A stretch of DNA of 64,000 nucleotides, taken from assembly GCA_014925825.1 (NCBI GenBank), contig JACGCK010000015.1, forward strand, positions 434,001 to 498,000. The letters run 5' to 3'. Source of the DNA: Pholiota molesta (Eukaryota > Basidiomycota > Agaricomycetes > Agaricales > Strophariaceae). The position numbers and the translations under genes are program-made. Positions 1 to 64,000 of this stretch are shown here, in pieces. Position 1 is the first letter of the stretch. Each line of letters begins with the position of its first letter. A model generated the notes under the pieces. It ran no database searches. It had not been told where the DNA came from and saw only the letters and a program-made list of their open reading frames with translations.

Positions 1-903
1 GCCTAGGGCGAATGCAAGGCGCGCGGTGGATGGAGGGAGCGACATGTTCCAGTGCACTGGGGCGTCGGGGCCGGTTGGAGATGGGTGATAGCTGATGACT
101 GGGTGGATCTGTACGGGCGTGAGAGGAGAGAGTGGGGCAGGGCGATTGGTGCCAGACGACGAAGTGGTGGGGGTGCCGGTTGTGGCGCTAGGTGAGTATG
201 CGGTCTGTGGCATGTATTGTTGTCGGTGGCTGATTGGATAAGCAGGCAGGCCGCTGGATGAGACGGCGAAATTGTGGGGTTGTTGTGGTGTTGAGGCGAG
301 AACGGTGGTGTTAGCCGTTGCACTTGGCCTCTTGTCGTAGGCGACGACGCAGGCCATTGGTTCTGCGCCCAGATACGGTCAGTCGGTCGGCCAACTCTAC
401 ATGACATGCGATGTACTTACCGTGGGCTGAGAAACAGAACGGCGATGGCCCCACTCGCGTATGGTGTGGATGGAATCTGACGGTGGCACACTTGTACGCC
501 CAGCTGCGCTGCGGTGCCGAGCTCACTGGCTCTACGACCAAGGACGTCTTGGCTGCCCACGTCGCCGCGGCGGAGAACAAGAGGCTGGATTCTGGGCGCC
601 CTAGACAGACACGTCAACGATACTCGAGTCTTCGAGCTCAACGGTCACTCGTCGACCTACCTCTGGTCTCTGCGACGGCGGCGCCCCACTGTCCCTGTGG
701 ACCTGTCTGCGGGATGTGGTGCTCTTGGGAATGTATCGGGCATCGTGCTCTCGCTCTGGATGCTCTGGACTATGGCTGGCCTGGACTCCGGTTGTAGTGG
801 TGGGGAGGGAGGAGGGATGAAAGTGGGGGGGGATAAAGCAATGCTTATCTATTATTAGGTTCGTCTCCCCTGGTATTTTGTTTCTCACCTTTGTCAAAGC
901 CAT
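1..903 (-). other. Possible 5' part of a gene leaving the left edge
   Basis: Several overlapping minus-strand frames are open here. A good splice donor (GTAAGT reading leftwards from about 421) follows a stretch rich in Pro, Ser and His, which would suit the first exons of a gene running off the left edge. No domain, signal peptide or conserved motif is visible and no single exon chain is clearly preferred. The downstream Pro-rich frame (3-407) is low complexity and could be chance. I do not recognise it. Confidence 0.15.
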
Positions 904-1838
904 CTCATATTTGCCTCGAGGCAGACGTAGGACAGGGAAACACCCTCAATGGGTGCCGGACCTCCGGGGGCCCGGCCGGTATGGTTTGATTGCTGTCTTT
1001 GGTCTTGAATATCTCTCCGACTTTGTCTTGGTTACTCGGTGTCATCTTGCGTGCATTTTCCAGCCGTGCCATCAGCTCTTCAATAGTCTGTCGTGAATCA
1101 TCGTCCTTGTGTAAGGGAACTGGTTGTTACTTTTGCGGCAGGCTTTCCACTGTATCTCATGTTCTGGTTCGTTTTGCTATGTTGGGAGAGCTCAAAGGTT
1201 GACGGAGCGTAGCCGTGCTGAATGTTGTAACAATTAGTGTATGTATCCTTGTAATTCAGAATCGAATAACCAACCGGTCCTGTTCCAACATTCGTTTGCT
1301 CTAAGACAGCCTTCATATTTTTTCCTTGCCCTTATGTACCCCACTGGTTGACTCTATGAAACACGAGACAAAGGGTATGAGGCAACAACACACAACATGG
1401 GAGGTATTTTCGTGAGGACAGAAATAGCACGAGGCCAAACTCAACGTATATCCTTCCTACGAACAAACAAGCTAATAACCACATCAAAGACTCGAACGAC
1501 GTTTTCTGCGCGGAAAAAAGGGTTCGAAATGAGAAATGACGGATTTCCAAGTTCCAAGTTCGAACGATATGTAGCGAGAAAAGGAAGACGTTCATTTTTT
1601 GTGTATTATTCTATCCTGGACAATTGGCCGTCGTATCTGCTGAATTCACCAAGATTTAACGTCGGCGCCAGTTCCACACTGTTTGCAAAAGCGAGGCAGG
1701 AACGGATTGCCAAGGTTTGTGGGATTTATCTATCTAGAGAGAGTTAGCTGGAGTTAGCGCTCATCTTTGCGCCAGTGCGCCTGGTTGTTCTAAAGCAGCG
1801 CCCATGCATATTTGAGTATATTTGACAACGACATGCAG
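904..1838. other. Intergenic, nothing supported
   Basis: Short open frames on both strands lack start context, splice logic or recognisable motifs. The stretch lies between the putative left-edge gene and the tRNA-Thr gene. I see no repeat longer than a few bases. Confidence 0.4.
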
Positions 1839-1922
1839 TCCCTCTTAGCTCAGTGGTAGAGCGCGTCACTAGTACACTTCACCGTGTATGACGAGGTCAG
1901 TCGTTCAAGTCGGCTAGAGGGA
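1839..1922 (+). tRNA. tRNA-Thr (AGT) with a 13-nt intron
   Basis: A full cloverleaf can be drawn. The acceptor TCCCTCT (1839-1845) pairs with AGAGGGA (1916-1922). The D arm is GCTC/GAGC with loop AGTGGTA, the anticodon stem CGTCA (1864-1868) pairs with TGACG (1889-1893), and the T arm is AGTCG-TTCAAGT-CGGCT. The anticodon AGT is at 1871-1873 and reads ACN threonine codons once the first A becomes inosine. A 13-nt intron (1875-1887) sits one base 3' of the anticodon, the canonical position for splicing endonuclease. T8 at 1945-1952 suits RNA polymerase III termination. A second gene with identical exons but a 37-nt intron lies at 6056-6163 on the other strand. Confidence 0.92.
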
Positions 1923-2235
1923 ATTCGAGCTCGTGGTCGGACCATTTTTTTTGTACCGGAGGCACTCATAGGCACCTGTGTTTTGTCCTGACTCCCTCAA
2001 TTTTAGAATCTTGGCTTCGCCGCAGTTTTTATTCAGGAATACTATGATCATGAAGGTGTGAATATCTAATGGCATTTGTCAGGGTCGAACGCGACTTTGT
2101 TGGTTGGAACCATCACGTGATTGATGGACAAAACGCGTTTGCCATGCGTTGCCGTGTTCAACTTTACACTCCCTCCTCACCGTTCAGGACGGTCATCTCA
2201 AGGTCATCCAGCGACCACAACGGGCGTTAGGCTCC

Positions 2236-5200
2236 ATGTATCAACAACAGACTTACTCCAGGGTGCCTGCTGCGCCTCAACCCGCCCCCATCCTGCGCAG
2301 GCACCCGCTCACCAACGCCGTCAACCACCAGGCCAACCACCAAGTCAACCACCACCAACAGACCCCTCCGAAGCCGCCTCCGAAGGCTCCTGCCTCGCCA
2401 CCCTGCCCAGGCAGAACAGCAAGACGACACCGCCCTCGCCACCGAAGGTCATTACCGACAAGACAGGGAGGCTGCAGTTCAATCGTGTTGGTTTTCTGGG
2501 CGAGGTGAGGCGCTCGTTCAGCGTGATACACTTCCAATATTGAATGTATTTTAGGGCGGTTTGCGCGAGTTTATGAAGTCAAAGACGTCCGAGGATATCG
2601 TCTTGCATGCAAGGTTGTTACGAAGTCATCTCTCAAAACGAAGAAAGCTAAAACAAAAGTAAGTTGCTTCCAATTTCCTTTTAATGTAATATAACATTTT
2701 CCATATAGCTTTACGCAGAAATTAAAATCCACCGTTCGCTACAACACCCCAACATTGTAAACTTCCAGGAATGCTTCGAAGACAACGATAACGTTTACAT
2801 GACACTCGAACTCTGCCCTTCAGGCTCTCTTATGGATATGTTACGTCGTCGGCGCAGGTTTACTGAGCCGGAAGCGCGCTTCTTCATGGTCCAGCTTATT
2901 GGTGCATGTCACTACATGCACACGCACCAGGTTATCCATAGGGATCTCAAACTTGGCAACTTGTTCCTTGACGTGAATATGAATGTCAAAGTGGGCGACT
3001 TTGGTCTTGCTGCTCTGATTGAGAACCCGGGGAGAGGAAGAAAACCATCTGTGGGACGCCAAACTACATCGCGCCCGAGGTACTTTTCGATACCGCTAAT
3101 GGCCACAGCTTTGAGTGGATACGTGGTCGATTGGTGTCATTCTGTACACCCTTGTCGTTGGCCGTCCACCTTTCCAAACGAAGGACGTCAAGGCGATATA
3201 CAAGTAAGTCTCTTTATATACGAAAAGGCGTCATCTTAATTTTTTCTTCTCCAAGGCGTATTCGCGACAACGAATATGAATTCCCAACCGAGCGCGTTAT
3301 TTCTTCGGCCGTACAACACCTTATTCAACAAATCCTCACTCCAGACCCCTCGCAACGGCCGACTCTCCACGAAATGTCGACCATGCCTTTTTACCCAAGG
3401 CCCTGTCCCCTCCTATATTCCAACATCTGCCCACGACGCCGCCCCGACTTCCGTCACATTTCCAAATCAGCATCCGACGCCAACCTCAAGCGTCTTCGCA
3501 AATACTCCCTGCTAGACGCCGACGCTGCTACCCTAGGCGCTGCAGCTCTCCCCCAGAGCAACTCAACGGGCGCCGGCAACGCGCTCGCCGCGAGCAAGAG
3601 CATCACCACGAGCATCGCGCAACAGGAGAAGGAGTTCCAGAAGGCCGTCCAGCCCGGATCGCCGATCTCGGCGCTTCTGTCGTCCGCGCGCCAGCCGCTG
3701 CTCATGGGCACGGCCGCGCCGTCCGCTGGGGGCGGGGGCGCCGGCGCCCCCCGCGAGAGCCCGCTGCTCCGCAAGTTGCAGGCGGTGAAGGAAAGCCCGC
3801 TGGGCCGGCGCAGCGTCACGCGCGGCCTCGACGGGATTGTGGAGGAGGACCGCAACTTCGGCTCTCTGCAGGGCCGGAGGAGGGGCGGTGCGCTGGCGGA
3901 GGAGGGCGAGCAGGAGGAGGAGGAGATGCGGCTGCGGAAGAAGGAGCTCGAGGCGCAGAAGGCGCGGATCGTTGCCCAGATGGCGCCTGTGAGGGAGGAG
4001 CAGGAACATGAGTACGAGCGTGAACGGGATATGGACGAGGACGAGGAGCCGATGCCCCCTATGAGCCGCGGAGAAACCGCGCGAAGCGTATGTCGCTGTT
4101 GGAAGGGAGAAGCAGTACCGCGGGCGGGTGCTACTGCTATCACCCATAAGTACAACTCGCGGATGCGTTCTCAGACGACGGCGTCGGAGAAGGAAAATGT
4201 GCACGTTACAGGTTAGTTTTTCTTTTTCGCCGCTTTTGCAAAGGGGATCTGACCATCATATTCTATCTACAGCACATACACATGCTGCGCTGGCTCCACC
4301 AGCGCCTGTCGCGACTCCAGCCAAACTCAACGGTTTCGATGCGGCCGCACATACCCTGACGATGGCTTTCGAGGCGAAGGCGGCGGGCCGGGTTTTCCGT
4401 ACGCCCGAAGATATGCTTCCGTTGCCTGATGAGCGTGTATTCATCGTGAGCTGGGTGGATTATTGCAACAAGTACGGGATGGGGTACGCGCTCACCGATG
4501 GGAGCGTGGGTGTGCATTTCAATGATAGCACGACGCTCGTGCTGAGTCCTGATAAAGTGTAGGTTCTCTTGTAGTCGAGTGTATATTCTCTGATGCTGAT
4601 GAATTTGTGTTATAGGCACTTCGACTATATCACCTCACGCCGTGCCGGCTCAGTGTATGTACGCAAGGCGTACACCGTTGAGGTTTACCCCGAGGAGCTC
4701 AAAAGCAAGGTGTACCTGCTCAAGCACTTCGAGCGGTATATTATGGACCGGCTCTATGGCGAGTACGCGTACACATTCGAGGATGTTGGCCGCGAGAAGG
4801 GCATGGAATGGGTACAGAAGTATCTCCGCATGAAGCATGTCATTGTGTTCAAGCTCAGCCACGACGTGTTGCAGGTACGTTTCACATGCATGTCCTCCTC
4901 TTCTGTCCGTTAATATCTGATTATTTTTGTGTCCTTCCTATGTCGTACAGTTTAACTTCTACGATCACTCCAAGCTCATTCTCTCCTCCCATGGCCTGCT
5001 CGTGACCCATATCGATAAGCACTACAAGATGACGCGCTGGCCGCTCGCAGACATCATGGCGCAGTCCATGCGCCCGCCTGCACCGAATGCCGACCCCGAG
5101 CAGGTCAAGTTCCAACAGCGCCTCGTCGACAAGCTCAAGTACTGTAAGGAGGTGCTTGTCAGCATACACACGGCGAGCGTGGCGGGCGGATCGGGTGTCC

Positions 5201-5325
5201 CAGAGGAGAGTGAGGCCATGGGGTCGGCTCTGGCTGGGATGGGGGCCGTCCCAGCACCCGCGATGAACGCGGCGGCTGCCACGGGTTCATTGGCGTCCAA
5301 GGCATCCAGAATGGCGCTCCGGTGA
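2236..5325 (+). CDS. plo1: Polo-like serine/threonine kinase (Plo1/Cdc5 family), frame-broken
   Basis: This is the mitotic polo kinase, which acts at spindle poles, kinetochores and the division site. Exons are about 2236-2504, 2555-2658, 2709-3203, 3256-4211, 4273-4558, 4616-4874 and 4951-5325. The kinase domain has the Gly-rich loop at the exon 1/2 junction, HRDLKLGN near 2939, DFG near 2998 and the GTPNYIAPE activation segment near 3055. Two polo boxes follow. PB1 contains [14 protein letters not shown] and HFNDST. PB2 contains FYDHSKLIL, where His and Lys match the phosphopeptide pincer of human PLK1. The linker (about 3480-4200) is rich in Glu/Arg and Ser/Thr. The start is the ATG opening MYQQQTYSR, because the following Pro/Gln-rich segment resembles basidiomycete homologues. 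Frame breaks, each fitting one missing base, occur near 2400, 2562, 3030, 3115, 3375, 3390 and 3443. The gene is essential in other fungi, so sequence error is more likely than decay. Confidence 0.9.
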
Positions 5326-6055
5326 ACGAGTGATGTTTCGAATGTTCCTCATTGCGGGCGTGGACGCGGTTTAGATACACGGGACGAGACGTGCTGGTAG
5401 GGTGGTTAGCGATGTTAGGTCGATAACTACCCCGAGTCTGTATAATTTATGAGAAGACGAGTCACGAGAGAGACGACGATCGATGGTGGTTGGTACAGGC
5501 CACCAACGATGTTGCGCTTCCATGCCCCCGCCGAGGCAATTTTTTTTTACCTTTTTATTCTTTATTCTTGTATACTGCACACCATCATAGGACGGGATGT
5601 GGGTACATGTATAGTCACTCGATATACCCTGGTCGTATATTTCTGATTCCTTGCCTTTCTTTCTCTTAAACGCCTGCAGACATATATACATATTCCTATT
5701 CCATACACGTAAAGTTCTAGAATCCCCATTTTAGTTTCGTTTCTCATCCCCGTTCCTGTCATTTTCCGAGTCGATGTGGCCTGTTGGCAGACATTGGCCC
5801 GTTATTTACTTTGTTCTTCCTTCAATTCCTCTATGATATCATGTTTTGAATATGTCGCACTGCTTTCTTGTCTATGTATATTTATGATTATAAAGTATCG
5901 AGCCTAAGAAGCCTATTCTTCGAGATTCAAATATGCATTCTGCAGAGGGAAGAGCGATTCAAATTTTAAGCTTTGATGAGGCGATTGAAGGCTCAGAGTC
6001 AGTACATGAAGCCCAGCTTCAGGGCCCAAAAAAATCTGTAGCAAGATGGCGAATT
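5326..6055. other. 3' flank of the polo kinase gene
   Basis: AT-rich sequence follows the polo stop codon, with T-runs (about 5540-5560) that would suit a 3' UTR and polyadenylation. No gene is visible. A7 at 6028-6034 is a T7 run on the minus strand and probably terminates the neighbouring tRNA. Confidence 0.4.
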
Positions 6056-6163
6056 TCCCTCTAGCCGACTTGAACGACTGACCTCGTCATGTACTTTTGG
6101 AATTGGATTGATCTTACTTTGGATGAATACTAGTGACGCGCTCTACCACTGAGCTAAGAGGGA
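6056..6163 (-). tRNA. tRNA-Thr (AGT) with a 37-nt intron
   Basis: Read on the minus strand, the mature part is base-for-base the same as the tRNA at 1839-1922: acceptor TCCCTCT/AGAGGGA, the same D, anticodon and T arms, and anticodon AGT. The intron (6091-6127) is in the same canonical position but is 37 nt long and unrelated in sequence to the 13-nt intron. The gene is convergent with the polo kinase and sits at the left border of the duplicated terpene synthase unit. Confidence 0.92.
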
Positions 6164-6403
6164 TTAAAGTTTACCCAGTCTGATTTTTCCTTCGTATTCT
6201 GTTATACAGTCTCTGGAGTTGTCGAGGACGCGTTGATGCTTGGTGGCTGGCTGATTGAAGAGGAGGATAAAGATATTTTGCATTTCCGCTACCGCAGCCA
6301 AACTGCAGCTGTTAGCTGGATATCACACTAAGCCATCAATATTATTTTCTGAAACAAAACAAAAAGCAATATGTACAGTACAATTCAAGTTATTTCAATC
6401 TGA

Positions 6404-7485
6404 TTAATTCATCAAGTCGTCGAGGAGATAACGATCAAAGGAACTATGAAACCCGACGTATCCAACTTTGAACTTCTGCCATGCATGGTATGCTTCTTGA
6501 TCTGCCTCCAAAATTTTGCATACTCGCTCGTTAGCATCGGCGACGTCGCTTTTAAGTTTCTCAAATGCTTCCATCTTCTGAAGTCCGTGGCACCGAGCAA
6601 AGAGGGAGATATAGTTGACAGTGTCACCGGCAAGCTCTTCCTTATAAAAGGACAGAACATCACTATGGCAAATATTCCGTAAGATTGCTCATCTCACAAT
6701 ATTCGACTCTTATGACTTACTTTCCATGGTCTATAAAGGTTGCTGCTTCGGGTATACACTAAAACAGAGCCAGAACTTAGTGAATGGTCTTTGCTCTTAA
6801 AGTCGATCAAAATAACGTACCTGAATATAGCTTTGCATTGGGATGCTTCGAGGGAATGCCATTACTGCATAAGTTTCGGACGCGCCTGACAGCCGCCTCG
6901 TATATTTCGGATAGTCTTTTGCGTGCGACGAAGTCTGTTGTAAGCAAGCGTTAGGAATATCGACATAAAAAAGGTCATGTGAATTCAATCACCTTCATTC
7001 CTTGAGTCTGGAACTCCAGGGTAGATGCATTGATAAGATTGATTGTGGCCGACAATATGATACTGGCCACAACGGGTCATAATGGTCGGGAATGCTCAGC
7101 AATAAACTCGCCAATCCATCGAGGACGGGGTCGAGCTGCTTCTCTTTGCGAATGAATCGCTCCATAAAGACAGAAACCGTTCGACATTCCGTTCAAAAGC
7201 ATCGTCGACATAGACGATGAACGCCGTGTACAGGGAAATAAAAACGCGTGTGGCTTCGTCTTCGATATGGGCGTATGCGATGGCAGCCATGATAACACCC
7301 GACGGAATGAATGGCGCAACGATGGGACGGAAGGGTCTGTGCCCATGGGGTATCCCGGTCTATGGCCACCTTGCAGCAAAGATCGTGAAAGTCTTGTGCA
7401 TAAGGGGTCACGATGTAAGGCGATTTGATATTGAATAGAAGTTTTCGATGGTGCCGCGAATCGCCTCCTTTTTGCCATGCTCCAT
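6404..7485 (-). pseudogene. TRI5-like terpene synthase copy 1, frame-broken
   Basis: This is the paralogue of the complete synthase at 11167-12254, with the same four-exon layout (stop at 6404, start codon at 7485). The Asp-rich motif is preserved (VDDAFE near 7200), as are the NSE-type segment and the C-terminal FDRYLLDDLMN end. Compared base by base with copy 2, exon 1 has at least five single-base deletions (near 7440, 7360, 7310, 7160 and 7070), so no continuous reading frame exists as written. Whether this is a true pseudogene or shares the single-base deletion artefact seen elsewhere in the window cannot be settled from sequence alone. The TATA-like box 200 bp upstream is conserved with copy 2. 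Confidence 0.75.
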
Positions 7486-7686
7486 TGTAACCTTTGTAGG
7501 AATATTAGTTCGCTAGTCATACATTTCCCGACATTGAATGCTTTATTGTCTTACGTTGTTATTGATATAAGATACTGTCATTGCTCGTCGCTCAAGTGTT
7601 TCTTCAAGTGGTGGTGATGGGATAGAATAGAAGGCGTTGGAGATGAGGTTTGAATGTTTGAATGTTTGAACTTGAATCCATGCTGA

Positions 7687-7694
7687 CTTTTATA
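7687..7694 (-). promoter_or_regulatory. TATA-like box of terpene synthase copy 1
   Basis: TATAAAAG on the minus strand, about 200 bp upstream of the start codon. The same octamer lies at the equivalent place upstream of copy 2 (12433-12440), which supports it as a retained core promoter element. Confidence 0.45.
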
Positions 7695-8420
7695 GCTTTT
7701 CGACCGTATTAACCACATCCTATAACGGGCCTTTTTTTGCCATGCATCTAATATTTCAGTACTTTGCAAAAGTATCAGTTAGAACGCCAACCGGTCTAGA
7801 CTCACATAGGCAGATAGGATCTCCGGCGCACAAGGCATAAAAGAAGGTTGCAGAAAGGAGACACATATCAGCAAATGGGCTCGCAAATCGAAGAAGTAGG
7901 CGATAGGAACACAGAATAACATACTCGCCGAACAGAAAATAGATGTATCAGAATCAATAAGCAATTGCATGATTTAAACTCTATAGTTCTACTTCTCTCA
8001 AAATAGAAATTACCTATATACACTATCATGCCGGACACCACGCAGCTTGGTCCAACTAGATAGGAATAGCCGGGTGGTTCAGTGAACGTCGCCATTAGTC
8101 TCGACCCAGAGTTATGGGGACAATCATCCATCCCACCATACATAAGTAATATTCCACCATCTAGACTGGAGTCGAGTCTATGTCGCCATCAATTTATTAC
8201 ACTTCGGAACCTTGATAAGGCCCCATTTGGCAAAAGAAAGATTAAGTAGACGCCCGGCGCTCGGCTTTTGTTTCTCCTTTAATACCTACAAGATTTATTG
8301 CCAATAACAGGAAGACTGGAGCTGCATTTCGGCCGCAGCACGGAATTTGGATCACTGCGATTCACAAAAATAAGCAACCCTTTCATGTATATGTTTGAAG
8401 TCGGTCAGACTCGGTCTCGT

Positions 8421-8765
8421 CGATTCTCGCACCCCGTTGATAAGTACAGTAGGATAGAAAGAGATAGAAAGCAACGCTCGGAGGTATAACTAGTTAGCGC
8501 ACAAAAATGACCCGGAGGGTTATCTTTGAAGCTCAAGATAGCGCAAAATGTTCTGAATCCGTGCCCGACGACCTCGACGTTCTGAAGTGACTGAAACGGT
8601 TTATTGCTTCCCGCCACGGATTCAGAACGTTTTGCGCTATCTTGAGCTTCAAAGATAAGCCCTCCGGGTAATTTTTGTGCGCTAACTAGTTATACCTCCG
8701 AGCGGCGAGCATTGCTTTCTATCTCTTTCTATCCTGCTATACTTATCAACGGGTTGCGAGAATCG
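8421..8765. repeat. Long imperfect inverted repeat (hairpin), arms ~145 bp
   Basis: The left arm (8421-8563) and right arm (8615-8765) are reverse complements with few mismatches and one small insertion in the right arm. Examples are CTAGTTAGCGCACAAAAAT against ATTTTTGTGCGCTAACTAG, and GAAGCTCAAGATAGCGC against GCGCTATCTTGAGCTTC. The spacer is 51 nt. The left-arm sequence has a single, diverged relative in the right duplication unit (about 13195-13475), so the second arm arose by an inverted duplication in this unit. No coding potential is seen. Confidence 0.85.
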
Positions 8766-8783
8766 AGGGGGCACCATTATCTT

Positions 8784-9072
8784 AGCGTGGGTGAGCGTGA
8801 CGCAGCGTGGACGAGCGTGCGTTATTAATAGCGTGAGCACCAATAGCGTGCGCTAGCGTGATGTCGTCAATCACTTTGTGGCCGTTCCGCATCATCCAGA
8901 CTTCCCCAGCCACCAGAACGGCGTAGGCGTGTCTTAGGCTTGCCTAGTTGTATTACGAAACATAAAATAACGTTAAACAATAAAATTGAAGGACATTGAA
9001 ACCTTGGGATTATGACTGTGTGTAAGCGTGGACCAGCGTGCCGCTAGCGTGCGCTTGCGTGAGTCCAGCGTG
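8784..9072. repeat. Spaced AGCGTG hexamer repeats flanking an AT-rich core
   Basis: AGCGTG occurs at 8784, 8794, 8804, 8814, 8830, 8845 and 8855, then at 9025, 9035, 9046 and 9067, with a TGCGTG variant at 9056. The first four are exactly 10 bp apart. The segment between the two clusters (about 8890-9020) is AT-rich. Clustered short motifs near both ends of a segment resemble the subterminal transposase-binding repeats of hAT or related DNA transposons, but I find no clear terminal inverted repeat or target duplication. Confidence 0.6.
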
Positions 9073-9360
9073 CGGCAGTGCGCTGTCCTAAATCAGTTCT
9101 GAAGCTGATTAGCGTTTTGAGTTCTCCACAGTCTCCGTCGCCACCGGAGCTGAGTCAAGAATGTCTCAACTCATGGTCGAACAACGGTGCGCCGCTGCGG
9201 GGAAATGTTCGTGAGCGTCGTGTGCGATGTTGCGGGATGTACGCAGCGGTAGCGGGCTCGACACCACGCGATGGCGATTCGATGTCGCTGGAGGTCTAGT
9301 GGATTCCTGGCAGCCAATATCAACGTAAGTACTCCTTCTTTGATATGAATTCTTACTTAC

Positions 9361-9460
9361 TTACCTTGGCCACACCAGTCCAGTCAATTTCAACGACGTT
9401 TGCTCCTTCCAACCCCTCGAACCGCACGCGCATGATAAATTCGCCAGAGTATAGCCGCTG
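9361..9460 (-). other. Isolated exon-like fragment
   Basis: A minus-strand frame encodes a stretch containing FEGLEGANVVEIDWTGV and is followed at once by a GTAAGT donor. It reads like a genuine exon fragment with charged, non-repetitive composition, but I do not recognise the family and cannot find neighbouring exons. It lies just downstream of the Vps68-like remnant and may be debris of the duplication. Confidence 0.2.
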
Positions 9461-9716
9461 CCGACGACATCGAGGACGACGACGCCGCCGAAGCCACGCT
9501 CGTTGGAGCTGTCGCCACCGATCGGCTTGCTCTGTATTTGTCGATATCAGAAGACCGACGAAGATCGCAACAAATTTCGGCACTTTACTCCTCTCATGGA
9601 ATGGAGGAAACACATCTCCAGAAGGGCAAAATGTCGCCCGAAAATCCAATAAGATTTTAGGCACCACTCCAATTACAGAGGGGAATACATAGCCGAAAGC
9701 CAGATATGAGGCGGGA

Positions 9717-10212
9717 CTACAGAGTGAGGTTATATTCGTATTTGTTCCTGGTATTCTGTGAGATCCAGCGCGCGACGGCTGCGGACGGCAGAAGGAATAC
9801 TCAAGGGCGACGCTTTGTGATACATTCGCGTAGCCGTAATATGTGAACTGTTCGGAGTATTCATTAAGAACATATTTCAAGAAAAGTACAGTCTAAAATA
9901 TATCAGGACCTTAGCGGATGAGAAGATGAATCACAAAAAGCTACGCTGCCAGCAAGTCATCCTGCCATCAAAGCGATTCCGATGAACAAAAATAGACGTG
10001 CTCTCTAAACTGCCCGTGAGTCTCCAAATCCTTCATCTCCACGAAGTTCGAACCCTGTCCTTGTCGATGAGGCTGATAACGAGATATCCCAACAGGGAGC
10101 AGATACCAGGAACCCAGTCGACAAATGTAACGTGCACTGGTGCTTCGGCGTCTGGCGGTGTACCATAAGGTGCCGTTGCGTGCGCAGAGAGTATAGCAGC
10201 GTCCATAAATGT
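9717..10212 (-). pseudogene. 5'-truncated Vps68/TMEM50-like copy
   Basis: On the minus strand this matches the Vps68-like gene at 14092-14753, from the MDAAILSAHA segment (near 10206) through the VTFVDWVPGICSLLGYL membrane segment and the FTYYGYANVSQSVAL segment to the stop codon at 9717-9719. The first exon and the residues just before MDAAIL are missing: homology stops near 10212, where the right duplication unit begins. The last helix is also altered (GLEYSF-like sequence replaces LMLSAIVLW). It is best read as a remnant left at the duplication junction. Confidence 0.75.
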
Positions 10213-10386
10213 TCAAAACTTAATTCAGTCTGGTTATTCTTTTAATAGTACGGTGCCTATACAGTCTCTGGAGTCGAGGACCGTTGATGCAGGGCTGATT
10301 GATGAGGAGGATCGATGATATTCTCTACTTCCGCTATTTACCGCAGCCGAGAGCTGTTGGCTGGATATCACGCTAAGTCAATCAAT

Positions 10387-11104
10387 AGGGACAGTCAGAG
10401 TTAGTGATTCTAAGTTGATTCGGTGCTTGATTCAAAGTTGAATCAACCTCGAATCAAGCTCAGCTTTGACCGCCCCGATTCTGCGGTTGATTCTGATGAG
10501 ATTGATAATTGATTTTGGTCTCTCAACTCTATGTTGATTCCATGCAGGCAAGAATCAACTCAGAATCAACTCACAGAATCCTTGATTCCGTTGCAGAATA
10601 GGGACAGTCAGAGTTAGTGATTCAGCTTTGATTCAGCACATGATTCCGATTTGATTCACGGATTGATTCTGGAGGCCAGAATCGTGGGAATGGAGAATCA
10701 AAACTGAATCGCAGAATCTCCTCCAGAGGAGATTCTGCAACGGAATCAAGGATTCTGTGAGTTGATTCTGAGTTGATTCTTGCCTGCATGGAATCAACAT
10801 AGAGTTGAGAGACCAAAATCAATTATCAATCTCATCAGAATCAACCGCAGAATCGGGGCGGTCAAAGCTGAGCTTGATTCGAGGTTGATTCAACTTTGAT
10901 TCACGGCTCGAGAATCAACTTTGAATCAAGCACCGAATCAACTTAGAATCACTAACTCTGACTGTCCCTAATCTCCTCTGGAGGAGATTCTGCGATTCAG
11001 TTTTGATTCTCCATTCCCACGATTCTGGCCTCCAGAATCAATCCGTGAATCAAATCGGAATCATGTGCTGAATCAAAGCTGAATCACTAACTCTGACTGT
11101 CCCT
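10387..11104. mobile_element. MITE-like element, outer copy (interrupted by a second copy)
   Basis: The ends are inverted repeats beginning AGGGACAGTCAGAGTTAG. AAT is duplicated on both sides (10384-10386 and 11105-11107). The paralogous left unit shows the unoccupied site as TCAATATT near 6340, which fits a 3-bp AAT target duplication. Without the inner copy and its duplication the element is 345 bp. It has no coding capacity and is packed with GATTC/GAATC words in both orientations. It differs from the inner copy by a 25-bp deletion between short direct repeats (AAAGTTG). Confidence 0.85.
10600..10969. mobile_element. MITE-like element, inner copy in opposite orientation
   Basis: A 370-bp copy of the same element is inserted, inverted, into the middle of the outer copy. 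It is bounded by AGGGACAG and CTGTCCCT and flanked by AAT (10597-10599 and 10970-10972). Removing it and one AAT restores the outer element's centre exactly as it reads in the inner copy (GCAGAATCTCC). The length difference from the outer copy (370 against 345) is fully explained by the 25-bp deletion in the outer copy. Confidence 0.87.
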
Positions 11105-11166
11105 AATATTGTCTTTCTAAAACAAAAATCAGTATGTACAGAACAATTCAAGTTATTTTTATCTAA

Positions 11167-12254
11167 TTAATTCATCAAGTCGTCGAGGAGATAACGATCA
11201 AAGGAAGTATGAAACCCGACATATCCAACTTTGAACTTCTGCCATGCTCGATATGCTTCTTGATCTGCCTCCAAAATTTTGCATACTTGCTCGTTAGCAT
11301 CGGCGACGTCGCTTGTAAGTTTCTCAAATGCTTTCATCTTCTGAAGTCCGTGGCATCGAGCAAAGACGGAGATATAGTTGACAGTGTCACCGGCAAGCTC
11401 TTCCTTGTAAAAGGACAGAACATCACTATGGCAAATATACCGTTAGATTGTTCATCTCACAATATTCGACTCTTGTGACTTACTTTCCATGGCCTATAAA
11501 GTTTGCGGCTTCGGGTATACACTAGAAAAAGAGCCAAAACTTAGTGTATATTCTGTGCTCTCAAAGTCGCTCAAAGTAACGTACCTGGATATACCTCTGC
11601 ATTGGGATGCTTCGAGGGAACACCATTAATGCATAAGTTTCGGATGAGCCAGACAATCGCCTCGTAAATTCCGGATATTCTTTTGCGTGCAACGAAGCCT
11701 GTGGTACGCAAGCGTTAGGAACATCGACACAAAGAAAGTTGTGTAAATTCAATCACCTTCATTGATTGAGTCTGGAACTCCAGGGTAGATGCATTGATAA
11801 GATTGAGTGTCGCCGTCAATATGATGCTGGCCACAACGGGCTCATAATGGTCGGAAATGCTCAGCAAGAAACTCGCCAATCCGTCGAGGACGGGGTCGAG
11901 CTGCTTCTCTTTGCGAACGAACCGCTCGATAAAGACGGATACGCGTTCGACATTCCGTTCAAAGGCATCGTCGCCATAGACGAGGAATGCCGTGTACAAG
12001 GCAATAAAAACGCGTGTGGCTTCGTCTTCGATATGGGCGTATGCGATGGCAGCCATGATAACACCCGACGGAATGAATGGGAGCAACGATGGGATGGAAG
12101 GGTCTGTGCCCATGGGGTATCCGCGGTCTATGGCCACCTTGCAGCAAAGGTCGTGAAAGTCTTGTGCATAATGAGTCACAATGTATGGAGATTTGATTTT
12201 TAGTAGGAGGTTTTCAAGAGCGCTCCGAATTGCCTCCTTTTTGCTGGACTCCAT
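11167..12254 (-). CDS. TRI5-family sesquiterpene synthase, intact
   Basis: Class I terpene cyclase of the trichodiene synthase family, which ionises farnesyl diphosphate with Mg2+ and cyclises it in the cytosol. Exons 12254-11757, 11698-11585, 11521-11484 and 11425-11167 join in frame to a 302-residue protein with no break. The Asp-rich motif DDAFE is at residues 95-99. The NSE motif N-D-x-x-S-x-x-x-E is at 217-225 (NDVLSFYKE) and is assembled across the third intron. A DRY-type motif lies near the C-terminus (FDRYLLDD). The length is somewhat short of the ~350-380 typical of TRI5. The product cannot be predicted, and trichodiene itself is not implied. A diverged, broken copy is at 6404-7485. 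No P450, MFS or other tailoring gene is adjacent, so this is not an obvious biosynthetic cluster. Confidence 0.87.
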
Positions 12255-12432
12255 TGTAACCTATGTATAAGGCATATTGATCGTTGATTTTACGTTCCTC
12301 GACATTGAACACTTAATTATCTTACGTTGTTATCTATAAGAGAGGTTGCCATTGCTCTTCGTTGAAGTCGTTTCTTCAATTGGTTGATAATTGGCGCGCT
12401 GGAGGTGAGTCTTGAACTGGAATCCACACTGT

Positions 12433-12440
12433 CTTTTATA
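12433..12440 (-). promoter_or_regulatory. TATA-like box of terpene synthase copy 2
   Basis: TATAAAAG on the minus strand about 180 bp upstream of the start codon, conserved in sequence and position with 7687-7694 in the paralogous unit. Confidence 0.45.
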
Positions 12441-14091
12441 AAGTTTCGTTGGCTCAAGCGACCGACTATACTCTGTATCAGCCAGCCACAGCCTACCTCG
12501 GGCCTTGTGTTTGCTTTGTTGCGTCTAAAATTTCATTCACTTCGCGAAACTTGTCAGCAATCGGAAAGCCAACGGGCTGGTTCACTGCGGTTGAAGGGAA
12601 AATAGCAAGGGTTGGGATTCACATCGGTAGATGGCTTGTCCGACGCCACGAAGCATCCGGGAAGGTTGCAGGCAAGAGACGCACATGGACTGACGTAGAA
12701 AACTGAAGTAGTAGGCATTGGGACCACTTCCCGCCTGGAAAACTCAATCGCTGCACAGAAAATAATAAGAGGCAAGTACATAAGTACTTATAAGGAATTA
12801 TTAAGGAATTATTAAGACATAAACTTTCATTCTACTTGTCCTAGAATAGAAACATTTACCATGCCGGGCACCACGCAGTTTTTGTGGCTCAACTATGAAT
12901 AGCTGGGTGGCTCTGAAATTTGAGTGAACCTCTGTATCGTGCATAAATTCTAAGTTTTGTCATAGAAACAGCGAGATAATACCGAACCTATCTATTTCGT
13001 ACACTTCGAGGACAGGAAGTTCCACAGTACACTTCGGAACCTTGATAAGTCTGTATTATTATCTGCAATAAAAATTGTATGGCAAGCTTAAGGTTAGGTA
13101 GACGCCCCGGTGACCGGCTTTTCCAATTGCCTGGTTTCTCCTATAGTAGCCAACAACAGGAAGGCTGGAGCTGGATTTGGGCTGCGATATGCTTAAAGTC
13201 GGTCTCGTCGATTCTCGTATCCCATTGATCAGTATCGCAAGGCGTCGTCGCCGAGCAACAGGCACGTTGGAAGCGCGTCCATCATCGAATGTCAACAGAA
13301 GATCCGTACAACTACGTAGCGCATCCTGAAGCGAACATATAACACATCTGCTCAAAAGGTCAATAATTTATCATGTAGACCCACCAATGACGGATAGAAA
13401 GAGACGATCGGAGGTATAGTTCTAGGCACACAAAGCGGCCACGGGGCTTATCTTGGAGGTTCAAGATAGCGCGATACCATCTGGACTCTGGACCGATTAT
13501 AGTAGGAAGAAGTCGAACCATTTCAGTCACTCAGAACTTCCAGATCGCCGCAAATAAAACTCTGCTACATCGGATGCATACTGCTCCGATTAGCTGCCTT
13601 TTTCATAGAACCATTGGCATGAAAGCAAGTAGATGAAAAATTTGGAATGAATTTCTGCTGATAAACATGATAATCAAGAAACAATGAAGACGGGATGAAT
13701 TGACAGCTACCCACTCAATGCCCCCAATGACTACGCAGTTATCCTTCTGGGATACTGACCGCTCCGTATTATTGAAAATAAAAAAGTGAAGTCATATGAT
13801 GCGTCCCTAGGCTTGATAGAATGTTATTCCCATGTTTAAACATAGCGGGACTGATACTCACAATAACGGTCCTGCCCTTTCAACGTCAGCGACTAAATTC
13901 GATTGGCTTGCTCTATGTTTGTCCATGTCAGAAGACTGACGAAGAACGCGACAACCTCGGCACTTTACTCCTTGCAAGTAACGGAAGAAGATACATCTTC
14001 AGAAGGGCAAATGTCGCCCGAAATCGAATAAAATTTCAGACGTCAGTCGAATTACAAAGGGGGATACACAGCCAAAAGCCAAGAGGCAGGA

Positions 14092-14753
14092 CTACAGAGT
14101 GAGGTTATATTCGTATTCGCTGCTGGTGTTCTGTGAAATCCAGAGCACGATGGCGGAAAGCATAAGCGCGACGCTTTGTGATACATTCGCGTAGCCGTAA
14201 TATGTGAACTGTTCGGGGTATCCATGAAGGACGTACTTCAAGACAAGTACCGTCTAAGATGTACCAGGAGATTAACGAATCAGAAGGCGAATCACAAAAA
14301 GCTACGCACCACACTGCCAGCAAGTCCTCCTGCCATCAAAGCGAATCCAATGAACAAGAACAGACGTGCTCTCCACACTGCCCGCGAGTCTCCAAACCCT
14401 TCATCTCCACGAATCCGGTCCTTGTCGATGAGGTTGATAACGAGATATCCTAACAGGGAGCAAATGCCAGGGACCCAATCAACGAATGTAACGTGACTGG
14501 CGCTTCAGCATCGGTGGGCACCATAAGGTGCCTTTGCATGCGCAGAGAGTATAGCGGCGTCCATGAATGTCCAGTTGCAAGCGCGAACTGTAAGAAAAGT
14601 CAGGAAAAGGTACTGGGTCCTCAAAGAACCGAGGCATACCAGGGCGCCTGCCAGATAAACACCGACCGTCCGTCGATGTTTTCCAAGCGTGAACTCGGGG
14701 AACGGGTTCAAACAGACCCTTCGCGGGTCATAGTTCGCTCTTGGCAACGACAT
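14092..14753 (-). CDS. VPS68: Vps68/TMEM50 (UPF0220)-like membrane protein
   Basis: Vps68-type proteins are small four-helix membrane proteins of the endosomal system, linked in yeast to vacuolar protein sorting. Exons are 14753-14640, about 14587-14310 and 14253-14092. The first encodes 38 residues starting MSLPRANYDPRR and ending in a helix. The second carries MDAAILSAHA, VTFVDWVPGICSLLGYL, LIDKDR, GFGDSRAVWRARLF and GFALMAGGLAGSV. The third carries YYGYANVSQSVAL and a last hydrophobic helix. The expected length is about 184 residues. The second exon needs three added bases (near 14577, 14526 and 14495) to keep the family frame, again single-base losses, so I treat the gene as functional with sequence errors. 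A truncated copy sits at 9717-10212. Confidence 0.8.
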
Positions 14754-14759
14754 TCCGCG

Positions 14760-16540
14760 GTCTCTCGTTGTGAATGGTGGTGGTACAGGTGAAGAGGGTT
14801 GGAGCTGCGGGGACGCAACGGAGTGGTTGATGGGAGGTAGACCGTGGGAAATAATTCGCTCATCCGTGTCGATCTGTGTCTCGACGTGGACGAAGATGTG
14901 CACCGAGTTCGTTCTGACCACCTGTGGCTCGCGCCTGAAGAACAGCGACAGCATCAGGATGATGAGAAGGTGAATTGTGTAGTTTGATAGGGATGAGGTC
15001 GTCAGAGAAGGCAAGCACTCAACGTTCAACCAGTGACCGGTCAGTGACCGCTGGCAACCGTCGGATTCATTTTTTTGCTCCATCAGAAATCAGCGCCTTA
15101 GGCCCTACGCCTCTCATTACCCAATTATAAGGACAGCCCTTTCAAAACGCTGCGGGATTTTATATATGAGGTCAAGTCGAGTGTGAGAATCAAAGAAGCC
15201 TGAAAGAGAAACGGGAATAGATATTAGCACAATGGCTCGAACGTTCAAGATACATCAAATCAGAAGAGATCAGGCCTACTGAGATGTCTCCAAAGCGAAA
15301 ATACTAAGCATTGACGCGTGACGGAGTACACTTAATTAGATCGGATCCTATCTTATCTTAGCATCGGTGTCAAGCGGACTGCTAAGCCTTTCTTCTAAAT
15401 GTTTGAACTTGACTAGTGGTCCAGCTTCATTCACTTCTCGAGCGCACAAGAGTTTCCTGGATGATAAAGTACCCAGAAGTGGCCAAAGTTAAGACTTCAA
15501 GCCCAGCCAAGCATTTCCGTCGATACCCGTGTGCCATATCGGTAGAACATATGTGCGACGGTTAAAGGCAGCTCAAGCCCGCTCTTTTAAGATGTGTAGA
15601 CGAGCCATGTCTTATTACAATCATCGCAAATTGTACCTCTCAATGACAACCAGAAAATGAACGGGACCACAATCACTTTTTCTTGACTTACTCGTGAAAG
15701 CAGATGATGTTCTCGAGCATCCTGAACTCTCGCTGACTCTGACCAATTCCATTTCTAAAACCCAAGGAGGCGGCTAGGTCTTATCCTTGGGATCTTTAAT
15801 GTTTACACACAATCACTTGGGAATCAAACTTTATGGTACAATTACTTATTGAATCCGAGGTCGAAGAATGGACGACCTTACAATGCACAACTACTTGGGT
15901 GCTTAGTCTACATTTGTAATGCATCTACAGTCGGAGAGTATAATTATAAGCGCCCGCGAGGTATAAATAGAAACCGGTCGAAACGGAGGTCTTGCATGAT
16001 CACTTTCGAAAATCTGAAGCCTTCCATGCACTCAATTTAAAGCTTATTGTTACTTGAGTCGAACGATATGTATGAGCAAGCTCTACCGCTTGCCAGCTAC
16101 TAAATTCGAATTCTTAGACTCTACCCTTGAAAGAAAGGTTGCCTATCTCGAGAAATGCCAAGTGTTATACAGCATGCTCACATTGAGAGCCAAGGCTGGC
16201 CGAGTAGCTCGGCATAAGCACTGAAGGCCGACGGGTTTCTATGTGAGGCAATTACAGCGTCGGAGGCGGAGGCTCATATGCATCAATGCTAAATCAGGCT
16301 CGAAAGTGAGCGCACCTTTGATCCGTAACATATGCCAAGAGGAGGGATGAGTGTTTCAACCCTTCGGCATTCAAGACTTGACCTCAGAGTAAGGCCAACC
16401 TACCTTGAAGTACGTTTACAGAGGCACTCATACATACATTTCACAACAAATGGCTCATACTGCCGCCCATTTTTCAGCCCCGAGTTCGCGGGAACCATAT
16501 TCCCCATTATCCCCATGTTCCAAGCAGGTAGGATCGTGCA
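14760..16540. other. Intergenic, nothing supported
   Basis: Only short frames without splice logic are seen. The stretch separates the divergently transcribed Vps68-like gene and laccase 1, so it must contain both promoters. No repeat or RNA gene is apparent. Confidence 0.35.
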
Positions 16541-16541
16541 G

Positions 16542-16548
16542 TATATAA
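16542..16548 (+). promoter_or_regulatory. TATA box of laccase 1
   Basis: TATATAA lies 53 bp upstream of the start codon at 16601. Laccase 2 has the same heptamer 49 bp upstream of its start, which supports both. Confidence 0.6.
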
Positions 16549-16600
16549 TCCCTACCGTATTCACTTCTTTTCAATCAGCAAGGTATATCACCTCATAGAG

Positions 16601-18973
16601 ATGCAAGCCCTACACCGAATCTTGGAATTATCTCTAGTTGCAAGCGCCTATGCTGCTATAGGACCAACTACAAATTTGTTTATTGGGAACAAATTTATTC
16701 AACCTGATGGGTTCAATCGATCGTGCGTGATATCTTGTCTTTGAATCCATAGCCAGCGTTGTGCTCATATTTTAAACCTTATCTTATATCTCAGGACTGT
16801 GCTCGCTGGAGCGACAGCAGACTCATTGTCATTTCCGGGACCTCTTATTACAGGCAAGATCGTACGTGTTCGTTCACGAAACAGCTATTACAGTTGAAAC
16901 TGAAGAGTGTTAATATTCAATAGGGCGACGTCTTCAATATCAATGTCATCGATGAATTAGTTGATCAAAGCATGTTGACAACCACTAGCATTGTATGGCA
17001 TCATTTCCTAGCAGAAACATATCTTACTGACTTCATAATCCACCACGAACCAGCATTGGCATGGTTTTTTCCAGAAGGGAACTGACTGGGCAGATGGTCC
17101 TGTCGGTGTCACCCAGTGCCCGATCAAGCCAGGAAATTCTTTCCAATATCAATTCGCAACCCCAGGTCAAGCTGGAACTTTCTGGTACCACTCGCACGAC
17201 TGTAGGCATTCATGTCATATTTATTACACATTAGACTCATTTATCTTGTTTGGCCTTTTTAGCTACTCAGTATTGTGATGGCCTTCGAGGAGCGTTCGTG
17301 GTTTATGATCCAAACGACCCTTACAAATCTCAGTACGTATTAACAGAGAACAATATCTCTAGTCAAGCTGATTTTATGTCGTTTTAATAGGTACGACGTC
17401 GACGATGGTAAGCAGCCGAGAATTTTATGGAGCTGATGTAAATCGATTCAATCTATCGTTGCAGACTCTACCGTCATCACTCTCGCTGATTGGTAAGTTA
17501 ATACTTCAATTTCTCGATGTCCACCTGCCTCAGTGATCTCTAAACTGACAACATATTCATGAACAATAGGTATCATGCTCCGGCGCCCGTGGTGGGCATG
17601 TCTACGATGGTCGCTCCAGCGTCTACGTTAATCAACGGGAAAGGACGCTACCCAGATGACCCCACTGCCGCCCTCGCGGTCATAAACGTCATACCAAACA
17701 AGCGCTACAGATTCCGACTTGTCTCCATTTCCTGTGATCCACAGTTTGAATTCACAATCGACAATCATAGCATGGTTAGTCCCTGTCCGCACTGTGATTG
17801 AGAGATGTTAACATTGCCTAACCAATCATTGATTTGAATGAAGATAATTATCGAGGTCGATGGCCAGAACGTCCAACCCCTGACTGTGGACTCGATCACC
17901 ATATACGCAGGACAGCGTTACTCTTTCATTCTACACGCTAACAAATATATTGATGAAAAACGTCCAACTACTGGATCCGCTCTCTCCCTGGACAGATGGC
18001 CGACGCCGGCGAAGCTGCGTTCGCTAACCGTATTAATTCTGCCATCCTCCACTACGTGGCGCGGACATCGCCGACCCAACGATAGATATTAAAACAGTGT
18101 CCAACCCTCTGCAAGAGTGGAGGCTGCAGCCCCTCGTCAACCCCGCGGCGCCCGGGGTCCCGAAGCCCGGCAAGGCGGACAAGAACCTGAATCTGGTCAT
18201 CACTTTCAACGGACGGCGTGGTTTGTGAACAACGCGAGCTTCGTGCCGCCGCCGAAACCTGTGCTGCTGCAGATTCTGAGCGGCGCGCATACTGTACAGG
18301 AGCTCTACCCTGCGGATCCATCATCGACCTTCCGCCGAATTCCGTCATCGAATTGTCTATCCCGGGTGGTGGAATGCCAAATAACACTAGGCCTGTAAGA
18401 TTTAACGTCTCTTTATTATGGCGTGGCGGCTGACGAAGATATGTTTTCAGCATCCAATTCATCTTCATGGAGTGAGCACATCATTAATACTGTAACAGCA
18501 GTGTCTCAACGTACTGATGAACTGCTAGCACGCGTTCTCCGTCATACGAAGTGCAGGAAACGATGCATACAACTACAACAGCCTGTTCGCCGAGACGTTG
18601 TGAGCATAGGAGACTCCAGTGATAATGTCACCATCCGGTTCGAAACGGACAACGCTGGACCTTGGCTTCTCCACTGGTTCGTGTTTCGAATTTCCTTTCA
18701 CGACGAAATCGGCTAGATTCTTATGATCTCCCACCAATTTAGCCACATCGACTGGCATCTTGAGCGGTGAGTACTGCTTTTGGCTTACTTCAATGATGTC
18801 TCCTAAAGCGGTCTCTATTCCCCCATTCTAGGGGCTCGACGTCGTCTTCGCTGAGAATATCCGGGCATTGCACAACAGCACCCTCCTAGTGAGTTCAAGC
18901 CGAACATCGAACGCACCCCTCGCTGATGTGATATTGCGTTCTAGTTGCTTGGGAGGATCTCTGCAAGGAGTGA
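16601..18973 (+). CDS. Laccase 1 (multicopper oxidase), frame-broken
   Basis: Secreted blue multicopper oxidase that oxidises phenolics with reduction of O2 to water. An N-terminal hydrophobic signal ([18 protein letters not shown]) precedes IGPTTNL. Copper motifs appear in order: HWHG and WYHSHD, then HPIHLHG near 18451, and HCHIDWHL near 18675-18760 split by an intron. The residue ten after the Cys is Leu, as in many basidiomycete laccases. The gene has at least ten short introns at positions matching laccase 2, and ends in a short AWEDLCKE exon. Frame breaks consistent with missing single bases occur near 17960, 17967, 18058, 18211, 18315, 18579, 18832 and 18862. Splice sites and copper ligands are intact, so error is as likely as decay. 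It lies tail-to-tail with FOL3. Confidence 0.85.
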
Positions 18974-19096
18974 TACAGAAGGGCAGCCCACGAGCTATTG
19001 TCGATATCTCTCGTACTATTCCAAAGACTCTGTGCCCTGTATATGATTGATCTATATAACATAAACGTATTCCGATTGCGAAACGCGAGTATCTCT

Positions 19097-20632
19097 TCAC
19101 GCACCAAGGGTACCCCCCTCGATCAAGCGATAGAAATCAGCAACGAGGTACAGGCTTCCTGCGAGTACGACGAGCCCAGGCAACCGCTCCCCGTCTTCGC
19201 CATCTCCCACCAGCGCGGCGTGGCGCCCAGCAGCCCACCTCAGCGCGTCCGCCAATGCCCGATTCCGACCCCCATCCCCCGGCGCCTCTGCGCCCACGTC
19301 GACCGGCGTCCAGATATCGCGCTCCGTGAGGCCGGGAAGGAGAGACCTGACGGCGGCGCGCATTGACGGCGTGGGTACGGGCTTACCCACGGCATGCCCT
19401 CCGGCGGGGTGAACGGGAGCAGCGCGACGCCCGGCCGGACGTCCAGCGCCGACGTCCGTCTGATGGCGGGGCTGAACAGGGCCCCAATGTCTGCAGCGGG
19501 GTTTTCGGCGGGGAGTGGGATAGCCCGAGGACGTAAGTGATGGAAGCGGCTTCGCGGGGGGCGCGGGCGACGGGGGTGGTCGCCTCCAGTAGCGATTTGA
19601 TATACGCGCCGAGCGTCTCCGCAGAAGCGGGGTTGTGCGCGCCATCTGCCAGCACGAGGAGGGTGTCGACGCGATTCGCCTCCTGCGCTTGAGGCGATGT
19701 GTGGAAAGATAACCGCCCAGGCCAGGATGTGTTTTGGATGCCGTCCTGGATCGCCTCAGGCGTTATGCGCGAATTCAATGTAGGGGCTGGTGCGCCACGT
19801 CCAGATCGCGAGTGAGAAGAGCATTGAGGACGCCGAGTGCAGCGGCGAGGTTGTCCAGTTGATGAGCTCCGTGCAGGGTAAAGACGCGTGAAGGGGTGTG
19901 GCGGATGGAAAGCAGGGCATGTGGGCTATAATTCGCTGGCCGGAGCGGGTTGAAACGATCTGCGAGGAGAGCAGGGAAACCACCGTCGTTTCCCTTTCCA
20001 CCAGACCGGCGGAACAGTAACCCGCCTATACCCTCGACGACTTCCTTCACGACTTCGTTGACTTCGGGATGCGCTTGGTTGCCAAGGACAAGGGCTTTCC
20101 TGGCCTCGCGATCCCTACTTTCTCTTGCGATTTGGCGACTGTATCACCCAAAACGCCTGATGATCAGATCCACCGCAGTCAGTGCAGACGCGAGGATACA
20201 GGACGTCGGAACGATGTTCGTCGCGTCCAGCCGCCCGCCCATTCCAACTTCCAAGATCACGATATCGACGTTCAAACGCTCGAATGCGAGCAGGGCGGTC
20301 AGAGTCAGCAGCTCGAAGTTGCTGAGATGTGTCGCATGCTCTTGATCGGCCTCCTCAACTTCTTTGCGAGTTTCATCGTATAGCGAGCGGGATATGGGTT
20401 TGTTGTCGATGGTGATGCAGTCGAGGATGGAGATGAGATGGGGGCTGTTATACCGACCGACGCGTAGGGGCTCATGAGACTCGACTGGGTGCGATGCGAG
20501 TAGGATGGAAGTGAGCAAGGCAGAGACGCTGCCCTTGCCGTTCGTCCCCGCGATATGTATAGTTGGCCGCGTATATGGACGCAAATGTGTTACAAGCCGT
20601 TGCAACCTGTCGAGACTGAGGTCTATTGACAT
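19097..20632 (-). CDS. FOL3: Dihydrofolate synthase / folylpolyglutamate synthase (Mur ligase family), frame-broken
   Basis: ATP-dependent ligase that adds glutamate to dihydropteroate (FOL3) or to folates (FPGS type). The start at 20632 gives MSIDLSLDRLQRLV, then the P-loop IAGTNGKGSVSA and GRYNSPHL. Next come the ATP/Mg segment VDIVILEVGMGGRLDATN and, further on, the HGAHQLDNLAAALG and LADGAHNPAS segments typical of the C-terminal Mur ligase domain. The protein ends LIEGGTLGA. The TNGKGS form of the P-loop favours dihydrofolate synthase over FPGS (TKGKGS). The frame breaks near 20150, 20040, 19760 and 19500 fit missing bases. No intron is obvious. The gene shares its upstream region with a duplicated promoter fragment (20636-20956). 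Confidence 0.82.
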
Positions 20633-20635
20633 CTG

Positions 20636-21015
20636 ATAAGTAGGTGCTATAGTTCGTTATCCCTTTGATACCACCGCCGTGAGCATCTTGGTCATCGCAA
20701 ATACTGTGACACTCACTAACGCTAGAAACCACACGAGTCAATTCGTATGGTCACCGGTGGATTTGAGGAAAAATGGAGAACTGGAATTCCAATAGAATCC
20801 AATGGAATTCATTGCGATGATGGACGTGGATGGAATCCATTTTCGTGTTTTGATGCAGGCGAAATCTTACATAATGAGCTCGGCATTGCGGCGCCTCGTA
20901 ACATCTAGTTCTCGAAACCTTGACTTTGCTTTCTGATCTCTTCACATAAGTAAAGAATGAATCTTCCCATTGAACTGACGGACAAAATCATCGACGGACT
21001 TGTCATCTATGAAAA
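20636..21015. pseudogene. Duplicated bidirectional promoter with 5' ends of two genes
   Basis: This segment repeats about 21930-22337. Its left part (20640-20750) matches the 5' end of the minus-strand gene at 21419-22030. Its middle matches the promoter (CTTGACTTTGCTTTCTGATC is identical). Its right part (20957-21015) matches the first 20 or so codons of the F-box gene (LPIELTDKIIDGL). Neither gene continues, so this is a truncated copy. The copy's promoter half may now drive FOL3. Confidence 0.75.
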
Positions 21016-21019
21016 TAGA

Positions 21020-21410
21020 ATTTTTCCTAGACGCAACGCGAAGCCAGCAGAGTCAGAGAGAACCAGCAGCGTCTTCCTGATTTATCAGCTTGAATGCAGC
21101 GATGAAGTCCGCTGCAACTGTCAAGTTTCAGTGGCATGGTACCGACATCTCCTAGGCCGAAAGGATGGCCCGCATAAGAGACTCCGGAATGCGGGATGTA
21201 CGACGACATTCTTGCGCAGGCAGGGTGGGCTCGAGCTTCTGGGACTGGAACTGATGAGTCGGAGTCGTCGCGTTGGGGATAGGGATAGTCAACTGAGAGG
21301 CTGGACATCCAGTCTCCGACGTTTCTTGGACCTCTATATGGACACTCAACCGCTCTCTGCAAAGAGCTGCGACGGATTGTACGAAGAGTCACCATGACGC
21401 GAGGCGGTTC
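21020..21410 (-). pseudogene. Partial copy of the 3' part of the 21419-22030 gene
   Basis: Sequence from 21020 to about 21210 aligns with 21435-21620: ATCAGCTTGAATGCAGCGATGAAGT against ATCAGCTTGAACGCAGCAATGAAGT, and CGCATAAG then CTCTGGAATGCGGGA. The remainder has no visible counterpart. It adjoins the F-box 5' fragment, so a gene-B 3' end is fused to a gene-C 5' end, as expected at the joint of a tandem duplication. Confidence 0.6.
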
Positions 21411-21418
21411 TTTCAGTG

Positions 21419-22030
21419 TCACCATCGTCTATGGGCATAGAGTTTTTTAGACCCGCGAAGCGAGTCAGGGAGTACCCCGTCCTCAGCAGCATCCTCCGAA
21501 TCCATCAGCTTGAACGCAGCAATGAAGTGCGCTGCAGCTTGCGGTGGCATTACGCTGACATCCCCTGCGCCGAAAGATTGGGCCGCATAAGTGACTCTGG
21601 AATGCGGGACGCGTAGAACTGTCGCTGTGGTTGGTTGCGCGGGCAGATTCACGGTTGCTGGCTCCGCTTCTGGTGCGCGTAGAACTGGCCCTGCTATTGC
21701 GGAGGGCTCTAAAGATGGGCTGGATAAATGTTCTGGAACTAAGGGATTGTTCAATATACTGTTGATATTTACACATTCGTTGTGGTAGTCACCTAACGTG
21801 TCTGGTCGAGACCGGGTAGATGGATGGCGCAGAGCCTGAACGTATATTCTCCCCTGCGCATTCACACCATCTTTCAAAAGAAAACGAAGGTTTGAGAAGG
21901 ACAGTATAGTAATAGAAGGAAAAGACGTACGGAATTCTTGAGCATTGTCATTGTAGTAGTTCGTTACCACCTTGTTGCCACCGCGTTCATCGCAAGTACT
22001 GCTGGCACTCACTAATGCTAGAAACCACAC
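21419..22030 (-). CDS. Hypothetical protein, divergent from the F-box gene
   Basis: An open frame of 203 residues whose first residues (MWFLALVSASS) could be a short signal sequence. The middle contains RIYVQALRHPSTRSRPDTLGD, and the C-terminal half is rich in Ala, Pro and Ser. An in-frame GTACGT...AAAG segment after residue 33 may be a roughly 64-nt intron. I know no family for it. It shares a ~250-bp bidirectional promoter with the F-box gene, and partial copies of both its ends lie to the left, which suggests the unit is a real transcribed region. Confidence 0.4.
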   Translation of the reverse strand: MWFLALVSASSTCDERGGNKVVTNYYNDNAQEFRTSFPSITILSFSNLRFLLKDGVNAQGRIYVQALRHPSTRSRPDTLGDYHNECVNINSILNNPLVPEHLSSPSLEPSAIAGPVLRAPEAEPATVNLPAQPTTATVLRVPHSRVTYAAQSFGAGDVSVMPPQAAAHFIAAFKLMDSEDAAEDGVLPDSLRGSKKLYAHRRW

Positions 22031-22281
22031 GAGTCAATCCGTATGGTCACTGGCCTTCAATGGCTTCAGTACTGAAATCTGAGGTGGATTTGGGCGAAGA
22101 TGGAGAACTGGAATGCATTGTTGATGCATTGCGATGATGGACGCGCATGGAATTCGATGGAATCCATTTTCATGCAGGCGAAGGTCTTACATAATGAGCC
22201 CGGCATCGCGGCACCTCGTAACATCTATTGATCGAACGAAACCTTGACTTTGCTTTCTGATCTCTTCACATAAGTAACAGA

Positions 22282-23635
22282 ATGAGTCTTCCCATTGAAC
22301 TGACGGACAAAATCATCGACGAACTTGCATGTGCAACACTCCCTGCTTGGCCTACTGAACGAGAGTGGGCTACAAAGTTGGAATCCTCTCTTGCCCTCGT
22401 CTCGCTGGCATTTCGGGAGCGCATCAACGTCCATCGATTTGCTCACGTCTCGCTTATCGAGCGCGGAAATCCCAATTTCCTCAGCAGGTTCCTCCCTATC
22501 CTCCGCTCCGATGTGTGGACGCCACGTACTGGTGTTGCACGGCACATCCGTCGGTTCGAATTATGTTTAGAGCTGTGGGCCAATGAGGACTGGGTCGACG
22601 ATGACGAAGTCAAACATACCGATGGACTATTCGGCGACGGACAGGTTAAAAAAATGTTGAACACCATATTCCGACGGATGCCGCGCGAAAATAGACCTTC
22701 ACAGACACTGGTCCTGACCACACACGACAGTTCTAGTCCATACTGTTTTTCAGCAGCTTCAAAAAAGCGGGTGAAGTGGAGAAAAATGGACCCCGACTTA
22801 CGCTCTACGCTTAAAGTTCTGTTAAAGAAAAATCCTAATCTAATCCGCTTGGAGCTCGACGGCTTTACCAATATCCCTCTCAGCCTTCTTACTGCATCTC
22901 GAATTACGCATCTCAGTCTGAGGAACGTTACATTCAAATCTCTCAAGCAAGGAGAAGCGCCTGAAAGACTCGAAATCGGACAGTTGCAGTGTCTCGAAGT
23001 CTTGGAGCTTAATTGTCAGTATCGCAGTGTTTTGCTCTCGTATTATCCGCGAGCAGTGTAGGCTAATTTATTTTTATCAATTCGTAGGTAAAACATTACC
23101 AAGTTTTGCTACCGTGGAAGACTGTCGATTTAGGTCTTTGAAGAAACTAACTTTTAACGTCGACGTGTATACACCCAAGTGCTACGTAACCGGCAAAACC
23201 CTTTCTTCCATGCTCGCAGCCATTGTCCGCAATATTGCTCCAACCTGCGATTTGGAGATTTCCTTTCGCTACGACGACCCAGATTCCGAGGAAGACGCTG
23301 AGAATTTTCGTGACATCCTTGCTCAAGGTCGCTACAACTACGCCGCTATTGACGCATTTCTGCACGACTATTCCCGTTCATCGCATTCAAACATCGTCGT
23401 TCGTTTTATTGCAATAATCTTCCTCGACTGGGAGTGGCTACGAGAGCAGGATTGGGATTTCGAGACATTTTCATCGGACGGCCAGGGTTTTTTCCAAAAG
23501 AAATTCCCTCTGATGAACAAAGGAGGGCGGCGCAAAGTCTTTAACATTCAAACGTTTGAAGATAGGATGTATGTGGATGAAAGATCGGAAAAGGTTTACA
23601 AGATCGATTCTCTGTCCGGTTTATGTAGTGACTGA
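22282..23635 (+). CDS. F-box protein, agaricomycete type
   Basis: Two exons, 22282-23014 and 23088-23635, join in frame across a 73-nt GTCAGT...GTAG intron to a 426-residue protein. Residues 3-15 (LPIELTDKIIDEL) are a typical F-box start, followed by a degenerate region with LRR-like stretches (LIRLELDGFTNIPLSLL, ITHLSLRNVTF, LEVLELNC). F-box proteins bridge substrates to SCF ubiquitin ligases through Skp1. The family is strongly expanded in mushrooms and most members have no known substrate. No frame break is seen. Confidence 0.75.
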
Positions 23636-24044
23636 TAGAAGAATACCACTCCGTAGTCTACAAATGGATCGAAATTATTCTGTATTGCTCACACTTGATC
23701 TGAACCTCAGGTGCCCGCCCTGCTGGCGTGTTTTTGAAACTGTGCAATGGATAATCCACTCTCCGCTCCGAATCTTAGAGCTCGAGTTCTTGTTGGTGGT
23801 CGCATTTCTAATGCGAGTGACGTTCGACTGCAACGGCCTTTTGTACGGGAATAGGAAGCCAGGATGACTCACCGTTATACGGTTATAATATATGGAAGTC
23901 AGATTTAGAAGTAAAACTTACGAAAGTTTAAACCGCACGAGGCTTCAAACGTGATGGAAGTTTCAACTTCGGCGTTCAACTTTATTCAAGTGCGCTGAAC
24001 AAGACCAATATGTCAATGTCAACACCCGTAGCATCCTGCCTCGA

Positions 24045-24179
24045 TCACATCGTGTTCCCAGTGACGTTGTTCGAATTGTAGTTCGAGACAGTGGTTTTGT
24101 ATGCATAGTGATTGTAAGCGCCATTGATCTGGCAAAAGTTTCCTCCGAATATCTCAACATTCGACGCGCCCGAAAACAT
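24045..24179 (-). CDS. 44-residue protein or exon with GASNVEIFGG motif
   Basis: The minus strand encodes MFSGASNVEIFGGNFCQING followed by an Asn/Tyr/Thr-rich tail ending NNVTGNTM and a stop. The opening resembles a short motif (F-x-G-A/S-x-N-V-x-I-x-G-G-x-F) that I associate with the N-termini of many agaricomycete proteins, often NACHT or kinase proteins, or free-standing. Composition and stop position suit a very small protein, or a final exon of a gene further right (24180-24350). Function unknown. Confidence 0.4.
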   Translation of the reverse strand: MFSGASNVEIFGGNFCQINGAYNHYAYKTTVSNYNSNNVTGNTM

Positions 24180-24497
24180 AGAAGAGTAAAGGGTGTGGTG
24201 AGGCTTGGACTAGGCTGAAGTTGAGGGCGAAATGTTGACTTTTTGACGTTGTATTGGTTGCTCCGGCCGCGGCCGCGAACATGTCCAACACCGCGTATGT
24301 AACCGCGCGTAAATACCTCACCTTGACCTCACTCCCCAAGCTCTCCAAACCTATGGTTTACATGATCGCTATTCTGAGTAGGCGCCAGGAATCGTGCAGT
24401 TCAATTCGCTCAGCTTCAAAGCAGATCCAGGCGAGTAATATATAAAAAAAGCTTGCGTGATATTCAATAACAAGTGTGGAACGGGCTAGGAATATAA

Positions 24498-25908
24498 CTA
24501 TAAACGCGTAGACCATCTATTCTCTAAAGTCAAGTAGAGCCGTCTCGTCTCAGCAAAGCGCTCGTCCATCTGCAGCCCAGCGTATTGAAAAAAGCTGAAC
24601 AGCATGTCAGCGCGAATAGGCCCCCAGTACGCGAGTTTCGGCCAAAGCTCGCCCATGACATCCTTGTCCTGCGAGTCCCAGCGACGCTTATAGGACCTAC
24701 TAACATAGTTGCGCACATCTGCGGTGAGACTGTCCATCTCCCGGACGTGTAACGGTGTGTGGAAGTAGTTCCTGATCTCCGCTAGGATATGCCCAATGGT
24801 GAGATCGTCCTTGGATGCCACTTTGATCGGCCCAAATTTTGCTAAGACGAGCGAGAGCGCGCCGTTCTCTTTTCGGGCGAAGATACGGACCTCCCTCACT
24901 GGAGGACTGATCGCGAGCGTCTCGAATCTTATGGGGCCTTTAGCGTTAGGCCCAATCCACTTGAACGCAGACGATAGAGGTAGGCAGATGTTCCAGTCTA
25001 TGGAGGGATAGTTTGACACAGACGGGATAAGCTCATCCACAAGGGCGAAGGGCGCGTTATACCTCTCAGATCCTGAGCCGATACGGGGAGGATGAGCCCG
25101 ACTTCCGCTCTGAGTCCTGGAGCGGTTAGCATCTTGAAGAGCTCTACGTGGGACGTGATGATCGCGATGCCGCTCCTCCCTTTCTCTGTGGTGTCGCGGG
25201 AGGGAAGATGAAGGTTTACTAGCAATCCGCGCATCCCTCTGTCGAGTATGGTGGCTCCGATGGCGTTCTTCTCTGTCTCTGCGTGGTCGTGGCGAAGAGG
25301 AGGGCGAACGATTCCTGGGGCTGGAAGCGATAAGCTTTCTCGAGGAAGACCCAGTGTGCGTCTGGGATGGATATGACATATGGCTGCGGTGAATTGGTTT
25401 GGATGGAAAAACCTCATCACGCGCTCTGGACACATTATGACGCCTATCCAAGGATTGTTGACTCTTCGATGGATACGACATAGAAGGGACGATAGTGTTG
25501 CTGGAGTATGGATAAGAATGCTGAGTTTGAGAACCATAAGCCGGACCAGAGCTCCGCGATCTGCTGTGATTTGGCAGAGGTGGGAGGATAAACGGCGGAT
25601 GTGCTGGTGTCCCGTGGTAGACTGGTTCACTAATCCGAACTTCTGGGTGACACAGTCATTATGAGAGCCAGGCGATAGCGGATGGGGAGATGACTGAATA
25701 TGGACTTACGAGTCTTTCGAAGAGCTTTCCGATGATATCCAGCGTCGGTCACTGCGTTGGCAGTATATTCGGGGTTCCACTTAATGGCCGATCTTGGTTT
25801 TTCGGGACCGGAATGCAACCATTGGCGTAGTTTGGAGAAGAGCGACGGAGGCTGCACTGGCGGCGGATATCCGTTATACTGAGGAGGGTTTCCGCTAAAG
25901 AGTGGCAT
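24498..25908 (-). CDS. DUF6699 domain protein with Arg/Ser-rich linker
   Basis: Exon 1 (25908-25710) encodes a Pro/Tyr-rich start, MPLFSGNPPQYNGYPPP. A 67-nt intron with clean GTAAGT and CAG ends follows. Exon 2 (25642-24498) continues in frame to give 447 residues. The middle is a long Arg/His/Ser-rich low-complexity region with RRDREERHR-like repeats. The C-terminal ~190 residues (from about NAPFALVDELIPS) fit the DUF6699 pattern: Trp-rich strand SIDWNICLPLS, VREVRIFARKENG, and DLTIGHILAEIRNYFHTPL. DUF6699 has no known function and is common in basidiomycetes. It is in tandem with a second member at 26568-27820. Confidence 0.7.
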
Positions 25909-26567
25909 GGTTGGAAAAAGGGAGGAAACAACACAATGGCTTCGAGCATTATAAACGTCTGTTATCAAGTCAAAGGCGTGGCAGGCAGATCCCCAAGCGT
26001 ACTGGGCCACGCCGAGCACCCGTCTGATTACCACGGCGAAGAAGGGCCCAAGTCCAGAATCAGGGCCCAAGTTCTCAAGATATCTCTTATCGATCGTCTT
26101 CCATCGTCCACGTGTGCCCGACGCGAGGATGAATGCGTTATTTCTTGTGGCTTCGTTGTTTTTCTGAGGCCATCATTGTTCACGTCGAGCCACATTCACG
26201 AATACAAATTTTCGTTAATTTTCGATCGGAGAGATTTCAATGCCCGTATGTCTGAGGGTGCATGTCGGCATTTACCCACAGATTAGTACATTGCTATGAA
26301 TGGATCCTGGAAATTTCTGCAAGAAGCAAAACAGGAGTGAGAACGAAGAACGGAAATAAACTGTCATTGAGAAACATTGAGTACGTGATGCGCTATATTC
26401 GGATACGGTTCATTGTCCACTTCAGAGTCATAGCAATCAAACCTCGTCTTTCGCAAAACAAGATGAAAACAAGCGTTGGCAAGTACATAGCAGATTGAAA
26501 GCAACGAGGAGTGGTTAAGACAAGAGATAGGCGCCAGGCCACAGATAGTAATCAAGGAGAGCGAGAC

Positions 26568-27820
26568 TTAGTAAGGACCAAAAACGATCATCCACCCGCC
26601 ACCATCGACAGTAGGCTCGATGCCTCGAAAGAACATCTTTGCTCCCAGAGCATCGCAGCGTCGGAGATAGTCAGTTGACGGCGCCTCGCCGTAGTCAGCA
26701 TGTCGATTCTGTCTCTGCTTCAGGCATTGCCGAGCGGCCTTCTGGCGGTATGTGGGCCAAGAACTGAATTCGCCTTCAGTAATAGCTAGACTGAAATTAT
26801 AGTGGATTTCAGCAAGCACGTCGCCGACCTTTAGACCTTTCGGGTTGTAGACCGTAAAAGGCCAAGGAAAGTGATACGCGTCGTCTCCTTGCACAGCATT
26901 GAAATGCATGCAGGTCAAGAACGGCCACGTGGCTGGTTGCGCTCTATCCGGATCGGTACAATGAACGTTGAAGGATGTGCGGCCATAGCAGAGAAGCATG
27001 TAGGGGTCATCCCAGATGCACCAGCGCAAAGGAGATGGTCCCCAGAGCAGGTGGTGAAGAAGCGGGTTCAGCTGAACTTCCCAGGGGAATGGAAGGGGCA
27101 AGTCGGGGTCAGGATCTTTCCACCGCGCAGGACGCTGAGGAAGTGCTCGATGTTTGGCACCAACAATCCATCTTTCAGGGAAAAGGTCGAAGTCTGGATC
27201 CTCGGCTCCTCGCATGTTCGTGACGAGATCCACAAGTGCTTCCGTGGCTATAGTCTTCTCACTGGTGACGGCTGTAGGCAGAAATGCGACATGAATAATC
27301 AGCTTGGAACGGGTTTGGGGATGGACGAAGCGACTCACGAGAGTTCTGGCACAAAACATCGTTTATAAATGGTCGAGCCCAATACCCGTATTGTTTCCAT
27401 TCGTGCAAAGGAACCCTTTCGCTATAGGGATTCGGAGGGTCATGAATTTTAGCCAATGGTTCGAGAGCGTCACCCTGTCGACGATTTTTGCCTAGTCGAT
27501 CCTTAAATAAGGCTACGAGAAATTAGCAAGGATTGAGGCTCACCTGGATTCAGAAACCAGAATATACGCCTCCATAGTCCCTTTTTCTCCGCCTTTGAAG
27601 CAATGACTACCGTGCTCGTCGAAGATGATGAGTTATTGTTATTCCCTATATCCTGAGATGGCTTAGGCAGCTCAAACACAGGCCTGAATGGAGACATCGG
27701 GAGAGATCGAGCTGATTCGGGGCTCGACTCCCATGGGTTTGAGAAATCGTGGCCCGGGTTGATACTGCGATAGAATCCAGCATGGTGTTGATAGTTGGGC
27801 CGGCCTGGAGAAGTATGCAT
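26568..27820 (-). CDS. DUF6699 domain protein, paralogue of the neighbour
   Basis: Three exons (27820-27544, 27512-27339 and 27271-26568) sum to 1155 nt and a 384-residue frame. The N-terminus (MHTSPGRPNYQHHAGFY) is polar, with Asn and Ser runs. The C-terminal domain contains WEVQLNPLLHHLLWG, IWDDPYMLLCYG, LKVGDVLAEIHYNF and ends in GWMIVFGPY, the same layout as the adjacent gene. The first intron is only 31 nt in this model, which is unusually short. It is chosen because it is the only acceptor that keeps the frame. Function unknown. Confidence 0.65.
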
Positions 27821-27824
27821 AATA

Positions 27825-28800
27825 CAGACTTCAAGGTGGAAGTAGAAAACGACACTGCTGCATGTAGTACAAGATGAAGGAAAGCAACAAGGCAGACCTT
27901 GTTCCGATTGCATCGCCTCGAGGCGGGTATACCCACGTGTAGGATGACAACATGTTTCTTCGGCCTATGACAGTTCGACGACTTCGCGCAAAGTGCAAGC
28001 CGCATAGCAAGACTATAGATGGGAGGAAGATGGGAGGAATGAGTCTAGGAGCAAGCTTGGGCAACGACGCAACGTTGTCCAACGCCACAACCGCGTTCCC
28101 ACGCCCTCGACAAACGGCGCGGAGAATCAACGCAGAATCCAAATGGCCCACCGTATACACCAAGTACACATGGACATGCGCAAAGTAATGAAACGACTTA
28201 GTCGGTCTAGAATTATGTTTTTTTTATCGTGCCGTATGCTGAAGTGTGAAAGACTTAGGGAATGTTCCATGGCCATGATATCGTGAAATGACAAAGCAGC
28301 GTGGTTTTGCTCGAAATTAATCGAAGTCTAACAAACATACGGACTGCATACGCACACGGCCTAGTAGTTTAATTAAACATGGGCAAGGGGTTTTGTTTTC
28401 TGGATATATGATATTTCCCTCAATTCCTAAAGCTCCGAATATACATATCACAAAACTGGACTTTCATCTATTCATTTCTTATCGGCCGCTATGTAGGTGA
28501 CGTACGCGTAAAATATCATTCTCAACGCCATCTATCTGTCATCCTTGTGTATATAGAAGCGTCGGTTCTCACATAATTACAAGAGCGCGAAAATACACGT
28601 GTAACGATGGGCGGGAGTGTCTCTGAGTGTCTGCGTGCAGCGCGGCTTTTGGCCGCCGCTTGAAGAAGGGACATGCCACTAGATTTGGGAAGGTTATCCC
28701 GTGCCTTATAAGTTATGACTGTCCATTCCCACCGACACCTGGAAGATGACTTCGCATGTCATCCATAGAAGACAGGCGTGAGTAGCGTGTGCAGTTCTCA
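27825..28800. other. Intergenic up to the LTR element
   Basis: Promoter region of the DUF6699 gene followed by AT-rich sequence. Several short frames occur on both strands, none convincing. The retrotransposon target site is at its right end. Confidence 0.35.
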
Positions 28801-28807
28801 GACGCTC

Positions 28808-29072
28808 TGTAAGGATGGCCGTCACCTGACCTTACACCAGTAGATACATACGACGCGTCCGATCCATTTAGTATCTTACCTCTTCCTTTCCGATATACAC
28901 CTACCCTTACCATACCACACACACATCTCATCCCCTCCTCTTCTCATAGACACCGCTCTTACCCAAACTCAATAAATCCACAACTTGATCCTGTCTTTTT
29001 CGGTCCGATTCCGTAAGTCATCGAACCTCGCTTCATTTCAGTGTATTCCACTCCATACGGAGTGGTCTTTCA
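28808..29072 (+). repeat. 5' LTR
   Basis: 265 bp, TG...CA boundaries, identical to 35328-35592. It contains a pyrimidine-rich middle and an AATAAA-like box (CTCAATAAATCC). Confidence 0.93.
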
Positions 29073-29473
29073 CTTTTTTTTTGACATCAATCAACTTGTG
29101 ACGGATTTATTGCACTCGAGACACTCCTGTGCACATCAAAGACTCGCGTTAATCGCTTTCTCACAACGGCTTCACCGTTTACTTCTCCTTCTTCTACGGA
29201 ACTGTATAGTACTCCAGTCTCCCGCATCCTCCAGTTTTCTCCAGACACCAGCTCCAGCTCCAGCCCCAGCCTATAGCGTGTCTCAGTTTATCCCCAGGTA
29301 CTTGGGCTATCGTACTTCTTGGGGCGCATATATTCGCTATTTTTGGAATTAGCGCGCATATATTTTGGACTCGAGCTTATTTTTGATCCGTCCCTGATCT
29401 TCGCTGTGATCTCTTGTCCAGCGCTGATATTTCTCTCAATCCAGCTCCCGTTTTCGACTCCTACTGTTAAAAG

Positions 29474-30979
29474 ATGTCTAGTGGCTCACGCATCACCCCT
29501 GTTAGACCTCGTTTCACTAGGGCTTCCGCTAGGCAGAACAACTTGCCCGTTTTAGGTCCCTTAACGGGTGATAACGACCGTTCCGTTCTTAGGACGTCTC
29601 GATCTCCGGAACCTAAGGTCGAAAGCCCAGTCTCTAACCATTCGTCCCCTTCTTCGGGTGACTCGGACCCTTCGGATTTTTCTTTCACAAAAGATATCGA
29701 AGATTTATCCTCAAACCCTTCTTCAGCCGATTCCAGTTCTTCTTCTTTATCCTCTCTCCCAGATCTCATCCCTATCGAGGATTCTAGTGATTCTTCCGTG
29801 ACCGAAGCAAACCCATCTTCCGTCGGTCCCTTAAACGACGGCCCTCCGGATCCTTCTGACGATTCTTCAAGTTCTTCTGACCCATCCGAGCCTTCTCATC
29901 CCGAAGACAATTCGAGTTCGTCGGACGAATCTTCAGCCGGAAGCGAACCCTCAGTTGTAGAAACGAATTACTCTGACAATATCGCCATTCACCCCACTGG
30001 CTCTGACTCTTCTTCTGATTCCGAAATCATGACTACCGCCAGCGCACCGTCTTTCATTGAAACTTCCCATAAATATCCTCCTTTGATCCTCGAGTGCGAG
30101 AATATCACCCCGGCTCTCTTACGCGACTGGGAGAAAGAAGCGCTTGTTCACTTCCATCGAAAGAAGATCGCCGAGGAGGAACGCGTCACCGAAATTTTTG
30201 GCTGTTTCCGCAAAAACGAGCTTTTAGAGGCTTGGCTCGAGCGCAACAGAGACGAATGGGAAGCGCTTATAGATTCTGAAGACGGTTTTTCTTTCCGCGA
30301 TTTCATGGCCGTAATGCGATCTTCGTTCCTCGAGAAAGATTGGGAAAGAAAAATCTTACAGAACGACGTTCACGCGCGCATGGAACCCGATGAGAAGTTT
30401 TCCACCTTTTATAGGCGTATCACCATCGCAAACAACCAATTATCCCATTCCGAGTACTACGTGAAACCTACCGAGCTTCGTGATATCTTGACCCGCAATT
30501 TCTCCAAACGTTTGCGCGACGCTATCGACAGCCTGTCTGACTCTGAACGAGAGCGTATCGAAGACGAACCGGTCTTCGATAAATGGATTGCGAGGATTTT
30601 AAAGCTTGATATCACGAGCGCTAAAGCGCACGAAGCTCTAGCCTCCGCAGCCGAAAAGATGTTTCGAGAGAATTACGCTGGGTTCAACAGAAATGACTAC
30701 GACTCTATGAACAAGCGCCAGAGGACTGGGTACTACGCTCCCACCGCTGCTATGGCTTCAAACGTGGCAACGGGCGCTAACGCGTATCCAACTCATAACC
30801 CTCCTGTTGGTTTCATTGGGCCCAGGATTTTCCCTCCCAAACTCACGGAGGACGAGCGTTCGATCCTTCAGCGTCACCGTGGCTGCTACAAATGCCGACG
30901 TGTCAATGTCTTGTCTGACGATCATTCTGGCGCCAAATGCAATGACGACCCCCCTCTGGTATCAATTACAAGGTCATAA
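29474..30979 (+). CDS. gag: Gag of the gypsy element
   Basis: A 501-residue frame. Residues 1-190 are Ser/Asp/Pro-rich low complexity. A Gag-type helical region follows (from about LRDWEKEALVHFHRKKIAE through DKWIARILKL). Near the C-terminus is a zinc-knuckle-like segment, CYKCRR...DDHSGAKC, with C-x2-C-x9-H-x4-C spacing instead of the usual CCHC. The frame stops at 30979, just after a run of six Cs (30949-30954) where the Pol frame (-1 relative) opens. Confidence 0.88.
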   Translation: MSSGSRITPVRPRFTRASARQNNLPVLGPLTGDNDRSVLRTSRSPEPKVESPVSNHSSPSSGDSDPSDFSFTKDIEDLSSNPSSADSSSSSLSSLPDLIPIEDSSDSSVTEANPSSVGPLNDGPPDPSDDSSSSSDPSEPSHPEDNSSSSDESSAGSEPSVVETNYSDNIAIHPTGSDSSSDSEIMTTASAPSFIETSHKYPPLILECENITPALLRDWEKEALVHFHRKKIAEEERVTEIFGCFRKNELLEAWLERNRDEWEALIDSEDGFSFRDFMAVMRSSFLEKDWERKILQNDVHARMEPDEKFSTFYRRITIANNQLSHSEYYVKPTELRDILTRNFSKRLRDAIDSLSDSERERIEDEPVFDKWIARILKLDITSAKAHEALASAAEKMFRENYAGFNRNDYDSMNKRQRTGYYAPTAAMASNVATGANAYPTHNPPVGFIGPRIFPPKLTEDERSILQRHRGCYKCRRVNVLSDDHSGAKCNDDPPLVSITRS

Positions 30980-31068
30980 CCGACGACTGGGCGCGTAGCT
31001 TCAACGGTAAACCTTCTCCTGTCAATCCAAAAATCGTCCCTGCTCAGGCATCTTTCAACCCTGCTCCT

Positions 31069-34000
31069 ATGGGTCCCTCCGTCGCCCCTGTCGCCGCCAC
31101 CGCGAGCTACTACCATAACCGTCCATCGCAATACACTCGTCACGAAAATCCCCCACCGGCTCCCCGCGTCGATAACAAACGAGAGCGTCTCGAGCACAAT
31201 TACCCTTACAAACATGAAGTCCCTCTGAATTATAGGGCTCAGTCTGCGCCGGTCACTAACGGTAGATTCTTACGCCAGAACGCTTCAGCTGGACCGTCGA
31301 ACTTGCGCAGGGCCCGTTCTCCGCGTACTCCTTCTCCATCGCCTGAGCAGCGCTCCCAACGTGGCTCACCGATTGGTTTAGTAACACAGCGAGGGATCTC
31401 CCCTTCTTCCTCGAGTGAAAAGAGACGTTCTGACGATGATGGCTACGCTTCAGATGATGTGAGTAATCACGCTTGTCTTGAACGCACAAGTCCTATAACA
31501 GTCGAGCACCTTTGGTGGACTGCTACCTGTGATTCTCCCGTGAACGATTTTTCTGTCCCTGTCAGAACGTTACTCGACGACGGTGCTCACCTAGTTTTAA
31601 TTAGGCCTGAACTCGTTTTGAAATTAGCGCTACCTATTCACAAGCTCAAGAAACCCATTGGCGCTACCTTGGCCTGGTCTGATACCCCATTCTCTTTTGT
31701 CGATTTCGTTGTCATTACTCTTAATTCCGTTAACAACGCCTGGTCGTCTAAGCCTACAATTGCCTTGATTTGTAATAACTTGTGTGCAGAAATTTTACTC
31801 GGGTTACCTTTCCTCCAGCATAATGGTATCGTTATTGATCATGAGCTTCGAACGGTCATTGATAAAAAATGTGGCTACGATTTACTGAACCCGGGGAAGA
31901 TTTCTCCCCCTCCTGTTTTATTAACTCCTAAAGAGCGCCGGTCAGAATATAAAGAAAATAGGAAAAGGTTTAAAGCTGAATTGAAGTGGCGTCTAGCAAT
32001 TCGACGCCGTGAATTATCCGAGAATACCGATTACAAAGAAAGCAAACCAGCTAATCCCATAGCAGCTATCACGAATAGAGTAGAAGAATTAGCCTCTTTA
32101 CTCGAACTCCAGAAATACGAAGAACAAATTAAAGCTGATTTCGCACCTATCTTCGAACCTATCCCTCACAGCTCTGAATTACCGGATGATGAAGTAGCCC
32201 GGATTGTTCTGATCGACCCTAAGAGACAAGTAAAAACTCGAACGTACCCATGTCCTCGACAATATCAAGACTCTTTCCAAGCTCTTATCAAACAGCGTTT
32301 AGACTCTGGCTTTATTCGGCTCTCTTCCAGTTCCCACTGTTCACCGTCCTTTATTACCCCAAAAGCCGATCCAAAGGCAATGCCCCGTTGGGTTTGCGAT
32401 TATCGTCAACTCAACGACAATACTGTACCTGATAACTTCCCTATACCGGATGTAGATAATGTTTTACGCAGCTGCGCAAAGGGGAAAATCTGGGCGCAGA
32501 TCGACATGACTGATAGTTTCTTCCAAACCCGGATGCACCCAGATAGTATTAAATATACAGCGGTTACTACACCCTTTGGCGCCTACGAATGGCTCGTGAT
32601 GCCCATGGGTTTCCGCAATTCGCCTTCTATCCACCAGAGACGAGTTACACGAGCTTTGCAACACCTCATTGGAAAAATTTGCTACATCTATTTAGATGAT
32701 ATTGTAATCTGGTCCGACTCCCTAGAAGAGCATATTCAGAATGTTAAAACGGTTCTACAAGCTCTGATTGACGCCCGTTTATATGTAAACAAGAAAAAGA
32801 CTCACTTGTTTAAATACGAGATTAATTTCTTGGGTCACAAAGTCTCCCAATCTGGTATCGAGGCTGATTCTAAGAAAGTGGATAAGATATTAGATTGGCC
32901 TACGCCTGAATCCACGAAGGATGTTCGCAAATTTTTGGGCCTCGTGCGCTATTTAAACGCTTTCTTGCCACGTTTAGCAATACAGTCAGAAATATTGAGT
33001 GAATTGACTTTTAGAAAATACGACAAATGTTTTCCAGCTTGGACACCGAAACACGAAATGGCTTTTCAAAATATTAAAGAAATTGTCACCTCCAGAGAAT
33101 GTCTTACAGTAATTGATCACTACGATCCCTCCAAGAAGATTTTTGTTACCACGGACGCTTCAGATACTTGCTCTGGCGCCGTGCTTTCCTTCGGAGAGAC
33201 CTGGTCTGGCTCTCGACCTGTCGCCTTCGACTCTATGACTTTCAAGGGTGCTGAGCTTAATTATCCTGTTCATGAGAAAGAATTACTAGCGATTTTGCGA
33301 GCAATTCGGCGCTGGAAAGTTGACCTCTTGGGTTCAGAATTTTTGGTTTACACAGACCATAAGACTCTGCTAAATTTCGACACTCAGAAAGAATTATCGC
33401 GACGACAAGCGCGCTGGATGGAGGAGCTCTCAATTTACAACTGCAAATTTGTCTACGTCAAAGGGGATGATAACACTGTGGCCGATGCCTTGTCTCGTTT
33501 CCCGCATGCCAAACTAGCCTCTCTCGACATAGCAGAAGCGTCGGCTTCGCATCCATACCACTTTTGCCCGGAGGAAGAAGTCGTCATAGCCTCCATAATG
33601 CCTTGTAGCGGAGTTTTCGCATGCGTAAACGCGCTCTCAGACAAGGAAATTGTCCGTTTAAGCTCGAGCGTAACACTGGACCCAAAATTAGTCTCAGAAA
33701 TTACAGCATGTTACCAAAGTGATCCTTGGTGCCAAAAGCTACTCTCAGCAAGCAAAGGAATAACAAATCTTAATATCAGGAACGGTTTATGGTTTTTGTC
33801 TGACCGTTTGATTGTCCCTGCAGGTTGTAGTCTGCGTTCCTTAGTTTTCCAAATTGCCCATGATACATTAGGTCATTTCGGCTTTGCAAAGACTTATAAC
33901 GCTATCAGAGATTCTTATTTTTGGCCTAACATGAGAACTGATCTTGAGAACTCTTACATTCCTAGTTGTGTAGACTGTCAGCGAAACAAGTCCTCTACAA

Positions 34001-35157
34001 CCAAGCCTTCCGGGCCTTTACACCCGTTGCCGGTTCCTGATAGTAGATGTCAGTCGGTGGCACTCGATTTCATTGGGCCTTTACCCGAAGACGACGGTTT
34101 CAATATGATCTTGACTATTACCGATAGATTGGGTTCCGATGTCCGCATCGTACCTGTCCGCTCCGACATGACAGCTCCACAATTAGCGATTGTTTTTTTT
34201 GATGAATGGTATTGCGAGAACGGGTTGCCTGCTACTCTAGTATCTGACAGAGACAAGCTGTTTGTTTCTAACTTCTGGAGTGAATTGTGCAAAATTACGG
34301 GAATTGACATTGCTATGTCCTCCGCGTTCCATCCTGAATCTGATGGTGCTAGTGAACGCACGAATAAGACCGTTAATCAGTGCCTGCGATTCCATGTTGA
34401 ACGTAATCAAACCGGCTGGAAGCGTGCTCTCAAGCGTATCCGGTTTCAAATAATGTCTACAGTGAACGCAAGTACGGGCTATTCTCCTTTCCAATTACGT
34501 TTTGGACAACAGCCTCGCGTTTTACCTCCGTTATTCCCCCTCGATACTGAGGCGGCAACTTATAAGACAACTGCTAAAGACATTATTGAACAAGTCGCTT
34601 TAGATGTATCCGCTGCAAAGGATAATTTAATGGTTGCCAAAATAACTCAAGCTTTCCACTCGAACAAGCACCGTTCTGATGCACCTGTCTATGCGCCTGG
34701 TGATAAGGTTATGCTCAGCACGCTTAATAGGCGCCGAGATTACAGGCGCGCGGAAGAGAACAGGGTGGCTAAATTTATGCCTCGGTTCGACGGCCCGTAC
34801 ATGGTCATTAGCGCGCACACGGATGCTTCTACTGTTACTCTTGAGATCCCGAACGCCCCGAATATTTTCCCTACCTTCCATACTTCGCTCGTTAAACCTT
34901 TCCAGCAAAATGACTCTGATAAATTCCCACAACGCACATTGGAAGCTCCGGGTCCTGTTTCAGTGGATGGTTTCGACGAATATTACGTGGAAAAATTCGT
35001 AGACCATAAGAAAATCGGTTCTAAAGTTCATTACTTAGTACGATGGGTTGGTGAAGGGCCCGAAGAAGACCGCTGGATCGCCGGTGAATATCTGGACAAA
35101 AATGAGGCATTAGACAAGTACTGGGCCGACCGACCTGGGGGCAATCCTTTCTTGTAA
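31069..35157 (+). CDS. pol: Pol of the gypsy element (PR-RT-RH-IN-chromodomain)
   Basis: A 1362-residue frame, open upstream to 30946. The aspartic protease has LDDGAHLVL near 31570. Reverse transcriptase carries the catalytic YLDD at 32690-32701. RNase H has TTDASD near 33150 and the YTDHKTL segment near 33350. Integrase has an HHCC zinc domain (HDTLGHFG...C-x2-C near 33970) and the D,D35E core (LDFIGPL, LVSDRDK, GASERT). A C-terminal chromodomain (VEKFVDHKK...HYLVRWVG...RWIAGEYL, about 34984-35130) would direct integration to histone-marked chromatin. All catalytic residues I checked are present, so the element may still be autonomous if the Gag-Pol joint works. Confidence 0.95.
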   Translation: MGPSVAPVAATASYYHNRPSQYTRHENPPPAPRVDNKRERLEHNYPYKHEVPLNYRAQSAPVTNGRFLRQNASAGPSNLRRARSPRTPSPSPEQRSQRGSPIGLVTQRGISPSSSSEKRRSDDDGYASDDVSNHACLERTSPITVEHLWWTATCDSPVNDFSVPVRTLLDDGAHLVLIRPELVLKLALPIHKLKKPIGATLAWSDTPFSFVDFVVITLNSVNNAWSSKPTIALICNNLCAEILLGLPFLQHNGIVIDHELRTVIDKKCGYDLLNPGKISPPPVLLTPKERRSEYKENRKRFKAELKWRLAIRRRELSENTDYKESKPANPIAAITNRVEELASLLELQKYEEQIKADFAPIFEPIPHSSELPDDEVARIVLIDPKRQVKTRTYPCPRQYQDSFQALIKQRLDSGFIRLSSSSHCSPSFITPKADPKAMPRWVCDYRQLNDNTVPDNFPIPDVDNVLRSCAKGKIWAQIDMTDSFFQTRMHPDSIKYTAVTTPFGAYEWLVMPMGFRNSPSIHQRRVTRALQHLIGKICYIYLDDIVIWSDSLEEHIQNVKTVLQALIDARLYVNKKKTHLFKYEINFLGHKVSQSGIEADSKKVDKILDWPTPESTKDVRKFLGLVRYLNAFLPRLAIQSEILSELTFRKYDKCFPAWTPKHEMAFQNIKEIVTSRECLTVIDHYDPSKKIFVTTDASDTCSGAVLSFGETWSGSRPVAFDSMTFKGAELNYPVHEKELLAILRAIRRWKVDLLGSEFLVYTDHKTLLNFDTQKELSRRQARWMEELSIYNCKFVYVKGDDNTVADALSRFPHAKLASLDIAEASASHPYHFCPEEEVVIASIMPCSGVFACVNALSDKEIVRLSSSVTLDPKLVSEITACYQSDPWCQKLLSASKGITNLNIRNGLWFLSDRLIVPAGCSLRSLVFQIAHDTLGHFGFAKTYNAIRDSYFWPNMRTDLENSYIPSCVDCQRNKSSTTKPSGPLHPLPVPDSRCQSVALDFIGPLPEDDGFNMILTITDRLGSDVRIVPVRSDMTAPQLAIVFFDEWYCENGLPATLVSDRDKLFVSNFWSELCKITGIDIAMSSAFHPESDGASERTNKTVNQCLRFHVERNQTGWKRALKRIRFQIMSTVNASTGYSPFQLRFGQQPRVLPPLFPLDTEAATYKTTAKDIIEQVALDVSAAKDNLMVAKITQAFHSNKHRSDAPVYAPGDKVMLSTLNRRRDYRRAEENRVAKFMPRFDGPYMVISAHTDASTVTLEIPNAPNIFPTFHTSLVKPFQQNDSDKFPQRTLEAPGPVSVDGFDEYYVEKFVDHKKIGSKVHYLVRWVGEGPEEDRWIAGEYLDKNEALDKYWADRPGGNPFL

Positions 35158-35313
35158 TGTACTTTTTTTCTTCTCATATTTTGCCTGCGGTAGCTTTTCC
35201 CTACGGGGTTTTTAACGCACCCGTGAAAGGATTTTTTTTCTATTTTCTCATTTATCTTTGTATTCCATTGCTTTATTTTTTATTTTTTTTCTTCTATCTG
35301 CTCTCGATTTTAC

Positions 35314-35327
35314 TTTGGGGGGAGCAG
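35314..35327 (+). promoter_or_regulatory. Polypurine tract
   Basis: A G-rich purine run directly against the 3' LTR, as expected for plus-strand priming during reverse transcription. Confidence 0.6.
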
Positions 35328-35592
35328 TGTAAGGATGGCCGTCACCTGACCTTACACCAGTAGATACATACGACGCGTCCGATCCATTTAGTATCTTACC
35401 TCTTCCTTTCCGATATACACCTACCCTTACCATACCACACACACATCTCATCCCCTCCTCTTCTCATAGACACCGCTCTTACCCAAACTCAATAAATCCA
35501 CAACTTGATCCTGTCTTTTTCGGTCCGATTCCGTAAGTCATCGAACCTCGCTTCATTTCAGTGTATTCCACTCCATACGGAGTGGTCTTTCA
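35328..35592 (+). repeat. 3' LTR
   Basis: 265 bp, appears identical to the 5' LTR, followed by the second copy of the CGCTC target duplication. Confidence 0.93.
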
Positions 35593-35597
35593 CGCTC

Positions 35598-36820
35598 CCA
35601 GCGCTTTCTATATTTAATGAAACTCTACAACTTGAATAATGCCGAGGAAATGCGAGGTTCTAGCGTAAAGGGATGCCCGCGCATACGGCCTTCCATCTGG
35701 AAGGCATGTAAAACAGAAAGCCAGAATATGATGGGGCATGCCAGTTCTCCAATTCCAAACCGCAGGGAACCTTTCAGTTTATCACGTCATGGATTGTTCT
35801 TGATCGAGACCAAATATCTTGTTATATGTTATTGTATCTCTGTATATACAGTACACAACTAGGTCTGCCCGGAGCTGATCCAATCGATTGTATACTAGAT
35901 TCAATTATGATGGAATGAAGCCAATCGTCTTTGAATATTTGAATACCGGTCATCCATTTCAGCAATTGTTATCCGAGTCGCCCATCCACTGAAATTCAGA
36001 AAGAGTACAATGGCGTACAGCTCAAAGTCATCTAGATTTAGACCTTATCAATTAATAGGGAAAAGTGGCAGTGTGGTTCTGCAAAATTTCAGCGTTATCA
36101 AGTTACCCACTCTGGATTGTCAGTGGTATTTAGAAGGAACGGTACATCTTGCCCGCCTCATCGTCAGTTGATATCTAGGTTTTGGGGTGGGTTCGACTGT
36201 AGATGGATAGCTTAGTGATGGATAGAAGAGCACATAAACTGAAGATCAGCATCATGAACTGCATTGGACTGCATCCACATTGATCATCATTCAGAGTCTC
36301 AAGTGTACCTTTTTTCTGATCAAGTAGTTTATTGTACAATCTGAGGCAATGCTAGATACTCCATTATAAATTTGACAGACTAATATGATGAATTACCGTT
36401 GTAGAATCTCGTTTGCAACCTACGAGCCCCCGAAATTGAGAGGCATCCAACGGTACACTAACGTGCACTGTGTGCATATCTAAAAACAGAGCTTTAATGG
36501 ATATCAGCGTTCAAAAAAGGGCATCTGAATCTTCGTGGCCAGAATGCTTACAAAGGGAACCGCTGAGACGAGCTCAACACCTCTACACCGACAAAAATAA
36601 CTATCACATGTTTCAACTGAGGTGCGGCGCAACCTTAGAACTGCGAACAAGAACGGTGAAGACGACAGCCACCGAATAGCTAGATATATTGGTCATACGA
36701 GCGTGCAACTAGAAGGCAAACTGTCAGGCCTGTCACGCCTGATACAAAAACTGTTAGAAAAGTAAACACGGTGCACCCAATCGTATCAGATATCAAACGT
36801 CGACTATCCTTTTACAAATC
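35598..36820. other. Intergenic, nothing supported
   Basis: AT-rich single-copy sequence with scattered short frames between the retrotransposon and the F-box gene. No RNA gene or repeat seen. Confidence 0.35.
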
Positions 36821-36822
36821 GT

Positions 36823-37896
36823 TTATGTAAATGCAGTAATGAGGCCCATCCCTCCTCGCAGATCCGGGTCATCTGTCGGCGGTTCGTAGTTATCGCGCTC
36901 CACAAGATCGATCTCCCACTCTTCCTCTCTTCGATTGGATAGCATAGGGAACAGTTCGCGTTCGTCGTGCGCTTCATCCAGCGCCTGCTCCCGTATCAGC
37001 GTCCGCAGCGGCTCCTGTATGAGCTCGAACTGCTGCCACTCCCGCGCGCGGTCCCACAGCGACTTTTTCCCGTTGAGAATACTGTTCCATTCCATCCGTG
37101 GAAGACGGTAATCTGGTAAGAAGACGAATCGCTTATCTTCTAAGCAGTCCTTGAGCCACCCGTGCCAAGTCATATACAACGGGTCGTCCAAGGACGTCAC
37201 TGCCATGAGGAATATCAGCGACATGAGGTTGGCGCATGATTTGAGGATGTCTTTGAGGGATGCTGCGACGTTGAGCGCAGTTCGTTCGTTCAGTTCTTTC
37301 CGTGTACTGACAGCTAGGTGGGTCAACGATGGGAGATCGGCAATGGTGGAGTAGCGGTGGCCGTGAGTGAGACACGTGTATAGATGTGTAACGGATTTGA
37401 ATATGGGATCGTAAAAGTTGACAAGGTGCGGGCAGCCATAGTGTAGGAGGAAGATGAGTTTGGGATGTATAGAATGCTGTCGCAGCCAAAATGCATTCGA
37501 TGATAAGTTCTGGCTCGTAATGGCGAGTTTCGACAGGCCTGCGAATACAGGTGCCACGCTGGCCAGTGCGGTCTCAATTGACGGTCGTCGTTCGTTGACA
37601 ACCAACGCCCAGGTGTCGACTTTGTAACTGGACAACATCCGAGGGATTATGTGAAGCTTGGATTTGAGCGCAGGTATGTAGTTCTTCCTCTTCGGTAGGA
37701 GCGTAGTGGTGAATTGGTGAATATGTTCAGGAAAAACCATCACGACATGGCGGAAAAGAATTGGAAGCATAAGGATGTTGACGTCGCTGGATACGAGGCG
37801 AAGCTGTCGAGCTTTCTCGAGGCTCGTTTGCGCTAGGACGAGCAAGATTTCACAGATCATCTCTAGAGGTAGTTGGCCCCATAGATGAGGTGACAT
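36823..37896 (-). CDS. F-box-like protein, single exon
   Basis: A 357-residue uninterrupted frame. The N-terminus (LPLEMICEILLVLAQ, then RQLRLVSSDVNILMLPILF) matches the short F-box/helix pattern of basidiomycete F-box proteins. The middle has weak LRR-like segments (LPSLTHLAVSTRKEL, LKSCANLMSLIFL). The C-terminus is acidic. It probably acts as an SCF substrate adaptor. The substrate is unknown. It is not closely similar to the F-box gene at 22282. Confidence 0.65.
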   Translation of the reverse strand: MSPHLWGQLPLEMICEILLVLAQTSLEKARQLRLVSSDVNILMLPILFRHVVMVFPEHIHQFTTTLLPKRKNYIPALKSKLHIIPRMLSSYKVDTWALVVNERRPSIETALASVAPVFAGLSKLAITSQNLSSNAFWLRQHSIHPKLIFLLHYGCPHLVNFYDPIFKSVTHLYTCLTHGHRYSTIADLPSLTHLAVSTRKELNERTALNVAASLKDILKSCANLMSLIFLMAVTSLDDPLYMTWHGWLKDCLEDKRFVFLPDYRLPRMEWNSILNGKKSLWDRAREWQQFELIQEPLRTLIREQALDEAHDERELFPMLSNRREEEWEIDLVERDNYEPPTDDPDLRGGMGLITAFT

Positions 37897-37899
37897 ATC

Positions 37900-40800
37900 A
37901 TGGTCTCTTTCGTGGAAGGTCCAACATTAGCCTTTACATCTCCAAGAACAGTATGAAAAATCTAACCAGTGACTACTCACACAATATCCTCAGGCATGTC
38001 AGATATCATCGCTTATCGTACCAGGGATGAGGGCGTTGGTATATGAGTACTTTTGGTCGTCCAGACGTAGCGAGGTTTACAATCACGTCGATGAAATCTG
38101 GGTGAGATGGCCGTTACAGACAACGTTCTTCAATTAGGAGCTCGTGCCAGAAATTCGTCCAAATATATCAGTCTCGTGATTGCATTCTGGGCTAGGATGT
38201 AATTGTAAAGGCCATGACGCTTTGACAGTGGTACTTAGGACGCAGCGAAATTCGAGCACGAGAATGAAATGAGTATGTTTGAAGTTGAATTCCTGAGGCT
38301 TTCAGGTTGGTTCTGTCGAAGGTCCAGAAAGAACAGAAAGATGGGAAACGGGGCAGTATTTTGTATGATTGGTAACTCAAGAAGTTGTGCCGAATGAGAT
38401 TGAACCCTAGGATCAGAGATAGGACCAGAACAGATGTTCGGCACGAGTATACCGATCTTTTGTCTTCAAGTTGCCATTTGGAGCGCTTGAACCAGAAACT
38501 TGGGACGACTCCGGGTGGCAGATTTGAAGCCTTAGTGCAATAGGTGATGCTTTTCCAGGGGTATAAGCACATAGACATTCACCAACTTCCATTTTGCTAT
38601 GTACATAGACTGCTCCCTACTTTGCGCGGATAGGAGAAGAAAAAGAAGGTCCAGATCTCAGAGCTTAGAACCGGAGACGATACAGGCGAGGTGTTGGCCT
38701 ATGGGTGATACCGCTCCCTTGGCTTTGGGTACTACATGAGACGGTATGTTTCTAGTTTCGGACGGAATAATGCAGAGGTGTCATGGGCGATAGGAACTCG
38801 ATGTCTCGTCTTGTGGTCTCCGCACTTATAATAATGTATTTTGCGAGCGGTTGCTAGAATCTGTCACTTTGGAGAGTCAAAGGAACGATTACTCAGTGCG
38901 CGGATTTTCTTGACACCAAAGCTCAACGTTCGGCGCTCAGCTTGGAAGCATAAGGCCTCTCGCCCGAAATAAAGATATTTCAAGTACAAACTAATGCACA
39001 AATACAGTGAAGTGCTATCAACTCTGTAGGCACTTGTATACATATATATAGCTTGATATTTGTATACGCCAGCCACGGTAAGCGAGCAGTCCGGAATATT
39101 AGTCCATGAAGAGGTTCCAAAACGCAGACTCCCCAAGCCGGAAGTTCGTGTCTTGTGTCTTGACTTTTGAAGTCCCCCATTTCGAAGAATGAACACTTAT
39201 TTCCAGAAGCGTCAACGGCCAGATCTAATTCAAACGTTAGTTAATCTATCTAGGTACTCTTCGAACTTTAAAATGATATGGTACTAACAAATACTAGCGA
39301 AGACCAGCGAAGACCAGCGAAGACCCCGAAATTGAACAGAAAATTTAAGACAGCCTTGAAGATGGACAGTGATGAGGTTTCAGGTAGGGTTCACGAGGAT
39401 AGGTTAAGCATGTGAGGGACATGATGACGAAGTTTCCAATGCGTTAAAGACATAGTCGCTTCGGCCGTTCTAACTGTACCTCCCCGAAGACCATGCCCGA
39501 ACGTCTGATTTAATCGAGTACTTTCTGATGCCTAATACTCAAATCAAATTGAGGCCATTTGCAAGAGGTGTGATTATGTGATAGGTGTGAAATTCGAGTG
39601 TTATTGACCCCGGGGCATGCAAATCAATGTCATATCTGACAAGCTCTCTCGGCGCTAACTATCTCAGAAGAAAGAAACCACTGACAGCTATGGTCTATGA
39701 GAGCTCACTTGCTGACTGCCTTCGACCACTTCTTGAAGTCTTTTCTCTTGAAGTCATACGAGTAAAACAATCCCCTATAAAGCGAACATGTGCTTACTAC
39801 TTGTAACCGAGATCGGCTGGGGCGCTAAGTAGCTACTGCAGGAGAATCCCTCGGTAAAGTTAAAATCAGGCCCACGACGATTTGCCATCGTTGAAATAAC
39901 AATGCATTGGCGACTCGAAGTTCGATGACCATCAGATGTTTTACCTCGCACATTGATCGTTAAAACCCCTTAAAAGGTAGTCCAGAAATACCCCACTTCT
40001 GCTTTGTGGAGCCATAAAGTCTGATAGAACGATTGAGGAATGTAGTTTTTGGCAATATCGCTCAGCACCCGTTCATTTACCCAACTGCTAAATGCGAAAT
40101 AAGATGAAAAAGAACCCCAAAAAGCAATTTCTAATCTGGATGAATGCACGAGGCTACGAGTCATTACAGGAATGGGCCAACCATCTCCAAATCGCAGTAG
40201 TACGCCACACAACGAGTTCGCCGACTCCCGGAACAAAAATTCAGAAAGCATCCACTTGTAAGCCGTTCCGCCGCAGCGTGAAAACGAGATTGACTGAGGC
40301 ATCAGATGCCCTGTGCAGACGTTTCAACTGACGAGGGAGAAATAAGCTCATACTCATACTCATGGCGCCACGATTTCGGCTGCATTTCCCAGTCTATACG
40401 CGGCCGAAACCAACCTTCACCTTCTAGCTCGTCGCCGTGCAGTGGTGAAATTCCAGTGCTCCGCGTTATCATGCCGTCGGCCGCCGTATGCGCGAGCGCC
40501 TGTATTGGGTCATGAATGGATGGTATCAGAACTTCGATTCATGTTCGTCTCTGTAAATAGACTATACTCATCCAGAGGCAATGCCGCTGGAAACGGTTTA
40601 GCAGAACCTAAAATCTTTATAGCGCTCTTTGCGGTCCCTGTGCGCACATATTAGGCTGACTGATTCGACGGAAAGAAAGAAAGCTCTGGCACTACCATAC
40701 CATTGATGTGGGCGTTACCACACGAAGTCGCAAACATTTTATTAGAAATTCGACGCCTTTGGATTGAACACACTAATCCGTGGGACGTTCGGAGACTTCT

Positions 40801-41740
40801 AGAGTCAGAATAGCTATCCTGCCAATTTTAGTATTCTTCAAAGATGATCTGATGGTCCGTCTGTGGCGTATCAAAACAGCAACTCCTTGCCAAATAATCG
40901 ACGCATACATGCGTATAGGCTGTACGAGACAGAACTTTTTGGGCTTGATAGGCACGTTTTCCGATGCTCGGGCATGAATGTCGGCCACCGATGAATTATT
41001 TTAAATTCAAACCAAAATGGAAGGCATATCTGTAGACTTCGGAGGTCCGCGGTTCGTCTGCGATATAAATCTTGTGATCTGGGAACGGTTCTTCAGCCAT
41101 CAGACTCGTGCTCGTAAAGTGTATGCTGCGGAAAGAGAAAGGAATGGAATTTGTTAGAAATTATGCAGGCAGCGCCTATGGATATCTTTGCGATTGAAGG
41201 TATTTATAGAATCATTGGGCTATGCACCAAGCGCAACAATAGTATATAATCAGGCATCACTGTGGGTCCAAAAGTTTTGATTCGACGTTCAATGGTTGGC
41301 CATGTTCTAATCCATGGGCTGAATATTAAGCCAAGGTCATGTCGGATCAGAATTATAACGTTAACATCCACAAATGACGACACAGGATGGCCACAGGCAG
41401 TCTTAATCAGATATGCTGTGGACGTAATCTTAGTATGTATGTGGGCGGAGGGCGCATCTGTTCGTTGGTAGGCAGTCTCGGCATAAGGCTGTTCTACCTT
41501 TAGACATGAGATGCTTACAGGATCTGCACTATACAGCTGAGAGATTTGCAAATTCAAAGAGGAAATCCACTAGTCGATCCGGAATCAGAAGTGAGCGGCC
41601 AGATTTTTGGGTTCGGAGTCAGAAAGGTAGCGGTCAAATCCCAGAAATTTGGATTTTGGGATAGGGTTTACAGCTAGGTTTTCGACAAGGGAGGTTCATT
41701 CAAACGGTACGTACGATAGATTAGACAACATATGTAGACT
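37900..41740. other. Gene-poor stretch
   Basis: About 3.8 kb with only short frames. The longest are minus-strand frames 38192-38578 (128 codons) and 39970-40302 (110 codons). Both lack recognisable motifs and could be chance. A 10-bp tandem repeat is at 39296-39325. Confidence 0.3.
39296..39325 (+). repeat. Three tandem copies of AGCGAAGACC
   Basis: Exact 10-bp unit repeated three times in non-coding sequence, a minor microsatellite-like expansion. Confidence 0.7.
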
Positions 41741-41745
41741 GGTTA

Positions 41746-42705
41746 TCAATAACCAAGCTCTTCCTCTTTGGCCAACTCGAGCTTCGCCTCAATCTCGGCT
41801 GGGTTTTGAGACTTCCTCTCCTTCAGGTATGTTTTGAGTATACAGCTGTCGCGTGAGCCAGATTTTTTACAACCCTTGCATACGCGCCCGTGCTGAATCA
41901 TCAGTAAATGAAGGCCGTACTTAAGTTCGTTGGGTACCCGTAGATCCAGATGCGCCTGCGTAAGAATTCGATCCGCTTTCGCGGGCACCCATCCAAGAAC
42001 CTTGCTGAGGCGAAAAATATGGGTATCGACTGCGAATGAATCGCGGCCGAGACAGAATAACAGCACGCAAGACGCAGTCTTAGGACCGACGCCATCGTAA
42101 GCTATGAGCTCCTTCATAATTTCCGCATCGTCCATTCGTTTATCGCCCTCGGCGGCGAGGTGCTGCAGTGAGTAATCGCCATGACGGTGCTTTATCGACT
42201 GCAGGATTTTCTGTATCGTGGCTGCTTTCTTATTCGCCAGTCCCCCAGAGCGAATGGCATCAACGACGTCAGCCTGAGGCGCAGAGACAATGGCAGCAAA
42301 ATTATTCCGCCCGAATGTCTCATCTAATGCCTTCTTCGCTCTGGTTGAATTCTGCGCAGATGTGTTCTGTGAAAGAATTGTACCAATGAGCGCCTCGATG
42401 ACATTCGGCGCATTCTCGCACGTCTGCGAAGTATTGCTTGGCGCTAGAGATGGCTTTCGGAGGGGAGGCCGATTACTCCGGTGTGCGTTGGAAAGTAAAT
42501 CAAACACCTCCAGCGCTTCGGCGGGCGTCGGATGCTCGAATTCAGGGAAAGGTAACTCGAGTGCGAAGGATGAGTGGAGTTTCAGTTTCTTGGTTCTGGT
42601 CGATGCCTCTGAGGCGGAAACAACCTGACTCGAGGTCGAGCTTAAGGCAGCGGCGCGTTCAGGAATGCCAGATATCGAAGTCGAACGTGGCCGTTTGGTT
42701 CTCAT
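41746..42705 (-). CDS. Endonuclease III-like DNA glycosylase (HhH-GPD)
   Basis: Base-excision repair glycosylase fold, intronless, 319 residues, frame intact. Residues 1-95 are a polar, Ser/Lys-rich, presumably nuclear N-terminus. The glycosylase domain begins near 100 with NVIEALIGTILSQNTS (the LSQ-T helix of the Nth family). The helix-hairpin-helix is YDGVGPKTA, with the catalytic-type Lys at 209, and the conserved Asp is D227 in VDTHIFRL. After LMIQHGRVC come Cys 276, 279 and 288. The spacing C-x2-C-x8-C does not match the C-x6-C-x2-C-x5-C iron-sulphur loop of Nth, so the cluster may be absent or altered. The substrate range is uncertain. Confidence 0.88.
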   Translation of the reverse strand: MRTKRPRSTSISGIPERAAALSSTSSQVVSASEASTRTKKLKLHSSFALELPFPEFEHPTPAEALEVFDLLSNAHRSNRPPLRKPSLAPSNTSQTCENAPNVIEALIGTILSQNTSAQNSTRAKKALDETFGRNNFAAIVSAPQADVVDAIRSGGLANKKAATIQKILQSIKHRHGDYSLQHLAAEGDKRMDDAEIMKELIAYDGVGPKTASCVLLFCLGRDSFAVDTHIFRLSKVLGWVPAKADRILTQAHLDLRVPNELKYGLHLLMIQHGRVCKGCKKSGSRDSCILKTYLKERKSQNPAEIEAKLELAKEEELGY

Positions 42706-42709
42706 GATG

Positions 42710-45700
42710 CGTGCGCCAGACCGAAAGAGAGAATTGGAAGAGAAGGCGAGAATCGCAGGAGATTCAGCGTTACGGAAGGCAGTGGCAGGTATTTATCACG
42801 TCGGATGAGTATGGCACAAGGTCAATAGAACGCGATGAGAAAGGAGGAAGAATTGGGTTTGTGAGTCAACGTTTCAAGCCAGACGCGTGACTAGAAAGTA
42901 TCATGGTGTGACGTGTCGCGATTCGTGACTCCAATTTAACTTGCCGACATCGGCTTGGCGGCTGTATCTTCGCCTCGAGGTTGCCTCGAGGCTCGAGATG
43001 GATCATGATACATAGTCTCGCGCATCTTCGGACCTGCTCGTCGTATGGCGCAGTGACGGGCCGAGAGCCTCGGTCGCTGCAAGTCTCTAGCCTATGGGTG
43101 CTGCTCCAATATCTCTTTCACGTTGCTACAATCTCGGGGAACACTGGGATGCTTGGGAAGGCTTTCTTATCGTAGGCAAAATCTGCTTGGAGACATACGA
43201 GACTCGTGATATTCACGGACGAGGGCTAGATAAATTCGGAGACGGTGGATTAATCTGGTTACAGGAACTGACAGCAGCAACCAGGAAAGCTAGCCTGTTT
43301 CGATGTCTGGGGGCCGTCGATAAATGTATTGTGAACCTCGGTGTTCTAACCACACTAATACACCACGCCTCACCGCCCAAGCTCGACATCGATGTAATGG
43401 TTATCGATTACCACCTCAAAGCTATCACCGGCCATGAGATATAAACTTCTCCACGTACCCCAGGCTCCTCCACTGCACGCATGCTCCGTGCTTGTCAGGG
43501 CGAATGATAGCGACGGATCTTAGGAGCGTCTGCCCGGATCGCTCAGCGGAGCATGGTTTTGTCGCCCCCAGGCGCGATAATCCGACCGATATATGGATAG
43601 GGCTCGCTCCGTTGTTCTCTTCCAGCGTAACCGGCGACGCTTTCCGTAAGGTGGAGCATCGATATCCCCAGCGCCGACCAAGTATGACGGCATCCCCCAT
43701 ATGCGGTGGCTGTACCGTTCCAATTCCATCCTCTTTGCCTCATGTCATATCATCACAGGGCTAAATCCTAGGATTTCAGAGCGGACGCATCTCAAAAACA
43801 TGCGGCACCAGTGGATGCTTAGGCTGATACATAGTCGTTTGGAGCGCTACGCAACGGTTTTTCAGGTTGCATGCAGCAATGTAAGCATCCCTGCGTTAGA
43901 ATGCCACAAATATCGCATTCTGGGCCCAAGGAATGACTAGCCACCGCCGTAAACCCAAGAGTGTGAGAGGAAGCAATCACGCGTTCATGTGTTTCATTAA
44001 ATTATCACTTACAGCACGTCATTCTCATGAGATGAACGGGGAACTTTTCTATCGCATGAATAGTAGTGCTTCAACTAATTACCACTCCTCTGAATCATTT
44101 TGTATATATTTCTTGGGAGGTTCGGGTGCATATGCAACGAATGGCGGTGGATGCTTTAGAGCCGCCTTCGTGCCTACTCATTGTTCGCCCAGTTGGGACG
44201 CGCCCGAATGATCGTAAACACCGTATTTCGGGACTATCATCCATATATCTCGAGAATCCGCGACCTTATATACGATATACGCAGTAGCATATGTACAGTT
44301 CAAACAAATTCCACCGAATGGCTGGCCGCGGTTGCAGAGCTTTGCGGCTCGGAGTCGGTATGGATGTGCCACCCAGCGCGTCCTGCATCTACATCGCATA
44401 TCTCTGGCCAAGCCGTTCCCGCGGTGGGTGCGTAAGTACTATGAACAGAGATAATTACCTGACTCGACGCCCTGTTGGCTTCGAATGAATGGCCACCCAT
44501 GCCTCCCGATAGGATCTAGAAGCTTGATTCAGACCCTGATTGACGCGCCGTGGTGGCACAAATGAGGTGCCAATCTGCAATTCAAGGTCGAGTCAAGAGT
44601 CAGGTCTGGGAGAAGGATTTTTTGAAGCACAGTATGTAGAGAGCTGTCAGTCGAATTTTAGCACGGCAATCTACGGGCTTATACGAACAATGGGAGTGCG
44701 GCGTACAAGCTCATCCACGCGTCGTTTATTCATAGACTCGTGCACTGTACATCCTCTATAAAAAATAGTCCAGGCATATCGCATCATACCCCACATCAGT
44801 ACATTGTCCTTTCGAAGCCATTTCGTTAATTAGCCACGTACTGTCAATCTCCAAGGCTTCCGCATAGGCGCAAGGTGTAATATCTTATCGCTAGTACCAA
44901 ACGCATATTGTGATTGCTAAGAAACTGACTTCAACTTCTATCGGTACCTAAGTTTATCCTAAGTTTATCTCTACACGCACTGTTCACTATCTCATGTTTC
45001 CAATATAAGCTATCCTATCGGTAATTTCACCGATGATTTCCACCCCAGAAGTGATTCGAAGAAATGACTCTCTTTCCCTCGATGTTTCAAATTAACTATC
45101 TATGGGAGTTAGACGATGACTCGCTGAGGCACAGGCCAGGGAACTCTCCCTTGAAGCCTCTGTGATACGACTCACCCAAGTACACTTCCCATAGACGCGC
45201 CGCAAATCAAATGGCAATTTGGACCCACTGATACATTTCCATGATCGATCGCACCCGTCGGAAATAAACAAAATCGTATCTCGCTGACCGCAGTTCCATA
45301 CCTGTATTCATTGCGTATCTGAATCATATCAAACCTCCGTTGTTTTGTGGCAGGTGCTCTTGTGGCATTAATAAACGTTGGGAAGGTTTAAAATAACCTG
45401 CTCTATGACCGTGCGGTGAAGGCCAGCGCGCACGGTATGCAATGGCCTTCAAAGTGCACAGCAGCGATCGTCCGACATCGACGACATCGCCGAATGCAGA
45501 GCAGTATATATTTCAAGAGTAGCATCAGTCAGTTGCCTCGCAAATAGAATAGATCGTAGTCCAGAATCCATTTCCCTCTTATTCCCGCCGCCTTGAGCTT
45601 GAATGGTCATACGATTATATAAGGTTGCGTTCTCACTGCCGTCGATAGCCATAGGCATTGTGCATTGGATTGACTCGAGCGAAGGTTCCGCCACGCGCCA

Positions 45701-47360
45701 TGGATGAAGCCCCTCGCCTCTCCTCAAGCCTACACGCCCGAGGTGATGTTCATCAAGTCCCCTTTCACCAGACAAGGCAATCGATGTTTCTGGGCATACG
45801 GCCCTAAAATGGGATTCATACGCAGGGCATCGCTGGATCTCACCGTGGAATCTAGACGCAGGCGACACCGCGTGGGATGCCAAACGCGGATAGGGAATGG
45901 AATCCATCCTAACCCTAATGCAAGTCTTGACGATCTCTTGCCCGATCTTGTCATATCTGCATCAGCGCGTCCTTTGATCGTGATCATCATCCTGGGGGAG
46001 TGGAATTGGACCAGAATTCAGATCGCGCACAGAAATGAAATAGATTGCGCGAATTGCTGGAACAACGGGCCCATATTATGCTTCCGCTCGCGGACGACAT
46101 GGATATGTATTGGATGAATATTTGCTCGAGCGTAAGCGCACGACGCGCAGCGCGAGCGCGCTTCTGTGGGGTTACTTACACACATAGTCCATTGATGGAG
46201 CTTGATTCCATCGGCTATTACGGATGAGCGTAAAGTCTGTCAGCCTGGGTTTTATCAACGGGAATGGGCACAGGGCAGAGTTATAATCCATTGCGCTCAG
46301 CCGAGCGTGCGCCCATTTGGAGGCAAAGGTCCGGTATGTCCTGCCCATTTCTGGCCAGCCGTTCAAGTTGCCGCCACCGCCTGCGGAGAAGAGATGACGT
46401 TCGCGCGTACCACGGGACGCCCTGCGCCCTAGGGAGAAGCAGGATGTGTCGCGCATTGACCCTCGCGCGCGGGTGGCAGCGCTTGGGCCGTGGGCCCCGC
46501 ACCAGCGCTTAACGGGCCACAGAATGGATGATTTGCGGGGTGTGGCTCTAGATAGCGCATCAGTGGAGGAGGAGGGAGGAGTGACGCAGTGCAGATCGTG
46601 AGATGTGGAATCGGGCGATGGAAACATTGACCTGTGGGTAGAGTGGGAACAGACGGCCGGGTCTCGCCTGCCTAATCGGGAAGCGTGAAGGCAATGCGCC
46701 TATTTTATCGATGGTGGGTTTTTAGCACACGTGGATAAATATACCATGTTCGATGGACGGACTGCGTACGGGGAGTGCGGGCGAGGGAGGCTGTTGGCGG
46801 TCGATGCAAGCCGCAGAGATGCTGAGCAGGCTGCTGTCGAGGCAGGAGGAGTGGGTGGTGGTGGCATCCGCGGAGGCAAGGGACAATGTTACGTGGGGCG
46901 GTGTGCGGCAACAATTGACTGGTGACTCGCGGGCCAGCTGGCCGGGGGGGCGCAAGACAATAGGGATCTCCATATCAGCGCCAAACATAGTGCAACAGGA
47001 CGTCGCGTCCACTCGTCCAAGCTTTATCGGGCCATGGTCCCTCGATGGATCCATTTTGGGAACAGACAATGAAAGCGAATCCCAGGTGCACCTTACGAAA
47101 CGGGGCTCGTGTTCTTCGGCGGAACCTTTCTTGGTATCGCTTTCCCGACCAGAACTATAAAACTCTCCGCTCGTATTGTTTTGCTTTTGTGCCCCCGCCC
47201 GCCCAATTGTTCTCCCCGATCGCAGAGACAAACAAAAACGATTGGCATACTGCGACACCATTATTCTTTCCCTCCTCTCCTCTCCCGCCTCCTCCACCAT
47301 TGTTCCCACTCTCCTTACGACCCCCTCCCGCTGAATCCTTCATTGTCTCTACGATCAACA
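42710..47360. other. Gene-poor stretch and HMG gene promoter
   Basis: About 4.6 kb without a supportable gene. The longest frames (43425-43700, 45449-45907 and 46172-46627 on the minus strand) show no family features. Sequence from about 46900 is the promoter of the HMG-box gene. A pyrimidine-rich tract (about 47265-47340) directly before its start codon is typical of well-expressed fungal genes. Confidence 0.3.
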
Positions 47361-47363
47361 ATC

Positions 47364-49042
47364 ATGCCCGCCCTACGCACCCGCGATAACCAATCCCGAA
47401 GTAAGTCCTTCCTCCCCACGAGACAATGAAAAAGATTCTGAGCGCGGAACCACTCACCCTTACAGCACTCGAAGTGACGACGGATGCCCCGCAGACCCCC
47501 ACCCTCCACATCGTATCGCCGACGCCACGCGCCTTCACCTTCCCTATAACCCACAACCTCGCCGACAGTCCTTACTCTTCTCCTTGTAGTTCTCCTTTTG
47601 AAGCCGACCTTCGTTCTCTCCCTTCGCAATGTACAACAGCAGCAATCAGTTCATCATCATCATCATTCACGCCCCCTCCACTTACGCGCACGCTCTCCCC
47701 GGAAACCCCCATATCACCCCAATCCGCCAACACCAAGCGCAGAAAATCAACGAGCAGTAGTGACGTCGTCGAACGCCGGCCGAAGAAAGGCGACGAGGAC
47801 TACATCAAACGCCCAGAGAACGCGTTCATCCTGTTCCGCCGCAAATGCTGCGAGGACCGCCAGCAACTGCAGGAGGAGAGCGCCACCGCACCTGAAGGGC
47901 CTGCCAAGAAGCAACGGCAGGCTGATCTCTCCAAGACCATAAGCCAGCAGTGGAAGAGCCTGTCGGCGCACGAGCGCCAGATGTGGGAGGACCTGGCCAA
48001 GTCCAAGAAGAAGGAACACGAGCAGCTGTACCCCAACTACGTGTATCGCCCCCAGCGCGCGAAGGACAAGGATGGCAGGACGAAGAGCAATAAGAAGATG
48101 CTGAAGAGGGTCGAGTTCGATGAGTCAGATTCGGTCTCGTTCATCGTGCCAGTCGCGCGTCCGCAGAATCGCTCCGCTTCAGCGCCCACGCCGCCGCCCT
48201 ACCAGTCGATCCAGATCCCTAACGTGTACCACATGACCCCGTCGTGCCCTACGTCGCCGTCGCTGCTGCCCATGATCAGTCGGCGAGCCGCGGCCCCAGG
48301 GTACCAAGACGAAGGGGTCTCCGGTTTCGACTACCTGCCGAATCCGTCGTATGTGGCGCCCTCGTTCGCGATGCAAGGACAGTTTGAAGCTAGCCTTCAG
48401 GTGCGTATTCTTATCCCCAGCGCCTCTCGTGCTCTTGATCCGTTGGAGACTGACGTGATCGCGTCTGTTCTAAAGTCGTCCGAGTTCCTACGAAGTATGT
48501 TCAACACCCCGAGCCAAAGGAACAACTCAACACCGCTTCAACAGCTCACCATGTCAATGCATCCCAATATGAACTCCTCCACCGACGCGCTCCTGCTCCC
48601 AGCACACCAGATCGTGTCCCCAGGCTCGTCCGGGCCTCCATCACCCTCCTCGGGCCCGTATACGCCCACCTCCATGTTCCTGCCGCAGAACACGTACACG
48701 CTCCCAGTCGACAACTCGCTCGAGGCGCAAGCCCAGGCGGAGATGGAGCTGCACGCGAACATGCAGATGCAGCAGGAGTTCGCGGCGTTCACCTGGGACA
48801 GCGCCTCGCTCTGGTCCTCCGAGCCGGCCGTGCTACTGACGGACGACTTCGACATCAACGCGATCCCGCCGCTCGAATTGGGCATCCCAAAATACACGGA
48901 GAACGTCGCCGTCGCGCACAACCAGTCCGGGCTCGAGTTCGGCCAGGAGTTCATGAGCGCGCTGGAGTGCCGCCAGTACAGCGACGACGGCCACAACATG
49001 GGCCTCATCGGGTTCGACGAGATGATGGCGGGCGGCTTCTGA
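47364..49042 (+). CDS. HMG-box transcription factor
   Basis: Sequence-specific HMG (MATA_HMG-type) DNA-binding protein, nuclear. Exon 1 (47364-47400, MPALRTRDNQSR) joins across a 65-nt GTAAGT...ACAG intron to exon 2 (47466-49042), giving 537 residues. The start is supported by the pyrimidine-rich leader and the in-frame splice. The HMG box spans about residues 125-208: KRPENAFILFRRK, then LSKTISQQWKSLSAHERQMWE and KEHEQLYPNYVYRPQR. An Ala/Glu-rich insert (about 149-162) lengthens the first loop. The rest is Ser/Pro/Thr-rich. Bases 48401-48475 have GTGCGT...AAAG ends and a CTGAC branch site. As 75 nt, they could be retained or removed without changing frame. In mushrooms such factors control sexual development, and the specific role here is unknown. 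Confidence 0.87.
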
Positions 49043-52000
49043 GCGGGGCATGCCTGCGGATGCTGCGCGTCTCTGGGTTTCCTGCCTGCCTGCCTGCGAC
49101 TTCCTTCATTAATTTTTTGGACGATATGTTTGGATTATTTGTATTGTGCGCACCCTGTCTGTCTGTCTGCGCCGCTCTCCCCCGCGCGCTTCTTCTTTTT
49201 CCGCCCTTGCCTAGGGCCCGGTCGCGGACGTTGCCTGTGTACGTCTTCTGTTCTTTTCCATCCATTTCCCCCCCACTTGTTGTTTTGCCCGATTCTGGGT
49301 CTGTAATCATAGTCGCTTTCCTGCGTAACCAATCAATCAACCCACCACTCACGATGTGAGGATGTGTCGTCGCGGCGTACTGGGTACCCCATCCTGCCGG
49401 CCATCCTCGGATGCGTCTCGACGACCATCCCCATGTTTGCTTCACCATATCCACCCTCATGTGCGCCACGCTTGATTACTCATTCACGATCCATTCATGA
49501 ACCCACCCATACCACTCCCACTCCGCATATACCCTCCTCACTTACTTTTATTACTTAACCTTGCGGCTCGCCGAGTTCGCGCCTTATTTTTGTCGTGGCG
49601 TTTAACATCATCACTTTTGTTCGTAGTCCTGTACACATGGTTCTCCGGGAAGTGAATTGTTTTTCTGACACTTCATTTCCACTGTAAAAATTCTTTGCAA
49701 TCATAGATGAAAAGACAATAAGAAAGACGCACCGGAGAAAAATGCCAATTCGGTTAGTCGAATTTTCGATTGGAATCGGAGTTGGTGCGGGGTCCCCGAT
49801 AAAGGACTTCGATTATCTCACACTCGCCTGTAAGCGAAGACCGATAAGATTAACCACGTATGGCGGCTGGGAGAAATGATACGGAAATAATCAGTATTAT
49901 TCAATCCTTTCGCTCGGCATGCTCACCTTTGATTGGGGGAACCTGTCCACGAGGAAAGGTTATTTCTAGAAGAGTGTTGAGAGTGTTAAAAATTCGGACG
50001 CGCAGAAGCACCGGGCGGAGGAATTCGGGGCGGAGGGCGCTGAGAAATTCGCACCCCGAAACGCAGGCGCGACCCACCGACTGTCGGTGGCGCAGGGACC
50101 ATCCAGTATGAGCAGGATGGGACATCATGTGGCGCAGAACTGTCGCATCGTTGGCGAGCGTATGGATCAGGAAGGCCGAGGGCGGAGATGAACGACAGTA
50201 TAGAGTCCGATGTATATGGCCTAGGCGCGCTTGAGGTTTGTGATGGAATGCTGGGAACATTGCGTAAAGAAAATAGCGACCAGTGTGGTATGTCGAAACC
50301 GACTGCTTGTCTCGCTATACGACACGGGATTCTTCTTGGAAAGTGTGCAAACCTTATTGCAGCGGGGCGAAGGGGAATAATTGAGTTAGATATTCTGAGC
50401 ATAAATCGTAGCAGGGATGAGAATTAAACCTTGGGCGATAATGACACGAGCTTATTTCACGATTACAATCACATCTGAGCGATGGATTCCATAAAGAGAG
50501 AGAAGGTTTAACTGTTGAAAGTGGTAAGTCTGAGAGGGCCTCGACGCTGATTGAACACGAACCTTTCATTATCATGAATATATTGAAGAACAAAGGGCAG
50601 AGCTACGTCAATGGGATCATGGGTGGGGGAATAAGAACTCAATAATTTGGCTATAGTTCTGTGGCGTAGAGAAAGCGCCAATACATCACTGGTGAGATTC
50701 ATCGAAGAGAGATGTCATGAAAACAAAGAACTTGCATAGGCCGTCCGTCCCAAGCGACGAGGTATATCTGCTTTTACGATTCAGCCTAGAGTTGAGCGAT
50801 GATTCAGTGGGAGTAGTGGCGGAACCATCAGCATCTGAATGACTTACCATGTTAAATACGCAACCCCTATCAACATGAGGATGCAGCATTGGCCACCACG
50901 TTCACGATATCGCGGCGTTAATGTGACTGTGGGCGCAAGGTGCCCACCGATGGCAACCTCAAGGCAATCTCGCCATCTTTGCGCGGGCAGCATAGATTAG
51001 TGAGAAGAGATGCTAGCTCGAGTGGTAATCGTGCGCAGTGAGAATCATGCGCAGTTTAGCTTGGGTTGAGAAGAGACTTTAACCAAGTCCATTCGTTGAA
51101 AACACCTCGTGGCCAGCGCGTGCATGAGCCAACTTGGAGACCAGACTTAACTGCTAAGTCACGACTCGCGCTGTTAAGGCCATGTACGATGTAGATCCGG
51201 AAGTATATGCGGCCTCGAGGTCTGCATCATCATTCTCTCCTGCCCACATTACGCACATGTGGGTGCATGTTCATGATCAGGCGTCTTATATGAAACGTCA
51301 ACGCATTGTTTCACCCAGAAGACCTTGAAGTGCGGAGACGTACCAGAGATCCCTTAGCAAAACAAAGCAGCACCAGCAAAGACCATGTCATCCGATCGAC
51401 AACAGCTGCCCAGAAGTTGATATTTATGGAAGGCTCGACGCGTTTTAGATGATGAAAGTCAGGGGATATGTTCCAGAGGTTAATATTCGCGTGTTTTCGA
51501 GCCATACTAAACCAAAGCTTGCATTTGGTTGAGACTGTGAAAGATGGGAGGCAACGCAGGCAGCGGGCGTAGTTACTAGGAGACGGAAGATGTGAGACAG
51601 CTTAGGGTCGGTCAACACGTGACCTTTTACCCTTCAAAATGTCCTTCGACCAACCTTCGACGTTAGGAGCGTAAGTAAGTAAAAGCTAACTCAAACTGCA
51701 GACCCCTGCTAGCATCCGAGCTTTGAAGTCGCAATTCTGCTACGGAATGTCTACTATAGACAGCCAGTATATCGCTACGAGTCTTAATAGAGCAATCAGG
51801 AGCGATCCCCCAGGAGTCAGCCGAAATGCATGTATGTCCAATCGGCAGAGTCCAGAGACAGAGCCACCACGATTGAAAGTTCGGAGCGAGAGTTTTCTCA
51901 AAATTCGAGCTCTATATGACTGCTGAATCATGCAAAACGCTCCATTATCTTTTGTGGACCCTTGCATCGAGAACATGCAAACCACAACCCATAATGTAAT

Positions 52001-52780
52001 ACCATCAACTTCGTATCGAGAAATTATTCCCTCCTGGATGCTCCCTTGCACTAGAAGCCATATCTTCCTAGACTTCTGTGCCCCTTCTACTTATAAGTGT
52101 TCGTTCTGTCGCCCTTTAATCTATCAAGAGAATCATACTATTATTATGCGCAACGCATGAAAGGATATCACGTCTTCATCAGTGCGAAGGGATCAACGTC
52201 TCAATGTGATAAAATCACCTTGGGTCCGCAGAATGCACTTCTTTGCATTCGCCATCAGTGATACACCAATAAGTTTCTACAGCGTTAAATATTTGATGTT
52301 TTGATTGAAGGTTATCCGCGGAGCGTCGGATTTCTTTGACCTGTGTTCGCTGAATGGGAGTCGCAATCAACCTGTCCTCTTGAACACCTACTCTTCCAGA
52401 AACTGAGTCTGGCTCGACGGTGCCTTTTTGCTCGAAGCGTCGTTGCTAGAACTCATATGATAGGGTACCCAATACTTAGGATTAAAAGTCTGAAGCGCTC
52501 GACGAAGCTGCTAGTTGGAAATCCATCAGTGCCTCCTAGGATTTCGGAGGAAGTAGTTCACGTTGAACCCAGACTGTCTCTTGGATTTGAGCTCCACAGC
52601 AATCGCAAGAGAGAAGCAATATTCGTCTGAAAATTATTGTTTGCAACGGTGCGTAGAAGTCGCTTGAACATGATGGACATACGACTGATGATCACTTGCC
52701 TGTAAGTTCCCGAACGTAAGTAACGATTGCGCGAAGATTCATAAGACAAATAATTATAGTACACAATACAGGCAATATAA
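49043..52780. other. HMG gene 3' flank and gene-poor stretch
   Basis: A GC-rich 3' flank with CTGC/CTGT microrepeats (about 49080-49170) is followed by sequence without a clear gene, apart from the weak candidate at 49901-50402. Nothing else supported. Confidence 0.3.
49901..50402 (-). CDS. Unrecognised candidate gene, possible mitochondrial presequence
   Basis: From the ATG at 50402 the first 30 residues (MLRISNSIIPLRPAAIRFAH, then more Arg without acidic residues) look like a mitochondrial targeting sequence. Overlapping open frames continue to a segment ending LEITFPRGQVPPIK before a GTGAGC donor near 49930. A single continuous exon chain is not obvious, and one frame change (intron or missing base) is needed. 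No domain is recognised. Confidence 0.2.
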
Positions 52781-52781
52781 A

Positions 52782-54388
52782 TCAGATAGCGCTGACTTGA
52801 GTCAGAAAGCCCATGAGATGCACCGGCAATACCGGTGCATGAGACAATGCCAACGCCGGAGGTGGAAACACTCCTCTCGATGGTTTATCAGCTGGGTTGA
52901 CTTTCGTCGAGACCCACCTCACGACCAAATCCAGCTTGGATTTCTGGCATAAGCGCACGATACGTTTTAGGATACCGTCCAAATCATAATGAGGCTTCCA
53001 GCGGCCTTCGCGCAGCGCGTTCACAACGCCGAGGTTATCCGACCGAATAACGACCCTCGCGTCGTAATATCCAGCCTCGATGAGGGTCATCACGCCCAGC
53101 TCCACAGCGATGAGCTCGGCCCACGACATAATGATTATGCCGTCAGGGCCTACAGGGATTGCAGGGTGGCCTTGCGCGAACCTCCAAGCAAGCCAACGCT
53201 GGCCGAAGACCAGTCCTACGCCGTAGGACGATGCATCCACAAATACCTCCGGTCGCGTAGGCAGAGATGAAGATGTGGAGGGCAAAGGGAGCGAGGTAGG
53301 GCCCAGACGAGTGGGCGCCTCAGCACGTGGTGAGGCCGATACCCATGATGGAGTGCGCCAGGTGAGGAGAAGGTATAGTTGGCCAGCGGTGCGCTTCTTC
53401 CGGGGGGTACGGTGCGCGTCTTGGACGAGCAACTTAACATCACCGAGCGCTTCGGTATTCCCGATCTCCTGAGCGGCATTTATAAGCGTCGAGAGCTCGT
53501 CGATGCTAAGCTCTGTTTCGAGGAGAGGCGCTGAAAGTAACTCTTCGTGAAGACTAGTGTCCGACTCCTCTGACGGAGGCGTATCTGAGTCCGAATTCGA
53601 GATAAGGGACGAAGATGAGGACGACGTGGCCGCATTGTAGCCGTCGCTTTCACTGTCGCTTTCGTTGAAAATATGAGCGTCGAATAAACAGAAACCAGAG
53701 AGGATTAAACCCACCTAACATTGCCGTTACCGAAACCTGCCCAGAATCGACCTTCTTCGAGGCGCTCTCTGCCATCCATAAATTGTAGTTGCTGAGCGAG
53801 TAGGAAATCGTCTTCATCATCGCCATCGTCGGAAAAGCCAAAGCCAACTTCTTCACGCCTAACCATCACGGCGTCGTCGTCTGGCCAAGTGTTACTTGTG
53901 TTTCCCGCGTGCTCGAACGACGCTGTGGACGACGCGGGAGAATTGGCATGGGAGACAGGCTCGAATGAAAAGCAGTCAGAAGCCCACTGCGACGGTGGTG
54001 CACCATCAACGCGGCCGACTATGTCATCGTAGGCCATCTGCATGGCCATAAGCCTATCTCGAAGGACTCCGATCTCTGCCTCCAGGCTTTCAGTGCGCTC
54101 CCGGTGCCGATGCTGCGAGACGCGTAGTTCCTCCTGCTGTCTGCGTGCCGTCTGTAGCCGTCCTCGATATCGAGAGAAATGAATGCTGTCATCTTCCAGC
54201 TGGAGACGCCGTCCAAGTGCAATCCCGTCCTTGAAAGTTCCTTCCTTGCTATGCATTGGGGCGGAACGAAACGTTTGGTCGACATGTTTCGTGTAGGCGT
54301 GGGCGGCCAAAAGATTATTGCGGGAGGATGAACTCGATAGATAAACTCGAACTCCTGTGCCTTCAAGCGGGTGAGAATGGTATATCAT
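52782..54388 (-). CDS. Coiled-coil protein fused to an RNase H-type domain
   Basis: Exon 1 (54388-53715) encodes a coiled-coil-like segment rich in Arg/Glu/Gln (RGRLQTARRQQEELRVSQHR, then LEAEIGVLRDRLMAMQMAYD) and an acidic stretch ending in FWAGFGNGNV. Exon 2 (53658 or 53652 down to 52782) stays in phase with either acceptor and adds a Ser/Asp/Glu-rich linker. A retroelement-type RNase H fold follows, with acidic residues in VFVDASSYG, SWAELIAVELG, VIRSDNLG and NPADKPSRG, that is D-E-D-D intact. Total length is about 516 residues. No reverse transcriptase, integrase or recombinase lies next to it. It may be a domesticated RNase H or the remains of a DIRS-like element. Confidence 0.6.
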
Positions 54389-54394
54389 ATTCAG

Positions 54395-56880
54395 ATATTA
54401 GAGAGATTTATGTCGAAGTAAATCACCAATAAAACGGTTGAACTCTGGCTAGAGTCGATGCAACTGGAGGGATTTGGGGTCGCCATTGAGCTTGCGAGTC
54501 TATGTATATGGGCCTGGTGGCAAGCGTGTCATGGGTGAGGCCTTCAGAGGCACGATGCCTCGAGGATACATCCTCTAGCTACACACAGAATACACGGCTC
54601 CTACACGTGAATCACGATGATTAGGATGGGGCAGGAGTAGGCGTGTTGACATCGTCCAGAAATCACAGTGCTGAGCAGGTGCTGAGTGAACAGAGGTGAA
54701 CGGTAGGAAACAAGCTCACGTTGGGATCAATTCAGCAGTGTTCCAAGTTCCGACACAACGTGGGAAGATTTACAGTCTATTTTACATCGCCATGGGTTTG
54801 AGTACAGGCGTTTATTTGAGCTAAATTGGTCAGCTTGGTGCGAAGTAAGTGCAATGCGTTTTGAGCCAGTCGAGATAGGGAACAATGACTTTGGAATTGT
54901 GTCCAGTCAGAAACGGATCCGACGAGGCTCAGCATCCGAACTTATCAGTCAAGAGAATGACGCGAAACCCAGGCAGATGCCAGAGACGACACGCAAATCA
55001 CCGAAAATCATCATGAGAGAGTTACATACTTAGAGTCTTCAGGAAGATGCATTGGGTTCAAAGGAGTAAGCATTTTGAAATCTTTCCTCACGCATGCTTC
55101 TGAGTTACGGCTCAGTATTTTCAGATGATTCAGACTCTAGCTATTAAAATGCTGAATTTGAAGACCTAGTCCGATGTTGAGAGAGAAACTTGGGAAGGAC
55201 CAATATCAGACTGGAATGCGTATTGTACGGTCCCGTTGAACCCCTTGACTGACCAGATCGTCGAAAGTATATAAACGAGCACGAGTACACAGAAAGTAGT
55301 TCTCAGATTTCTATTACGAGAAAACAGAAGAACTTACATTTCTAATACGAACAGTCTGTGATGGACGCCTGGGTGATTGCAGCTCTCGAGCGAAAGATTT
55401 GACACAATGTTGAAATAATACGGTTGGTTCGGTAGATTTCGAGATTTTACGAGACGTAGCATGTGCTGTATGATCACCAAGACCAACCTACATTAGCTAA
55501 TTGAGATTATAATCAAGAGAATTTGCATAGCTGCGTCGAGGCGAAGAGTTGGGAATGGTAATGATAACATTTATCATGCGATGTTACGGGGCCATGGGAG
55601 CGGCGCATAAATGGCGCCTTTCTGGCACCTTTCTTGACAAGCCCAGCCTCAGAGTATTGCTGCGATGCAATGTAACACCTGGACAGATAATCTCTACTGC
55701 ATAATGCTATATGGTGATTTTATCGGTGTATGCATCGGCGGGTTCAAAACATCGATCAATCCTTGTTACTACTCTTCACCAAAGTACAATGAAATCCGTA
55801 TATCTACTGGTTTTTATAGCATTCAAGTATTTCGTAACAAACAGAAAGAGTAATGTAAAGCGGAATTTCTGATTGATATTATCCCTATTAATAGTCAAAG
55901 AGTCCTCATGAAGGACGAGTGGTAAGTCAATTATATATAAACGAAGTGCGTATATCTACTCGCATGACCCAGTACCGATTTTTGGCATTTATTATGTATC
56001 TGGATATTGCATATTCCCAGGACATAAAATAGAGGGAAGTGCAAGACATCCGCCAAAAACGGACAAAGACTTTCCAAAAGCAGCCAAACTGTTCCGATAT
56101 GGAACGCAGTCATTCGGACCATGGATCGGCTAGTCGTCTTACGAAAAAGTTATTTCGTTGCACACGAAGCCCTCGTATTCTGTAGTACTTTGGGTACTTC
56201 ACACACTTTCGACAAACAGCTGGGGAAATGCAATCGCCTTGTAGAATGCGTTCTTCGGGCCGATAATCTAATAGATACGCATCAGGCGGGGTTGACTTTC
56301 CGGGCTGCGGTTATGCGACTGACTTGCATGTTTCAGCGGCATGGTATTCAAAGACGTAGTTTGCTACTTCTAAAATTCTGTGTATCACGCCCAAGCAGAT
56401 AGTACCCTTCCGCTAAAGCATTTGGTTTAAATACGAAGCTTATGTATGATATCAATTCAGGTGCCCAGCCTACGTCTGAATTCGCAATGGCACTTGAGCT
56501 CAACTTCATGGCTGTCTACTTTATTCCCACAGTTTTGTTTCAGGATGAGTTCATCATTCCGGACAAGGATCTTTTCTTTCGGCGCTAACGGGGTTACCTC
56601 TAATATAACATGACAAAAATATTCGTTCAACCCATAATAGATACGTAGCTGCTCTCGAGACACATTGAAAGGTTATATGCCTCAGTACTATTTGTCACCA
56701 ATTCTCCCAAGCCGTATCTTGTCGTAATGGTGGTATAAATCTCCTCAAATTCCATGCGGTCTCACAAGGCAAATCGTTGTCTCCGTTCATGTGTGAAAGC
56801 TCACAGCTTTTACGAAAGATGCATACCGGTCAGCAGAATCTCGATGACAAGATTGAAACGGCATGCGCTTCCCATTGAAT
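54395..56880. other. Gene-poor stretch
   Basis: About 2.5 kb with only short frames on either strand. The right end is the laccase 2 promoter. Nothing recognisable otherwise. Confidence 0.3.
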
Positions 56881-56882
56881 GG

Positions 56883-56889
56883 TATATAA
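56883..56889 (+). promoter_or_regulatory. TATA box of laccase 2
   Basis: TATATAA 49 bp upstream of the start codon at 56938, the same motif and spacing class as laccase 1. Confidence 0.6.
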
Positions 56890-56937
56890 GCTTTGGAACT
56901 CACTTTGAAATCTTCAGAACACTTTTCCTCAACAGAA

Positions 56938-59191
56938 ATGCGCTCGTTCTTGAATATCTTTAGCTTTTATCTCGTTGCAGTGACCTATGGCGCTGTAGGA
57001 CCCACCGCCAATTTGTATATTCAAAACCAATTCATTCAGCCAGATGGCTTCAACCGCTCGTACGTAGTCCATTATGATAGTTCAAGTTCTTTCAACTGTT
57101 GTACTCACCCATCAAGTCCAGAACTGTCCTTGCTGGAGGGGTTGAGAACGCTCCGACATTCCCGGGACCTCTCATTACCGGGAATAAGGTACGAGAGCTT
57201 CGACCAATTCATGGTGACTACACACACTCAAAGGCCTTGAATTTAGGGAGATACCTTCAATCTCAACGTTGTGAACGAATTGACCGACAGTTCCATGTTG
57301 TTGAGTACCAGTATTGTGAGCAATTGTCTTCAAATGTAGAATCTTTTCTAATTTTATTACTTCTTCAATACAGCATTGGCATGGATTTTTCCAAAGCGGA
57401 ACCGCCTGGGCCGATGGTCCTGTTGGAGTGAATCAATGCCCTATTGCTCCTGGTCATTCTTTCCTGTATCAATTTACAGGTCTGGATCAAGCAGGAACGT
57501 ATTGGTATCATTCGCATTATTGTATGTTTTGATCTATTTCTTCTGATGTCCCACATTGACGAAAGGCTGTTCGTAGCTACCCAATATTGTGATGGATTGA
57601 GAGGCGCATTCGTCGTCTACGATCCAGACGATCCCTACAAGTCACAGTAAGCATTTGCGACATTTTTTTGAGTATCAAGCTGACAATTGGTTGCTTCCAG
57701 ATATGATGTCGATGACGGTACGCTTTGATGAAATTTATTTATCCTTCACACTACTAATCATTTTTCCTAATAGAATCTACTGTCATCACGCTAGCGGATT
57801 GGTGAGTATGAGTTTGCGGAATATCGTAGTATCAGTAATACTCATCGGATTACTCATCATAGGTATCACTCCGTCGCTCCAGTTCTGAGCGCCTCAGGTG
57901 CTCCTCCTCAATCACAGGCAACACTTATTAATGGTTTAGGACGCTATTCAGCTGATCCTACTGCCGCCCTTGCGGTCATTACCGTCAACCCGAATACTCG
58001 CTATCGTTTCCGCCTTGTCTCTATCTCCTGTGATCCCAACTACACGTTCTCTATCGATGGGCATCTCATGGTTAGTATTCAATTATCGACTATCCTGAGT
58101 CTCGATTCTGACGCTATATATAAAAGACAATCATTGAGGTTGACGGCAACAACGTCGCACCTCTCACTGTCGATTCGATTCAAATCTTTGCTGGCCAGCG
58201 TTATTCGTTCATCCTCCAAGCCAATCAACCAGTATCCAATTACTGGGTCCGTGCTCTTCCCAACTTCGGCGGTCCCAGTGGATTTACGGACGGTGTGAAC
58301 TCCGCGATTCTGCGATATACCGGCACAGCTGTTGCAGACCCAACTACTCCTCAGGTAACAAGCACTCAACCAATGAATGAATGGGAGCTGCAGACTCTCG
58401 AGAATCCAGCCGCTCCTGGTGCCCCAGGATCTGATGGTGTCGACGTTCCTCTTTGGTTTAATATCACTTTGACTGGTGGTTCCTTCGCGGTCAACGGTGC
58501 GATATTCCAGCCTCCTTCCGTTCCGGTCTTGCTACAGATCTTCAGTGGCGCGCGTACTGTGCAAGAGCTGCTTCCGTCGGGGTCGGTATACACCCTTCCC
58601 CCCAACGCGGTTGTTGAGATCACCATCCCTGGTGGAGCGATTGCTGCCCCTGTAAGCTCAATTGTTGTATATTATTTAGAATCTTTTCTGACCACATCAT
58701 TGCATAGCATCCCATCCATCTTCATGGGGTACGCTAAATCAAGTATTCAGAATTGTAAAAGCATCTAACAGATTATTTTCTTAGCACGCTTTCTCAGTCG
58801 TACGATCGGCGGGTAATTCTTCGTACAACTATGTCAATCCTGTTCGCAGGGATGTCGTGAACTCAGGTCTTGCTGGTGATCTTGTCACGATTCGATTCCA
58901 AACCGATAACGCTGGACCTTGGATCATGCACTGTCATATTGATTGGCATCTCGACAAGTCAGTCTATTTTTGCAGCTATGGCAGGATTTACATTGACATA
59001 TTGTGTCATTATTAGGGGTCTCGCAATCGTTATGGCTGAAGATCCTGCCACACTTGCTACGGAAAGCCATCCCGGTAATGATAATTGTTAAGATGACAAG
59101 AGTGTCTAAGCTAACCTGGTTTACTTCCGCAGCTTCCTGGGATGACTTGTGTCCTATATTCAATGCTTTACCGGCGCAAACCTTCAATTAG
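56938..59191 (+). CDS. Laccase 2 (multicopper oxidase), intact
   Basis: Secreted laccase (benzenediol:oxygen oxidoreductase). Thirteen exons (56938-57059, 57122-57188, 57247-57315, 57374-57521, 57577-57646, 57701-57717, 57774-57801, 57863-58070, 58127-58651, 58708-58728, 58785-58957, 59016-59074, 59133-59191) sum to 1566 nt and join without a frame break into 521 residues. A signal peptide ([19 protein letters not shown]) precedes VGPTANL. Copper ligands lie in HWHGFFQ, WYHSHYS, HPIHLHGHAF (split by an intron) and HCHIDWHL. The residue ten after the Cys is Leu, a T1 class seen in many mushroom laccases. The enzyme ends [18 protein letters not shown]. Intron positions match laccase 1, showing common descent, though they are 38 kb apart. 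Possible roles are lignin, pigment or phenol oxidation. Confidence 0.95.
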
Positions 59192-59194
59192 CGA

Positions 59195-60800
59195 CCAGCA
59201 ATTGGATTCCTTGTCGTTGAACACACACGCACGCGCATAACAAAGTTTCGGACTTTCTCTAATTTTTACATATCAGAATCATATTTTCTATCGGGTTATT
59301 GGTGATAAAACGGGTCGGTATTTGTTGTACATACGTTTAAAAGAATGAATGGGAATAAAGTGGGGTATAAATCTACTGGGAAAGGGGCGAAACCCTCGTC
59401 CAATTTTGTGTGAACTCTAGAACGTTGAAGCATAAGAACGTTCGGCTGCGCCCTCCCTTGCTAAAACTGGCCGTCGTCATTGCTCGCATCGTGTTATTAT
59501 CGTCGCTTTTAAAATAACTGAGCAGTCTCGTTAGTAATACAGAGTTGCGACATGATTTGGAGAACTGACCTGGGATCCTAGTAACTTCGCCACGTCGACC
59601 GTAATGTTTTTCTAAAGTTCCTTCAATTCTATAGCGCCCCAAGTGCTACCGACGATTTTCAAAACCTGAAAGCAATTTGGTCAAAGTTGAATACGCGCAG
59701 GACAAGTTTGGAAACATGTTTTTGAGTTGCTACGTGCCTTTTTATAAAGCTGGTCTGGTAAGATCGGAGAACCCAAGGTGAGAAAGTTGGGAGGAGATGA
59801 GCGGAACGATAAAACACGCAAGATTGTCAAAATCATTTCATAGATAGTTCTTCATTGATGAACTATTTGGTTGGAATATACAGAAATGCATGTGTCGTAG
59901 AGCACGGCGACTCACTCGTATTCGAAAAGAAACTCCTAGCCAAGAGTCATGGCCGCCACGTCGACGGCTGGGACTAGAAGACAGCTAGTACGTGCATTGC
60001 AGTGTCTAGTACCTGTAGCCCCAGATTCAAGTACGTCGTTTGAACAGAACGAGTTGGAGAAAGGACAGTCTATGTCGCAATCAACTTCTATGATAGAGTT
60101 GTTGGATAAGTTGGTTGGATCATTTGGATGGTTGGATTAGAATCGCGCTTAGGCCAATTGATCTGATCAGTTTGCGTTATGTAAGAGAATGGGCGCTTAC
60201 CGCCGCTTAATAGTATGTTACCGGTCACCGGTCACCCGCTGCCTTGCTGTCCAACGCCAACCTGTCGCCATATCACTGAGGGTCTATGCCGACAGATAGT
60301 CCAGTTCAGTAGTTTATTTAACCTCTTCACGCTCTAGCCTATACTTGTATCCACCGACACCTGAATGCGATGCCGAATGCACTCGCCACTAACAGGCGGT
60401 TTGAACCGATGTTGACGGAGGAGTCTTGCTTAGGCTACGTGTGGTAGACACCATGTCAAAAATTTATCAGTCTATCGATTTTAATAATAAAAACATGAGC
60501 TAGTACAGGGAATTTCATACATAACATGGTAGGAAAGTAGCAAAAATCTGAACCCAAAATAAGTCAAATAAACGGTTATCAAGATACAAGGAGAAAATTA
60601 GAGTCTAGGACAGTGGTGAGGACACTAAGAAGGAATAACATAATAGAACTGTCGGGCGCATCGGGTGTGAAGAGACTTAGAACCACGTCAACTACTAAGC
60701 TAGACTCCTAAATATCGAGCGAGAAGGACGAGAAGATGGATGAAATGATGATGCATATCGTTGCCCTGACACAATTGGGCCAAGATCTCTTTTGAATGTC
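59195..60800. other. Intergenic between convergent genes
   Basis: 3' flanks of laccase 2 and of the peptide precursor gene. A short plus-strand frame (59949-60140) has no recognisable feature. No repeat seen. Confidence 0.35.
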
Positions 60801-60807
60801 GAGGAGT

Positions 60808-61407
60808 CTATAGTGTGCGCTTCCAACCCTGACTGGGATAGCCATCGGCAACTTCTTCTCCGCGTCTCGAGCCCTCCGTAGGTGACCCCTCTGTGCGCTT
60901 CCAACCCTGACTGGGATAGCCATCTGCAACGTCTTCTCCGCGTCTCCAGCCCTCCGTAGGTGACCCCGAGGCGCTCTCTGCAGTCAAATCCGCCCTTCGT
61001 TTCCAATCGTTGGCAGGATAACCTTGCTCGCTATCCGTACCACGCTTGCGATCTTCGGGATATGAATCTCTTTTCCACGGCGGGGCGTCGGTTTCGGTGG
61101 ATTTGGGAGTACGACGCCAGTCGGAGGCAGAGGTATCCCTTTTCCAGGGAGGGGCGTCAGAGTGGGTGGACTCGGCAGAGCGCCGCCATTCTGTAGTGGG
61201 CGCATCTCTTTTCCAAGGTGGCGCTGGATCATCAGCTGGAGTTGCAACGCCTCTCTGAGCGATGTTGTGAAGGGCCTGCAAACGAGACGGGTACCCAGGT
61301 TAAGTTGACTGAAACGCTCCCAAAATATATGATAAACGTACCGGAGCCGCTTGGGTTGAAGTAAGGAACGTGAAAGAAATAATCGCGACGATAGTGGAGA
61401 AGCGCAT
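60808..61407 (-). CDS. Secreted repeat peptide precursor with Kex2-type sites
   Basis: Exon 1 (61407-61342) encodes exactly 22 residues forming a signal peptide (MRFSTIVAIISFTFLTSTQ, then Ala-Ala-Pro). A 66-nt GTACGT...GCAG intron follows. Exon 2 (61275-60808) brings the total to 177 residues. After a short leader the protein is cut by eleven dibasic KR or RR sites. Nine of the potential products would end in Trp before the site, in two themes: DAPPW-KR (three, alternating with short D-x5-W-RR pieces) and GYPxxxW-KR (three, alternating with GSPTEG segments). The last site is followed by only TL. This fits the fungal class of Kex2-processed repeat proteins, which yields pheromones, effectors and precursors of cyclic RiPPs. 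No UstYa-like or other maturation enzyme is seen nearby. The gene is convergent with laccase 2. Confidence 0.8.
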
Positions 61408-61409
61408 GT

Positions 61410-64000
61410 TGCTTGCTGGGGACTAATGAGTCCTTTGCATGTAATTCGGGACATGTTATATATGCACGGCCTGGAATAAATAAGGACAGCAGGCACATGC
61501 ATCATGAGCGCATGAGCCGGAATCGGATGTACCTGACGGGAAGAAGCACCTGCGGCATACAGAGTAGGTATGGAGTAACCCTATATAAAGGGAAAGAAGT
61601 GTGATGCAGCTCTATGCAGCGCATGAAAATCTCCGACGAAAGTGCGGTCCTGAGTATCTACTCCCAGGCTGCTACTGCGTACCATTAGATTCAGAGAGAG
61701 AGAAAGTCAGGCCTGTATAGATCGAAGGGTATCTGAAGGACAGTGCTACGATAATTCACAGCTTTTCCTCTTAGGTTCTCGCTATCCGCCTTAGGAATGG
61801 ATGCCGGGTAACACTCCCCCGACAGATGACGGTTGAAGCCTTCGAAATCGGTCTCACTAAAGGGAAGAGCCGGCGACTGTCCTCCCTTATTCGTTTCGGA
61901 TACTGAGAGAGGCTTATGGCGGAGGCGGTGATCACCGCTTTGAAAAGTCGAATGCAAGTCTATTTTGACAGCTCGAAATATCGTGATATCCCGCTTATCT
62001 GGATCTGGGCCGTAATCAGAGAAATGGGCTCATCACGTCGTCCAACAAAGGCGACGTTTCCATAGATATGTAGCAACTCCGGAGATGGCTCACTCCACAG
62101 GCAGCGAAGTAATTTTATGAGGTTCCCATAAATACCTTCGTAGAGTAAAATCGCGTAAAAAGGAGCTGTAGAGCATAGCGTGCAAGGCAGAGAAAAATGG
62201 CCAGGAAATCAGGGAGAACTCTGATGATAGTCACAAGGCCGTTGAGACAAATTCATACGATTCGCCGAAAAAGTCACAAGTCCAAATAAAAGTAATCGAA
62301 CCACCAGGTACCATGCGGCATTGCATCCGCCTAGCGATGCGAGTGCACGGGTTGTTTGCGCTGACTTGCGAGGTTCGGACGCAGGTATCGCAGCGTAGCG
62401 CCGCAAAAGCCAAACCACTATCCGAGACATCCACAGCGCTGAAGCTCGCTGAAGTCTAAAGAGACAGCCAGAATCAGTAAAGCCATATCCAATTCATCGA
62501 CAACGTGGCGCACCTGAATATGCTTCTCCGCTTCTTCATTTTCTACCGGCGCCCAGGACCAAAAGGAACGATCAGCGCCTATATGAAAAGGCATCATCCG
62601 AAACGTTGTTCGATAGAGAGGGTGGTAGAAGTGCAGAACATGAACGGAGGCCGGATGGAGCGGAAAGTCAGTGGACGGATGTAAAAGCCAGATATCTATG
62701 CAAGGAGCGGTGCGCTACCACCATCCACCATTCAGAGGGAATGTGCAGGCCAAGAATGACGGATGATGAGCCCAATTTGGTCTCATTGGAAAGAATCGAG
62801 AGAAAGGAACGGAGCGTAAAAGGCCGTTCCAGGCTAACATGGGTAAACGCACCAGGCCAAAGAATACTGAATAACAGCACCAGACTGGTCCGGGCATTTG
62901 AGCAGCGGGTCACTGGCGAATTGATAAGGCAAGGTGATGGCGCGATGCTTCTCTTTTCGAGTGCGTGCGCCGTCCGGGACGTTGCGGTGTATCAAGGGCG
63001 CTAGATGATCATTCGCTTCTTTACTCCCCTGGTGTCAGATGTCCAAGGATGGGCGGAGAACCCAACAGAACGCCGAGGGCACAAGGAAGCGCGAAGAGAG
63101 ATTCATGTCCGGACGCGCTCCTCCCGCTCTCTTTGAAAATCCAGCAGCGCGTGTCGCCCATCCAAGACGAGAGTAGAGATGCGCGTACACGCGCTATGTA
63201 AATGTAGTAATCAGTACGACGATGTTTGTCGGAATGCGGTCAACTTACAAAGTAAGCAGGCACAACCAAATTCAGGTCCGTGCCTGAGAGACTTCCCTGC
63301 GCGGTTTAAGCAACTGAACGGGTGCCTAGCGCTAAGAGGGGCCAGAAGACGACTTGAACTCGGGGACAACCTAGTTATGGCCGGTTGACTAGAGATAGAT
63401 GACCCAGACTGGCCGTCGTAGTGAGGAGATAGTCGTCAACCCGCTCCAACGTATAGGAGCGTATGTCACCCCCTGAATTCCATCTCTTCTCGCACTCTAG
63501 ACAAAGCGGTCCGCGGGGCTGCAGACGCAGTACAGTAATAATTAGAGACGAAATAGGACGGGTGTACCTCTGCCCATCTTTTCAGGTGGGTAGATCTAGA
63601 CCCATCCTTCCCATATACGCCATGCTGCAAACCAACTAGCGCCAATCCAACATCCAGGCGATCGTCCTGCTGTCTGCGTATATCCAAGGCACATCCTGCG
63701 CGGCGTACATGCCACCGGTGGGGTATCTACAGCCCATAAATGCGCAGTTGACAGAGATCCAAAGCCCCAGTCGTTGGATACATATTGCGAGGAATGCGAG
63801 GAAGAGCTGACGTGGCAGTCAGCGCTAGCGTTTGGGCCCTTCGTCCTCGGGAGCCGTGCTCACAGTCCTCCCTTGTCCGCCGACTCGTCTTGCCGGAGGA
63901 TAGTGGTAACCAGCCACGCCATCTCTGCACCTAAAGAAGTACAACAGGCATCAGCGGCTGACCCAGGGGCCCTACTGCTACCTTGTCAATGAGACGAGGC
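61410..64000. other. Right-edge stretch, nothing supported
   Basis: Promoter of the peptide precursor gene followed by about 2.3 kb in which I find only short frames. The plus-strand frame 62606-63004 and minus-strand frames near 61691-61957 and 62209-62434 lack motifs. No maturation enzyme for the neighbouring peptide precursor is visible before the window ends. Confidence 0.3.

Follow-up and report, generated by a model that had tools for sequence, protein, structure and literature searches.

Short linear peptides with a C-terminal tryptophan, derived from the KEX2-processed repeat proteins (KEPs) of agaricomycetes, have been detected by mass spectrometry (PMC9769878). In the available text of that study (Vogt et al. 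2022), expression of a Coprinopsis cinerea KEP in Pichia gave QMRPPSW and QYKAPSW, as well as pyro-QYKAPS, a product without the final Trp. GPPAPSW, which stems from a non-repetitive C-terminus, was found in C. cinerea culture; shiitake yielded SGTGEASAADW and oyster mushrooms yielded SGVAADW. BLAST searches in the same work returned many further KEPs of basidiomycetes in which STE13 motifs accompany a C-terminal tryptophan. Six KEP genes were knocked out in C. cinerea with no resulting phenotype, and the function was reported as still unsolved (PMC9769878). Le Marquer et al. 2019 described an XSDW motif conserved in Basidiomycota KEPs and reported a-type pheromones only for basidiomycete mating (PMC6339444, in the text available). 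The survey of Umemura 2020, as far as its text was available, listed 7878 KEPs, found in 1345 out of 1461 strains, with 838 types and 2560 KEPs without homologues; its KEP type P-3 occurred in Fonsecaea, Cladophialophora, Galerina, Psilocybe and Coprinellus (PMC7329392).

The gene described here is located in a stretch of 64,000 nucleotides of Pholiota molesta DNA (the window), which belongs to contig C57 (655 kb). It consists of two exons on the minus strand (61407–60808) and encodes 177 aa; we consider the gene model convincing. Exon 1 (61342–61407, minus strand) encodes 22 residues, MRFSTIVAIISFTFLTSTQAAP, with the hydrophobic core IVAIISFTFL (mean hydropathy of 2.74 over 10 residues). Judged from hydropathy alone, this exon is signal-peptide-like and was treated as a putative signal peptide. 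The predicted intron (61276–61341, 66 nt) has GT...AG borders (GTACGT...TTTGCAG) and contains an in-frame TAA. Exon 2 (60808–61275) encodes 155 residues and the stop codon, with 11 KR/RR sites when counted without overlap; one KRR adds a twelfth dibasic pair that overlaps its neighbour. The residue preceding the 11 sites was W in nine cases, R in one and S in one. Exactly nine W occur after residue 22, every one directly before a dibasic pair, and the whole protein has no other W. The preliminary description of this DNA had proposed a signal peptide alone on exon 1, a 66-nt intron, repeats with eleven KR/RR sites on exon 2 and nine predicted Trp-ended products, which agreed with our reading of the gene, in which the signal peptide is a putative one. 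No Pfam family matched the protein up to an E-value of 1.

Cuts at the dibasic sites would give, in order, an N-terminal piece ending in DPAPPW, then DAPTTEW, SAESTHSDAPPW, DTSASDW, TPKSTETDAPPW, DSYPEDR, GTDSEQGYPANDW, ADLTAESASGSPTEGW, GEDVADGYPSQGW, TEGSPTEGS, GEEVADGYPSQGW and TL; ADLTAESASGSPTEGW would gain one extra leading R if the cut followed KR alone. Two repeat themes were distinguished. Theme A (61042–61275, minus strand, 69-nt DNA repeat spacing) is confined to the N-terminal half, where three products ending in PAPPW or DAPPW stand among TTEW, SASDW and PEDR units. Theme B (60817–61041, minus strand, 78-nt spacing) is confined to the C-terminal half and comprises GYPANDW and two GYPSQGW endings among PTEGW and PTEGS units. 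The two themes had been described as alternating with shorter spacers; both themes are present and each is interleaved with other units, but they do not alternate with each other. Within theme B, a 78-nt unit is duplicated in tandem (60814–60967, minus strand), the aligned copies (60814–60889 and 60892–60967) being 96% identical. One of the duplicated units has PTEGS where its sister has PTEGW, with S replacing W.

A chance origin of the dibasic pattern was rejected with shuffled controls. In 20,000 shuffles of the part after residue 22, the maximum was four W-dibasic motifs and nine were never reached; with a slightly narrower motif, another 20,000 shuffles gave at most three. The probability that all nine W land on the eleven pre-site positions by chance was about 2e-12.

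C. cinerea KEPs 490115 and 447393 are secreted precursors with KEX2 sites and Trp endings after Pro-containing stretches (PMC9769878, available text), as predicted for the window gene. Compared by the products described, the endings of the window gene differ (DAPPW, GYPANDW, GYPSQGW, PTEGW and others), and STE13 motifs are sparse in its precursor. By eye, the -AADW of Lentinula edodes KEP 2599 and Pleurotus KEPs 1091723/1439342 (PMC9769878, available text) resembles GYPANDW and SASDW of the window gene. The detected peptides described for each of these KEPs share one ending, whereas the window precursor combines -PPW with -DW/-GW. With respect to the XSDW motif (PMC6339444, available text), one window product ends in SASDW, the only such unit, and SDW also occurs in the proteins P0006 and P0007 discussed below. 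Ascomycete alpha-factor precursors, compared by description and not by sequence, resemble the window precursor in its putative signal peptide, the KEX2 sites and XA/XP in some units. The window gene is a further member of the known KEP class. The preliminary description had stated that no named fungal peptide with this pattern was known; Trp-ended peptides of agaricomycete KEPs (PMC9769878) and the XSDW motif of Basidiomycota (PMC6339444) are published. Its proposal of a Kex2-processed multi-peptide precursor is the best reading, with a repeat design beyond the controls, although as a pattern it was already described in agaricomycetes.

We consider it likely that the protein is a KEP that releases short linear Trp-ended peptides. 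As we infer them for the precursor products, secretion, cutting, trimming and function would proceed as follows. The precursor would enter the secretory pathway via its putative N-terminal signal peptide, a KEX2-type protease would cut after the KR/RR pairs, and a KEX1-type carboxypeptidase would trim the basic residues. About nine short, linear and likely flexible peptides, each with a free C-terminal Trp, would be freed. They would form two groups, one ending in -PPW and the other in -(N/S)DW, -(E/Q)GW or -TEW. A STE13-type dipeptidyl peptidase may shorten three of the peptides at the N-terminus; this trimming is weakly supported, because a clear XA/XP dipeptide follows only 3 of the 11 sites (DA, SA and TP), a fourth (RA) arising from the KRR overlap. 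By analogy, the peptides most likely serve as secreted signals that address either other hyphae or different organisms. Counted exon by exon, the genome gave five matches to the Kex2-type P-domain (PF01483), all above the cut-off, and seven to the STE13/DPPIV-type domain (PF00930).

Receptor-type genes were also found in the genome. STE3-type matches were located on contigs C13, C17 and C593, with clusters at C17:44027–65639 and C593:459929–477950 that are perhaps two versions of a pheromone-receptor locus. The STE2-type family (PF02116) had no match in the genome, but the control genomes matched nothing either.

Instead of linear peptides, the Trp-ended units could be cores of ribosomal peptides (RiPPs) on which UstYa-like or other tailoring enzymes oxidise or cyclise Trp or Tyr, as the preliminary description had suggested for Trp. 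Dikaritin precursors are KEPs, the theme B cores contain Tyr (GYP), and the genome has 11 UstYa (PF11807/DUF3328) matches. According to the available text of Umemura 2020, DUF3328 was nearby in four of seven cases of the abundant KEP type P-3, which has W and P in its repeats, and for 17 of 76 KEPs with homology to putative pheromones of basidiomycetes (PMC7329392). The UstYa matches, however, were located on C33, C79, C94, C135 and C168, and none of the 11 was on C57 or the homologous contig C167. A cyclised RiPP was held unlikely because the contig has no UstYa match. UstYa was also absent from the 30 ORFs scanned with Pfam, of 48 listed between window position 41749 and the end of locus L021; the scan identified a multicopper oxidase, an HMG box, an HhH-GPD glycosylase and DUF6699 only. 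In addition, the agaricomycete KEP peptides detected so far are linear and minimally modified (PMC9769878, available text), and DUF3328 was nearby for only 103 of 1680 (6.1%) basidiomycete KEPs (PMC7329392, available text). The neighbourhood thus lent no support to a modified Trp, and we regard tailored cores as distinctly unlikely compared with linear KEP products.

Two of the domains in the neighbourhood were found in pairs. Laccase-type multicopper oxidase matches flank the precursor gene about 23 kb apart (window 57795–58765 and L020 7308–8199), each place spanning two frames, and HMG-box frames were found at window 47405–49039 and L019 1875–3656, the second below the curated cut-off. The paired places are possibly a duplicated segment.

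In the genome (65.6 Mb, 625 contigs), there was one other copy of the precursor gene, located on contig C167 and encoding a protein with 93% identity. Contig C167 (59 kb) is collinear, in inverted orientation, with the region from 20.5 kb in the window to 14.5 kb past its right end (78.5 kb). The identity between the two contigs was mostly 83–97% and fell to near 80% in two stretches. No counterpart was seen for about 10 kb of C167, of which the largest pieces, of 6.9 kb and 1.8 kb, flank the C167 gene copy. Because the contigs are collinear, we read the C167 copy as the allele on the other haplotype rather than as a paralogue. A recent duplication was also considered as the origin of the second copy and was held unlikely, C167 being collinear over most of its length. 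Elsewhere in the assembly, pairs of UstYa-type matches with similar spacing and on the same strands were observed at C33:50329–63236 and C79:442240–454923, which suggests that the assembly contains both haplotypes in places. A stretch of about 6.8 kb in the window (28808–35591) was absent from the collinear C167. Its open frame matched reverse transcriptase, RNase H, an integrase zinc-binding domain and, weakly, a chromo domain, and the stretch is probably a haplotype-specific retroelement insertion.

The two copies differed at 0 of 66 bases in exon 1 and at 6 of 66 bases in the intron, with the splice sites and the in-frame stop kept. In the coding sequences, 17 codons differed, 11 of them nonsynonymously, in addition to a 3-residue indel. 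The base differences comprised 12 nonsynonymous and 8 synonymous changes, and the whole-gene dN/dS was about 0.46. All nine W-dibasic sites were kept in the C167 copy, with the amino-acid changes elsewhere. At residue 29, the window gene has AQR and the C167 copy ARR, which gives one further, polymorphic dibasic site. When the core was defined as the five residues that precede a Trp-bearing cut plus its dibasic pair, which covers 63 of 155 positions, it contained none of the 11 changed residues (P=0.0025). For cores of the last three or the last seven residues, the corresponding values were 0 of 11 (P=0.02) and 1 of 11 (P=0.003). Of the six codons with synonymous changes only, 1, 1 and 2 lay within cores of three, five and seven residues. 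The test comprised 11 changes in one pair of copies, with the core defined after the protein was seen, and by this small test the precursor gene is under constraint.

These data also bear on the possibility of a gene copy in decay or without expression. The S in place of W in one duplicated unit is present in both copies, a retroelement lies about 25 kb from the gene, and the C167 copy is flanked by 1.8 and 6.9 kb that have no counterpart, all of which might be expected of decay. In contrast, the reading frame is uninterrupted in both copies, the splice sites are kept, the dN/dS is about 0.46 and the changes avoid the cores. We consider decay or loss of expression very improbable.

In a search against 5.8 billion proteins, the window protein had a single match up to an E-value of 10, namely P0002 (E 0.15). 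With P0002 as the query, P0003 was retrieved from the same Mycena (E 3.5e-3); P0002 and P0003 are the hypothetical proteins B0H10DRAFT_2196000 and B0H10DRAFT_748185 of Mycena sp. CBHHK59/15. P0002 reads ...QDAPPWRR...RDTPPWKR...QDAPPWKR, the last twice, and has SDM beside DTPPW, and P0003 has six repeats ending in DAPPWKR, DTPPWKR or ATPPWKR. Both are the nearest relatives found and are like the window gene in the repeated DAPPW or DTPPW before dibasic pairs; unlike the window gene, they are without the GYP...W theme, with four and six W-dibasic sites, respectively. When P0003 was searched against the whole 65.6-Mb genome, the window gene (E 2.2e-6) and its second copy (E 7.4e-6) ranked first. 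A degenerate DNA pattern for D(A/T)PPW followed by a dibasic pair had four matches in the whole genome, two in each copy, and none in the reversed control.

A profile built from four sequences (P0003, P0002 and the two gene copies) and scored against the best 7996 candidates by shared words identified P0004 (E 7e-5); P0005, P0006 and P0007 scored below significance (E 1.2, 3.9 and 5.4). Common descent is not established by score for these last three, nor for P0002 with its E-value of 0.15 against the window protein. P0007 originates from Rhizoctonia solani AG-8. P0004 to P0007 each combine repeated W-dibasic units with a hydrophobic stretch close to the N-terminus. The fraction of dibasic pairs preceded by W was 4/5 in P0002, 6/6 in P0003, 5/8 in P0004, 5/5 in P0005, 3/5 in P0006 and 3/6 in P0007, or 26/35 for the six relatives together, a value biased by retrieval with words such as PPWKR. 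In P0004, a Cys-bearing unit is repeated whose CYTNPPW end is followed by a dibasic pair; another Cys lies upstream, and from this arrangement its units could form disulphide-bearing Trp-ended peptides. Mixed endings were found in P0006 (SDW, HDW, PPW and a terminal PPGW) and in P0007 (PPW, PPGW and a terminal SDW).

Two alternatives to short peptides with a functional Trp can be weighed with these relatives. According to the first, the protein stays whole as a cell-wall or surface protein and the dibasic pairs are incidental. Repeat-rich secreted proteins can have structural roles, and cutting of the window protein is a prediction from its sites. The strict coupling of Trp to dibasic pairs speaks against an uncut protein, as does the persistence of the W-dibasic pattern in precursors that range in length from 106 to 177 aa, and cut products of similar precursors have been detected (PMC9769878, available text). 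An uncut protein is highly unlikely. According to the second, Trp serves at P3 in recognition by one KEX2 paralogue among several, and the product itself makes no use of it. Trp does precede the dibasic pair across otherwise differing cores, and three kex2 genes are reported in C. cinerea (PMC9769878, available text). However, at each of the nine sites Trp and the four residues preceding it were identical in the two copies, Mycena also has DAPPW, and P0006 (PPGW) and P0007 (SDW) end in W at the C-terminus with no dibasic pair after it. Other detected C. cinerea KEP products also lack Trp (PMC9769878, available text). A Trp that serves recognition only is unlikely, and release of Trp-ended KEP peptides is the reading we retain.

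Searches for further precursors in the genome gave few candidates besides the two copies. The other two matches of P0003 had E-values of 0.03 (C277) and 0.31; in the C277 match (locus L025), none of the frames contained two W[KR]R sites. The fourth match, locus L026 on C593, has internal stops. At L026 1149–1930 (plus strand), a repeated SPESPWRR was observed in an Arg-rich repeat region with two overlapping frames, more likely an off-frame reading of the repeat than a second precursor. A genome pattern of two WKR sites 19–49 bases apart had 70 matches, against 54 in the reversed control, and is unable to catch the window gene, in which adjacent WKR sites are more widely spaced. Frames were inspected for at least three W[KR]R sites at 72 loci, including 30 of the 70 two-WKR matches. 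Besides the two copies, such frames were the two SPESPWRR frames of L026, Arg/Trp-rich frames in L044 and L045, a PWRR/SWRR run inside a long frame in L066 and three scattered sites in L019. With P0006 as the query, no matches were found in the genome, the window gene included, and P0007 had two matches (E 1.1 and 4.7), neither of which was the window gene; these two queries therefore say little about other precursors in the genome.

Both -PPW and -DW/-GW-type endings occur within one precursor in the window gene, in P0006 and in the Rhizoctonia protein P0007. In the open-access main texts searched, neither the DAPPW core nor precursors mixing -PPW with -DW/-GW were found, which is weak evidence of absence; three papers containing the letters DAPPW were, judged by their titles, on unrelated subjects. 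We put forward only tentatively, as a rather unlikely reading, that one gene emits two Trp-ended families (-PPW and -DW/-GW) in fixed proportion and that such genes form an agaricomycete class. By analogy with described KEPs, a role of the peptides as secreted signals or in biotic interactions is likely. The DAPPW core shared with Mycena and the mixed endings provide defined peptides for synthesis and testing, and the occurrence of these endings side by side in a single precursor suggests a common group for -PPW and -DW peptides. If the reading of two emitted families is true, these genes would be two-ligand precursors, with peptide families that may be sensed by two separate receptors or jointly as a single signal.
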